A stretch of 64,000 nucleotides of DNA from Aphrocallistes beatrix (lineage: Eukaryota; Porifera; Hexactinellida; Sceptrulophora; Aphrocallistidae). Shown piece by piece: positions 1-64,000 of the stretch (position 1 is the first letter of the stretch; every line of letters begins with the position of its first letter). Position numbers and translations under genes: made by a program. Below the pieces are notes generated by a model. That model saw only the letters and a program-made list of their open reading frames with translations. It made no database searches and had not been told where the DNA came from. Location of the stretch: contig OY725496.1 of the NCBI GenBank assembly GCA_963281255.1, positions 1,426,001-1,490,000 on the forward strand, given 5' to 3'.

Positions 1-1322
1 TTTGTTTCAAAAGTATTGGCACTAAATTTAAATACTTGGATTTTGTAAGTGAGATTCATTAACGCACGATTTTTGATTTTATTATTATAATAAGGTTATG
101 TAAATGTTAGATCCAGAATTTATGTAATTTATTTTCTCCCCTTTCGATTTTATGCACATTTTGATGCGTTTAGGCATATAAAATACGATTTTTAAAATAA
201 AAACATGGGTGAAAGTCACTCGTGAAGGATAACTATTTCCAATTCTGTCAAGTCAGTGAATTCTTGAGTAGACAGTCTCTGATTGAGTACCCCCCCAGTT
301 GTTTTCTTTAGGGTTTAAGTCCGGTGAGTAAGCTGGCCATTCCAATAACTTCAGATGTTGACTCTCTTTCCATGATTTACTGAACTTCAATTTATGAATC
401 AGAGAATTGTCCTCCTACATTGCCATCCATCTGGATAGTACACATCTGCAATCTCAATTAAACACTCATTCAGGGTATTTCTAGCTGAAATACCGCACCA
501 TATCATATGTGTAGCTTTGATTCGTAACTTTTCATTCTAAAACGGGATTTTCTTTTGCTTTCGTTCACATCCCCACGCTACCTCGATTTAGCAGGACGAA
601 ACTTTAATCAGTGAAATAGACGCTTTTCCAGTTGTCCTTGATATGACTTTTTACCTTTGAACTCTTCCCACTCCTGTTTCATGTGTAACAAATGGTCCCA
701 TGATGGGGGATTTATAGTTAACCCCGAAACTTTGATTAGCTCGATAGACGTGGAAGTAGAGGGAGCATTTGAAAACTTAGAAGCAAAATTGGTGTGAAGA
801 GAGCGTATATACATCTTTGGGAAACAGTTTAGAGTTCTTATGATTGATTTTTTGTGCGAAAAACCAGTAACTCTTGGGCGTTCGCTGAATTTGTTCTAAG
901 CTATTTTTATCTCGAATTAGTGATTTTATTCGAAAAAGTCCTCATTGGCCTTCCAGTTCTTCGCGAAATATTTCCTGCTGAAGAGTCCCTGCATCAACTA
1001 ACATTTTTATCGTCCTTTGATCAAATGGAGTCATTCTAGAAGCTAATACGTTTAAAGAAGGCATTCATAAACAAGAAATATGAAACAAATCTGCTTTGAT
1101 GAACTTGATTTTGAAATTGTGATTTTCCAATAGCGAGGAGTTTTCAAAAGACATTTCATAAAATGCAATTATAAAGACGGCTTTCTGAAGAGTCAAATTT
1201 TTTTGTGGACATAATATGCAACAAGATTGAGTATATGATACATGAAAAACTGCATTGTACTACTCAATTTGCAGATGCATTTTTGAATTTGTAAAAAGTG
1301 CCAATACTTTTGAAACAAACTG
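1..1322 (-). mobile_element. Tc1-like DNA transposon #1, degenerate, cut by the window edge
   Basis: The right terminal inverted repeat reads, from the end inward, CAGTTTGTTTCAAAAGTATT and is followed by TA at 1323-1324. The left repeat begins at base 1 with TTTGTTTCAAAAGTATTGGC, so only the first three bases of the element lie outside the window. On the minus strand a decayed DD34E transposase is visible: QEDNSLIHKL, then PAYSPDLNPKENNW near 290-345, with 34 residues between the D and the E. N-terminal DNA-binding residues lie at 608-814. Many stops make it inactive. It is inserted in a gag-like retroelement fossil. The element ending at 43555 has the same terminal repeat. Confidence 0.85.
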
Positions 1323-1799
1323 TAACTTTACTCTCTTCAATGCCTCTGTAGTATTGTTAACCTCTGGAGAGACACGAATACTCTTGGCAATTAGCTTTGG
1401 GAGACCACTGTGAAAACAATGCAAAAGCAATTGTTTTCGAGCATTTCTGTCTATATCAGGAATTGCCTTGGCTAGGCGTTGCTTTAGCACGTGTAAAAAT
1501 TCTTGAGGCGATTCACCATGAAGAATTTTCCTCGAATCAAATTCATCCAGTGCAATAAAACGAGTTTCTGGAGGTTGAAAAGAATTCATTAGTGTTCCTT
1601 TCAGTGCTTGATATTCTTTCCTCGTTTCTTCTTCCGACTCTAAGTATACTGCGTGAGCTTCTTTCTCCAAGAGCGCTGGCAATTGAAGAGCCTTTTCCTT
1701 CCACCCATTAGCTGCTGCACACATTCCATAGCGTTCCAACCATTCCTCAAAGTCACCACTGTCAAATACACGGATAATACTAACAAAACGATCCGCCAT
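1323..1799 (-). mobile_element. Ty3/gypsy-type gag fossil, broken
   Basis: A minus-strand stretch resembles the capsid region of LTR-retrotransposon gag proteins, with the conserved feature order ESPQEFLHVLKQR followed by RKQLLLHCFHSGLP. Tc1 element #1 is inserted in it and supplies its downstream border. No LTRs, protease or polymerase are visible next to it. It is a broken fragment of an old copy, and the family call rests on pattern only. Confidence 0.6.
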
Positions 1800-1860
1800 T
1801 CAACTACTCTCTGCTACCAATTGTAAGATACTAATAATCAATCTTTAATAATCTCTATAC

Positions 1861-2123
1861 CAGTGGTTCTCAACCGGGGTGCCGCGGCACCCTGGAGTGC
1901 CATTTGCTTCCTCTAGGGGTGCCGCAGGCCTTACCACACTTACATACTGCTTTATTTTATTTTCTATTGATACCATTGTCAATGTTGAATTTGATGATTG
2001 TCCTCTGACAATCCTCTGGAATAATGGAATAATGGCATTCTGAGTGCCTAAGGGGACGCTAGTATGTTTTTGGATGGAAAAATCAATTTGATCACATATA
2101 GTAGCCTTAATATCATAAATCAC
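1861..2123. mobile_element. hAT-type terminal fragment
   Basis: The sequence starts CAGTGGTTCTCAACCGGGGT followed by GCCGCGGCACCC. This is the form of a Charlie/ZBED-type hAT end. A minus-strand open stretch covers 1845-2123 and has no confident family match. No matching opposite end or 8-bp target duplication was found nearby, so this is a solo end. Confidence 0.55.
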
Positions 2124-2413
2124 CTATCCAGTTTTGGATTGCAAACCATTTAATTAATGAGTCACTTGCTTGAATTCAAAATACCGTGAATTGTTATAAA
2201 CAAATATACTTAGCTCAATGAAATTCAAACAGGATTCATACTACAAATACATCATTAGTGTCATAAAAATAAAAACTTCATCCAACGTTTATACCAATCC
2301 AGTTAATATATATAGGATTAAAGAATATTAGAAATATTTGAAATTTCCGAATATATCTCAAATTGAATCTGTGACCAACTATATCATATTACAAAAGACG
2401 ATTAATGTTCATA

Positions 2414-3793
2414 CAGTCTGCCACACTATTATTTGCACCCATTAAGTAAAGCATAACTACAAGTAAAAGGAGGGAATCTAGATTTAATTGAACTATGTTG
2501 ACACCCTCAGTGTAACTATGCATTGGAGATATAATTTATTCAATAATTAATTTTCTTCCCTTCGGAAGCTATTACCAAACCGCATCGCTTCCTCATAGAG
2601 CTAGTGAAGTTGCGGAGAAAAAGGGCTCAAAAGTTTCCCACTCCTCTCTTTGATCATTGTTTCCACATCGCGTATGCTTCTTGGGGCATTAACTTGTATT
2701 CTATGCTTGAGTACGGCCCATAAGTTTTCGATTGGGTTTAAATCAAGACTGTTTGAAGACCAATCGATAGTGCGGATGCCACGGAAATCTTTGTAGGCTG
2801 TGGACAATCTAGATTTGTGAATACTTGAATTATCTTCTTGTTTCCAGCCATGTTTCCAGCCATCTGGGTATAAAGTGCTGGCATTTTCGATTAGAACTTC
2901 ATTAAGAACATTACAATATGCTTGTAAATTAAATTTTTCTCTGAAAATGTGGACAGGTGTAGCCCCACGAGCTTGAGATACCACCCCAAATGTGGAGTTT
3001 GGGTGTATGCTTTAAGAGGTTTCGAACTGGCCTCTGAGATCCTTTAGTCCAGATGTGCAAATTGCCCACATTAAGCCAAATTGAGCATTCGTCGGTAAAA
3101 AACACCTTCTGCCAATGTATTAATCGATGTTTTTTAGCCCAAGCAACTCTCGTTTTCTCATGAGTAGGTGTGATATTAGGTCCTCTGACTGGAGCTTTTT
3201 TTGAATATCCCATTTTAATAAGGGTTCGCCTGACGGTTTCATGGGACACATTCAGACCTCTTGAAGAGTTTAAATTGTTAGCCATTGATCTTAATGAGAC
3301 TCGGGGATTGTTTTTAACAACTAGAGATAAAGAGATCTTATCGTTTCTTGCTATTTTACACTTGACCAGCTCATTTTCTATGTTCCATATTTTCCCCCTT
3401 AGCGAGCCTAGATTTTGTATACAAGACAGTCTTCTGAGAGACATCACACCTTTTTGTATAGCTTCAATTGAAAGTGCAGTGTTTGAAATAAGTTCAGCTA
3501 CTCTCTTTCTACGCTCTCTCTGCATTTTACACTGGTTTTATGGGAATAGAATAAAATTTCAGATAAAAATCTAACTTGATGGAAGAAAAAAACTAAAAAT
3601 AAAGCTGAAATATGGGTCAGACCCTTAAATTTTTAAAAAGAAGGGAAACCAGGCCAATTATTGAATAAATTAGTTTTAATTTATTGCCATAAATGATTGT
3701 CTAATCAATTGTAATACACTAAATTACTCATAAACCCAAATTATGGCTTGGTAATATTACTCTATATAGTGCAAATAATTACGTGACAGACTG
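2414..3793 (-). mobile_element. Tc1-like DNA transposon #2 with TA target duplication
   Basis: The ends begin CAGTCTGCCACACTATTATT on the left and, read inward on the other strand, CAGTCTGTCACGTAATTATT on the right. Both then continue TTGCAC. TA flanks both ends (2412-2413 and 3794-3795). The length of 1380 bp is normal for Tc1. The transposase gene is on the minus strand. Confidence 0.92.
2601..3525 (-). pseudogene. Tc1 transposase, one visible frameshift
   Basis: The N-terminal part (3525 down to about 2929) carries a helix-turn-helix region (RVAELISNTALSIEAI), then SRGLNVSHETVRRTLIKMGY, and the first catalytic aspartate in VFFTDECSIWL. The C-terminal part (2984 down to 2601) carries EDNSSIHKSRL and LDLNPIENLWAVLKHR, with 34 residues between the D and the E, so the DD34E set is still present. 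The two parts are in different frames that overlap at 2929-2984, which indicates one frameshift there. The family normally has about 340 residues and the pieces add up to close to that. Such enzymes cut and paste their own element at TA dinucleotides. Confidence 0.88.
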
Positions 3794-4097
3794 TATTAAT
3801 AGATATATGTAACAAATTGATTGAAGAAACTGCTAGGCACAGAAAGCTCATTATTGGCATGTGGGAGTCTTTTTGCTATGGCGCCACTAAGTTCTGACCG
3901 CAGGCGAAAATGTCAACTCATCTTGGAATTATCACGTCATCACTTTTTATCATCAGAAATTTCAATTTTTCGACTATAACTGGTGATAAAAGGCTGAAAT
4001 TTTATCACAATTATAAACCAATATTTTAGTAGTTGAATAATTTAACTTTAGCATTATTATACTGTTGATATGTTATTTTTTGTTCCTTCCGTTTTAG

Positions 4098-4384
4098 GTC
4101 CTCTACAACATATGATGCTGAGCTATTACGACTTGTTGAAGCAATTGAAGGAGAACCAGGTCTTAAAGAGCTGCTTTACACCCAATTAGAAAATTCGGAT
4201 CTTTCTGGACAAACTTTGTCTATTTTGAGGACAGTAGTTTTAATGAACCGCAAAAGTATTTCTATTTCACCAATACGATCGTATACGAATATGTATTCTT
4301 CGTTGGCGACTGAGTTCATGCAATCTCCAGCTACAATAGTATATCTGGACGGTCTGGCTCCATTTTCTCTAGGAGCGCCTGAAG
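4098..4384 (+). CDS. UBR4: UBR4-like gene, exon A (partial gene)
   Basis: This is the first recognised exon of the host gene in the window. A pyrimidine-rich acceptor (TTCCTTCCGTTTTAG) precedes 4098. The exon ends GAAG at 4384 before GTACAT. The frame reads DAELLRLVEAIEGEPGLKEL through to IVYLDGLAPFSLGAPEG. The exon ends in phase 1 and joins exon B without a stop. I cannot align this segment residue by residue from memory. Its assignment rests on the splice signals, the shared frame and the unmistakable UBR4 match of the following exons. In animals this part lies downstream of the UBR zinc-binding box of a roughly 5000-residue E3 ligase of the N-degron pathway. Confidence 0.75.
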
Positions 4385-4656
4385 GTACATCTAAAATAAA
4401 TCTACTATTTAGTGTAACATAAAAACTATTTCGAGATTAATGAATGAATATTTAAAATAGCACAGTCTCTATTGTTTTACATCCTGATATCGCCCCAAAA
4501 TAGAGTTTATTGACTAATTTATTTCTGGCGTGGTGATTTCAGAAATGTTAGTTCCTATTTTTCTGTCACGTCTTCGAGCCCAAATTTTGATATCATGGAA
4601 AGCATTTTGGAAGACTATTTGGAGAATAGGTACAACCTGTCACGTAATTACAAGTA

Positions 4657-5598
4657 CAGTGTGTTCGGAAATTATTGAGACTAGACTTTAACTTAATGAA
4701 GTATCAAACCTGTACTTGGAAAGAGTATTATAATTTCAGTATAACTTCATGTATGTATTTTCTTACTATATTTACATTGTTTTGAGTTACACTATCATAC
4801 CATGTGATTACCCAGCATCTTTTCTAGAATGCAAACTCATTCTTTGTCTCAGTTTTCGTCAAAATTCCAACCACAGTTTGCTATGGTATAGCAATGTTTT
4901 CTTCTATACCGCTTAATTTAGTTATAGAAATATCTAAGCATGTATATATCTTGTAGTTGTGCAATTCTTGCGTATTTGTTCAAGGGGTTCGGAAAGATAT
5001 AGGCTCTGAAAGTCAGAATTAGGGGTGTGCCAGTGATTACCCTACAATAATCAAATTTCTCGAGAAAAAAATTGAATTTTAGAAAATATAATTGTATTTG
5101 TAGTCAATCCCCACAAATAGCACTAATTATTAGTTATTCCATTACGTTAAACAAGTTAAGTTCAAAATTGTGAATTTAATGGGCTAAATTCCACTTTTTA
5201 CATTGTTATTCTCTGCGGGCCTCAATCACACTCCTAATTCTGACTTTCAGAACCTATATCTTGCTGAATACTTTAAACAAATCCTTAAGAATTGCACAAC
5301 TACAAGATATATACATGCTTAGATATTTCTATAACTAAATTAAGCGGTATAAGGAAAACATTGCTATACCATAGCAAACTGTGGTTGGAATTTTGACGAA
5401 AACTGAGACAAAAAATGAGTTTGCATTCTAAAAAAGATGCTGGGTAATCACATGGTATGATAGTGTAACTCAAAACAATGTAAATATCGTAAGAAAATAC
5501 ATACATGAAGTTATACTGAAATTATAATACTCTTTCCAAGTACAGGTTTGATACTTCATTAAGTTAAAGTCTAGTCTCAATAATTTCCAAACACACTG
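4657..5598. mobile_element. Foldback MITE with long arms, Tc1-related ends
   Basis: The left arm starts CAGTGTGTTCGGAAATTATT at 4657 and the right arm ends with its complement at 5598. TA lies on both sides. The arms pair over roughly 330-350 bp each. The central part (about 5010-5240) is unpaired. No coding sequence is visible. The terminal repeat matches that of the Tc1-like element at 17573-18898, which suggests it was mobilised by that family. Confidence 0.9.
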
Positions 5599-5895
5599 TA
5601 TTTATAATTTTATTTTTTAATTTTATAAACAACCATACTTTTGGACGTGCATGTTTTCTGAGAAAATTTCAATTTCAAATCCTATTATAATGTTATTATT
5701 GAGTTAATTGCTCTCTTTTAAAATTATGTATTTTCTGCATTTGCTAACATTTGTCACATGTCACAAGTTATCGCGGATATCTAGGACTAGGAGAGTAATC
5801 GAATTAAAGGTTATAACGTGAGAATTCAATTTTAAAGTTAACTTAAACATATCCCTAACAAAGTAAACGTCCTTCACTGGCTAAATATATTACTA

Positions 5896-6140
5896 CAAGC
5901 ACGCTTCGCTTGCTTGTGCTGCGATGCTGGCGGACACTTTGTGTCCGCCGGAGGCGCCCTTTAGCACCTAGACTCACATCAATTAATTATATGATAGATA
6001 ACAACTCTAAATACATCTGTCTTACTGCTATAATCGATTTCACTGGAAAAATCACAAAATTTTGATATGTAATGGTAACGACATAACATAATGAAAAGTC
6101 ATCATTTTTTGATGATTGTTGTAGCATAAGTTATATACAT
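5896..6140 (-). mobile_element. Helitron-like repeat copy 2, partial
   Basis: The hairpin end (CAAGCACGCTTCGCTTGCTT) is followed by the GGCGGACAC/GTGTCCGCC stem. The copy stops in the body after TCATCATTTTTTGATGATTG, where the next copy begins. The 5' end is absent. Confidence 0.8.
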
Positions 6141-6141
6141 A

Positions 6142-6422
6142 CAAGCGCGCTTCGCTTGCTTGCGCTGCGCGGCTGGCGGACACTGTGCCTGCCTGGGGTC
6201 ACATTGGTTAATTATAAGGGAGATAGCATCTCTAAATATGTTTATCATAGTGTTAAAATCGATATCATTCGAAAAATAACCAAATTTCAATTTTAGCCAA
6301 TTTTGAAATTTTTGATGCGTAATGATGACATCATGACAGAGTGATGAGTCATCATTTTTTGATGATAGTTGCATCATATGTGAGATATATTAATATACAC
6401 ATTCTATTAACATTTCTGTCAA
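6142..6422 (-). mobile_element. Helitron-like repeat copy 3, partial
   Basis: It is head-to-tail with the previous copy. It begins CAAGCGCGCTTCGCTTGCTT and lacks the second hairpin stem. It ends in the body at the ATTCTATTAAC segment. Confidence 0.8.
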
Positions 6423-6537
6423 ACACAAAGTGTCCGCCAGAGGCGTCCTTTGGCGCCTACGCTCACATTGATTAATTAAAAGTAGATAACATCTTTAAAT
6501 ACTATTACATCTATAATCGATGTTATTCGAAAAAGAA

Positions 6538-7160
6538 AAAATGTCGGTCCACAGACCGATAGTGCAGCTCCAGGAAGTGACTCGAAGGAACATGTAATAT
6601 AAATATCGGATTACATCGTGAATTACTAATCTTACGGCATTCTAAGTGAAATTTGGAATCTACATATATTAAAATACCCTATATTTGCCATTCAGAGCTA
6701 GCTTAAGCTCAAAATATGTTTATTTTAAAAAGGTGTGAAAATATGTATATATACATATGTTGGAAACTCATAAAATACTTAGATAACCACTTTCAATGTG
6801 TTAAAATCGGAATCTACACATTAAAATATCCTATATTAGCCAAAAAAAATGTCGGTCCACAGACCGATAGTGCAGCTCCAGGAAGTGACTCGAAGGAACA
6901 TGTAATATAAATATCGGATTACATCTTGAATTACTAATCTTACGGCATTCTAAGTAAATTTGGAATCTACATATATTAAAATACTCTATATTTGCCATTC
7001 AGAACTCGCTTTTAGCTCAAAATAAGATATTTTTCGAAAGGTGTGAAAATATGTATATATACATATGTTATAAACTCATAAAATATTCATATTATTACTT
7101 TCAAAGTGTTAAAATCGAAATCCTACGTGCGAAATTTGGTTAAATTCGGGCTGTTAGATT
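6538..7160. repeat. Two-copy tandem repeat, unit about 309 bp
   Basis: Each unit starts AAAAAATGTCGGTCCACAGA and runs through ATATCGGATTACATC to a GTGTGAAAATATGTATATAT segment. The first unit lies at about 6538-6845 and the second at about 6847-7150. The units are about 90% alike by eye. The second leads into AAATTTGGTTAAATTCGGGC and GTAGCGCGCGTACGGACATA, a sequence type often seen at the 3' ends of LINEs and their SINEs before a simple-repeat tail. No coding sequence is recognised. Confidence 0.7.
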
Positions 7161-7180
7161 TCGCAGTAGCGCGCGTACGG

Positions 7181-7698
7181 ACATACATACATACATACAG
7201 GGCCGTAGCAAGCTCATGAAAAGTGGTAAGGCCATTCTTGGTGAATCAGACCGATCGTAGCGAGCAACCATATGGGGTCTTGCGGGCTTGCCCGCCACAA
7301 ATATTTTGAACCTTATAGGCTCAAATATCGATATCAGCAGTTCTCATCAAGCAGCAATAGTTCATTTTTGTAAATATTAGTGACAAATGTTTACAGTTGC
7401 AATGTAACAAATATCAAGTAACTAATTTAGCAAGGAAACTATAATATAAATGGGAGCAGACTATTAGGTATTTAGGTTCACTTATTGAATACAAAATCAT
7501 TAAGATGTAAGGGCCGTAATAGTGGTACGGCCATGACCGTACCAGCCGTACCGGTTGCTGCGGCCTTGCATACATACATACATACATACATACATACATA
7601 CATACATACATACATACATACATACATACATACATACATACATACATACATACATACATACATACATACATACATACATACATACATACATACATACA
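7181..7698. repeat. (CATA)n microsatellite, split by a hAT-type MITE
   Basis: A short (CATA) run at 7181-7197 is separated from about 32 uninterrupted CATA units at 7569-7698 by the MITE at 7198-7568. All long open frames here (MYVC... and HTYI... repeats) are artefacts of the four-base repeat. Confidence 0.95.
7198..7568. mobile_element. hAT-type MITE in (CATA)n with exact 8-bp duplication
   Basis: The ends are CAGGGCCGTAGCAAGC and, inverted, CAAGGCCGCAGCAACC. CATACATA lies at 7190-7197 and again at 7569-7576. This fits the 8-bp target duplication of hAT elements, although a repeat target makes the exact count less certain. There is no coding sequence. Confidence 0.75.
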
Positions 7699-7855
7699 CA
7701 TGGCCGGCGCCATGTTTTATCGGCAGTGGGTGTCCTAAGAAGGATTTCCCTGAAAGTGGGTGTGCATTTATAGAGGGATACATATTGTATAATTTTATAA
7801 AACAGGACGCAGTGGGTGTCTGGACACCCAGGACACCCCGGTGGCGCGGGCCCTG
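7699..7855. mobile_element. hAT-type MITE (GGCCGGCGCC ends)
   Basis: It starts CATGGCCGGCGCCATG and ends GGTGGCGCGGGCCCTG. It sits at the end of the CATA tract, and ATACATAC follows. A second copy of the same element spans 19850-26486, where it is split by a 6.5-kb insertion. Confidence 0.7.
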
Positions 7856-7936
7856 ATACATACGGACGGATGAGATACTCCATCCATGCGATAAGGGCAT
7901 CTCCCTATAGGAGCTGCACTATAAAAGATGTCCATT
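7856..7936. repeat. Tail segment shared with 55150-55240
   Basis: ACGGACGGATGAG is followed by CCATGCGATAAGGGCATCTC and GGAGCTGCACTATAAAAGAT. A diverged copy occurs at about 55160-55235. It probably belongs to the same insertion as the 309-bp repeats. The family is not recognised. Confidence 0.45.
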
Positions 7937-8060
7937 TTTTACTTTTTAATGCGTAATGATGACGTCATAATAGAATGATGAGTATCATTTGTTGATACTG
8001 GTTGTATCATATGTGAAGAATATTAATATACAGTCTATTAAAATTTCAATGTGAAAAAAT

Positions 8061-8440
8061 CTGATAATTTTGATAGTGTGAAATGAATAAGTATCTTTTA
8101 ATGAAGATTGTGAAAAATGGTGCGCCATAGAAAAAATCTGCAACTGCACAAGGTGTTAAAATGATCTTATGTACTTTTGCATAAAAAATAAAAAGTTGCA
8201 TTCATGGATTGTGAGCTATAGCTTTTCTGGACTTAAAAGGTGTCTCAATGTCTCGCGAAGTGTTGGATCCAAAATCGTATATTGACTTCGTCTGCCCATA
8301 GAAAGTCTTTTTGTCCAAATTTCATTAATCTCGCACTTATGGTATTCCCGAAAAACCGTTGTGGAGAAAAAATAATAATATATGGAGGCACTCATTTCAG
8401 AAGTTGGCCACTATAGATTTTATAGTCTGCAAACTAAAAA
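8061..8440. other. Unassigned intronic sequence with a shared repeat segment
   Basis: No gene is seen. The segment ATGGAGGCACTCATTTCAGA with GTTGGCCACTATA near 8382-8415 recurs inverted near 27110-27150, so it belongs to an unnamed dispersed repeat. Confidence 0.4.
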
Positions 8441-8580
8441 GGTGACAATGCCGTCATGATTCCATGATGAATCGACATTTTCGTCTGAGGTCAGAACATC
8501 AAACATATATACGTAGTATATATGTTCTGACCTCAGACGAAAATGTCGATTCATCATGGAATTATGACATCATTGTCACC
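8441..8580. repeat. Inverted repeat (snap-back) of the Helitron-like body
   Basis: The arms at about 8441-8499 and 8523-8580 both carry the body segment GGTGACAATG...GTCTGAGGTCAGAACAT in opposite orientation. An ATATATACGTAGTATATAT-type spacer separates them. The arms are nearly identical. Confidence 0.85.
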
Positions 8581-8678
8581 TTTATATATTTGAAATTTCA
8601 TTTTTCAACTATAACTCAGCCATTTTAGGTGATAGAAGAGAATGTGTACTATATTAATATTCACATGTGATATAACTA

Positions 8679-9993
8679 CGAGGAGTGCCCGATAAGTTTT
8701 TAGCCTTGAACATATATTAAGTCATTATTAACGAACCATACATTTTTCTTATAACTCGATACTTTACTAACTGGCTCTGTAAATCCTAGCTCTCTACTAT
8801 ATATTTTTCTGAAGTTTGCTACATTTTGTATGATGGCTCAGGCAAATATTACTGAAAATATTATCCTCACAAAAGAGCAAATTCGGGCAATTATTCTTTT
8901 TCAATTTAAAATGGATAAAACAATTGATGATTGTTACCAACAGTTAATACAAGCTTTCGGTAACGATGTTACATCTCTTGCTACTGTAAAAAACTGGTAC
9001 AGAGAGTTTAGAAGAGGAAATTTTGACCTTACTGACAAACCTAGACCAGGGTCGCCGTTGACTGCTTCGACCCCAGAGAACATCAGCGCAATTGAGAAGT
9101 TGGTACTTAATGATAAGCACATAACCTATAGACAGATTCAGTACGAGTTGGGTATCAGTAATGATGTGATCCAATTCATCCTACACGAAATTCTACACTT
9201 AACAAAAGTCTGTGCAAGGTGGATTCCAAGGTGGATTCCATTTGCTCAAACCTGAGCAGAAAGTAGCCCGAATTGATTGGTGCAAGAAAATGAAGTCAAA
9301 ATTCAAAAAAGGCACTTCTCCTCTGGTTTCCAAAGTGATTACGGGTGATGAAACATGGATTTATCATTATGACCCATAATCCAAAGAGCAGAGCCGTCAG
9401 TGGACTCCAATAGGTGAACCTCCCCCTCAAAAAGTTAGGAAAAGTCAGTATTCTAAGAAGCAAATGTATGCAATATTCTTTGATCCTAAAGGTATTCGTG
9501 CAGTAGTTGCACTAGAGAGTGGAAAAACAGTCTCTTCAGAATGGTACACCACTAGTTGCCTCCCAGAACTCATTCAAAATGTTCATAAAATGCGACCAGA
9601 AGATGGGACAAGGGGTTTACTGCTGCATCATGATAATGCAAGTTCACATAAGGCCCTGAAAACAAGGAAATTTATTGAAGAAACTGGCTTCGAGGAGTTA
9701 TCTCACCCACCCTACAGCCCAGATTTAGCTCCATGTGACTTCTGGCTCTTTCCTCGTATTAAGAAGAAGTTGAAGGGGAGGGTTTTCAGCAGCAATGATG
9801 AAGTGCGGTCAGCATTATCAGAGGCTTTGGAGGACATCCGAGAAAATGAGTTCGCCGAAGCTTTTGATAGTTGGTTTTGCAGAATGGACAAGTGTATTAA
9901 AGCTGGAGGAGAGTATTTTGAACAATTATAATAATGCATTCTATTATAATGCTGTTTTCGAATCAAGGCTAAAAACTTATCGGGCACCCCTCG
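8679..9993 (+). mobile_element. mariner element #1, almost complete
   Basis: The terminal inverted repeats are CGAGGAGTGCCCGATAAGTT on the left and, inverted, CGAGGGGTGCCCGATAAGTT on the right. TA is duplicated on both sides (8677-8678 and 9994-9995). The length of 1315 bp is typical for mariner. The host sequence is an older Helitron-like repeat, which gives the relative age. Confidence 0.95.
8830..9931 (+). pseudogene. mariner transposase, DD34D, few lesions
   Basis: The start at 8830 or 8833 gives MAQANITENIIL. The N-terminal helix-turn-helix region reads DKTIDDCYQQLIQAF and NWYREFRRGNFDLTDKPRPG. The catalytic set is the D in VITGDETWIYHYDP, the D in LLHHDNASSHKA, and the D in SPDLAPCDFWLFPRI, with 34 residues between the last two. 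After residue 128 the frame is lost where AGGTGGATTCCA stands twice in tandem (near 9220-9243). A stop also follows HYDP near 9377. Apart from these the full family length of about 350 residues is present, ending GEYFEQL. Such enzymes act alone, cutting at the terminal repeats and inserting at TA. Confidence 0.93.
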
Positions 9994-10034
9994 TATCATC
10001 AAAATATGATAACACATCACTCTTCAATTAATGG

Positions 10035-10409
10035 GAACCTTGAACTTTCTTTTTATATGCTATTTTAGGATAATACGCTATCAAAACTTGATACTGTTAT
10101 CCTTAAATCTTCTCTAAAGACTAAACGTATGTGGTTTATCAATTAAAAACGTTTTCTCACAAAAATAATTTGTTGGAAATGAGTGCAGAAGCAATCTTGC
10201 ATGAGGTTTAGTCATACTATTTTGAATTTAGGTTACGAAAATGAACTTATGATAATTAGAATGAAAAGAACAGCTCTATGGGCTATTCGAAATTATTGAT
10301 TAACACTGGATACCTTATTTATCCCATAATTGGTGTTCAGACATTGACTACATATTTACTATGTAATACATATTATTTAGTGTGATACAAAAACAATATA
10401 TATTTATAT
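10035..10409. other. Unassigned intronic sequence
   Basis: AT-rich sequence between the mariner-bearing copy and the next Helitron-like copy. No gene, terminal repeat or RNA is seen. Confidence 0.5.
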
Positions 10410-11503
10410 CAAGCGCGCTTCCCTTGATTGCGCTGCGCGGCTGGCGGACACAAAGTGTCCGCCATTTTTTGATGATAGTGGTATCATATGTGAGATATAT
10501 TAATATACACATTCTATTAAAATTACAGCCTTCTATCACTTAAAACGGCTGAGTTATGGTCGAAAAACTGAAATTTCTAATTATAAAAAAGGTGACAATG
10601 ACGTCATAATTCCATGATGAGTCGACATTTTCTTCTGAGCTCAGAACTTAGTGGAGCCATAGCCAAAAGACTCCCACATACCAAAAATCAGCTTTCTCTG
10701 CCTGGCATTTTCTTCAATCAATTCGTTACAGATATATATATATATATATATTAGGGTGCTCTAAAAATTTCGAAAGTTTGAATCTTTAGATGCACACTCT
10801 TCAAATAGTTTACTTTGATCACCAAGTATTCACCATAAAATCTTCATGCAATTTGGGGATGGTTTAGTGGTCGCGCAAAGTAGCCTCCCCCTCGTGCTAA
10901 TTTATAATGGTATATGTCCAGGTTGTGGCCAAAAGTTGTAAAAGGCGTACTTCTGATGTTTAAATAAACTAGTAACTTTATTTTTGTGATATTTGGGGGC
11001 GGTTTTATATAAGCTAATAATACATTTTAATAATCTAAAATCTACCAGTTCCGAGATATTGGCGAAAACAGTCGGAACCAGCCTTAATAATTGAAATTAT
11101 TAATGATCTCAACTGTTTTCGCTAATATCTCCGAACCGGTAGCTTTTAGGTCTTTAAAATGTATTATTAGCTGATATAAAATCGCCCCCTAATATCACAA
11201 AAATAAAGTTACTAGTTTATTTAAACATCAGAAATACGCCTTTTACAACTTTTGGCCCCAACCCGGGCATATCCCATTATAAATTAGCACGAGGGAGAAG
11301 CTACTTTGCGCGACCACTAAACCATCCCCAAATTGCATGAAAATTTTATGGTGAATACTTGGTAATCAAAGTAAACTATTTGAAGAGTGTGCATCTAAAG
11401 ATTCAAACTTTCGAATTTTTTGGAGCATCCTAATATATATATATATATATACGTACACAAACAAACAAACAAACAAACATTAATCGAGTTTTAAAAGTAA
11501 GGA
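10410..11503 (-). mobile_element. Helitron-like repeat copy 6, split by a palindromic MITE
   Basis: The hairpin end at 10410 begins CAAGCGCGCTTCCCTTGATT. The second stem-loop is shortened. The body reaches CGTTACAGATATATAT at about 10740. The microsatellite is split by the MITE at 10754-11430 and resumes to the 5' end TTAATCGAGTTTTAAAAGTA near 11503. Confidence 0.85.
10754..11430. mobile_element. Palindromic MITE in an (AT)n tract
   Basis: The left arm begins GGGTGCTCTAAAAATTTCGA and the right arm ends with the complement of GGATGCTCCAAAAAATTCGA. TA lies at both borders. The arms pair through almost the whole element, meeting near 11090. It contains no coding sequence. A diverged one-sided relative lies at 46925-47400. 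Confidence 0.88.
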
Positions 11504-11585
11504 TTTGCATGTCATCCTTTTGATTTTGATTTTTGATGAATGAATACTAAGTTCATCCTTACTATTAAAACTCGATTAATGTATA

Positions 11586-12060
11586 CACTACCCGGACAAA
11601 AGTATTCGACCACCACGAAAACTACTATACAAATAGTATTAAATTAGATCTTTTAAAAAAGGAACATGTGCTTAAACAGTAGAAAATACTCTACTTTTTA
11701 GTTCAAATTCGTAATCTACACATTCTAATTACTCATAATTGAGAGTTTCAACTCAATTACTTATTCTTATGTTGAAAATTATCAACCATGCCCCTTTGTG
11801 TCACTAAACGCAATTATATATAATGGCTATGACTTGGGACAAGTAGCATCACGTAGCAATTGATGATATTTATTAACTTGGGAGTTAGTAATTAACCTGA
11901 GGCTATCAATTATGAGTAATTAGAATGTGTAGTTTACGAATTTGAAATAAAAAATAGAGTATTCAATACAGTTTGAGAATATCCCTTTATGAATAGACTT
12001 ACTTTAATACTATTTCTATGGCGGTTTCTGTGGTTGTCGAATACTTTTGTCCGGGTACTG
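11586..12060. mobile_element. Palindromic MITE, CACTACCCGGACAAAAGTAT ends
   Basis: The ends are CACTACCCGGACAAAAGTAT and, inverted, CAGTACCCGGACAAAAGTAT. TA flanks both sides. The arms pair over most of the length. It belongs to the same group as the MITEs at 13744, 53873 and 60974, which share the AAAAGTATTCG motif in their ends. Confidence 0.88.
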
Positions 12061-12064
12061 TATA

Positions 12065-12476
12065 CAGTAGACCCTCGATTATCCGAACAGTGTGTTCGAG
12101 TACCACTCATTTTATCAAATACTTTTTCAATCGAATTTGTGAAAATAATGTGTCCGGATAACTGAAATAATGTGTTCGGATAACTGAAATAATGTGTTCG
12201 GATAACTGAAATAATGTGTTCGGATAACTGAAATAATGTGTTCGGATAACTGAAATGATGTGTTCGGATAACTGAAATAATATGTTCAGATACTGAAATA
12301 ATGTGTTCGGATAACTGAAATGATGTGTTCGGATAACTGAAATAATGTGTTCGGATAACTGAAATATGTGTTCGGATAACTGAAATATGTGTTCGGATAA
12401 CTGAAATAATGTGTTCGGATAACTGAAATATGTGTTCGGATAACTGAAATAATGTGTTCGGATAACTGAAATGATG
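12065..12476. mobile_element. pogo/Tigger-type MITE with an expanded internal array
   Basis: It begins CAGTAGACCCTCGATTATCC after TA, which is typical of pogo-type non-autonomous elements. The opposite terminal repeat is not found. The element runs into a tandem array and then into the Helitron-like body. It stands four bases from the preceding MITE. Confidence 0.65.
12150..12476. repeat. Tandem array of GTGTTCGGATAACTGAAATA, about 15 units
   Basis: Units of 19-22 bp, differing mainly in the TAATAAT or GAT spacer after CTGAAA. The motif is the complement of the pogo-type end (ATCCGAACAC). Two more units stand alone at about 54758-54790. Confidence 0.92.
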
Positions 12477-13233
12477 TGCGTAGCATTGTCAATTGTCTTT
12501 TAGCTATGGCTCCCCTAAGTTCTGTGTTCAGACGAAAATGTCGACTCATCATGGAATTATGGCGTCATTGTCACCTTTTTATAATTTGAAATTTCAGTTT
12601 TTCGACAATAACTCAGCCATCTTAAGTGATAGGAGGCTGAAACTTTAAGATAATGTGTGTATTAATATATCTCACATATGATACAACTCTTATCCAAATA
12701 TGATGACTCATCACTCTATTATGACGTCATCAATATGCATCAAAAATTTTAAAAATTGACAAATTTGATGATTTTTCGTGCGATATCGATTATAACATTA
12801 GAGCAGACGTATTTAGAGATGCTATCTTCCATATAATTAATCAATGGTGACCACCGGCGCCCAAAGAGCGCCTCCGGCGGACACAAAGTGTCCGCCAGCC
12901 CCGCAGCGCCAGTAAGCGAAGCGCGCTTGTGTATATAAATATATACTGAACTAAACTAAAGAGCGAGGAATTACTGTATAGGTTTACCAATTATATAACA
13001 TTTGCAAGGAAGCTACATCCTCTTCTGCCTAATTTGTATTCAGCAGGCCAGATATTCTAGGATCTCTCCAATGTACATCCCCACTCTATCCTCCACTCCC
13101 ACTTTTAAATTTTACATGTTTGCCATACATGATTATACCTTTTTCTTACATTTTCAGTAGAAAGGCAATTATAATATAAAATGTGCGTGAATATCCTATA
13201 ACTATTCTGATACATTTTTATGACTTCATTTAG

Positions 13234-13620
13234 GTACCTTTGAAAATGTGAAGTTAACATTTGCTGAAGAACATGGTGTTAGTATTGAATCTTTGTTTAC
13301 ATCCTCATGTATCAAAAGGAATGCTATTTCTTTAATTATGAGTACTGAAGAACGGATGAAACAGTATATGATAGTTGCTTTAGATAAAGGAAAATTTACA
13401 ACACTTCATCTTGCTTCTCTTTTTAAATCTGATTCTTCTAATAAAAAGAAGGTTTCAATTAGTAGAATATGTAATGTTATTTCGTCTTTTCCTATTATTT
13501 CAATGTTCTCAAATCCATTTAATGACGAATTAGTTGCATTTTGTGGCGTGAGAGAATGTTCAATCTATTCAATCAATGATTTAGGCCAGATTGTGGGACA
13601 TCCTTTACCTGTACATATCG
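13234..13620 (+). CDS. UBR4: UBR4-like gene, exon B
   Basis: The acceptor TTCATTTAG precedes 13234 and the donor GTAAGT follows 13620. The frame is phase 1 on both sides and the length is 387 bp (129 codons). The second half, KVSISRICNVISSFPIIS followed by NDELVAFCGVRECSIYSI, follows the animal UBR4 pattern of a propeller-like blade: lysine-rich turn, hydrophobic strand, then a CG-hydrophobic motif ending in a strand. This region lies after the UBR box and is structural. UBR4 itself recruits N-degron substrates and acts with E2 enzymes in ubiquitin chain formation. The fit in order with the next exons makes the identification firm. Confidence 0.9.
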
Positions 13621-13743
13621 GTAAGTATTTTCTTGTTTATACTGCATTAAACACGTGAAATTGAACCTTCCATACCAAAGTATTCGTAGGCCCCATTATT
13701 TCCAACAAGTTTACCCACCTACTAAGCTTTCAACTTAATAATA

Positions 13744-14220
13744 CACTGCCCTACCAAAAGTATTCGTACACCTCAATATTTCCCATTAATATAGTACTAA
13801 AATGGCTATATTAAAGAATGATCATGCAGTTAAAATATAAGAGATATAGTATATTTGATTTCAGATTCGTATTCTACGCATTTGAAATACCTATTTTCGA
13901 AGTTTCAAATCAATTGCTAATTGCCAAGGTTAAAATTCCGGACCTGTGCCACCATGTACCACTTTTCTAGAGTCTCCACAACTGTAGCAGATGGTGATAG
14001 GTGACACAGGGTAGCACAGGATGATAAATTTCGGCATAGTTAAAACTTAATTGATTTGAAAACTCTAAAATAGGTAATTCAAATGCGTAGTATTACGAAT
14101 CTGAAATCAAATATACTGTATCTCGTCTAGTTTAACTGCATGACAGTTCAGTAATAGACGCATTTGGTACTATTTTAATGGGAAATATTGAGGTGTACGA
14201 ATACTTTTGGTAGGGTAGTG
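13744..14220. mobile_element. Palindromic MITE, CACTGCCCTACCAAAAGTAT ends
   Basis: Left end CACTGCCCTACCAAAAGTAT, right end the complement of CACTACCCTACCAAAAGTAT, with TA on both sides. The arms pair over roughly 180 bp each. It has no coding sequence. A short partial copy of the same arm may lie at about 13670-13740. Confidence 0.88.
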
Positions 14221-15167
14221 TAAGTAGGCAATGTTTCAATATTTTATAGTATATCATGTGGTACAAAGTCGCACGTGTTTAAAGATAAATGTGTGAAAAT
14301 GGACGCATACTATTTTTGCTATGAGCAATGAGAAAATTATCACAAGTATATAATTTATTGCTTTGATGTATTATTACCTATAACAGTCTATTGGGATTAT
14401 ATTATAGTACAATCGTTACTATTGTAAGAGTGTCCTAAATAAAATATAGAAAAATGTGAAATTTTGTATTTTTTGTAGTTTGTTGATGATAGCAATTTCG
14501 CGTAAAATTCGAACTGAATCGTACACTTACAGTAGTATCATTTAACATCTACTACATACCAATTTTCACATCCCTACGATTGGCAGTTCTTCAATCAATT
14601 CGACCAAACAAACAAGCAAATATTAAAAAATCATAGCGTTCTGATATATACGATATTACTTGTAATTTTATTTTGAAAATGGAAACTCAAACTGAGAAGT
14701 ACTCTTTTAGTAATCGCATAATGTATGTCAGTTTTCGACCTTTACCGAGAGATTCTGTTGCTCTTTCGCTCTTTCCATTTTGGAAATGAGTAATAATTTG
14801 TCGCCTCAATATACCGATTAAGATTTTACTTGTTCCTATTAAAATTTTATTAGTAAGTTATTTATATTTGAAAAAAACAATTTTAGCGAGAAAACATGAT
14901 TATAACTTTATAACTTGGTAAAACGAAAGCAGTAATCCCAAAATGACTACTGTCTCAAAAGGTTGAGATATTTATATTTCAGTGAGTGGTCTTAAACATT
15001 TTTCAGCGACTCTATTAAAGATATGAAAATTTATCATTTATTAATTATAATTTGTAGAGAAAGAACTGGGAGAATTCTAAACTATTACCCCTTTGAAACA
15101 TTAATCATGAAGTAAATATATTTTTTGATTGGAAATTATTAACATTTTATCTAAAATTATAATTCTA
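14221..15167. other. Intron 2 sequence without recognised features
   Basis: AT-rich intron. No gene, RNA or terminal repeat is recognised on either strand. Confidence 0.5.
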
Positions 15168-16642
15168 CGTAGGTCAGACAGAAAGTTTTTACACTCAAGC
15201 ACTTAAGCTTATCAGAATTAGCTATAATTTTCACAGTTTTATAAAATACTCCCCATCACAGTATATGCAAAGTTTCATCACCCAGAACCACTTTTTAAAG
15301 CACTCTTTCCACTGTTCTTGGAGATGTCTAAAATCGCCGAATTGTAGTCATCAACTTCTGCAAGTCCTGGGGTATGTATACATCGATATACCAACACCTC
15401 GTAACTGTCTTCTGTTCCAGTAAAGTGATGGTAGCAATATAACTACTCTAGGAGTCCGAATAAACGGGCCCCCCCCCCCCGCTTATTAATTTTTGAAAAA
15501 GTTTCCACCCCCCCCGCCTATTCCAACCCCCCCGTTTATAAAATTTTATACTAATTGAAACTTGAATTTTTACCAAACCATAGTTTCTGACTTGATGTTC
15601 TGAATCAGTTAGAATTCTCTACTATAATATTGTACTTTATTCTCATTTCGTAGACGTAAATATATGCTCGAATTTCTTTTTGTTGATTTTAATAATTAAA
15701 TAATAATTTAATCTTATTAGCATGACCCCCCCCGCTTATTCTACCCCCCGCTTATTCCACCCCCCCCGCTTATTCCACCCCCCGCTTATTCCACCCCCCC
15801 GCTTATTAATTATTGAGAAATTTCCACCCCCCCCGTCTATTCCAACCCCCCCGTTTATTCGGACCCCTAGAGTTGTTATTGACACAAATGTAGCGACCAT
15901 TTGCTTTCCAGTATTCCAAGCCCGCTTAACTTTTGGGGGTGGAACCTCATCAGGAAACAATCAAACTATAGAATGTTGCTTTGTTTCAGGATAATAACTA
16001 TCATCACCCGTAACGATCTTACTTGCAGCTTTCAGCTCTCCAGATCTGAATTTGTGGAGCATAAACTTGCACCATTCCACCACTCTTGTGTATATTTGCT
16101 AATCAGAAAGCCCATGAGGGATCCAACGGGCTGATACTTTCTTGACACTAATCATGAAGAATGGTTTTAATCGCATTTCTTGCCAACTGAAGTTCCTCCA
16201 TTATCCCATCATAGGTGATCCGCCGATCTAACTTGATGATTTTCTTCACTTTGGCGAGGTTATCGGGTATTACCGGACGTCCAATCGCTCTTCATCGGAC
16301 AATGATGTTCTTCCTCTCCGAAACTCAGCAAACCAGTTGAAAACTGTTGCGTGGGATGGAGCATGATCTCCAAAAACAAAATAACTTGAGTGAGTGACTG
16401 TGAAGCACTCAAATCTCTAAAAAAATCGTAATAAATCATGGCTCTGAAATCATTCCGCTCCAACTCCATCAAAAAATAAAAATAATGCTGAATGTCAAGG
16501 TAAGGATGACGCTATATTTTGAAGTTTGCCATTTGAAATTCAACATTTTGTTACTGAACAAAGCAATTATGGTTTTACTGAAATTTCATAACAGTTGCTG
16601 AATAGGAAGTATGCTGTCTAAAAACTTTCGGTCTGACCCTCG
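15168..16642 (-). mobile_element. mariner element #2, decayed and interrupted
   Basis: The ends are CGTAGGTCAGACAGAAAGTT and, inverted, CGAGGGTCAGACCGAAAGTT, with TA at 15166-15167 and 16643-16644. The transposase start is on the minus strand at 16472: MELERNDFRAMIYYDFFRDL, the typical mariner N-terminus. Frameshifts follow soon after. A C-rich element of about 430 bp is inserted at 15447-15872, leaving about 1.05 kb of mariner. Confidence 0.85.
15447..15872. mobile_element. C-rich inverted-repeat element inside mariner #2
   Basis: It is bounded by CTCTAGGAGTCCGAATAAAC and, inverted, CTCTAGGGGTCCGAATAAAC. Inside are repeated runs of seven to twelve C followed by GCTTATTCCA or GCCTATTCCA, mainly at 15468-15535 and 15725-15860. 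It has no coding sequence. The C runs are on the + strand, so the complement has many G runs. Confidence 0.75.
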
Positions 16643-17021
16643 TATCTCAATCGTCTTGTTCAACACTCATTCATTATATATTCATCGCTTAAACGAATTG
16701 TTTGAGGATTTGTAAGTGGCGAGTAATAATTATATATTACAATTTCCCCAAATGCGTTAAGGTAATGAATTGGGGAATATGTGATAACATATGCACATAC
16801 TAAAATTTATAACTAGCCAATTGAAGGGATTAGGGTGCTGATACCTATATTTTGGGTTAAGTGTCTACAGCACCTACAAATTCACAAATGCTCGATCCCG
16901 CACTCCTCCAGGGCTTCGTGGCGATGACCTCGATAACCTAAATAAAGCTTATCAATAACATGTTTAGTTTGGGGTAATTTTTTGCGATGTTATGCCCCTA
17001 CATTCTGATGGCTTTTTAAAT
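16643..17021. other. Intron 2 sequence without recognised features
   Basis: No gene or repeat end is seen between mariner #2 and the next MITE. Confidence 0.45.
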
Positions 17022-17399
17022 CAGGGTTTTTTAACCGGGAGGAATTCCCTCTATGGGAAATTTCGAGGATAATTTGAAGAACATTTATTTCCCAAATTGG
17101 GCTAAACCTTATAACTCTACAGACTAAAATTGCATAGGTATTTACAAAAGGTGTCCAAAGTGGACAAGTAAATTGCTCAGTATCCAACACTATTAGTCTG
17201 CAACTTGCTCCGATTCTTACTTGTTTCACTTATCGTATCCCTCAAAACCTATTTTTATTACAGTAATTTATGAAGTAAATGTTGTCAGCTTCCAGAGGCT
17301 TTGCTCCTGGATCCCAATGGGGCATATAACGCCACCCGAATCCCAGATGGCTGCTAGGCCCTGCCATTAGAAAATTCTGACTATGGTTAGGAACCCCTG
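17022..17399. mobile_element. hAT-type MITE (CAGGG..TTAACC ends)
   Basis: Left end CAGGGTTTTTTAACCGGGAG, right end the complement of CAGGGGTTCCTAACCATAGT. The flanking 8-mers TTTTAAAT and CATTAGAT match at five of eight positions, so the target duplication is decayed or absent. No coding sequence. Confidence 0.6.
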
Positions 17400-17572
17400 C
17401 ATTAGATGATGCTGCAAAATTCTTAGCATATTCCGCATCAAAAAACAATTTAGTATTGAAGTTAGTGTATTAAGTGAGAAATTAAATATACTAACTCTCT
17501 AATGCAAATTCTAGTTCAAACCTTATCTGTCAGTCAGAAATATACTCACAAACTCAATGTAAGGGTATTCTA

Positions 17573-18898
17573 CATTGTGTTCGAAAACTATTGAAAATGA
17601 TAAAAAGACATCATGCTTTAAAATAGTGATTACCAGACCATTGCAAAGTTAATACTAAAGAATATGCATGTACTAGAAGCAAATCATAAGTTGAAACAAG
17701 ATATCTTCAATAATTAGTGTTTATCCTTATCTCTCAAACACAACTTCATTCTTTGGCCTCTGAACTTCAAAAAAGATGTAAAAATTCTGGATCAACTGAT
17801 TCAATTGATTTAAGTTTTGAGATTTTGCACCAATATTTTTCTCTTTCAAACAGCCTCACTATTTGCAAGATCTGGTCTATTTGGTGGCCAGTCGATCCGT
17901 ATGGAGACAAAATCCGACTTCTACCCCTTGGCTGCCTTGCCAGTGCCTTGAAACATTATTATTATTCTCCTGTAAACTCCATATATTGCATTAGTTTCCC
18001 CCAAAAGACACTCGCAAAGATTGGAAATATATATATAGCTTGATCAAAATTTTTCGTTAGAATCTTTAGATTTCTGATTTCCATTTAGGAAAGTCCACCT
18101 CATAGATGAACGTTCGTCGGTTGCTTGAAAGGCAGCAGATGGATTGGTTACTTATTCTTTGTCCACACATTAACCCTTCTGGAATCAATCCAAACTAAGC
18201 ACTCATCAGTGAAGAACGTTTTACTCCAGTCAAAGCCATCCATTCCTTCACACCAGACCATTCTTTTGACACATATAGGCCATTGAGTGCGGAGACTCGG
18301 ACAGAGGTTTGCTGACGTAATCTTACCTCTTTCCTGGGGCATGAGAGTGCAGATGGGCGCATTCGCGCACGACCTGGGTAGAATTGAATGTAGTGAAGTC
18401 CTTCAGTTACTTTTTAAATGGCTGCAATTCTGCTTTTATCATCGAGCTTGATTTTGAATTGTCGCCCTGTTCCTTGCTTATGCAGAAATTTGTTCTTAAT
18501 CTGAACAATGGACACGGAACACTGTCTACTTTGGAATATTCGTTCACCAACAGATATCAATTCCCTTACTAATTCCTGCATTATAGTAGGTATATTTTGA
18601 TTTCTGTGTTTTTGTTATGTTGAACAATTTGATATTCGTCTTAACTTTTCAAATTATTGTTCGTAATCAGTGTAACATATTTACGTTTGAAATTAAATGT
18701 TTTTTTCGAATTCCTTTAAAAAAAATGATTTTATAATTATATTTATTGATTTTGTCAATGAATTATCAAGTATAGAAATTGTATCTATCTAGTAACATGA
18801 ATTGTGAATTGTTGTATTTATAATATGTTTATATTACTGAATTTCATACAGTTTGAAGTCAGGTATGAATAGTCCCAATAATTTCAGAACACACAATG
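17573..18898 (-). mobile_element. Tc1-like DNA transposon #3, degenerate
   Basis: The left end CATTGTGTTCGAAAACTATT and the right end, inverted CATTGTGTGTTCTGAAATTA, are decayed forms of the repeat that ends the foldback MITE at 4657-5598. TA on the left and CA on the right remain of the target site. On the minus strand GFDWSKTFFTDECLVWIDSR (18148-18342) carries the first catalytic aspartate of a Tc1 transposase. The rest is broken up. Confidence 0.75.
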
Positions 18899-19208
18899 CA
18901 TCCGCTTTCCTATTAGATCATCATCCAAGAAGTATGTAAACATACTTCCATTCTGTCTGAATTGCTTTTACAGGCTCTCTTTTTTCAAATATATGAATGA
19001 TAATGTTTGATTTTTATTTCTGTAGCCATAATTGCCTTCTTCAATGTTATTTCCAACTAGATTTCTCAATCGTTTTTCTTGTTGGTTATGTTGAATAACC
19101 AATAATTTTTATACTATATACTAGTTTAATTATGATAAAATTACTTATGTACTTATTACTTTTCAAAGAATTATTGATCTCTATATAATTAAATTTATCA
19201 TTTTTAAG

Positions 19209-19457
19209 GTATTGAGGCAACTAATTTTATTCTGAAGTCATTCTGGTTACCAATTTCACCTACTACACTATGCATAGTTACATCACAATTTATTAAGATT
19301 TTCGAATTGTCTCAAGATTGTTATTCTCCAATATTTTTCTTTGCACTTGACTCGGATACTATTGCAGATTCTACCTTTATTTCTTCTGCAAATTTACTAT
19401 TTTTATTAATAATGACTAGTTCAGGTAAGATCATGACGTATGATTTAGATGTAAAAG
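19209..19457 (+). CDS. UBR4: UBR4-like gene, exon C
   Basis: Acceptor TTTTTAAG before 19209, donor GTACAA after 19457, phase 1 on both sides, 83 codons. The product reads EATNFILKSFWLPISPTTLC, then IVTSQFIKIFELSQDCYSPI and FLLIMTSSGKIMTYDLDVKG. It follows animal UBR4 closely (a WLP motif, an IVT..FVKIYDL strand, SPTF, then an IMSS.G strand). A second strong donor, TCAGGTAAGA at about 19419, lies inside the exon. The UBR4 pattern continues past it, so it is not the main donor, but alternative use cannot be excluded. Confidence 0.93.
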
Positions 19458-19509
19458 GTACAATTATTATGTTATTTATTCTTCCTTCATTATAAAGCTT
19501 TAACTCCCT

Positions 19510-19592
19510 ACTAGTTGTCCCGTATACCACCGACCTACTTATGCTCTGCGCACTCCTAAGGGATCAATGCGCCCCCAGTTTGGCAAACACTG
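19510..19592. mobile_element. hAT-type terminal fragment
   Basis: Read from 19592 leftward on the minus strand it starts CAGTGTTTGCCAAACTGGGG, a common hAT end. No partner end is found, so it is a solo end. Confidence 0.45.
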
Positions 19593-20743
19593 TACTACGT
19601 ACTGCATTAACATGGTATGGAGTTAGGTATTTCAACCTTCTGCATTTAGATAGAATATTTGTGGTATCTTCAAAATTATTAATTAAAAATAAATTCAAAG
19701 GTAGACATCAATCTCAAAAGTGAGTTCGCTGCCCGCAAAAAAATTCAAACAAGTCCAAAATGCCAGTGGAGCTCGTTAAAAGCATCCTTGATGATATATC
19801 AAAAGTCCAAGAAAGTCCACCTTTCGGAATCCAATTTTTGCAACCTATGCATGGCCGGCGCCATGTTTTATCGGCATTGGATGTCCTAAGAGGGATTTCT
19901 CTGAAATTGGGTGTCCATTTATGTAGGAATTAGGGTTGTAAAGGGTAGGAAACTTCCCGGGAATTTATAAGACCTGGAAATTTTCGGGAATTTTGGGAAT
20001 TTTCGTTTTTCTTTAATAACGAAAAATATAAGATTTACTGTGCCGACTATAATATTGTATATTAGCCCAGTTCTAAAATGCATCATTTTGTTTTTTCTGT
20101 TTGTATTTGCAATAAACCTGTCCTTGCTATACCATTATACATTAAATTTGGCAAGTACAGGTTGGCTCATAAGTTCTGATACAAGCTTCATTAGGTATAA
20201 AATTTTTTATACTCAAACAATCTTAGTAATTATGGTCTTTAGAGATCGTAATTCGAATATTTTCAATGGTTTTAAAAGATTTTTCGAGTCTAAGACCTGG
20301 AACTGTGTTTTGTAGGGTGAATTTTATGGAGAAAAAATGTGTCCTGGCACGCAGCGAAAATCGAGAATCAAGGTCACTGCTTCTGTAAAAAATGTCTTCA
20401 TAATCGATGTTCTATGACGATTTAGCACCAGATACCTTTTATTCACCATGGAATTATTTCATAAATCCATTGAATTCATTATCAGAAACGAGATAAAGTT
20501 ATAATTTCACTAGATCAAATTAGTGCATTTAGCAAAATCACCCAAAATTGCACTTTTTTCCACATCACCAAAAATCTATCCAAATGGTTCTCAATATGTA
20601 CTGATATAAACATCCTTTAATTCTACAAATTTAGAGTGTTCGAGGAAAATGTGAGAGCCAATTTTTCCTAGAATTTGAATACTCTAGAATGATCATTTGG
20701 AAAGCAGTGCCACAGTGGCTCAGAATGATTATTATCTTCAAAT

Positions 20744-20978
20744 AGACATTTAGAAGACTCTTAGACAGGTGGAATGTATTATTTGCATATGGGTTATCAA
20801 CCCTAAGGAGTCCATTGGTGCAATCAGATATTTTGTATGACTTCAATTTCTTAAATTATGACGTCACCATATTTTATAAAAATTCTTTGGCATTACTAAA
20901 CAGACATTTAGAAGACTCTTAGACAGGTGGAATGTATTATTTGCATATGGGTTATCAACCCTAAGGAGTCCATTGGTG
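20744..20978. repeat. 77-bp direct repeat, two copies 158 bp apart
   Basis: Copies at 20744-20820 and 20902-20978 are essentially identical. Each starts AGACATTTAGAAGACTCTTA and ends GGAGTCCATTGGTG. The copies lie downstream of the Transib gene. The inverted end CACCAATGG resembles a Transib-type terminus, and CACAGTGG occurs at 20711. Neither is proven to be the element border. Confidence 0.8.
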
Positions 20979-21192
20979 TGCCATCAGTATTATACTGCCT
21001 TGTTAGTAAGAACATTATATTTCTTTCTCGAAAAACGTTTGATAATATATTATAATATTTAAAAGTACTATATTATTATTTGACCCAAGGTAATGCATTG
21101 GCTAAACGAATTTGCATTTACTAGTAGTTTCCTCCTATTCATTTATAATTAACTAATCATCATTATTGAGCATTATTTCTATGAAAATGAAC

Positions 21193-23353
21193 CTACAGTT
21201 TACAATCTTTACAGAAAATGTCTGGTTCACACATTATAATTGATTTTACAATTATATCTTGCTGGGACAATTCTTGGGACGAGTCCTTTGACTGTTTAGT
21301 TTCAAATTTCTTGAAACTATTTCTCCTAATTGCCAGTAGAACGGGATCGCTTTGAGTTATAAGCCTTACGAAGATGTCTCTTACGTTATCTTCGAAGGAT
21401 GTTTTCCGCGCTAGTTTATCCCTGAATGAACGCACATATTTGTTTAGTGCTTCTATGCATTCCTCTGAGTAGAGCTTAAGCCCGTATCCATGATTGAAGC
21501 TAGAGATGAGTTCTGTTGAATGTACTAACCATTTGTGAAGGGAAGGGGTTATGCTAACCCAAGGGAAATTGACAATGTACATGTATGTCTCTTTACAAAT
21601 GCTATCAAGCTTGCAAACATCCAATTTATGACTGCTGTTGTAAACACGGAGTATGGCGCCAAGGTTTGTGTGGATAGTCTTAACTTTTTCTTTGTCTTCT
21701 GGGTTAATCGTAGAGGTAACCCACTTTAGAAAATCGCGCTTGTTGTTAAAGCAATCTCTCGCAACATTTCCTGTCGAACTTGTTCCCCCATCACAGGAAG
21801 GTTTCTTGCAATAACAAAGAACGAATTCTATTCATTGCATTCTTCACTCGGGAGGAGGTTGGGGACCACTTTGTCACACCTGCGTCGAGATGATATATCA
21901 GGAGCATTAGCCATCTAAATACACATAGGTAACTATGCAAGGGTGAAATAGCGAGAATGTCCTTCCCAGATATCGGAGGATGTGTGAAGCCAAATCTTGA
22001 ATTTGAATCCATTTTCAAAAAATCTTCAACATTGACATCATTGAAGATTTCAATTGCATCATGAATATGCCGATTGATTTGAAATCCATCACTTATTAGA
22101 GTTGTGTCTTTTAGTTGATTGTGATTTGCAGTACATAATTGACAGCTTGCTCCTCCAGCACTACTCAATGTTGCTGCCATTTTAGAATCAAATAGACTTC
22201 TAAATATCCTGACATTGACGTGCCCTCCTATAGTGTCAAATCCGGAATGTTCTATTTTAGAGGTTTCGTGATTGATCAGGGTTTTCATTATGAAATCGAC
22301 ATTTTCATGATTTTCTTTCAAAGACACCAATGTTATTGGTCTTGTTACGAATGGAGAATTTGGCGTATCATTTAACCATAATATCTGATTTTTGTTGTTC
22401 TTGATTGTGAGTATTCTAAAAGCAAAAAGGATAAAGCTTTTGGTTGAGAAGCCTATGTGGCTGTTAACTTGATTGTAAACCTTATGACTACCAGATCCGT
22501 CAAGGCCATCGGGTATTTCAATGTTTAAGGGAAAATGAGTTTCTTGTTTTGGTCCTATCTCCTCAATCAGTCTTTCGGTAGTAAATGATAGGATTTTCGA
22601 GTAGTTCATAGCGACGCCAATTGGGTAATTGTTGATGTTCTTCACTATTTCAATATCGTTTGACAATGCTAGTTGATGTCGATATAATGAGACCTTCCTA
22701 TAAGTTGGGACAATGAATCCTTCTGGTTTACAAATGAGCCTTAATTGTATGTATTTCCTCTTCCCAATTTCAAGGATATCAATGAGGGCTGCTGCCTTAT
22801 CGAAGACTAAAATGCAATTCGATGGTGCAAAGGCTCCTGTGGATATAATTTCCTTGCACACTTTAGTGGATTTTCGATCATATTCCCTTTGGGCAAGAAT
22901 TTCGAGAGATAGTGTTGCTATTTTCTTTGCATCAACTGATTCTCTTTTAGCAATAAAATTAATGTGATCAATTAGAATTGATAGTCGCTTCGTGAGAGAT
23001 TCAGTAGTTATATCAAGAATATGTTTTCGAGATGGTAATATATTCTCTTCAATAAACACTTCTTTCTCAGACGTAAAGTTTTTTGCTGAATTGTGGCTGA
23101 AAGAATCAGCAGAGATTGCCCCTTCTACATCATCGACAACTTCTTGGTGGTGAAAAAACACTTGACTATTCCAATTTTCAAGGCTCCCTGTCTTTCGAAA
23201 AACCTTTCGTTCCGAGATCAATCCTCTGAAACGGTATCTAAAGTGCTCAATTTCTGTTTGAGAAATCTGGAATAATTCCAGGAAATTCTTTGTAGCTTCA
23301 TTTACGCTATCATTGTTACTTTTTAGGAGGTCATACGCTTCCAGGTTATTCAT
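21193..23353 (-). pseudogene. Transib transposase (RAG1-core relative), one frameshift
   Basis: The gene starts at 23353 (MNNLEAYDLLKSNN). It reads 520 residues to 21791, then continues in another frame from about 21800 (GGTSSTGNVARDC) to the stop at 21193, about 715 residues in all, the normal Transib length. Recognisable features in order are PDGLDGSGSHK with the first catalytic aspartate near residue 282, LFDSKMAATLSSA with the second near 389, a CQLC zinc-binding pair at 404-407, LHKWLVH matching the H-x4-H zinc site of the RAG1 core, and LYSEECIEALNK with the catalytic glutamate. The tail TQSDPVLLAIRR is typical of Transib. Such enzymes form hairpins on flanking DNA as RAG1 does. One frameshift is visible near 21800, and the catalytic residues look intact. 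No RAG2-like gene is present. Confidence 0.92.
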
Positions 23354-23484
23354 TGTTCGAAGATAGATATATTCGAATTGGATGTTTGATGAATTTATTA
23401 TTTATTCGAATGTACTCCGCATCTTATTTATTTATGCTGATTCAAATTATTATACGCTCATTATTCGATTGAGTTAAATGCATA

Positions 23485-24580
23485 CATGGCCTACTTAATA
23501 TACGTCTATATATGTCACCGAGAAAGCCATAAAACGAAGAGGCCAGTTTTAACAAAGTCAAATTTCAATTAGACTGATAAATCAAAAACCGCTTCCGATA
23601 GATCTTTGAAATGTATTATTACCATATACAAACATTATATCAGTGTATCCAATTCCGCTGTCAAAGATTTGATATGTCATCATGTGATTGCGCAATAGGC
23701 TCTTTTTAGAGCGGAAAATGTTGTTGTTCTAGCTTATATTTCATATCGTTATCTGCATTTCCAATGCTTGATTTTTTGATAGAGCAACAATAGGAAGACC
23801 TCAAGCCACAAAATCTGAAAATTTTAGTTGGAATGTCTAAGCATTCCTCAGTTGCTATGAAAACAAAAAATTACACGTTTAAGCCAATAACTCGAAAAGT
23901 ATATATCGTAGACACTAAGAAATTATACCATTTAATCCGTAAACTATTACTTCTTATATGAGAATAATACTATTCACATGTCTATTTTCAATATGTTCGG
24001 AGTTATATAGGATTTTGTCGCATCTCATTACTTCTCTATAGATCGTGATAAAATCCTATATAACTCAGAACTTATTGAAAATAGACATGTGAATAGTATT
24101 ATTCTCATATAAGAAGTAATAGTTTACGGATTAAATGGTATAATTTCTTAGTGTCTACGATCTATACTTTTCGAGTTATTGGCTTAAACGTGTAATTTTT
24201 TGTTTCCATAGCAACTGAGGAATGCATAGACATTCCAACTAAAATTTACAGATTTTTTGGTTTGAGGTCTTCCTATTGTTGCTCTATCAAACAATCAAGC
24301 ATTAGAAATGCAGATAACGATGTTTATATAAGTTAGAACAGCAACATTTTCCGCTCTAAAAAGAGCCTATTGCGCCATCACATGATGACATATCAAATTT
24401 TTGACAGCGGAATTGGATACTCTGATATAATGTTTGTATATGGTAATAATACATTTCAACTGTCTATCGGAAGCGGTTTTTGATTTATCAGTCTAATTGA
24501 AATTTGACTTTGTTAAAACTGGCCTCTTCGTTTTATGGCCTTCTCGGTGACATATATAGCCGTATATTAAGTAGGCCATG
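23485..24580. mobile_element. 1.1-kb foldback palindrome with 7-bp duplication
   Basis: It begins CATGGCCTACTTAATATACG and ends with its complement. ATGCATA stands directly on both sides (23478-23484 and 24581-24587). The arms of about 530 bp are nearly identical and meet near 24040 at an ATTACTTCTCTATAGATCGT spacer. No coding sequence is seen. A diverged relative lies at about 35900-36650. Confidence 0.92.
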
Positions 24581-24587
24581 ATGCATA

Positions 24588-25589
24588 TGATATTTAAGTT
24601 CAGAAAATTAGCATTATACGAGTACAATTGAATACCATGAGAAGAAATAAAATGCACTATTTGATCGTTTTTAGCCATTGTTTTCAATCACATAGGGGAA
24701 AAACAGAGCTTATATTTAATAAGGTTCCTATAGAAAGAAAATGTAGAAAATACCATGTTATTTTCCAATGAGTTTAGTGGTAAATGTCCCAATAATATTC
24801 CAATTTCGGAGAATTCATAATATAGCATCGAATACAATGAAATAATATGCACCGTTTGATGCTATTATTATACATTGTTTCTTATTGCACAAGGAGAAAA
24901 CATAACTATCTAAAGGTTTCCCCCAGTATAGAACAACAATTAAGTATAACACAATGTATTTATCCACTGGTCTTATTAATTTGATGTGAATACGTTCGAA
25001 TTTTTAACAAACCACAATAAGTGAAAATATTTTATGAATCCAAAAATATTGGTCCGATTAGGCTTAGGTGAGCTGAAAGAGGTTCTTTCCGCCTTCGTGC
25101 TATCCTAAACCCCATACATAAAACATGCAAAATCGAGCAAGCTTTTAGATAAGCAATGTCTTGTATAACCCATATGAATCCACAAGAAGTTACAGCTTGT
25201 ATAAGCTGATAAAACTTTGTTCTAAAATGGTGCCTCTATAGTTACTTCTATCTAATTACCATTACAATATAGCGCCTGAAATTTAGTTTTATCAAAAAGA
25301 TCACGAAATTTTGATCTAGAATCTTCCATTTTGAAGAAAACTTCAGTTGTATTTTGCGATTCACAAACATTTGCAAAATGTGAGAATCTATGAATCCCAA
25401 TAAACATCGAATTTTGAATTCTGGTCACAACCATATAATAAGGAATAGCTCGCAAAATACGAAGTCAATCGTAGTTTCTTTCTGGTCATAGGGTAATCAA
25501 TATCGCTGGAAACGAATATCACAATATCGAATCGATTTGAAGTAGTAAAAAGATTTCCTATTCGGACATTCTGCTCCATAGTGCAGTGG
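24588..25589. other. Upstream flank of the Transib gene, with a diverged direct repeat
   Basis: No gene is recognised. Two segments, about 24620-24730 and 24830-24930, are similar (GAATACMATGARA, AATRTGCAC, TTTGAT, ACATAGGGGAAAAAC / CACAAGGAGAAAACA). They may be subterminal parts of the Transib or of the long-inverted-repeat element. Confidence 0.4.
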
Positions 25590-26486
25590 GCCCCGATTCT
25601 CGATTTTCGCTGCATGCTAAGACACATTTTTTCCTCATAAAAATCACCATACAAAACATAGTTCCAGGTCTTAAACTCTAAAAATCTTTTGAAATCATTG
25701 AAAATATTCGAATTACGATCTCTAAAGATCATAATAACTAAGATTCTTCGAGTATAAGAAATATTTTATACCTAATCAAGCTTGGTACAGAACTTATGAG
25801 CCACCCTGTAGATATGAAAAGTCCATCTAATTTGCATCTCGGTATACGATTTTCCAACCAGCCACTATTTTTGTATTCAATATTTTGAATCACAAGATTC
25901 AGAACAATTATAGCCAATATACTTTGCATTTCAATGGAGTTAAATAAAACTCGGTTAATGTAGCCAATATATTATTATAAGCTAAGGTTCTGTTTATCTC
26001 ATATCAGTTTTAACTTAATAACTAGTCAGAAACGTATCGTTAAATTATTTGATAGGTTTCCCGATTGTTATACGTATATAGAAGAATCGGATAACTTATA
26101 CTTACAACTAGTATTCGATTTTGTATTACATTTATTATTGATCCATCTTGAATCAGTTCGGCACTGGTTGTATAATTTACATTTTTTTTACATTTTTCCT
26201 TTATTCTTTGAGTATTTAGAGGCAAATGAAGAAAGGTTTTAATTGAATTCAATTTATTTTCCTCAGAGAATTACCTCGGAAACAATCAGATTTATTTAAA
26301 CACTGCAGAAATTTCCAGGTCTTATAAATTCGCGGGAATATTCCCGGAAAGTTTCCTGGAAAGTTTCCACATTTAAAATTCCCGGGAATTTTGCAACCCT
26401 AGGTGGAATATATACTATACAATTACATAAAATAGGAGACTGTAGGTGTTCGGACACCTAGGACACCCCCGGTGGTGCTGGCCCTG

Positions 26487-27550
26487 CTATGTCTGAAAAT
26501 CCGATTCTTTATATAATTCTCTTTGGAATTATTTAGAATTGGTGGTATCAACTAATTTTTGATATTCTATTATGTTAAAATGTCAGATAAATATTGCTAA
26601 ATACAAAGAAGATAGGATTTTTTAAATCGGATATTCATTCAAAGGTTTTAACCCAATGATCATGCAGTGCGAAAAAATTTTCCCCATTTATCCCCCCATT
26701 GAAATGCCAAAACTCTAAAACTATAAGTGTTAGGGTTTAGCATTTACGATTAAAAACTGCAGGAAGGCAGTTTTCTATACCTTTAATATGTTTCCCTTCA
26801 TCCCCTAGAAATTTTGTAGTGTCATTCCGGTTTAAGCTACTCTTAGTTGGGAAGCCAAATAAAAACTAGGTAGTTACAATAAATAGGATCATAGCCTACT
26901 GCATATAAAGCCTCACAGTAACTTGCGTATTTTTGACTAGGGCTTGCGATAGAAGATGGTTAATCTATAGCAGGAAATACCTTAAATCATTAACCAATCA
27001 CAATAGAGCTATTGTGCTTGGTTAATGATGTTGAAAATATCTTACTCCCGTGGCATATTCGAAGAAATACGGTATTTGTCTCCTTTGTGGTTTTGCCGAA
27101 TATACTATGCATAGTGGCCAATATCTGAAGTGAGTGCCTCCCTATAGTTTGATATATTTTACCACCAATGCCTCGTGATACCTAGTGAGTTTAGTCTAAC
27201 ACAGTGAGATCGATTTGAACAATGACTGATCCTGGCTAAACTCACTCGCTATTCCGGCGTATTTGTGGGATGTCTGGATAGCGATTGTATGATAAAGGTG
27301 GAGGCAAACTGGGTATCTTTATGGTATTTTGTACAGGATTGAATCATTGATGAGTCACTATCTCATGATCATGAAAATTGTTATTTTTAAAGGTCTCTCA
27401 GTGTGTAGCAAAATGGAAGGCTAGTTTTAACCTAAGTTTACTAATTCATTAAAAAATGGCAAAGAATTATAATTTATTTCGAAAAATTCATGATTCAAGC
27501 ATGAATTAATGAATAATTCGAATAATTCATAATTCAGAAATTATGAATTA
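26487..27550. other. Intron 3 sequence with repeat fragments
   Basis: A partial arm of the CATAGCCTACTGCATATAAA foldback family lies at about 26892-27010. A segment at 27258-27315 (GTGGGATGTCTGGATAGCGA...GATAAAGGTGGAGGCAAACT) recurs at 58977-59032. No gene is recognised. Confidence 0.5.
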
Positions 27551-27584
27551 TCCATACTATTAAAACTCGATTAATATATATATA
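27551..27584 (+). mobile_element. Helitron-like repeat, solo 5' end
   Basis: TCCATACTATTAAAACTCGA is followed by an AT run. It is cut by the foldback that starts at 27585. Confidence 0.7.
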
Positions 27585-28550
27585 CATAGCCTATTGTATA
27601 TAAGGCCTCACAGTAACTTGCGAATTTGGGACTAGGGATGCGGTAAAATATGATTGAACTAATACATGAGCTGCCTTAAATCATTAACCAAGCACAATAG
27701 AGCTTAGGAATGTATTACCATCATATATAAATATTGGTTTCAAAGTACCCATATCCGTTGATAAAATTTAGATTAGTCACCGTATGGTTGCACAATAGGT
27801 TATATTTGTGACAAATTTTGTGATTTTCAGAGGCCGTTTAGGGGCACTTCTAAGTGTTTTTACTAAAATGTTTTTGCATATAACTGAGATGTGAATGGGT
27901 TAATGTGAAAAATTTGGATTTTTTTCATGGAATGCTGCTACATTCCAGTGTTGCTATGGAAACGTGTTTTGGTCATTTGAGGTTATATCTTGGAAACTGC
28001 AATTGCTAGACATTGAAATATAATTCCATTTGACAGCAAATATACTACTTCCGATTAAGCGATAATATAATTTCGACGTCTAAATTCAATGGTTTACGAG
28101 ATATTCGACAAATTACCAAATGTGACCAATATGATAAATTATCGAATATCTCGTAAACTATTGAATTTAGACGTCGAAATTATATTATGGCTTAATAGGA
28201 AGTAGTATATTTGCTATCAAATGGAATTATATTTCAATGTCTAGCTATTGCAGTTTCCCAGTTATAGCGTTTGGAATTATCCGTCTTTCACAAATATCCG
28301 GATACCGAATACTTTTTCATCAGAGTATCCGTATATCCGGATATCGGCCTACAAATAATACCTCTATCTTTCACATTTATTACTTAAGATAATTGACTAA
28401 TTCAACGAACATTAATTATTAATCTAAACCAGTGGTTTTCAATCTTTTTATCATGCGACCCCTTTTACATTTGTGAAATATTCTCATGACCCCCTATCAT
28501 ATTCATGTGATAAATGTGTTATTACTGCTCTTATACAATTATCAGAATAT

Positions 28551-29068
28551 CTAATGTGGAGATTGGAACTGCTTTTTTTCAACAAGTAGAGAAATTCTAG
28601 GCTCTGTTTCTGAGAGGCAACATCTTAAATCAGGTTCAACATCCAATCTATTGCGATTCTTCGTCTTGATGACTACTAGGCTAGAAAAACCTGTTTCACA
28701 TAAGTAGGTTGAAGGAAACGGCAGCAAAACATTGAACACCAAAATTTTGGAAGAGTTAGTGTTGAGAATAAGACTTTGGCATTGGAATCATTAATTAAAT
28801 TTAGAAATTCTTCTTGTACTGCATTTAGCTCATCTGGAATGCAATCTTGCACTGTTTCTACAAAAGGGTTCCTCACTAGATTAAAGTCGGTTTTCTTAAT
28901 TTCTGGGAAATATCGTGTAAATTCATCTCTCAGGACATTGAGGTGTAAAATGATTGCATCTCTCAACTCATCAGTTAATTGATAGTCATGTACTTCAATT
29001 AAATTTGTCATCCTAGCAAACATACCCATTCTACCAGCCTCTATTTTTCTTATCCACAAGTCAAGCAT
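28551..29068 (-). pseudogene. hAT transposase C-terminal part (Charlie/ZBED5-like)
   Basis: The minus strand shows LWIRKIEAGRMGMFARMTNL, then LNVLRDEFTRYFPEIKK, then [20 protein letters not shown] followed by [20 protein letters not shown], the typical hATC dimerisation region of ZBED5/SCAND3-type hAT proteins. The two parts (28676-29068 and 28551-28742) are in different frames. The N-terminal half, including the BED finger and the first catalytic residues, is absent. The element is internally deleted and inactive. Confidence 0.88.
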
Positions 29069-29169
29069 AAGTTCAAATTTATAAAATATATATGCATGTG
29101 GTTATTACACTTTTATACAATCATCAACCTAAAAGATACGCTTTTAGGTTTCCTTCACAATTGATGATA

Positions 29170-29648
29170 CAGTGGAACCCTGCTTAACGACCACCCCGGA
29201 ATAGCGGCCACCCCGATATAACGGCCACTTTTCGAAGTCCCGGACAACTTACAATAGACTTTAACATTAATTTGCTTCAGAATTCCGGCCACCCCGCTAT
29301 TCCGAATTACGGCTAACCTTTTTGGAACGAAACCCTATTTTAACCTCAGAATTACGGCCAATCTTAACAATAGGGAAACATTATTGCAGGTTTGAAAACG
29401 AAAACAATTTCTTGACAATTCAATAACAACACACTCAATTGTATAGCGTACACATATAAATGCAAATCATATTAATTAGTAAGAAATTCATACGTTTATT
29501 AATGGCAACTAAAATTTATGTATTAGCTTGTTATAATTAGCATAGTAGTATGTTTAATATTAATGGAATATGGTTTCTTACAAAAAGTTTCAGAATTACG
29601 GTCATTTTTCTCGGTCCCAAGGGTGGCCGTAATTCCGGGGTTCCACTG
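29170..29648. mobile_element. pogo/Tigger-type MITE
   Basis: Ends CAGTGGAACCCTGCTTAACG and, inverted, CAGTGGAACCCCGGAATTAC, with TA on both sides. The subterminal repeats are rich in GGCCACCCCG units. Innermost layer of the 27585-31746 nest. Related MITEs lie at 41526, 49627 and 12065. Confidence 0.9.
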
Positions 29649-29759
29649 TATATGGTATTCAATGAATGGACGAAATGTTGATCAATAAAATTATTCGTTT
29701 CGTGACCCCCCTAGGGGTCGCGACCCCCAGGTTGAAAACCCCTGATCTAAACGAATGAC

Positions 29760-31200
29760 AAAATAAGTAACGATGTGTAATATATTAGTCCAATTCTTTT
29801 GATTCTTGAAATAACTTCTGAGGAAACATAAACTATCTAGAGTATCATCAGCTAATCTAGATCGTATTTTTGTTATGAAGAGACCAGCAGCCGAAAACGC
29901 TCTTTCAGACTCTATGCTAGTTGGAGGTATTGTGTCCAAAGCTTCCGAGACTAAGGTGAGATTTTTTGACTTGTACCAGTCTTTCTGAAGAGATCCAACT
30001 CATCACTTATAATTTGATCTAATGTCTGAGTGGGAATCTTGACGTTTGTGGTAGTTGTTGATTCGCGAATAGCACTTTCAAGTTCAACCAGCTTAGGTTA
30101 GTAGGTTGCATGAGAACTGAGCTTGTGAAGTTGTGTACAATTTCACAAGGAGCTTCTTGACCAGCATGACTCTCCTCGAATATCCCTTCAACGTTTATGA
30201 ATTGCGATTCAGTATCTGAAAATTCGCTAGGAAATAATCTCAAAAATAATATCTTAATAGTTGAGACAAGCATGTGCTTGGAGGGTAGGGTGGAATTGTT
30301 TGTCTGTACTCCAGATATTCCACTTGGTTTAAGAAGAAAACGATATATATTCACAATATTATTTTGTCTTCGTTCGAGAAAGCGCTTCTCTACAGCCGAT
30401 TTCAGATCTTGACAGAATGAAATTGACGAATTTTTATCAGACTGATCCATCAAAAATTCGGTATACCCCTTCAGCTGAGAGCAAAGTTGCATCTCTACGA
30501 TTTAAGGCACAAACAGTTATCTCAATTGGTTTTAGGCATCGACAAATATTATCAAGAATCTCCCGATCAATTGAGTCCATCTTCTCTGTAGCTGCAATAT
30601 CGATCAATGCTTTGCTTATAGTTTTTTTAAGAGATATGAATCTATCTATCATTGCTAGCAGACTGTTCCAACGAGTTTTGCAATCAAAAAGGAGAGATAA
30701 CTCTTTGCCATTCTCTTCTCTCACATATTTCTGGAGGATTGAATTCTTAACCGGTGATCTTTTGAAGAGACGCACAATTCTCCGAACCTTAGAAATTACT
30801 TCCTCTATCCATTCTCTTAGTAATGGAGGTGGAATACTATCATCAATACCGCCATCTAAATCAGTAATGGCATCATCACTGAATTCCTCTTCATCAAGGG
30901 TCATCCTTTTCAATAAAGCTTGAGGTAGGTGAATATAAAAAATCACAAACGGCTAAATGAATCCCGTGTGCATAACAAAGCTGTTGTTCTGGTTCGATCA
31001 GTTTACCATACTTAACCATAACTGAGGCTCCATCATTAACAGTTGCTACAATATGTTTGCTTAGAACTAAACCATATTACAAAAGTTTATGGCTAACCAT
31101 CTCAACTATTTTCTCAGCTGGCATACTTCCTGATATCCTTTGCATACCCAAATTCCAAAAACATTCTTTGGTATGCAAATTAATATTCATAAATCTGCGA
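29760..31200 (-). pseudogene. hAT A transposase, several lesions
   Basis: On the minus strand, reading down from about 31200, the parts are IVATVNDGASVMVKYGKL and CYAHGIHLAVCDFLY (catalytic-core start), an acidic stretch, FDCKTRWNSLLAMIDRF with the conserved hAT CKTRWNS motif, and, after 29940, TSIESERAFSAAGLFITKIR with the hATC dimerisation motif ERAFSAAG...RSRL. At least two frameshifts or stops break it. It carries most of a hAT transposase but no clear BED finger. It belongs to the outer hAT (28265-31548). Confidence 0.88.
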
Positions 31201-31749
31201 TTATGACATGAGGTATACTCATCTGATGAACATGTACGTAGAATATAATTGGAGGAAATATTTGGATAATATACTTATAGTCATCTTGTAGCTGATAGAA
31301 TCAGATAGATAGTCGAGTAGTATGTATAGAAATGTGTTATTGCAAAACAATCATTGTTATTGGTATTATGCTTGAAGCTCGTCAACATCAACGAATCTAT
31401 ATTTGTATCAGATTTGTTATAACGATTTTAAACGAATCAATTGTATGAATCCGGATATCCGTCAGGCTAATATCCGGATAGCGGATAATTTGTATGGTTT
31501 AGGTAACCGGATAGTATCCGGATATTACTATCCAGATTCCAAACCCTAATGGTGACTAATCTAAATTTTAACTACGGATATGGGTACTTTGACACCATAT
31601 TTATTTATGATGGTGATACATTCCTAAGCTCTATTGTGATTGGTTAATGATTTAAGGCAGCTCATGTATTAGTTCAACCATCTTCTACCGCATCCCTAGT
31701 CCCAAATCCGCAAGTTACTGTGAGGCCTTATATACTGTGGGCTATGATA

Positions 31750-31803
31750 TATCCTTACTATTAAAACTCGATTAATGTGTATATATGTATATATATATAC
31801 GTA
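31750..31803 (+). mobile_element. Helitron-like repeat, solo 5' end and (AT)n
   Basis: TCCTTACTATTAAAACTCGA then an AT-rich run. The next copy follows in opposite orientation. Confidence 0.7.
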
Positions 31804-32300
31804 CAAGCACGCTTCGCTTGCTTGCGCTGCGCGCCTGGGAGACACTTCGTGTCCGCCGGAGGCTCCCTTCGGTCGCCTGGGTCACATTGGTTAATTATAA
31901 GGGAGATAACATCTCTAAATACGTCTGTCCTACTGTTATAATCTATTTCACACGAAAAATCACCAAATTTATCAATTTTTAAAATTTTGATGAGTAATGA
32001 TGACGTCATAAAAAAGTGATGAGTCATCATTTTTTGATGATAGCGATATCATATGTGAGGTATGTTAGTATACAGATTCTATTAAAATTTCAGCTTTCTA
32101 TCTCCTATAATGGCTGAGTTATCCCCGAATAACTGTGTTGCTTAACTTTTAAAAATGTGACAATGACGTCATAATTCCATGATGAGTCGACATTTTCGTC
32201 TGAGCTCAGAACTTACTGGAGCCATAGCCAAAAGACTCCCACATGCCAAAAATCAGCCTTCTGTGCCCGGCAGTTTCTTCAATCAATTCGTTACAGATAT
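31804..32300 (-). mobile_element. Helitron-like repeat copy 8
   Basis: Hairpin end CAAGCACGCTTCGCTTGCTT, complete body, ending CGTTACAGATAT directly against the 5' end of copy 9. Confidence 0.88.
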
Positions 32301-32301
32301 A

Positions 32302-32323
32302 TCCTTACTATTAAAACTCGATG

Positions 32324-32388
<65 letters not shown>

Positions 32389-32885
32389 GTAACGAATTGA
32401 TTGAAGAAACTGCCGGGCGCAGAAGGCTGATTTTTGGCATGTGGGAGTCTTTTGGCTATGGCTCCAGTAAGTTCTGAGTTCAGAGCAAAATGTCGACTCA
32501 TCATGGAATTATGACGTCATTGTCACATTTTTAAAAGTTAAGCAACACAGTTATTCGGGCATAACTCAGCCATTATAGGAGATAGAAGGCTGAAATTTTA
32601 ATAGAATCTGTATACTAACATACCTCACATATGATGCGACTTTCATCAAAAAATGATGACTCATCACTTTGTTATGACGTCATCATTACGCATCAAAAAA
32701 ATTCTAAAATTGACAAATTTGGTGATTTTTCGAGTGATATCGATTAGCACAGTAGAACAGACATATTTAGAGATGTTATCTCCCTTATAATTAACCAATG
32801 TGACTCCAGGCGCCCGAAGGGATCCTCCGGCGGACACAAAGTGTCCGCCAGCCGCGCAGCGCAAGCAAGCGCGAAGCGCGCTTGT
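32302..32885 (+). mobile_element. Helitron-like repeat copy 9, complete
   Basis: 5' end TCCTTACTATTAAAACTCGA, then about 28 AT units (32329-32386), body, and hairpin end GAAGCGCGCTTGT. An inverted 5'-type end (CAATAATCGAGATTTAATAG) follows at 32901-32928, so this copy lies between two inverted 5' ends. Confidence 0.9.
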
Positions 32886-32945
32886 ATATATATATATATA
32901 CAATAATCGAGATTTAATAGTGAGGATATATCTATATATCTATAT

Positions 32946-33440
32946 ATCTGTAACGAATTGATTGAAGAAACTGCCGGGCGTAGAAAGCTAATTTTTGGCA
33001 TGTGGGAGTCTTTTGGCTATGGCTCCAGTATGTTCTGAGCTCAGAGTAAAATGTCGACTCATCATTGAATTATGACGTCATTGTCACATTTTTAAAAGTT
33101 GAGCAACAGAGTTATTCGAGCATAACTCAGCCATTATAGGGGATAGAAGGCTGAAATTTTAATAGAATATGTATGCTATCATACCTCACATATGATACAA
33201 CTCTCATCCAAATATGATGACTCATCTTTCGTTATGACGTCATCATTACTCATCAAAATTTTAAAAATTGACAATTTGGTGATTTTTAATGCGATATCGA
33301 TTATAATATTAGGACAGACGTATTTAGAGATGTTATTTCCCTTATAATTAACCAATGTGCCATCAGGCGACCGAAGGGAGCCTCCGGCGGACACAAAGTG
33401 TCCGCCTGCCGCGCAGCGCAAGCAAGCGAAGCGCGCTTGT
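32946..33440 (+). mobile_element. Helitron-like repeat copy 10
   Basis: Starts CTGTAACGAATTGATTGAAG after an AT-rich run and ends GCGCGCTTGT. The second hairpin is altered (GGCGACCGAAGGGAGCC). Confidence 0.88.
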
Positions 33441-33450
33441 ACTATATACC

Positions 33451-34065
33451 GCGCTTCGCTTGCTTGGGCTAGCGGACACTTTGTATTCGCCGGAAGAGCC
33501 CTTTGGGCGCCTGGAGTCACATTTATTAATAATAAGGGAGATAACATCCCTAAATACGCGTGTCCTACTGTTACAGGGTGGGGCATAAGTTCTGCAACAA
33601 GCTTCATTAGGTATAAAATTTCTTATACTGAAACAATCTTAGATATTATGGTCTTTAGAGATTGTAATTCAAATATCCTCAATGGTTTAAAAGATCTTTC
33701 GAGTCCAAGTCCTAGAACTGTGTTTTGTATGGTGAGTTTTTTAAATGATGCGTTACATTGACGTCATAACAGAGTGATGATAGACAGTTTCACATGTTAA
33801 AAATATTAATATACACATTCTATCAAAATTTCAGTTAGAGTTATAGTCGAAAAACTGAAATTTCAAATTATTAAAAAGGTGACAATGACGTCATAATTCC
33901 ATGAAGATTCGACATTTTCGTCTCAGCTCACAACTTTGTGGAGCCATAGCTAAAATACTCTCACATGGAAAAATTCAGCTTTTTGTGCCTGGCAGTTTCT
34001 TCAATCAATTCGTTACAGATATATATATATACTATAGTGTATTAATAGAGTTTTAATAGTAAAGA
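33451..34065 (-). mobile_element. Helitron-like repeat copy 11, interrupted
   Basis: Hairpin end GCGCTTCGCTTGCTT at 33451 and the 5' end near 34065 (TTAATAGAGTTTTAATAGTA). The one-armed element at 33574-33747 is inserted within it. Confidence 0.85.
33574..33747 (+). mobile_element. One-armed copy of the CAGGGTGG long-inverted-repeat family
   Basis: CAGGGTGGGGCATAAGTTCT after TA, then ACAAGCTTCATTAGGTATAA, as at 20158-20330. The second arm is missing. Confidence 0.75.
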
Positions 34066-34069
34066 TATA

Positions 34070-34180
34070 TCTATCTGTGAGAATTGATTGAAGAAACTGC
34101 CATGCACAGAAAGCTGATTTTTAGCATGTGGGAGTCTTTTGGCTATTGCTCCACTTCATCCTGAGCTCAGACGAAAACGT
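34070..34180 (+). mobile_element. Helitron-like repeat copy 12, truncated
   Basis: Starts CTGTGAGAATTGATTGAAGA and stops after CAGACGAAAACG, where a CATAGCC-type foldback arm begins. Confidence 0.75.
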
Positions 34181-34189
34181 TTGGATTTG

Positions 34190-35035
34190 AATGCGGTAGA
34201 AGATGGTTGAACTAATACATGTGCTTCTTGCTTGGGCCGTGCAGTGGTTAGGGCGTTTGAACACCGAGACTTAGGTCACGGGTTCTAACCTCGCCCTAGT
34301 CATTTGTATTTTTCTCTCACATTGCTTCTGCTATGTAACTGAGCCTAGCCATTATACGATTCCGCAATGGGTTATATTTGTGACATATTAGTTATTTTCC
34401 GCCATTTAACGGCACTTCTAAGTGTTTATAATATAAAATCTTTCTCATAGAACTGAGCAGTGAATGAGTTGATGCGGAAAATTTAGAATTTTTTTATGGA
34501 AGGTTGCTACATTCCAGCGTTGCTATGGAAACGTTTTTCTGTCAGTTGGTGTCATAATTTGAAAACCACAATAAATTGGCATTCAAATTTGACCCTATTT
34601 GTAGGCAATAGACTACTTCATATTAAGCGATAATATAATTTCTAAGTCAATGGTTTACAAGTTGTCCGACAAATTTTTATTCTGACCAAAAAGATAAATT
34701 GTCTAATAACTCATCAACCTTTGAATTTAGACGTAGAAATCTATAATTGCTTAATAAGAAGTAGTAAATAGGCAATCAAATGATGGTAACTTAGAATGCT
34801 TAGCTATTAAGGTTTTCAGGATATAACCCAAACTGACCCAAATACGTTTGCATAGCAATGCTGGAATGTAGCAACATTCCACGAAAAAATAAAAGTGTAT
34901 ATTATAAACACATAGAAGTGCCTTTTAATGGCCTCTGAAATTCACAAAATATGAAACAAAAATAACTTATTTTGCAAATGATGACTAATCAAAATTTATT
35001 AACGGATATGGGTACTTTGACACCATATTTGCTGC
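34190..35035. mobile_element. CATAGCC-type foldback, diverged, ends missing
   Basis: The left half carries GCGGTAGAAGATGGTTGAAC and AGGTTGCTACATTCCAGCGT. The right half carries the complement (GCTGGAATGTAGCAACATTC). It ends near GGGTACTTTGACACCATATT. A SINE-like piece is inserted at 34232-34330. Confidence 0.75.
34232..34330 (+). mobile_element. tRNA-derived SINE head
   Basis: The A-box-like TGCAGTGGTTAGGGCG lies at the expected place and the B-box-like GGTTCTAACCTCG about 45 bases later. The outer bases GGGC and GCCC could pair as an acceptor stem. The anticodon arm is poor and a T-rich, non-tRNA tail follows. It is a tRNA-like pol III promoter region rather than a working tRNA gene. Confidence 0.65.
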
Positions 35036-35890
35036 AAGCTCTAAATTGATTCATTTGAGTGTGTAGTTTTTGAAATTGATGTAAGATTTCATTAACTCTG
35101 ATGGTTTTAATTTATTGGGTTCCATTAATTAACCCGTTTTTACTACTTATGATGCAAAGCAATATGGCTTTCCAATAGCTTTGGCCATGCAGTGTATTTG
35201 AACTTAATATGCATTATGCAATTTGTGGATTATACTTTAACAGCCCAGCTTTAACAGCTGTTATACTTTAACTATATACTTATACTTATAGTTATACTTA
35301 TACTTTAACAGCTGTTAAAAGTCGACAATTACGTTCACTTACAAATCTATTTAGATGATTTGGAAAGTCTACAATTGGGGAACATGAATAATTAGAGAAC
35401 TCGACAGTTAGCGAGAACTTTAGTATATTTTCTTTATTAATTTCTTGTTCCAGTAGCAAAGCAAATGAAAATGATATTTTGTTGGGTCTTAAAGTGGTGG
35501 CTTAATAATCTCAGCATAATTTAGTAGAATCATTTATATATTTAACATTGAGTGATAACGTCGCGGTCTAAAATTTAATCGCAAACATCTAAGCTGGACA
35601 ATGTCCAACTGAATTGTGATGAAATTTCTTTCATATGAGGATATGAGGAAATTCGGTAACATTGGTCGATTACGAAAATTTTAAAAATAACCTTGTTTTA
35701 TGCAAATAACTTGTTTAACATTCTTATTCTCCGCTTAAAACCCCCTAAAAGTCCCTATACGGTACTGATCATCATTCTACTTTTTAGTTTAATACATTGA
35801 AGGGATCTTTATGCACCACTAATTAATTTTTTAACTCTATTTTTGTATTCTATTCATCTAAAAAAATACTTGTCTTAGGCAATTTTAATT
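35036..35890. other. Intron 3 sequence without recognised features
   Basis: No gene is recognised. A short run of TATACTTATA/TTTAACAGCTGTTA repeats lies at about 35235-35325. Confidence 0.45.
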
Positions 35891-35899
35891 AATTTATAA

Positions 35900-36650
35900 T
35901 AACTCATATCGTAATTGGAATGGCTATGCATTCCCGATTGCTATAGAAACAAAAAATTGAATGTTTAAGCCATAACTTAAAAGGTATAGCACGTAGACAC
36001 TAAGAAATTATACCATTCAATCCGCAAGCTGTTACTTCCTAAATAATAATAATACTGTTCATGTGTTTATTTTCGATGCTCTCTGAGTTCTCTAGGATTT
36101 TGTCGCTCCTCATTACTTCTCTATAGATCGTGATAAAATTGTAGCTAACTCAGATAATGTTTAAAATAAATACATGAACAGTATTAGTAGCATGTAGGAA
36201 GTAATAATTTGCAGATTGAATGATGTAATATCTTTGATTCTGCGAGCTGTACCTTTGAGTTATGGCTTAAACATCCTATTTTTTATTTCCATAGCAACTG
36301 AGGAATGCGTAAACATTCCAATTTAGATTTCCATATTTTCAGGATTTAGGCTTTTCTATTGTTGCTCTCTCAAATTATCAAGCATTAGGAATGCAGATAA
36401 CGATGTTTAAAATCAGCTAGAGCAGCAGCACTTTCGTTCTATAAAGAGCCATAGCGCAATCACATGACGACAATTTTTGACAGCTGAAATGCATACCCTG
36501 ATATGATGTTTGTATATTGCAATAATTCATTTCAATGGTCTATTGTATGCCGTTTTGATTTTCGTTCTAATTAAACTTTGAACTGTGCCAAAACTTGCCC
36601 ACTATTTTTCATGCCTTCTCGCTGACATACAATATGCCAGTGTAATCATT
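35900..36650. mobile_element. CATGGCC-type foldback, diverged copy
   Basis: It matches the 23485-24580 foldback in order: ATGCATTCCCGATTGCTATA, GCACGTAGACACTAAGAAAT, the central ATTACTTCTCTATAGATCGT, then the inverted arm to GCCTTCTCGCTGACATACAA. The left terminal part is missing. Confidence 0.82.
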
Positions 36651-36717
36651 CGCGCTTTGGTTTCATTCTGTAGGTGTAAATTTAGTCCCAATTCAACACT
36701 TATGATATTATATACTA

Positions 36718-37072
36718 CAAGCGCGCTTCGCTTGCTTACACTTCGCGGCTGGCAGACACTTTGTGTCTGCCAAAAGCGTAATGATGGCGTCAAAACAGAG
36801 TGATGAGTAATAATTTTTTGATGATAGTTGTATCACATGTGAATAATATTAATATGCAGATTCTATTAAAATCTATCACCTAAAATGACTGAGTTATAGT
36901 TGAAAAACTGAAATTTCTAATATTAAAAAAGGTAACAATGGCGTCAGAATTCAATTCCATGATGAGTCGACATTTTCGCCTGAGTTCAGAACTTATTGGA
37001 GACATAGCTAAAAGACTCCCACATGCCAAAAATCATCTTTCTGTGCCTTGCAGAGTTTCTTCAATAAATTTG

Positions 37073-37124
<52 letters not shown>

Positions 37125-37149
37125 TAATCGAGTTTTAATAGCAAGGATA
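36718..37149 (-). mobile_element. Helitron-like repeat copy 13, internal deletion
   Basis: Hairpin end CAAGCGCGCTTCGCTTGCTT, with the second hairpin and following segment deleted. Body, (AT)n at about 37076-37120, and 5' end TTAATCGAGTTTTAATAGCA. Confidence 0.85.
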
Positions 37150-37613
37150 TTATTATGAACAAAAACACTCAGTCAGAATACTAAGAGCCTCAAAATTGCT
37201 AAAGGCCTTTTCCAGTCTTTAAAGGGCATCGTTTTATTTAAAGGGGAATTTTTGAACTAGCCTGCCTATCATTTTTATGCATTTTCGGTCCAATATGTTG
37301 CAATGTTACCATATGGCGTTGTGTACTTAATATTCGAAATTGACACTAATTTGTTAATAAATATTGAGTATGGACGAAAGCTACGTTTCTAGGATCGGGG
37401 AATCTAAATAGTTGTATTGGTTTAGATGGCTTTGAAATTTGAAGATTTGATAGGCACTAGCCTAGACTATATTCACATGTTTATTTCATAAAATTATTAC
37501 TTTAGCTATTTTGTTTCTTCGTTTCTTTATAGACATTTTATTATATTTTCAATTTCATTCTTCTAGTCTTGTATGCTTTCTTTTGACGTTACTTTTTACA
37601 TTTGTTTGTATAG

Positions 37614-37733
37614 GTCACATATATGTTAACCCAATTGATCAAACTTGTAATGCGACTATTGGTCCGTCTAGTCATTATGAAATAGAGGTTATAAATGATA
37701 ACTTAGAGAAAACTGATTCAACTATTGGACAAT
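37614..37733 (+). CDS. UBR4: UBR4-like gene, exon D
   Basis: A long T-rich acceptor (TTTGTTTGTATAG) precedes 37614 and the donor GTAAGT follows 37733. The length is 120 bp (40 codons), phase 1 on both sides. The product is HIYVNPIDQTCNATIGPSSH followed by YEIEVINDNLEKTDSTIGQ. In animal UBR4 the corresponding segment (acidic, GPFYVTNVLEI-like) also lies between the IMSS.G strand and the GGGVSVYYSH strand. The exon is short and diverged, so the call depends mainly on position, phase and the GPSSHYEIEVI fit. The 18-kb intron before it is the longest in the window. Confidence 0.82.
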
Positions 37734-37949
37734 GTAAGTTTTTTCTTTTTTGATATTTCACATATTTTATAACTTGTTTTACTTCATTTCTTATACAGAG
37801 TGACAATTCATATTGAAGGTCTACTATTTTATTCCATTTATTGATGGTGCTGTGAAATTATACAATCTAACTTTTGATTTATGTAGGGTCGTTAACCGAC
37901 TAACCTGAATTATGTGATTAACAAAATTTATCTGCCAATTTATATTAAA

Positions 37950-38440
37950 CAAGCGCGCTTCGCTTGCTTGCGCTGCGCGGCTGGCGGACACTTCGTGTCC
38001 GCCGGAGGATCCCTTCGGTCGCCTGGGGTCACATTGATTAATTATAAGGGAGAGAGCATCTCTAAATATGTCTGTCCTACTGTGAGAATCGATATCACTC
38101 GAAAAATCACCAAATTTGTCAATTTTTAAAATTTTGATGAGTAATGATGACGTCATAGCGAAGTGATGAGTCATCATTTTTTGATGATTGTTGCATCATA
38201 TGTGAGACGTGTTAGTATACAGATTCTATTAAAATTTCAGCCTTCTATCTCCTATATTGGCTGAGTTATGTCCGAATAACTGTGTTGCTTAACTTTTAAA
38301 AAGGTGACAATGACGTCATAATTCCATGATGAGTCGACATTTTGCTCTGAGCTCAGAATTACTGGAGCCATAGCCAAAAGACTCCCACATGCCAAAAATC
38401 AGCTTTCTGCGCCCGGCAGTTTCTTCAATCAATTCGTTAC

Positions 38441-38479
<39 letters not shown>

Positions 38480-38509
38480 AACATTAATCGAGTTTTAATA
38501 GTAAGGATA
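37950..38509 (-). mobile_element. Helitron-like repeat copy 14, complete and well preserved
   Basis: Hairpin end CAAGCGCGCTTCGCTTGCTT, stems GGCGGACAC/GTGTCCGCC, full body, (AT)n at about 38441-38473, and 5' end TTAATCGAGTTTTAATAGTA up to 38509. A good reference copy for the family. Confidence 0.92.
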
Positions 38510-40774
38510 ACTAATTATGATGTATAATGGCAGACAAAACACTACTGTAGGGTTTTCACATACCCACACCCCTAAACGATTCCTAGCTCCCTTGGACATT
38601 ATTAAATTTGAGGATTTGATTCAAATGCTAATTTGACGTGTTTTGTTGATTCTCAATGATTTCTGGATTTATACAGTTCAGAAAACAATGATTGAAGTGG
38701 GCGAACGATTTAATTCGCCATGGCAGACTTCTAAAATTCTCCACTACCATGTGTTGTTTTTGTTGGCCAACTTTATCATATTTTATAGCTAACCTTTTTC
38801 TATATTTATAATTTTCCATCGTGTTTATGGGCTGAACAAGAAACTCGATTTCCATTTTTATCCATCGATATGCAATTGTGTCACTTTTCAGTGTGCTTCC
38901 TATAGTATTAGTATAGTCGCATAGCTACTATACTAATAGTATAGGATGCACAGTACTAAAATGAGGATGTTCCGGTCATGCGAAATTCGTGTCCTGACCG
39001 GAGTTTAAGAGATATCGTCTTGAAATTTTAACAGGAGGTGCAAAGTGATATGGAAATGTGTACCTCGGTATACGATTTTTGATTTATGCTGAATCAGCAT
39101 GATGATACAGCATTTGTCACTGACCATTTCTCCTATATTAGCCAAAGTATAAATAGTAGAAACTTGATATTGATATGGAAGGTAGGCAATGGAGTCTACT
39201 AGATAGTATTAAAGTCTCCAATTGATCGGGGCGATATCCAAGGTGACAATGACGGATCAAAAATTTTTATCTCGTCATCATTTCATTTAATATTCAAAGT
39301 TCGATAACTCGAGTTAGAAAATAGATAGAAGTAAACATATGACGGATGAAATGTTCAACTTTAAACATTCTACAATATTATGATAACACCATCACCCTAA
39401 GGTGACGATGACGTCATCAAAATGCAAAATGGAAGCACACTTCCATTCCGTCTGTGGGGTTTTTTTTCATTCTACTTTTGACACAAATTTTTTTCAAATT
39501 CAACTGCATCTAATAGACTAAAAATTTGGATCAATTTGCCATTGGAATCTTTTCAATCTTAAAAAATGTAAAAAATTTTATCAATTTCGATTTTGACCCT
39601 AATAATTTTATTTATTCAATTTATATTACTTAACATCTTATAAATTGGTCCTGGATTACTTGAACTCAATTGCAACTAGTCAGCATTGTTAAATTAAAAC
39701 AGTTGAAAGGAGAAATTGAATGATTTTTGCATTTTTTAAATTAAACAAATTTGATATGAATATCTTTGGACCTTATTTTATGAACCGACGAATGCTACAC
39801 AAGGCTAATTATTCACCCCAATTTATTGCTTATTTTACAACAAGGTTGTTTTTAATTTATGAATATTCTTGTATGCAATTAATTCTCGCAAAACATTTAC
39901 TTACTATATTGTATAAGTTCAAATTATTCAAATCGTTTGCTTATTTTTTGCCAAAAAGCCTCGCCATGGGATTTTTTGCTGTTTTAATATGTAGCTATAA
40001 ATCTGTTCTTTACCGCAATACTTTTTTAATATTAGTTTAATCAGAACCAATCATTAGTCTTAATGTATTTGAATGTGCTAATTAACATAATTTCTTTTCC
40101 AAATTTGTGACTGAAAACTCTTGAGGGATGATTAAAGAATAATTTTGTATGTCTACAGCTTCGCCACAATCTGAAATGTTATTTTGTTCGGATGTTAAAG
40201 TGTTGAGAAATTCCATAATATGAGCTCTATCCTCTCAATTAGTTTGTCGATTGAAAAGTTTTAGGATATTTGATTGTTTTAACGTTCATTCATTTTCAAG
40301 TACTTGCCAAACTTATAGGTTATGATTAGACCCCAAAGTTTTTTTGTAAAACTGAGTATATAACTAAATCAAATATCTTTTGTGAGATATTTAACAAGTT
40401 GGGCAATTGTTTTACGAGAATATGGAAAGTTTTTAAAAGTTTTGGGCGTTAATTTCTCTCGCCGACATTATGATGCTCTCCACTCATCTAACCGATGAAC
40501 GATTGAAGATATGAAGTGGAACTTGGGATCATTCAGCTTAAATGGTAAGCTATCTTGGGTCATTGATCTACCTGCTTGATCCATACGTGCTGGATATTAA
40601 GAGCAGCGATATTAGAATAATCGAAAATCCGCTGTTCTAGTGTTACATTTTGTCGTTCTAAAATAGATGAGCGACAAACCTTGTAAGTTAACCTCGGTGC
40701 AAGTTTCGCAACAGATAGCTGTTCAGGGATGTAGCCTCAAATCCTACATATACTATTTAGTGATTATATCCCTA
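38510..40774. other. Intron 4 sequence without a gene
   Basis: No gene is recognised. It holds a 60-bp hairpin at 38892-38951 and body-like motifs of the Helitron-like repeat (AAGGTGACGATGACGTCATC) near 39400. The open stretch at 39720-40040 is AT-driven and has no recognised domain. Confidence 0.5.
38892..38951. repeat. Perfect-stem hairpin, about 25-bp arms
   Basis: CTATAGTATTAGTATAGT pairs with ACTATACTAATAGTATAG around a CGCATAGCT loop. The flanking TGTGC and GCACA extend the stem with one mismatch zone. Confidence 0.85.
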
Positions 40775-40984
40775 CTCATAGCCTACTCTAATAAATGCCT
40801 CACAGTAAAATAACCAAGAATGCAGTAATAGCCGAATGGATTAATACACGATTAGCCTAAAAGCGTTAACCATTCAAAATAGACATTAAGAATGTATTAC
40901 CAGCATACTATATAAACATATGCATCAGAATACAAATATATCCTTTGCCAAAATTTCTATTAGTCATTATATCATTGCGTAACA
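40775..40984. mobile_element. CATAGCC-type foldback, partial arm
   Basis: CATAGCCTACTCTAATAAAT and GCCTCACAGTAAAATAACCA match the terminal region of the foldback at 27585. It ends where a hAT end begins. Confidence 0.65.
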
Positions 40985-41080
40985 CAGCGGTTCTCAAACT
41001 TTTTATCATTATGTACCCTTCAAGCAGGATCTTATGTGTATTGTTCCCTTAAAATGGACAACCTTACATTGTAAATATTA
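40985..41080. mobile_element. hAT-type terminal fragment
   Basis: It begins CAGCGGTTCTCAAACTTTTT and then ATGTACCCTTC, the typical start of Charlie-type hAT elements. No partner end is found. Confidence 0.6.
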
Positions 41081-41081
41081 C

Positions 41082-41308
41082 TAGCGCGCTTCGCTTGCTT
41101 TCGCTGCGCGGCTGGCGGACACTTTGTGTCCGCCGGAGACACCTTACGGGCGCCTGTGGTCACATTGATTAATTATAGGGGACATTCGCTTGCTTGCTTG
41201 CGCTGCGTGGCTGGAGGACACTTTGTTTCCGCCGGAGGCGCCCTGAGGGCGCCTGGGACATCGATTAATTATAAGGGAGAGAACATCTCTAAATACGTCT
41301 GTCCATAG
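41082..41308 (-). mobile_element. Two partial Helitron-like hairpin ends in tandem
   Basis: 41082-41184 and 41187-41308 each carry the first hairpin, GGCGGACAC or its variant, and the second hairpin, then GATTAATTATA. Both stop before the body proper. The second breaks off at CGTCTGTCC, where a CATAGCC foldback piece starts. Confidence 0.8.
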
Positions 41309-41525
41309 CCTACTACATACAGGCCATTTCACTACTTTAGACCAGGGATAAGATAAAGTCCAGTTTTTAATACAATGAAATTTAACACAATATCATTTTG
41401 ATATATTTAATATCGTGTAATTATACATCCTCTACCCACAATAATGATATTACTGACTACTGGCATAATTTAGTTGACGGACAAGGAGTACTACATAAAT
41501 ATATAGGTGTATATATTTACATATA

Positions 41526-41963
41526 CAGTCGAACCTGCTATAACGGCCACTCTATATAACGGCCACCTGTCTATAGCGGTCACCAATGAACAGTCCCGTC
41601 CGAAATTCCATAATATTGAACCTGTGTATTGCGGTCACCTGCTCAACGCGGCCAGCGGCCACCCGTTTGTAGTACCTTACTGACCCTGAAACTGTGTATA
41701 ACGGCCATCACCTGTCTATAACGGCCACTACCTGTCTATAACGGCCATCATCTTTTTCACCTTTTTATTTGTTTATTACAGGACCTGTTGCGTTCGATAA
41801 ACAAGTTTCATGTAATTACTTTAGGTAATGGAACTACATGTACATAGTAACTATGTTTCATTCTAGATAGGGTTAAGACAATCACCTGTATATAACGGTC
41901 ACCTGTGTATAACGGCCAATTTTGTCCAGTCCCTTGGGTGGCCGTTATATACAGGTTCCACTG
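41526..41963. mobile_element. pogo/Tigger-type MITE
   Basis: Ends CAGTCGAACCTGCTATAACG and, inverted, CAGTGGAACCTGTATATAAC, with TA on both sides. Many TATAACGGCCAC units lie near both ends. No coding sequence. Confidence 0.9.
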
Positions 41964-42059
41964 TATTAATTAGAGGTAAGTTTAAGTATCTTCCTTTGAG
42001 TATCTTTGGGACAAGAGGTGATAAAAGTAATATTCTTGGCCTTGTTGTTGAGTAAACAG

Positions 42060-42791
42060 TTACTTGAAGTCATTAAAATACAACGTAGCATATCTTCCGT
42101 CAATACAGCAATCAGTACACTCAAAAGCCCAATCCTCACATTCTTCATCCTCAATTTTTAGAATAGCAGCATCATCTAAATGCTCCAGGTGCGTATCGAA
42201 ACTGGGCGAGTGGACACATGTGTCATCAACAAATTCCTCTACATTCGGACACCCTCGTACAGCCTGGTCTACCGCTCGCTGATAGGTAGCCTGTGAGTTT
42301 GACAATCCAAAAGGCATGCGGTTGAATTCAAACTGGCCGCGCGTTGAAACAAACGCAGTAAACTCCCTATGCTTTTCCTTCACAAGCACGCTCCAGTATG
42401 CGGATGCCCCATCCAGTGTAGAGAATACAGTTGCCCCTCCCATACGATCGAAAACATCTCGGGGATCCGGCATCGGATAGGCATCTCGCTTCGTCACATC
42501 GTTGAGATCCCGGTAATCTACGGCAAATCGATGGGTCCCGTTCTTTTTCTTCACTAAGATCACTCGACTCGCCCAAGAGGAAGAAGAGGGACGTATGATC
42601 CCATTCTCGAGCATTTCATCTATCTGCTTGAATACCTCCGCCCCAATTTCCGGAGAAACACGCAACGGCCGGCTTCTGGTCGGCCGCTCATCCAGAAGAG
42701 TGATAACGTGTCCCGCGGTTCCAATTTCGCGAAAACGTCTTTCCATCTCGACAGCAACTTGCAAGTTGGATTTTCTTGAGACTTGGTCCAT
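42060..42791 (-). mobile_element. Ty3/gypsy reverse transcriptase fossil, broken
   Basis: A minus-strand fragment of an LTR-retrotransposon polymerase. Reverse transcriptase landmarks in order are VILVKKKNGTHRFAVDYRDL, TVFSTLDGASAYW, FNRMPFGLSNSQATYQR and the EEFVDD active-site region. No LTR, integrase or gag is seen beside it. Its upstream border abuts the truncated Tc1 at 42792. It is a broken piece of an old copy. Confidence 0.85.
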
Positions 42792-43555
42792 ATTCCTACA
42801 GTCCCTCTATTTAACCAGATAGAGCATTCATCGGTGAAGAAAACATTTTCCCATTCCCTCTTTTTATGAATTTTATACCATTCAACTCTCTTTTTTGCAG
42901 TTTCATCGGTAATGAATGGTCCAATAACAGGGGATCTAAAGTCAAATCCACACGAGAGTCGCTCGATAGACAGTCGACTTGGATGGGGTATCTGTGAACT
43001 TAGATGAAAGGTTTGCGTGGAGAGAACGTGTGGACATCTTCGGATTACAGTTTAAAGGTCTTATAATTGATTGTTTTTGTGAATATGTAATAACTTTCGG
43101 CCGTCCACTAACACTCTTGTGTTGTAAGCTTTTCCCTTCACGAACCATAGATTTTATGCGAAAAACTGTTCTTATCGGTATCCGCGTTCTTCGAGAAATT
43201 TCAGTTGGGATGTGATTCCTGCATCGATTAGAGTTTTTACCTTCTTCCTCTGTTCTAATTGAGTCATTCTAAGGCTTAATAAAGGTGAATAATCTAAAAA
43301 CATGCCAATTAATACTCAAGTGATCAGCTTCGGCGAGCTGAAAAATCCAAATTGTACTTTTTAGTAGACACTCTTTTGGTTGATGGAGTATCTACTCAAT
43401 TGGTATATAAAAAATTCAATTGAACTTGATAAATGTCATGAGAAATATCATCGCATAAAATTTCAAGTGAAACAATGATTGAAAACTACATCAAATTCAA
43501 TAGGCACATGATTCATGTTACTATAATTGATTGCCAATACTTTTGAAACACACTG
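42792..43555 (-). mobile_element. Tc1-like DNA transposon #4, left part missing
   Basis: The right end, inverted, is CAGTGTGTTTCAAAAGTATT with TA at 43556-43557. The terminal repeat is that of Tc1 #1. The minus strand shows the N-terminal half of the transposase: VREGKSLQHKSVSGRPKVIT (42942-43148), then PVIGPFITDE and FFTDECSIWLN with the first catalytic aspartate. The C-terminal half and the left end are missing, replaced by the Ty3/gypsy fossil. Confidence 0.85.
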
Positions 43556-44985
43556 TAGATTTTTGTGTCGAAAATTTTTTAAACTTTAGGTGGTCAAATT
43601 TCAATGTACAGCAATAGTAGCATACTCATGTTTTCACCTCTATCGAATCTAAATGGAAACTCGAAGCTAATGTTGGAGTATTCGTCTCAAATAAAGGAAT
43701 AATTGTTACACTTATGGATTAATCTAAATCAGATCTGATGAAATCATTAATTAAACACGGAATGATTGAATTGAAGAAAGAAGTATCTTAGTAGATATCA
43801 TTGGAATTGAGAAAATAAACTCATATAATTGAGGGCTAAAGTTTACAAATCTGGGGGGCTAGGCCCAAATAGCTCCCCCGTAGATCAATTCGTAAAATTT
43901 TCAGGGGGGGGCCATGGCCCCCCTGGACCCCCCTGTATCCGCCCCATCATTTCACACCAGAACTATGTGAGTGCGAGTGTTTCAAATTTATCAGATGATA
44001 CCTTATGACATACTACACATTGTGGTAGTTCCTGTCCCTCTTTTAGTATGGATGCAAATCCGTATTTGATATAATATTCATTATACTTCCGTTTCTTAGC
44101 AGATTCTATATGAATTTGGTTATAATGTCAAGGTCTCAAACAAATTCTAGTTCAATCAAGTATTTCCATTTTCTAAGAACACTACGATACACAAGTAGGT
44201 GTGATATGCAAATCGATATGGGGTAATACATATGTAGAGATAGTGGAATCCTTAATAGCATAGCCTCAAAACATTGAATGTTCAGGTGATAACTAATAAT
44301 TATAATTATTGATGAAACCATTGCAACCGATATATTTTAACTATATGGCATGAATTTACTTTGTATGTGCTGGTCTGTTGATATGATGGAATGGAGCGAA
44401 ATTTATTATTACAGAATTGATATTATTTGGTTTAACATCGGCATATGCCTATAAAAAGTATTGGCGTATCCCAGTTTGAGAAGAACTGGCGTAACAGGTC
44501 ATTTTAAGGATACCGCCCTCGAAAAACATCGCCTGACATTAAAAAAAGTGGTATTTTTTATTGTTAATTTCATCGGATTATTGAGTAGTCTACCATCTAA
44601 TCGTACTTGTTGGACGGTATTTATTTTGATATTCTAGAACTGAGCACGTAAAGCTCAGTCGTACTAAAAATCGGAAAGTAATTCGTGGTTTTGCGGCGCA
44701 TTCATCAATTACTTTCTTAATTATCTGATATTTTTTCAATTATATGAACCTCAAAATGGTTATGGCCCCTTTAAATATTATAAAACAGATGAATTTAGAA
44801 AAAGAGGCACTTAAAATCCAATCAAAAATATCTTTCTGATGGACTTCTTTCTAAAATGTTCGGGAAATAGCCTTTGTAATATTAGCTATTGTGTATAGAA
44901 AAGAATTCTGAACATTTTTTAAAAAAATTTGTTCAGATCCGACCATTAGTTCGTAAGTTATAGTATATTGTAGGTAAAGTTCGGA
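43556..44985. other. Intron 4 sequence with a G/C palindrome
   Basis: No gene. At 43905-43928 a near-perfect palindrome, GGGGGGCCATGGCCCCCC, is followed by GGACCCCCCTGTATCCGCCC, resembling a hAT-type MITE end. The rest is unassigned. Confidence 0.45.
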
Positions 44986-44989
44986 CATC

Positions 44990-46015
44990 AAACTTCTCTA
45001 TGGCCCCGAAAGTGCTCGATGTCAATGCTTAAAAACTATTGAAGATATATAATCTATTATAATCTTAAATGAAAGGATATATATGATAATATATAGGTTC
45101 CTCAAACATCTCTTTGTCAAAAAATAAATATTTCTTGACTTATCATCGATTTTATTGTAATACAAATTCTATGGAGAACTTTGAATATATTAGAAAAAGG
45201 CGAATCTTGTCATGAAATAAGTTCCCAAAAGTAGCTATTATACGCAAACAACAATGCAATAGTCACTAGCAATGTATACAGTAATTTTGAAGCACTCAAC
45301 ATGATTATTTTGGAAGTTCAAAGCATTAATCTCCAAAATTCGGTCAAAGCCCCCCATTTATGGTCCAAAAACAGATTCCTCCATTTCTCGGGAAATATAC
45401 CCCCAAATTCTTAGCTCTCAATTCCTAATATACTTTTCAAGACGGTATATATCTGATTCTTAAATAATAAGTGTACTACATGGAATGGAATGCTAAGTTT
45501 TAAATTTTTAAAATATTCGGGGTTAGAGGCCTCAAGGTAATTTGTGAATTTTCGGTATAATTTTTCTATTTTCACCAAAATCGGTTGGAATACTTCTAAT
45601 TCATTAGTATACATGCGATTAAATGCCCATGGATGCTTTTATTTATCGTTAATAGCTCATTTTACATCGTTCTTTACATCAAAACTTCAAATCCCTATAT
45701 CTCGGGACTTTAAAATTCCAAAATTTCTTATTGATGATTACCGTGAAAGAAACCAAAAGAAGTAATCATATTTTAGTATTTTCAATTAAGAACTGACTAT
45801 AGAAAAATATGAATATATTTATTCAGGAGAAAAAATTTATTTTCGAACTTGACATTTTGAAGATCAGATCAAAAATATTTTGCGCAAACAGTGTTTTTTC
45901 CTATACTGGAAGAGTGATAGATTCCATAGATGCAAACCGATTTAAAGTAAGACTTCAATTATCTTAGTCATATCAATGTAATGAAATTTATTGTTGCAGA
46001 ACTTTTTGGTCACCC
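44990..46015. mobile_element. Unnamed repeat, copy 1 of a diverged pair
   Basis: It shares order and wording with 57060-58000: GTAATACAAATTCTATGGAG / GTAATACAAATTCAATGGGG, CCCAAATTCTT, and CCCATTTA beside long hydrophobic-free stretches. The right border ends at TTTGGTCACCCTATAT, the complement of an ATAGGGTG-type end. No coding sequence is recognised. Probably a non-autonomous DNA transposon. Confidence 0.5.
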
Positions 46016-46020
46016 TATAT

Positions 46021-46137
46021 TTTGAGATATTATCTACCTTATAATTTATCAATGTGAGCCTAGGAGTCTAAAGGACTCCTCTGGCGGACACAAATTGTCC
46101 ATCCGCCGCCCAGCGCAAGCAAGTGAAGCGTGCTTGT
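46021..46137 (+). mobile_element. Helitron-like repeat copy 16, 3' end with a re-paired hairpin
   Basis: Only the hairpin end remains. Its second stem reads AGGAGTC-TAAAG-GACTCCT (46062-46080), whereas most copies have AGGCGCCC and GGGCGCCT. Both sides changed together and pairing is kept. Confidence 0.85.
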
Positions 46138-46420
46138 AAATGTTAAGTATGTAATAACATACTAGAACAATTAATTTATATTCAATTATCTATAAAGATG
46201 CTTGTAACAAACTCAGTGAATAGTTGGGGTGCAAGATGTCATCGAAGTGTGGAGATATAAATGTAAGGTTATTGACTTTTTGATGATCGAGTTAATTCTA
46301 GTGTAATTTATAAACTGGATATTTTCATGAAGTGCAATACATTCAAATTCTAAGAGATACTGGATTTCAGATCCGAAATCTACATCTACAATTCGCACTA
46401 GTCATAGTTGAACATCCATA

Positions 46421-46920
46421 ATATTAAAACTCGATTAATGTGGGTATACATATATATGTATGTATACTATATATATATATATATGTGCATAAACTGATTG
46501 AAGAAACTTTCAAGCACAGAATGCCCAATTTTGGCATGTGGGTCTTTTGGCTATGATTCCACTAAGTTCTGACCTTCATTGTCACCTTTTTATAACTAGA
46601 AATTTTTTCACTATAACTCAGCCATTTTAGGTGATAATAGGCCGAAATTCTAATTGAATGTATATATAATATAGTTCTATCATATATGAAGAATACTAAC
46701 ATTAACAGTTTATTTATATTTCAGCCATCTACCACCTAAATGGCTGAATTGTAGTCAAAAAAATAAAATTTCTAATAATAAAAAAGTGACAATGACGTCA
46801 TAATTCCATGATGAGTCGACATTTTCGTCTGACGTCAGAACTTATTGGAGTCATAGCCAAAAGACTCAGACACCCAAAAATCAACTTTATGTGCCTGGCA
46901 GTTTCTTCAATTAATTCTGA
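46421..46920. mobile_element. Helitron-like repeat copy 17, snap-back
   Basis: The 5' end (ATTAAAACTCGATTAATG) and body in + orientation run to about 46690. The body in the opposite orientation runs 46697-46920 and ends CAGTTTCTTCAATTAATTC. The hairpin ends are missing. Confidence 0.8.
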
Positions 46921-46924
46921 CAAT

Positions 46925-47400
46925 CAATTTAGAATGGCTAAAATCTCCCAGTTTGGAGATATTGGTTCAATCAGTTGGGGCCTAAATAATAGTTACAAAT
47001 TACGAAGGTTGATCCCAACTGATTTCACCAATATCTCCAAACGGTATATTATCCCATCAAAATGTATTATTTATCCCATCAAAATGAATTATTTATCCCA
47101 TCAAAATGTATTATTTATCCCATCAAAATGTATTATTAGCTGATAATAATCCACCCCCAATATCTCATTGCAGAGTTGCTAGATCCTTTGCTTATATCAG
47201 AAGTACTCGATTTGCAATTTCATTCGTAAACCGGAAAAATCCCATTTTAAACTGCACTTGGAGAAGCATACCTTGCGCGACCACTAAATAATCTCCAAAT
47301 TGCTTGAATTTATTTACGGCTAACATTTGGGATCAAAGTAAACTATTTGAAAGTTAAGCATCGAAAGATTCAAACTTTTGACTCTTTTTGAAACACTATT
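46925..47400. mobile_element. Diverged relative of the 10754-11430 palindromic MITE
   Basis: The right part matches: GCGCGACCACTAAATAATCT, GATCAAAGTAAACTATTTGA, then AAGATTCAAACTTTTGA. The centre holds four tandem units of about 22 bp, ATTATTTATCCCATCAAAAT (about 47045-47140). The left terminal arm is lost. Confidence 0.7.
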
Positions 47401-47606
47401 ACTAGTATTAACACAATTCAACGTAGTTGAATCTGGTTGATTATTCCATCCTGATGAGACATGTATATAAAATAATATGTTCGTCTGTTCATCAAAACTT
47501 CCTACTACAAACGTTCATTGTTACTTTTCCAAACACGCACTACCTAAATTAATGCTTTAGTTCAGATTCCCTTTTATACCTATCAAAGCGCTGTGATTTA
47601 AGACAA
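47401..47606. other. Unassigned intronic sequence
   Basis: No gene or repeat end is recognised. Confidence 0.4.
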
Positions 47607-48084
47607 TCTTTACTATTAAAACTCGATTAATGTGTATATATATCTGTAATGTTTTAGTATGTAGCAGCCTTTTGGCTATGGCTGCACTAAATTCTGACCT
47701 CAGACAAATTGTCGACTCATCATGGAATTATGACGTCATTGCCACCTTTTTTAGTTATTAGAAATTTCAGGTTTTCGAGTATAACTCATCCATTTTAGGT
47801 GATAGAAGGCTGAAATGTTAATATAATGTGTATATTAATATTATTCACTTGTAATACATTTATCATCAAAAAATGATGACTCATCACTGTTATGACGTCA
47901 TCATTGTATCAAAAATTTTAAATTGACAAATTTGATGATTTTGAGTGATATTGATTTTATCATTATATATTTCGAGATGTTATCTCCCTTATAATTAATC
48001 AATGTGTGCCCTGGCAGCCAAAGGGCGCCTCGGGGAACAAAGTGTCTTCCAGCCGCTCAGCGCAAGCAACCGAAGCGCGCTTGT
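47607..48084 (+). mobile_element. Helitron-like repeat copy 18
   Basis: 5' end TACTATTAAAACTCGATTAA, short AT run, body, and hairpin end AAGCGCGCTTGT. The hairpins carry several changes. Confidence 0.88.
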
Positions 48085-49626
48085 TATCATTAAAACTGGT
48101 TGGGTAGTTAGGAAGATATTTAGCTAATGTTCCTTTCTTCAATCTCGTTTATATACTTCCAGTTATCGAGATACCATTAACGTCTTAAGGGTGGGACATA
48201 TGTAAGTTATGTCCCCATGCTAATTTGTGTTTTTTACTCTCTTCGCTCCCATAATCTTTGTTATTAATGGATTAATATTGTGGATGTGATATTCTGAATG
48301 ATTTTGTGAGAGTTTGTTTAATCTAGAACCTTAAACTATAATTTGCAAGACAAAGGTTGCGACAATGTGTCGCAGGCTGAAGCTAAAACGAGAACATGGG
48401 CCAACTGCTTTTCCAACTATCTCTTCAGCATCGATTTTCGGGGATGGATTAGCATCCGAAATATCTTGATAAACTTTGAATTATCAAAGAAACCATTAAA
48501 ATTAGTTTCTATAAAAGAAGCTGGTAATTCAATGACTAACTTATGCCCACCCTGAAAGTATGTTTGGCAATTTTTATGTCTTGGGGATCAAAATGCTTGG
48601 GACATAAGTACACCTTCTTTAGCTGGTCAGCATCTAAATTTTAAAATATATTTCTTAACTTAGATTTTCGATACCCTCAAGCAAAATTTTAGTTTTTGCA
48701 TAAAGTTTAATAAAATTGAAGAATTTCCGGAGAGTTTTGTGAAATTTCTGAACTAACTAAGTCAGAACTAAAGTTGGGTTTCACAAAACAATACTTAGGA
48801 AAAATTAAGAATTTTTAAGAAAATTATTAACTTTAAACAAAACGTAATTATTAAAATGTCCAGGACGGCTTAACTATATTAAAGGTAAAAATTAATCTGT
48901 CATAACGTATCTCAACCCAACATGTATATTTCTTCTATAATTAGAGTGAGCAGCATTTGTAATTTACTCTATCCACCTTTTGACAAATTTGTAATGGATT
49001 CTTAATTACCGAAAGAACACGGTATGTCGCTCTATCTAAATTGATCAAAGTAGATAAATCAATAATGAGTTGCTGAATAAGATCGAATTTTCAAACTGGA
49101 ATAAGCTCGAAAATGGGGCTGGAATAAGGGCAACAAATTTGGATTGAAAAGAAATGAAGGGGAACCCAATTCATGAGAATGTTATTGAATCATTAGCACT
49201 GCTAAGACCTAATGTAAGCTTTAATCTTCATCTTGTTTTTCTACTATACTTATAATAACTGCAAACAATGAAATAAGATCCTGAATCGTATCAAGACCTA
49301 TCTTAAAAGCTCGATGAGAGAATAACGAAAAGTAATATAAAGATTGACATTATTTTTATATTTTTTAATGAATAAGGCTGGTTAATTTGAATATTAATTG
49401 TGCATTCAAATAATATTCCGGGTATGGCTCCTTTGCACTTCCCCCAACGATATAAAAGAATGAGTAAATTCAGGTTCATCAAAGTATCGGCTATTTAGGA
49501 TTAGTTACATATCAGATATAGTGACCATTTGACCTCCCCAAAGGAGTGCAATCTCTTTAAATACAATGTTTACTCTATGTTTGTCCATTTGCGGTGATAC
49601 CATTTAGTTTACTCAAGTTATAGGTA
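48085..49626. other. Intron 4 sequence without recognised features
   Basis: AT-rich. No gene, RNA or terminal repeat is recognised. The open stretch at 48343-48555 has no domain I know and no splice context in the UBR4 frame. Confidence 0.45.
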
Positions 49627-49958
49627 CAGTGCACCCTCGCTAATCCGAACCTCGCTAGTCCGAACCCTCGCTAATCCGAACACTTCATTCTTACAATCCG
49701 AACACCCGAAGTATAATCTTATTCGCCTCTATGCCTTAAATCAACGTTTATAATATTATACATTTCAATAAGATTGAGATACCTCATTAAAGAAGCAATT
49801 ATAACAAATTATTATCCTTAATATTCTAACAATTCAAATTTTTTATAGTTAATACCCCATTGAATTAGTGCTATTTCACTAATCGGAACAAATTCACTAA
49901 TCCGAACGATTTTTTCGATCATTGGCACAGAGCTGTTCGGATTAGCGAGGGTGTATTG
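49627..49958. mobile_element. pogo/Tigger-type MITE, CAGTGCACCCTCGCTAATCC ends
   Basis: Left end CAGTGCACCCTCGCTAATCC, right end the complement of CAATACACCCTCGCTAATCC, with TA on both sides. CTAATCCGAAC recurs several times near the ends. Confidence 0.9.
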
Positions 49959-51917
49959 TATTTAGTAATTTCATTGATTTTTGATGCATCAAAATCACAT
50001 TATAATTTAAATATTACTCATCACTGGTTTAAGATAAATCAGATCAATCCAAATTTCAAGTTGCTCGTGCGCTAAAAAGTCATACTCTATAATGGGATAA
50101 TACTAGTAATGATTCATCCATGGTCCATTTGTGCTATTCCGATACTAAATTGTGTTTCACGACGTATTCTGGATCCTAGAAAGGTATCAATTATTCAATA
50201 GCTTTTGCAAGCTGTATAAATTATCTTGATTAGTTCTTCTTATATTAAAATGGATATATACGGACCAAATATGCAATTTTAGAAAGTGGAAATATTGAAA
50301 CAAAAGGATTATAGGGGAGGAGGGACAATTTCGGTACCCAAACTAGAAGATTTTAGCTTTGTATCGCCCTCAATTTTTTACTCATTTTGATGACACACAT
50401 ATAACTTAGTGCATGGATATATATCTATATTCATTTTTGAAAAAAATATTAAAGCACTACATTACATACAACTGGAGTTCTTTGCACAATGTGTCCAAAA
50501 GTGGTAAAAGGTCCATAAACATAATATTTAGAGTTTATAGCCTCGATTCCCCAATTTTGAATATATTTTGGTGAAACAATCTTCCCGTTTCTGAAAGATC
50601 GATTGCTCGAATTAGCCAAATTTTAACAATATTCTCTTGATGGATGTTTGAACTTTGGTGCAAGCACCTTTTAACTGAAAGTGTCAAAATATTTTCGCCA
50701 ATCCGAATACTGGGATTTGATAATCATCATTCCAAATAACTTATTCGAATATATTGATAGGATAGAGGATTTAAGCCTAATTTAATGTATTTAAGCAAGT
50801 TATAATGACTCTCTATGCTTTTTGGCTGAAATGGAAAATTTTACGAACAGCAAATGAATTCCTAGATCGAAGTGAAATTTTATCACCTCTACAAGATTGT
50901 GCCGTCCAATGAAATTCAATTATTTTATACTACGAGTATATAGTGATTAGAATCTAAGCATTAGTTACTATAAATTATTAGAAGCATTCATCCGAAGTGT
51001 CCATTCGAGTTTAAAGTTCATTGGTTTGTGTGAGCCAATCAATTATCAAGCTTTTATAAAGCGATTCACGAGATTAGATTTTACTAAACTGATTTATCTA
51101 AATACTATGTCCGCATTTGCCTCTCTTCGGGTGCCTCTTCTTCTTTTATTGTTTTTTATGTGTTTTTTACACTGTGATTTAGGAAATACTCCCAGTGCAC
51201 CCTGATTATATACATATAACCCTTGTCAGTTGTTTATAGATATCTCGATTGTCATTTACAGTGAGAAAGGTGCTAAAATGTGAATTATTCCAATACTTTT
51301 ATTCAAAAATACAATTTTATTTGCAAACCATAACTTTGACTAAATATTATTAAACGTACCTGTGAAATTTTACGTTTCTAGCCTCATCAGTTCAATCCCA
51401 CATACACTTCTCTCTATTGAGCGGTCAAGCATCAACCGATCAATGATCGTCCAATAACGACCTTTTCGACCATCAATTAAGGATTTGTCGATCTTTTTTT
51501 CAAACGATCGGAAAGACAATCCCAATCCTATTGTTGAATAGTTAATTTGAATAGTTAATCATCATTAACTTATTTGTTTAAATACTATTGTTGGAAAGAA
51601 CAAATATACACCTGAGAGACGGCTCAAGGAGGCGCAAAGTGTTCGATTTCGAAGAAACGATAATGAGCGTGGGACCTGGTAGTACAGCAAATATCACTGA
51701 TATACTTTAAATCACCTAGCATTTGGACAAAAAATTCGGTTTCGGTATCCCGATATTCTTTTTAGATCAACGAATACCGTACAGAAAAAAATAATTATCA
51801 CTTAACAAACTCAACTCAATGCAAATCTGATACTTGGTTGGATGTAGTATACATACATACAAAAAATAAACAATTTTAATAATACCTATTGATTATTCTC
51901 ATTCTTATTTTATTTAG
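49959..51917. other. Intron 4 sequence without recognised features
   Basis: About 2 kb with no gene or recognised repeat. A set of GATCG motifs lies at 51420-51515. Confidence 0.45.
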
Positions 51918-52256
51918 CTGGCGTGTCTATTTATTTTTCTCACTCTTTACAGCTTGTATTTTTCAGTTTTTCCCAGGGGTTGAATTTTTTTGCTTCTTTT
52001 AATGAGAATTATACAAAGTTCATCTGTATAAATTCAATTTTGCTCAAAACTTCTAAAATTCCTCCAGTTCTTTGCCAATGGACTGATTCACACCTATTTC
52101 CAGGGCTAGTTTGTGCTCAAATAGTTTCTTCCTCTGTTCCTATCATGATTTATATTAGTCCTAAGAAGATATTTATTCATGAAATCAAAACTGCAACGAA
52201 ATCTAGAGTTCAAGGTTGTATTATGACAGTTGATTCGAAAGAGGCATCAATACCAG
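51918..52256 (+). CDS. UBR4: UBR4-like gene, exon E
   Basis: Acceptor TTATTTTATTTAG before 51918, donor GTACTA after 52256, 113 codons, phase 1 on both sides. This is the clearest match to animal UBR4: GVSIYFSHSLQLVFFSFSQG corresponds to the GGGVSVYYSHVLQMLFFSY..G segment, and PPVLCQWTDSHLFPGLVCAQ to the PALCQWSE..NHPGLVC segment, followed by SVPIMIYISPKKIFIHEIKT for the VPLVVMVKPDTFLIQEIKT segment. These strands form part of the propeller-like central region. No known catalytic residue lies here, and the catalytic hemi-RING is far downstream near the C-terminus. Confidence 0.97.
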
Positions 52257-53092
52257 GTACTATTTCATCTAAATATATAAATATTCTTTCTAAAATGTTA
52301 AATTTTTAGATCTTATTTATTTAATTTGCTTCTATCATGTGTTCAATATCATATACCTGCTGGGAAGTCACATGTCTGTTGGGCTAGATCCAGCACTGGA
52401 TTTCAGAGGGGGACTAATGAGATATTTTCAGGGGGATGCTAGCCTCCCTTTACATGGTAGCAGCTGCAGGCTGGATAGGCTTCCTAACCTCAGATGGGGG
52501 GAGGGGGGTAAAACATGTCTAAAATATTCCTTAAACCGAAATAAGCTTCGAATATTATGGTTCTAGTTTCATTGATAGTTTTCACCTATTTCAAGCTTGT
52601 ACATTAAAAATATGGCAATTTGAAATAGAAATAGTTCAGCATCAAGGCAATTTCTATCTGCGATATGTTTTCATCAACAATTAAAATTGATTTCAAATTA
52701 TTTAGAAGCCTTTTGAACATCATTCTTCTGTATTTTGCCCACAATTATTCATTCATAAAAGTGTCAAAATAGAACATCGTGATGAGATCTTCTTTCGTTG
52801 TCCTTATTAGTTATAATTACTGTATATTCTTAAACATTGTAATGGGGCATTTTGATATAATCACCCATACATTAAAATAAGACTGCTAGTATCCTCTCTT
52901 ATTTGGAAAAGATAACAATATAGAAGTTGTCTTCTTCTAATATTATATATCTCCTCCTTTTCTATCCTTAAGTAATGAAATATACTTTAGGCATTCTTTC
53001 TATCAACCTCCTTTTTTTCATTTCAATATATTTTGGTTGAATAAAGAGAGGTTGAGATTGATCATCTAAATTATTTAATCAGTTTATACGTA
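52257..53092. other. Intron 5 sequence with a G-rich repeat end
   Basis: No gene. 52385-52515 is G-rich (GGATTTCAGAGGGGGACTAA, CAGATGGGGGGAGGGGGG) and resembles invertebrate hAT-type MITE ends, but no inverted partner is found. Confidence 0.45.
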
Positions 53093-53146
53093 GTATATAT
53101 ATATGTGTGTATATATACACATTAATCGAGTTTTGATAGTAAGGAT
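53093..53146 (-). mobile_element. Helitron-like repeat, solo 5' end
   Basis: An AT-rich run and then CATTAATCGAGTTTTGATAG to TAAGGA. No body is attached. Confidence 0.75.
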
Positions 53147-53245
53147 AACAGTTTATATTATTAGTAATATTACCAGAGTAGTTTAAAATTGTTTAGTTAC
53201 TAGGATATTAGATGATGTTAGTTAGAGAAGATATATTACTAATTA

Positions 53246-53320
53246 GTGTAAACGGAATTTTCGTCGACGGATTTTTTGTCGATGGAATTTTCGTCGAATT
53301 TATTCGTCGAATTATTCGTC
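53246..53320. repeat. Short tandem GAATTTTCGTCGA-type repeats
   Basis: Five or six imperfect units of about 14 bp (GGAATTTTCGTCGACGG, then ATTCGTCGAATTATTCGTCG). The same start, ACGGAATTTTTTCGTCGA, stands alone at about 58087. Confidence 0.7.
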
Positions 53321-53872
53321 GTTGATATTTTAGAATGGAATTACAAACTGTTGGGATGAATTTGTTCTAAAGCTGAATAGAATTGATAGGAGAGTGAGAG
53401 TGGGCATTTTGGAGAGTATTTTGTGTAAGAGCAAAGAGAATGTGGGCATTTTTGAATTTGAAATAATATCAAATGGCACGCGAGAGTGGTATTTCGTGAG
53501 GGGGTGGGTTATTGTCATTTATTATTTGTTAGAATGAATGGGAGAATGAAAGTGAGGATTCAATAATTCCATTCAAAGAAATATCAGCGACGAAACATCA
53601 AGATTCACTCATTAGGAGATTAGATTTTAATTAGTTATTAGAACATTTACAATTACTTGTATGATTAACCTTGAAATTCATTAATTTTTACATCAACTAT
53701 CGTGAAATAACAATATTAGATATTACAAAAAATATATTCTTAACGCATTCTAAATGTCAACTGATTGGTGGACTGGTTCCAGAATTATTGCATGTTTGCT
53801 CGATCATATACTAATTGAGAAAAAGAAAAAAATAGTCGCAAACCATACAAATACACGTACTACACTGCCTGA

Positions 53873-54611
53873 ACAAAGGTATTCGTGCACCCCATAATTC
53901 CCCATACAAATAGTTATAATACTGATTTATTTAGCGAGTCAAGGTATTTAATTGGTAAGAGATACGCTTAATTTAACTTCGAATTCGAATTCTCCATATT
54001 CGAATTACCGTATTGCTTCGAATAAGCGCCCGGGCGCTTATTTATTTCGTGAACCCTTTAGACCCGGCGCTCTTTTTTTTGTTTACTACATTGACTGGCA
54101 CTTTTTTTGCCACAACTGAGAATGTTAGTTCTATTAAAAAATGATAATGTAATGTTTCAAAACGCACTTGTATCTATGCCACTACTGAGAATGCTAGTTT
54201 GATATGATGTTCAGAGAACTAAAATGCCCCGGCGTCCGACGCTTATTCGAGCCCCGGCGCTTATTCAGGGAAATACGGTACTCACTTTTAAAATTTCAAC
54301 TTGTTTACACTCCCACAAGGTTAATAAATTTCTAACGGTGCCACCTCATACCACCAATGCAATCATATACAATAGTGATCACTCGTGACATGTGGCATAG
54401 GAAAGCAAATGCAGAAAATATTTAATCTTGAAGAAGAGTAATTAAGTTGAAAACTAATAAAGTGGGTAATTTGAGTGTGGAGAATTCGAATTTGAAGTTA
54501 AATTAAGAGTATCTCTTACCCATTAAATACCTTGACTCGCTAAATAAATCAGTATTATAACTATTTGTATGGGGAATTATGGAATGTACGAATACTTTTG
54601 TTCAGGCAGTG
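53873..54611. mobile_element. Palindromic MITE with a second MITE inside
   Basis: Ends CACTGCCTGAACAAAGGTAT and, inverted, CACTGCCTGAACAAAAGTAT, with TA on both sides. The arms of about 130 bp match closely (GATTTATTTAGCGAGTCAAG). The MITE at 54008-54278 is inserted in it. Confidence 0.9.
54008..54278. mobile_element. Small MITE, CCGTATTKC...AATAAGCGCC ends
   Basis: The ends are CCGTATTGCTTCGAATAAGC and, inverted, CCGTATTTCCCTGAATAAGC, each followed by GCC. TA flanks both sides. The internal part is GC-richer than the neighbourhood. It contains no coding sequence. Confidence 0.85.
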
Positions 54612-54819
54612 TAGAATGTAGAAAAAATACATATTGATCTATGTACGTATCATCAATAGTATATAAAATGAAGGCATTGTAGTACTTTCAATTCTCAAAT
54701 CAAGGATGCATCATTTATAAATATACGTAGTATATTTTATTTGGTCAACCAAGGGGTTCGGATAACTGAAGTGTTCGGATAACTGACGTTCTAATGTATA
54801 TATATATATATATATATAT

Positions 54820-55615
54820 AATGGAATTATGAGGTCATTGTCACCTTTTTTATAACTCAAAATTTCAGTTTTTCGGCTAATACTCAGCCATTTTAGGTAG
54901 GGCATTAGAATATTTCGATCCATGATCGAAAGATCCGAATCGCGATCCTTTTTTAAAGGATCGAGATCGGATCGACTATCCTTTTTAAAAGTAGGATCGG
55001 GATCGGATCGAAACTTTTACTCAATTCGATCCGATCCTTTTTCTTTTTAATCCCTAAGTTGGAGGTGAAAATGTTGAAATTTATGGTGATTAAATATACT
55101 TTTTTGATGTGTTTTATGGTTTAAAAACTGACTTAAGCACTAGGTACGCCCCAGGCTACCGCAGACGGACGGACATTGCACGCGTCCATGCCATAAGGCA
55201 CCTCCTTCCAGGAGCTGTACTAAAATGATGTCCTCTGAATATTATTGAAAGGATCTTTTTGGGGATCGTGATCGGATAGAAGATCCTTTTATCAAATTAG
55301 GATCGTGATCGGATCGCAGATCCTTTTATAAGTTAGGATCGGGATCTGAATCTAGATCCTTTATTTGAGGATCGACTAATGCCCTAATCTTAGGTAATAG
55401 AAGGTATTAATAGATCTCAAAAATGACAAATAAAATTCTAAAATTGGAAAATTTGGGATTTTTCGAGTGATTTCGATTATAACAATTAAAGACAGACTAT
55501 TTAGAGATGCTATCTCCCATATAATCAATCAATCTGATTCCAGGCGCCCAAAGTGCGCTTCCGGCGGACAGAAAGTGTCCTCAAGCCGCGCTGCGAAAGC
55601 AATCAACCGCGCTTG
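54820..55615 (+). mobile_element. Helitron-like repeat copy 20, interrupted
   Basis: After an (AT)n run the body starts at ATGGAATTATGAGGTCATTG, is split by the MITE at 54898-55386, and ends with altered hairpins and CGCGCTTGT. It stands 39 bp upstream of UBR4 exon F. Confidence 0.85.
54898..55386. mobile_element. hAT-type MITE rich in GATC
   Basis: Ends TAGGGCATTAGAATATTTCG and, inverted, TAGGGCATTAGTCGATCCTC. The flanking 8-mers ATTTTAGG (54890-54897) and ATCTTAGG (55387-55394) differ at one base. About two dozen GATC tetramers occur in subterminal clusters, for example GGATCGGGATCGGATCG. A segment at 55160-55235 matches 7860-7930. Confidence 0.85.
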
Positions 55616-55654
55616 TTTTTATTATAAATTTCTTTTAACTCTTTCGTTATTTAG

Positions 55655-55913
55655 GAAAAGCATCACTTGTTCTTCTGTATGAAGATGGTTCATTAAAGAT
55701 TCATTATATTAACCTTGACAAAGATCAGATGTTTTACAAATTCAATTATCATAATCCTTTAATAACTTTCCAAAAGTCGAGAAAGAAAAATTTAAAATCT
55801 ATGCAAACTAATTTCCCAATTGATTTCTTTGAGAGTTGTATGGTGACTGACGAGGTAGAATATGGTGGTTTTGATATTTTGCATATTTATAATCAAGAGC
55901 AAGTAAAAAAGAG
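55655..55913 (+). CDS. UBR4: UBR4-like gene, exon F
   Basis: Acceptor TTCGTTATTTAG before 55655, and the frame joins exon E through a split glycine codon. The product is GKASLVLLYEDGSLKIHYIN, a lysine/arginine-rich turn (SRKKNLKSM), then NFPIDFFESCMVTDEVEYGG and FDILHIYNQEQVKKR. It matches the animal UBR4 pattern TMILLCEDGSLRIY, then TFPIDFFEHNQQLTDVEFGG and NDLLQVYNAQQIKHR. The likely donor is AAGAG|GTATTT after 55913, in phase 2, because the family match ends there. An earlier donor, CAA|GTAAAA at 55903, is possible. The next exon was not found in the remaining 8 kb. Confidence 0.95.
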
Positions 55914-57059
55914 GTATTTAGAAAATAAATTTTTAGAATTCCACACTTATTATTTTTTTCATTTATATCATCTCTATTTAACGAATCTTGCTTTATTTTA
56001 ATCTTTTGATCTCAAAATTCCGCTACAGACAAATAGTAGTGGAATTCCACACCTCGTGCTATACTAACGCAACATTCAATGTATTTTGAAATTGTGGAAC
56101 GGCTCCTAATCCATCTGAGGATTTCTTTTGGGAAACCTGAAATTGTCCTAAGATAATGTCGGAATTTATTTTAAAGTTGGGTGTCTGAATTTATAGTAAT
56201 AGAATTGAATTGTCCTAATTTAGAATGAATGAGAGAGTGATAGTGAGGATTTTGAGAGTAATATCAAATTTGAAGATTCAATTGAAAGTTTATTACAGAA
56301 TCAAACCATTACAAATTAGGACGAATACCAGGGTTTTATAAGACATATTAAAACTATTAAAATCTAGACAAATTACAGCAATCCGAAGCTTTTCCTTGAT
56401 ACCAATTAAATGCACTATATATTTTTAGGATAAAACGTGGATTTATATTTTTGATATGTCATCATGACATCATCATGAACATGCTAGCTTATATGGATCC
56501 ATGTCCTTAGGAATCGGTGCGGCTAGTAAGACAGATTTTCTATGACGTACCATTTTTTTACAATCTTTATTTTAAAGCTAATTATTCATTTCGCACTATG
56601 TAATGCAAATATATTCCTATTGTTCTGGATTTAACATCCATTACCAGAGTGGGATTGGATATTGTGAAATAACTTAATTTTATTATTTCAATATTATTTA
56701 TCATTGATTTTAGTACACAACGAAAATATTTATTACTGGTTTAGACTTGAACTATTCGTATATATCTCAATTATATTTCCCAAATATACTGAGCTAGATT
56801 AATTTTATCCGTACAAGGATAATATTATATTGATGTTTACAATAATAAGTTGATAAGTTTTGAAAACTTTCAAAGAATTAATGTTCATCATATATCTTGA
56901 CTCCTTTTATTAGATGAATATTTCTGATCAGGTGACGATTACTCATCATAAAAGTCGAAAATATTGAACTTGCAACATTATGCTATACAATGTTTTACAA
57001 AATATTTCCTCAAAATATCAGAATTTTTCACACCTTGAGAGTTGTTAAAGGTGATATAC
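55914..57059. other. Intron 6 sequence without a gene
   Basis: No gene. 56170-56290 resembles 53345-53560 (GAATGAATGAGAGAGTGATA / GAATGGGAGAATGAAAGTGA), a weak dispersed repeat. Confidence 0.45.
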
Positions 57060-58000
57060 AGGGTGCTTTATAATTTTGTCCTTTATTAAAATAAAAAAGA
57101 ATCAACTGCGAAATATTGAATTGAAAGTTTTAATCATTTTTATATCTAATCTCCACCCCATCCATCTGTATATAGAATATTTCTAAACTTTGATTAACTT
57201 CATTGTAATACAAATTCAATGGGGAACCAAGTTATAAAATGTCAATTCTGATCAAGAAATGTATGCCCAAGGGATGACAGTATGCAAAACAAACATTACA
57301 ATTGTTGTTAATAATGTGTATTAACAAACACTTTTCCTTGATTCTTTGGAAGGTCTGTCCTCGGACTTTCCATATTCATCAAACCCCCATTTAGGGTTCT
57401 AAAAGAGATATCTCTCTCTCTGTAACTATACTCCCAAATTCTTCGCGACCAATTGCTAATATACTCTTATATCGCTATATTTATGATTCATTAATAATAA
57501 TTACTCCACATACAATGTAGTGTTAATTTTTTTTTGAATTCTATGGTCATGTGATGACGTAGCATTACCCGAAAATCCTAACTTGGAAACTAACAGTCGT
57601 AGATTCTTATTCAAACTTCCTAATATAGTACTCTATGCAAGCTCTTTATTCATCATAAACTGTTAGATTTACTAGTACTAGTAATTGTAGTAATATTATA
57701 TGAATTATTTTTAACAAATACATGGAAATATTTGGGATTAGGGACCTCAAATAAATTAATGGAACTTGAGCCTTCTTTTCATATTATTCCTTAATTTTGG
57801 TTCGAATATGTTAAGGTCATTACTGTAAATGCGAATTTATCCTTGTAAAAGCTTTTATTAATCCTTAATGACCCATTTTACATTGTATGTACATATTCAT
57901 TTAAACTTAAAATCCCTGTATCTTGGGACTTTCTAAATTGGCTTTCACTAATTAAAAAAATGTCAAATTTGGCTTGAGATAGAAGGCTGAAATTCCACAG
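57060..58000. mobile_element. Unnamed repeat, copy 2 of a diverged pair
   Basis: It starts after TA with CAGGGTGCTTTATAATTTTG and shares ordered segments with 44990-46015. The right border is not defined. No coding sequence. Confidence 0.5.
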
Positions 58001-58084
58001 TTGTTTTACAACATTGTGCGATATTGAAAAGTCCATAACCTTTTGAATTCATGTATTTCAGAGATTTTATTGTAGATTTACTAA

Positions 58085-59880
58085 AAACGGAATTTTTTCG
58101 TCGATTTTTGTCTTATTTTTATTATGCTCTTTTATGTTTCAGTTTTTGTAGCATTTGATACTACGGTTTGTTCAAAACTTTATACGAGTGAATGGGGTCT
58201 ACCATTTAGATTTGCTAGCGAAAAACGAAAAAAAGACTTTGAGACTGTATCTCAAAAACTGGACTTGAGAATAAAAAACGGTTTGGAACGGATCAATATC
58301 TCTATAACCGGAGACGTCCCCACGCCCTTCATCTTTGATAGCTCCCTTTTCATCATATGTTGTAAGTCAAACCGAGAGGTTTTTGCGGCCGGTATCCTTA
58401 TTGTCAAGTGAGATACATGACCATTGCTCTTTCCCCCAGAAGGAGTTGTGGCTCTCAAAACACCATTTTTTTGTTCTGATCGCAACGTAGGTCATTTGCT
58501 GTTTCGGTATTTTGTATGCCTTGGGTTGGATACTACTAGTTAGATGACGATGAATTGTGTCTTTCGAAACTGAGTCCCCCCCTAAAGCTGTAGTCCTTTT
58601 GGTCGAATTGCTTGTCGACCGACGTCGCTTCGCTATGGACTTGACAATGGTTATTTGGAATGCTCACAAGCTTTTTATGCGTCCAATCCCTGATCAATGT
58701 TCAAGGTTTTCACTTTTCTTATGCTTGAGCGACAACCTTTTTATGGTTCGAATATATTTTTCTATCCTTTTCGCAACATCTTTTTGCTCTAACTTCTAAC
58801 TTCTGAAGTCTCTATTTTGACAACCATTTCGTTAACCCCAGTTTGCCTCCACTTTACGCAAGAAGTCGCTATCCAGACATCCCACTAATGCGTCGGGATA
58901 AAAAATGAGTCTAGTCGGATTCAGTTATTAGTCAAACAAGTCCCACTGTGCTAGACAATAATCGCTTGTTTTTGCAGTGCATTTGTGGGATATCTGGATG
59001 TTGACTGCTTGATAAAGGTGGAGGCAATCTGGTAGAACTTCTCCTCCGTGATCATTCGTTTTCGAGAAAAGTAACTTTGAGGTTCTAATGTATTTGTTGT
59101 TGGCTCCGGCAATTACAATTGAGGCGTTCCCTCAATGGGTGCAGGGAAGTTGAGTATATTGTAGAAACGGACTAGAGGACGTCATGCTATGCGACGTCAT
59201 GATCCAGCATTGGAGGGTTTGACGTGGGCGTAGGTGATTACCTTTTGATCCTCCGGGAGTGCACGATTAAGAGAGGCAGGTGATACGTATTGTTTCGAAT
59301 AGGTTTCTATGTTGCTTAAGCATTTTGACTTTTACTGTTCTACTTACTTCTGAAGCTGGTTTGTGGGATGGGAGGATTCTCAAGCTTCCATTTGTCGCGG
59401 ACTTGATCCTTTGGGAAGATTAGATGTATCCTGTCTAAGGCAATGGCTTTGTCACAGTTGGGTGTGATGGAAGTGGGTATATACTGGAGGGATTCTGTCG
59501 CTTCTTGCACTTAGAGTTCGAGGAGTGTGGCTAGGTTTGTATACTTCGGCTGGAGACTGAAGTTGATGGAATGAGTTTTCAGAGACAAGTGCAAGCAATG
59601 CAAAGATCATTAATGAGTTCGTCGATGGAATAATAGGTGGGTATATTTCCTGTCCTTTGGTTAGTGTTTATATGGGTGGGAGTCTTCCGGGAGAGGGGAG
59701 CAGGATTTGATCTTTGGTTGGTATCCTCTTCCAGCGTTGAAGATGTGAATTGATCCGTGTTTGCAATGCGGTAGGGGAGCGAGTGCATCCTCGTTGTGTT
59801 GCAGACATTCGTGGTATTAAGTAGTCTGTGTCGTGCAATCAGTGAATAAAAATGCAAGAGTTAGTAATAGGATTTATTCT
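58085..59880. other. GC-richer island with unrecognised short open frames
   Basis: The composition rises well above the surroundings. Open frames occur at 58124-58411 (+), 58252-58485 (-) and 59579-59857 (-). On the minus strand KRRRSTSNSTKRTTALGGDS and VSKDTIHRHL near 58500-58640 vaguely recall the DNA-binding part of a Tc1/IS630-type transposase, but no DDE motif is found. An inverted repeat of TTTGCCTCCACTTTACGCAA type lies at 58845-59032. I do not recognise a gene. Confidence 0.4.
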
Positions 59881-59888
59881 ACTTTATA

Positions 59889-60310
59889 CAGGGTGTTTCA
59901 TTGATTACACACAAAAGTAAATTGCTTTCATTTCATTTGTGATTGAGACAATTTAGTTATTTTGGTTGCTTTTGGAAGGAAATTCTTTAACATTTATGAA
60001 AAACAATGAAGCAAACCGTTGGAATAAAAGTAAATTATTTTAAAACATCATTAATATGGATAACTCATTTCCGATTTAGTCATTTGGGCGGGTAAACCTT
60101 AGAAGTGTGGGGTAGTATTGAATAGGACTGATTTTTATGGTAGAATTCCACCATCTTGTTCTTCTTTTGTTTGTCATCTAGCTTGTCCATTTTGCTGTCA
60201 CACAAATGTCAGAAGGTGCTAAACAACATCGTAAAAGGGGAAGATGATTAGTAAAATATTGACCTAGTAATTTCAAATTATTTTCGTGATACAATCGCTG
60301 AAACACCCTG
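59889..60310. mobile_element. MITE with CAGGGTGTTTCA ends
   Basis: Left end CAGGGTGTTTCATTGATTAC, right end the complement of CAGGGTGTTTCAGCGATTGT, with TA on both sides. 422 bp, no coding sequence. Confidence 0.85.
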
Positions 60311-60973
60311 TATATAAAATTTTGAGCTTATTTATAGCTCTAATCAGGTTTATGTCTTACCAGTAACAGGTCAACATTGTGGGTAATAATAATCGTAGTG
60401 GGTGGCAAGTGTGGACTCTATTGTATCATAGGATACTTTATTTGTATGTAGTCATAGAAACTGTGGGTAATCATATTTTTTAAGATGAATGAAGAGTAGG
60501 CGGGTATAGGAAAGGTGCGTGACTACCAGGCCCAAGGTATTTAAGAGCCATATTGCTTTGCATCATAAATAATAATAAACGAAACTATCCATGAAGGCCA
60601 ATTCATTCAACCACGACAGCAATTTAACATCTAATTCGAAATATTAACGACCAATTACTCAGTTTAGAAGTTTCCCATAGATAATATTTTCTAAAGAATA
60701 ATTTCTTGCTCCTATGTCAATCACCTTGAGCCACTTTCCATGACCATCCGATAGGATGAAAGCAAGCGGATCAAGGTTTGAAAAAGCGATGTAATTCGAG
60801 TGTGTAGATATCGAATTTGCCATCAGATTTTCTGTAACTGTATGTTCTCTCTAATTGTCCAATAATGGACAATGGGGTCCAAAGTGGACAGTTGGGGAAG
60901 AAGGGAAGAATTCGATTAAAACTAAATAGAAAGTACCTGACGATGTCTAATCTCTGGGAACTATCGCATTATA
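60311..60973. other. Intron 6 sequence without recognised features
   Basis: No gene or repeat end is recognised. Confidence 0.4.
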
Positions 60974-61190
60974 CACTGCCTAAACTAAAGTTTTTGACAC
61001 CCCAATATTTGGCATACAAATAGTTTTAAATTGCTAATTTATTTATGGTTAATAGTATTTAATTAGTAAAAGCTTCGTTTACTCCATATTCGAATTATTC
61101 ACTGTATAAGCTTTCAACATAATTGAATTTGAAGAAAAATAAGTATATCTGTTACTAATTAAATGCCATTGGAACCATAAATAGATAAGC
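60974..61190. mobile_element. Palindromic MITE, right end missing
   Basis: CACTGCCTAAACTAAAGTTT after TA, and the arm continues through TGGTTAATAGTATTTAATTA, as in the 53873 MITE. The inverted arm is cut near 61190, where a foldback begins. Confidence 0.7.
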
Positions 61191-61191
61191 A

Positions 61192-61975
61192 CATAGCTTA
61201 CTGCATCTAGGTCCTCACAGGAACTTGCGGATTTGGGACTAGGGATGCGGTAGAAGATGGTTGTACTAATACATGAGCTGCCTTAAATCTTAAGCCAAGC
61301 ACAATAGAGCTAGGAATGTATTACTAGCATATATAAATATGGTGTCCATGTACCCACATCCGTTGTTCAAATTTAGATTAGTCACCATATGATTCACAAA
61401 TAAGTTATATTTGTGACATATTTAGTGATTTTCAGAGGCCTTTTAAGGGCATTTCTAAGTGTTTTGTTATAAAAGTTTTTCCGTGGAATGTTGCTACATT
61501 CTCCAGTGTTGCTATGGAAACGTGTTTTGGTCATTTGTGGTCATATCTTGAGAACCACAGGGGCTAGACATCCAGATTTAATTAAATTTGATTGCGAGTA
61601 GACGATTTCGTATTAAGTACTAATTAATCTTTTTGTCAAAATTCAATGGTTTACGAGTTATTAGACAATTTATCGTACTGGGAACATTTGGTAATTTGTC
61701 GAATATCTCATAAACCATTGAATTTAGACGTCGAACTTATATTATCGCTTAATAGGAAATAGTCCATTCCCTATCAATTGGAATTAAATCTGGATGTCTA
61801 GCTCGCGTGTTTCTCAACATATGACCACAACTGACCAAAACACGTTCCCGTAGCAACACTGGAATGTATCAACATTCCATGAAAAAATGTCGTATTTATT
61901 AGCCCATTCATATCTCATTTCTATCCTCAAATTTTGTGATAAAAAAACTTAGAAATGCCCTTAAACGGACCCTGA
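61192..61975. mobile_element. CATAGCC-type foldback, right end missing
   Basis: It starts CACATAGCTTACTGCATCTA and carries GGACTAGGGATGCGGTAGAA. The arms fold back around about 61670 (AATTTATCGTACTGGGAACA). It ends against a Helitron-like fragment. Confidence 0.82.
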
Positions 61976-61980
61976 ATTTG

Positions 61981-62226
61981 TATATTAATATATCTCAAAT
62001 ATAATACGACTCTCATAAAAAATGATGACTCTTCACAGTGTTATGACGTCATCATTACGCATCAAAAACTGACATATTTTGTGATTTTTCCAGTGATATC
62101 GATTATAAATCACTAAGACAGACGAATTCACAGTTGGCATCTTCCTTGTAATTACTTTCATGTGAGGCTAGGCGCCCGAAGCAAAGTGTCCTCAAGCTGA
62201 GCAGCGCAATCAAGCGAAGCGATTGT
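61981..62226 (+). mobile_element. Helitron-like repeat copy 21, 3' half
   Basis: The body from TATTAATATATCTCAAATAT to the altered hairpins and AGCGATTGT. The GGCGGACAC stem is lost. Confidence 0.8.
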
Positions 62227-63290
62227 AGTAATGATAACATGCGGCAGCGGAGTTATATCTTTTGACCTTATTAGCTAGTAAACAGTTGGCGCAAGTGGAT
62301 TTTCAAAATAGAGACACCACAAGAAATGCAATTCAATTTAGCAATCTCTTCTAAGAATATCAAAGTTACATCCGCAATAATTTTGATCCTACATTAATAT
62401 CACCATCAATTTGTCGTTGTTTTCAATTACAATTAACTTATTCCATAAAGTTACTATATATTCTAGGATAAACTCAGATGGATACTTTAGACCACCACGG
62501 CCGGTTAACTGTAAAGCCAAGAACTCGGGTTGTGAATCTTAATCAAGGAAACATTTGTCAATAGTCAGTTTTTCATATATTTATGTACTGCATATCCAGC
62601 AATAAATGCTAATGACTGAAGTGTCTAAACTACATTCAATGAAAGTTAGATCATCAATTTCATCCAAGACTAGTTGGACATCGATTTAATCGCCATTATT
62701 CTTATCGAAGGATGAGTATGAATCAATAAATCTGAATTGCTTATAAATCAGAATCTTGTTGTAAAGCAAAGACCTTTAATGTGTTGGATAACCGGAGGCG
62801 GCGTTCAGTTTCAAGAATAGGAAGATGTGGGATATGATAGTTTTACCGTGACCTACGTTATATAAAGTATATTCACCAACTTCCATAACCGTGACCATTG
62901 ATAAATGAAAGGCCACCGAATGTATATACAACATATCATAAAACAATTAGCCATCTATAATATATCTGAAGAATGTATTACAAGCATATTAAAAGTTGTA
63001 TACCAAAGTGAACATATTGAGAAAATCATGAAGAGTCATTATTCTGTTGCGCAATAAGCAATATATTGTACCAAATTGTTCATTTTCTGAACTGTTTTAA
63101 ACATATACTCTGAGCATTATTTACATGGAATTTATTTTGTACAACCAACTGGGGATGGGGTGATTCGAAAAATTGTGAGATTTTTAATGGAATGCTACTG
63201 CCTTTCCAGTGTTGCTATGGAAACCCATTTTGATCAATTGATGCTATATTGTGAAACTTCTTGCAACTAGGCATTCAAATATTATATATT
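62227..63290. other. Intron 6 sequence with a foldback remnant
   Basis: No gene. 62960-63250 carries weak CATAGCC-foldback wording (TGTTGCGCAATAAGCAATAT, CCAGTGTTGCTATGGAAACC). Confidence 0.45.
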
Positions 63291-63478
63291 AAATCGCAAG
63301 GATTGTGTCTGTTTGTTTGTTTGTCTGAATTGATGGAAGAATTGGCAAGTCATAGAGATACGAAAATTGGCATGTCGGTGTCAAATGATGAATCTACGAT
63401 CAAGTTCGAAGATCTAGGCAAAAATTTCACACCTTTGCAAAAAAATGGAAAACAATATTTCACACCTTTTCTATAAAA

Positions 63479-64000
63479 CAAGCGCGCTTCGCTTGCTTGC
63501 GCTGCGCGGCTGGGGGACACTTTTGAGTCCGCCGGAGACACCCTTTGAGCGCCTGGGTGCATTTATTAATTAAAAGGGAAATACCATCTCTAAATACGCC
63601 TGTCCTACTTTTATAATCGATATCACCCGAAAAATCACCAAATTTGTCAATTTTTATAATTTTTGAAGCGTAATGATGACGTCATAACATAGTGATGAGT
63701 CACCATTTTTTGATGATAGTTGCATCTTATGTGATGTATATTAATATACATATTATATTAAAATTTCAGCATTCTATCACTTAAAATGGCAGTTATAGTC
63801 GAAGAACTGAAATTTCTAAATATAAAAAGTGAGAATGACGTCATAATTCCATTATGAGTCTACATTTTCGTCTGAGGTCAGAACTTAGTGTAGCCATAGC
63901 CAAAAGATTCTCACATGCCCAAATCAGCTTTCTCCGCTTGGTATTTTCTTCAATAAATTCGTTACAGATATATATATACTATATATATACACACACACAT
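63479..64000 (-). mobile_element. Helitron-like repeat copy 22, cut by the window end
   Basis: Hairpin end CAAGCGCGCTTCGCTTGCTT, full body, CGTTACAGATATATATAT, then a (CA)n-like run. The 5' end would lie just outside the window. Confidence 0.9.

Follow-up and report, generated by a model that had tools for sequence, protein, structure and literature searches.

A Transib transposon in the sponge Aphrocallistes beatrix and a conserved region at the 3′ ends of its families

A 64,000-nucleotide stretch of the Aphrocallistes beatrix genome (the window) contains what is almost certainly a cut-and-paste DNA transposon of the Transib superfamily. The Transib interpretation of the first-pass annotation is supported. 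In all six families that were read to both ends, approximately 160 bp of non-coding sequence are conserved at the gene-downstream end only. RAG1, the enzyme that cuts antibody genes, and the V(D)J recombination signals are thought to have descended from Transib-like elements.

Copies, limits and ends of the element

The genome compared comprised 100.5 Mb in 28 contigs. Further copies, which the first-pass annotation had proposed to look for, were sought with the protein; at least 89 matching stretches were returned, a count in which one copy may appear as several overlapping pieces. Six two-ended families were distinguished: A (the window, L009, L011 and L012), B (L024–L026, L028 and L030), C (L018 and L020), D (L019), E (L022) and F (L023). 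Divergent copies with one end or none (e.g. L033, L036, L037 and L044) were left out of the end counts. At the loci read, the family E transposase was broken and that of family F was incomplete, and the 3′ ends of these two families were assigned by the orientation of the damaged gene.

The ends of the window element were set at 20711 and 25583 by comparison with copies on C14, C13, C6 and C17. The first-pass annotation had placed a nearly full-length Transib transposase at 21193–23353; the transposase is there, on the minus strand, but the whole element extends well beyond it on both sides. The following features were assigned:

20711..25583, minus strand (gene strand): Transib element of family A, nested palindrome included; boundaries common to the C14, C6 and C17 copies, heptamer-like ends
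20705..20709, no strand: left copy of the target-site duplication CAGTG, with an extra C at 20710 before the element
25584..25588, no strand: right copy of the target-site duplication CAGTG
20711..20746, plus strand: 3′ (gene-downstream) terminal repeat with heptamer CACAGTG; second block starts 26 bp in
25557..25583, minus strand: 5′ (gene-upstream) terminal repeat with CACTATG; second block starts 17 bp in
23485..24580, no strand: nested palindromic insertion of 1096 bp in the 5′ non-coding part, with the 7-bp sequence ATGCATA on both sides

The 3′ (left) end of the window element opens with CACAGTGGCTCAGAATG and the 5′ end (right, read inward) with CACTATGGAGCAGAATG. The ends of family A are Transib-like (CACAGTGG and CACTATGG), those of families B–F are CACAGTGG or CACAATGG, and the terminal inverted repeats of all families A–F start with CAC and resemble the RSS heptamer, as Transib ends do.

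Target-site duplications of 5 bp, also as in Transib, were scored at 15 two-ended insertions, one of them the D-type deletion derivative inside L029; L022 was taken from a scan in which a duplication was demanded, the L023 duplication was read by eye, and the C13 copy was left out, with approximately 350 bp at its 3′ end unmatched. Nine insertions had exact adjacent duplications, four (window, L011, L025 and L022) had an exact duplication with one extra base, one (L009) matched at 4 of 5 bases and one had none. The Transib-like ends and 5-bp duplications sought by the first-pass annotation were thus recovered, with at least four of the five bases duplicated at 14 of the 15 insertions. The extra base, which lies at 20710 in the window and at the right ends of L011, L025 and L022, falls between the duplication and CAC, as if the cut in these 4 of 15 insertions had been made one base outside the element. 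The nested derivative (L029:327-1458) lies inside a family B transposase gene without a target duplication, and approximately 5 bp of the interrupted gene are missing at the site. None of the sequences compared contained an empty (uninterrupted) version of the window insertion site.

Other repeats were noted in and around the element. The C14 and C13 copies lack the 1096-bp palindrome, whose matches in Rfam were weak ones to miRNA families, all under the gathering scores. A long palindromic (foldback) element at 35912–36629 is 79% like it. On either side of the Transib lies a copy of another repeat (20156–20369 and 25595–25810, inverted, ~89% alike), a third copy of which is at 33572–33740; the Transib may have been inserted within or beside a larger palindromic repeat. 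The window as a whole is rich in transposons, with pieces of Tc3-type and Mos1-type transposases and of a reverse transcriptase at 2932–3537, 8755–9928 and 42063–42806 (Pfam).

The conserved 3′ region and the unequal spacers

Two features describe the 3′ region in the window:

20711..20880, plus strand: conserved 3′ end region; six families align over 170 gap-free columns, and the TATTATTTGCATATGGGTTATC box starts 66 bp in
20898..20978, plus strand: incomplete repeat of the 3′ region, 81 nt at 99% identity, offset inward by 158 bp

When aligned with MAFFT, the six 3′ ends gave 170 columns with zero gaps and the six 5′ ends gave 224 columns with gaps, of which 17 were invariant. Over offsets 40–165, the mean pairwise identity of the 3′ ends was 0.60 in register and 0.25–0.30 at shifts of 1 to 6, and that of the 5′ ends in register was 0.31. 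Forty-nine columns of the 3′ region were invariant, and 41 of these lay beyond column 20, where 0.5 were expected (maximum 4 in 500 shuffles); the shuffles take no account of how the families are related, for which the shifted registers and the 5′ ends control better. A box near TATTATTTRCATATGGGTTATC started 66 bp from CAC in one representative each of the six families, and 67 bp from it in L041.

A matrix of columns 55–160, built from the six ends, which score high by construction, gave 46 matches above 20 in the locus sequences compared, a count in which overlapping loci appear more than once. Two of these matches fell in the 64-kb window, both at the 3′ end of family A and with no others elsewhere in it; the top scores of two shuffled windows were −16 and −20. 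The number of modules varied: two units in family B, in which the module is repeated 158 bp further in (scores 70–73), one and a part in family A, in which the second is partial (scores 33–35), and one in families C–F. The E-like copy L040 had lost part of the tip and kept the 3′ region. A reading of 158 bp as 15 helical turns was dropped, as the family B module recurs whole and 158 bp is therefore the unit length, and no helical phasing of the invariant 3′ columns was detected (R at most 0.12, null 95% value 0.29). Coding was rejected as well: stops interrupted 35 of 36 family-by-frame cases, the exception being one minus-strand frame of family B, and the invariant columns lacked a strong codon phase.

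The region is new within the literature on Transib ends that was covered (parts of the text of the papers, apart from figures and Repbase), in which no mention of it was found; this holds for the portions consulted of PMC8355894, PMC8289069, PMC7204232, PMC4411706, PMC6941560, PMC11844651 and PMC9885083.

What the region does is a question on which two readings compete. That it has no part in docking, and instead marks the end of the transcript, contributes to a promoter, serves a host factor or has been recombined among the families, has not far from an even chance. Its position downstream of the gene would suit a transcript-end signal, but such a signal needs no fixed distance from the tip, and the 170 columns are free of gaps. 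TATGACGT occurs in the region in four of the six families, and three of those four also contain TGACGTCA, which we take to be an ATF/CREB site. Transibs nested in Transibs (L029) make exchange of the region possible; recent exchange, however, would give high identity in a few pairs, whereas values of 0.54–0.69 were obtained in 15 of 15 family pairs. Derivatives that have lost the gene also retain the region, namely L011 (score 112.8), the element nested in L029 (107.1) and L012, the last at a low ungapped score (25.6) that suggests a small indel. From these sequence comparisons, we tentatively interpret the 3′ region as a docking module that would make the two ends unequal.

The ends also differ in spacing. 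A second block is common to both and lies 9 bp further in at the 3′ end, clearly in three of the six families, weakly in two and not at all in one. The block starts 17 and 26 bp in at the two ends of families A and B and 18 and 27 bp in at those of family C (by its GGGAGTTG), and is weaker and slightly nearer the tip in families D and E. Summed over the six families, the shift of +9 scored 42 (A 8, B 10, C 10, D 5, E 7, F 2) and the next-best shift 18, while the best score at any shift was 26 in 300 shuffles and pairing the ends of different families gave a maximum of 29 in 265 derangements. The difference is absent in F, tied with other shifts in D, and second best in E, which prefers −2; D and E, related families with 74% DNA identity, are not independent in this comparison. 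The ends are not 12/23 signals: the heptamer CACAGTG is present, but the positions of the second block are 9 bp apart and vary by family. Unequal Transib ends have already been reported (PMC8355894, in the part consulted; PMC9435367).

The transposase and its relatives

The gene of the window copy was annotated as follows:

21794..23353, minus strand: N-terminal frame of the transposase; 520 codons, stop at 21791–21793; both catalytic Asp and C-x2-C
21196..21831, minus strand: C-terminal frame of the transposase; 212 codons, stop at 21193–21195; H-x4-H and catalytic Glu
22499–22501, minus strand: catalytic D285 (P0001)
22187–22189, minus strand: catalytic D389 (P0001)
21451–21453, minus strand: catalytic E127 (P0002)
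22142–22144 and 22133–22135, minus strand: zinc-site C404 and C407 (P0001)
21535–21537 and 21520–21522, minus strand: zinc-site H99 and H104 (P0002), in LHKWLVH
22865..23131, minus strand: region like the RAG1 nonamer-binding domain (NBD), residues 75–163; weak in the single sequence, with RAG1 best when family profiles are used

The open frame of P0001 (520 aa) runs from 23401 to 21791 on the minus strand, with its first Met at 23353, and is overlapped by that of P0002 (212 aa; 21831–21193). A single frame break is visible in the ORF listing, between 21791 and 21831, in agreement with the one frameshift that had been placed near 21800. The three catalytic positions, the CxxC pair and the H-x4-H site that the first-pass annotation had read from the sequence were all located and aligned to HzTransib (6pqn); in the phmmer alignments, the DDE acids fall in the columns of D109, D208 and E419 of the 6pqn chain. 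The HzTransib triad is given as D126/D225/E436 in the portion consulted of PMC6941560, a constant offset of 17. The window transposase thus has the DDE triad and C-x2-C/H-x4-H zinc site of a Transib. The transposase gene of the window copy has lost its continuous reading frame, and the ends of the copy might be intact enough for a relative's protein to act on them.

When each half was searched apart against PDB using phmmer, 6pqn was the top match (4.8e-9 and 8.1e-10), at E-values that exclude chance as the source of the Transib likeness, and the next matches were to RAG1 or RAG1L (0.0015 and 0.088 for the two halves). A profile of five family proteins, applied to PDB, likewise placed 6pqn first (1.6e-41), well ahead of amphioxus RAG1L (5e-15) and RAG1 (4.3e-14), and the outcome that the first-pass annotation had named as refuting, a better score for another DDE superfamily, did not arise; the core is thus homologous to that of Transib transposases. 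The Pfam RAG1 model matched the first half of the window protein at 0.11 only, under the cut-off, and four of the five family proteins at E up to 1 (best 1.7e-6). No relatives were found in scans of viral contigs and of bacterial and archaeal genomes, and the ends were accordingly compared within this genome.

These comparisons make it very unlikely that the element is a RAG-like transposon of the ProtoRAG type, carrying RAG1L and RAG2L, rather than a Transib. RAG1L and RAG1 are the next-best matches, but at the distance given above, and although an NBD-like domain and unequal ends are also known from RAGL elements, the ORF listing shows no second large ORF: apart from the transposase frames, the longest ORF that overlaps the element has 125 aa and continues beyond its limit, and the uninterrupted family C element, of 3065 bp with 712 codons, has only ~0.9 kb left in all. 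Families B and C (L026 and L018) end in a zinc-knuckle-like C-x2-C-x3-G-H-x5-C, near the RAG1L tail motif C-x2-C-x3-G-H-x4-C given in the part consulted of PMC7204232 and one residue longer than it; the G-H tail motif is missing from both the window copy and family D.

The family proteins have ~160–175 residues ahead of the part that matches HzTransib, residues that the solved HzTransib chain lacks. In sequence, this N-terminal part resembles the RAG1 NBD. A five-sequence N-terminal profile placed the RAG1 NBD (3gna) first in PDB at 1.7e-5, followed by more RAG1 entries, and the best non-RAG1 match was a designed helical protein (0.0036); with six sequences, the values were 8.2e-6 for RAG1 and 0.013 for the first other protein. 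The region lies directly ahead of the core, in the same place as in RAG1. AlphaFold models had a mean pLDDT of 47.3 (726-aa protein) and 64.6 (N-terminal 201 residues), too weak to support an NBD, and in a Foldseek search the weak 201-residue model gave 0 matches at E ≤ 0.001, with RAG1 absent among the 43 listed. An NBD equivalent in Transibs has been reported (PMC9435367), and the NBD-like domain and the unequal spacers are both features known in kind.

Activity, comparison with known systems and meaning

Uninterrupted full-length transposases were found at 5 of 13 loci (L018, L019, L025, L026 and L030, of 712, 720, 726, 726 and 726 aa), all in the three sister families B, C and D. That the Transibs of this genome are all old fossils, with no sign of recent movement, is highly improbable: all three long family A copies are broken and many of the matching stretches hold stops, but the five family B elements differ by a K2P of only 0.0015–0.008 over ~3.4 kb and three of them carry the 726-aa ORF. 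Four of the five have exact adjacent duplications and the fifth has one extra base, and the duplications differ, which argues against segmental duplication. The three family A transposase regions differ by a K2P of 0.0196–0.0256, plus indels, and the other two long copies both contain stops. The family A copies on C6 and C17 share an identical deletion junction (21419/24738) at different sites, which indicates that a gene-deleted derivative of this family has moved. An ORF in the same locus as the C6 copy (L011, 1723–2724, reverse strand, in reverse-complement coordinates) has a start that presumably resembles a THAP domain. The recent activity suggested by the first-pass annotation fits the lineage, with its near-identical family B copies and intact ORFs, better than the window copy; since the latter is interrupted by a frame break and carries a nested insertion, and the two remaining long copies of family A are likewise broken, the wording is limited to the lineage. 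A domesticated host gene, which the largely kept reading frame might suggest, can be dismissed almost entirely, as the transposase gene occurs in many copies, is bounded by Transib ends and a duplication, and is disrupted both in the window copy and in the other long copies of family A.

Among known systems, HzTransib of Helicoverpa zea shares with the window element the triad positions, the Transib group and 5-bp duplications, and is the best match of both halves; its ends are described as symmetric in the portion consulted of PMC8289069, whereas those here are unequal. Transibs with asymmetric ends include Drosophila Transib5 and Anopheles Transib2 and N1–N3 (PMC8355894, in part) and subgroups I and II (PMC9435367). 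They share with the elements here bipartite ends with unequal spacers, have a reported NBD equivalent and carry one transposase gene, which probably holds here as well, but those of PMC8355894 are described, in the part consulted, as 12/23, while the difference here is 9; a conserved 3′ region is unmentioned in the consulted text, figures apart. The ends of AanRAGL from Aureococcus anophagefferens consist of 13 bp, a 4/13-bp spacer and 10 bp (PMC9435367), and the second block, computed from these published ends, is 17 and 26 bp in, the positions that it has in families A and B; AanRAGL has RAG1L and RAG2L genes, however, and the shorter families here seem to be without room for RAG2L. With jawed-vertebrate RAG1 and its 12/23 signals, the elements have in common CACAGTG, a DDE core with C-x2-C/H-x4-H, an NBD-like domain and two spacer lengths. 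They differ in that the spacer difference is 9 here and 11 there, the second block here varies by family, the protein belongs to a transposon here and is a recombinase there, and no RAG2 appears in the ORF listing.

By analogy with the published biochemistry of HzTransib and RAG, transposases would pair both ends and nick just outside CAC, leaving hairpins on the flanks, and the freed ends would be joined 5 bp apart at a new site. Less firmly, the N-terminal NBD-like domain may read the second block, whose distance from the tip differs between the ends, and the conserved 3′ region may serve in docking or assembly and thereby make the roles of the two ends unequal. Taken together, it is conceivable, with doubt outweighing confidence, that the ends are functionally unequal, with a rigid ~160-bp docking module and a longer spacer at the 3′ end and a short 5′ end, and that N-terminal helical and NBD-like domains read this arrangement.

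By itself, the window copy is ordinary. If its ends and those of its relatives do work in this way, polar, spacer-coded end pairing by a RAG1-type enzyme would need no RAG2 to function, and living elements could be used to test how the 12/23 rule began. With several Transib families, intact genes, near-identical copies and unequal ends, the genome offers material on end discrimination without RAG2.
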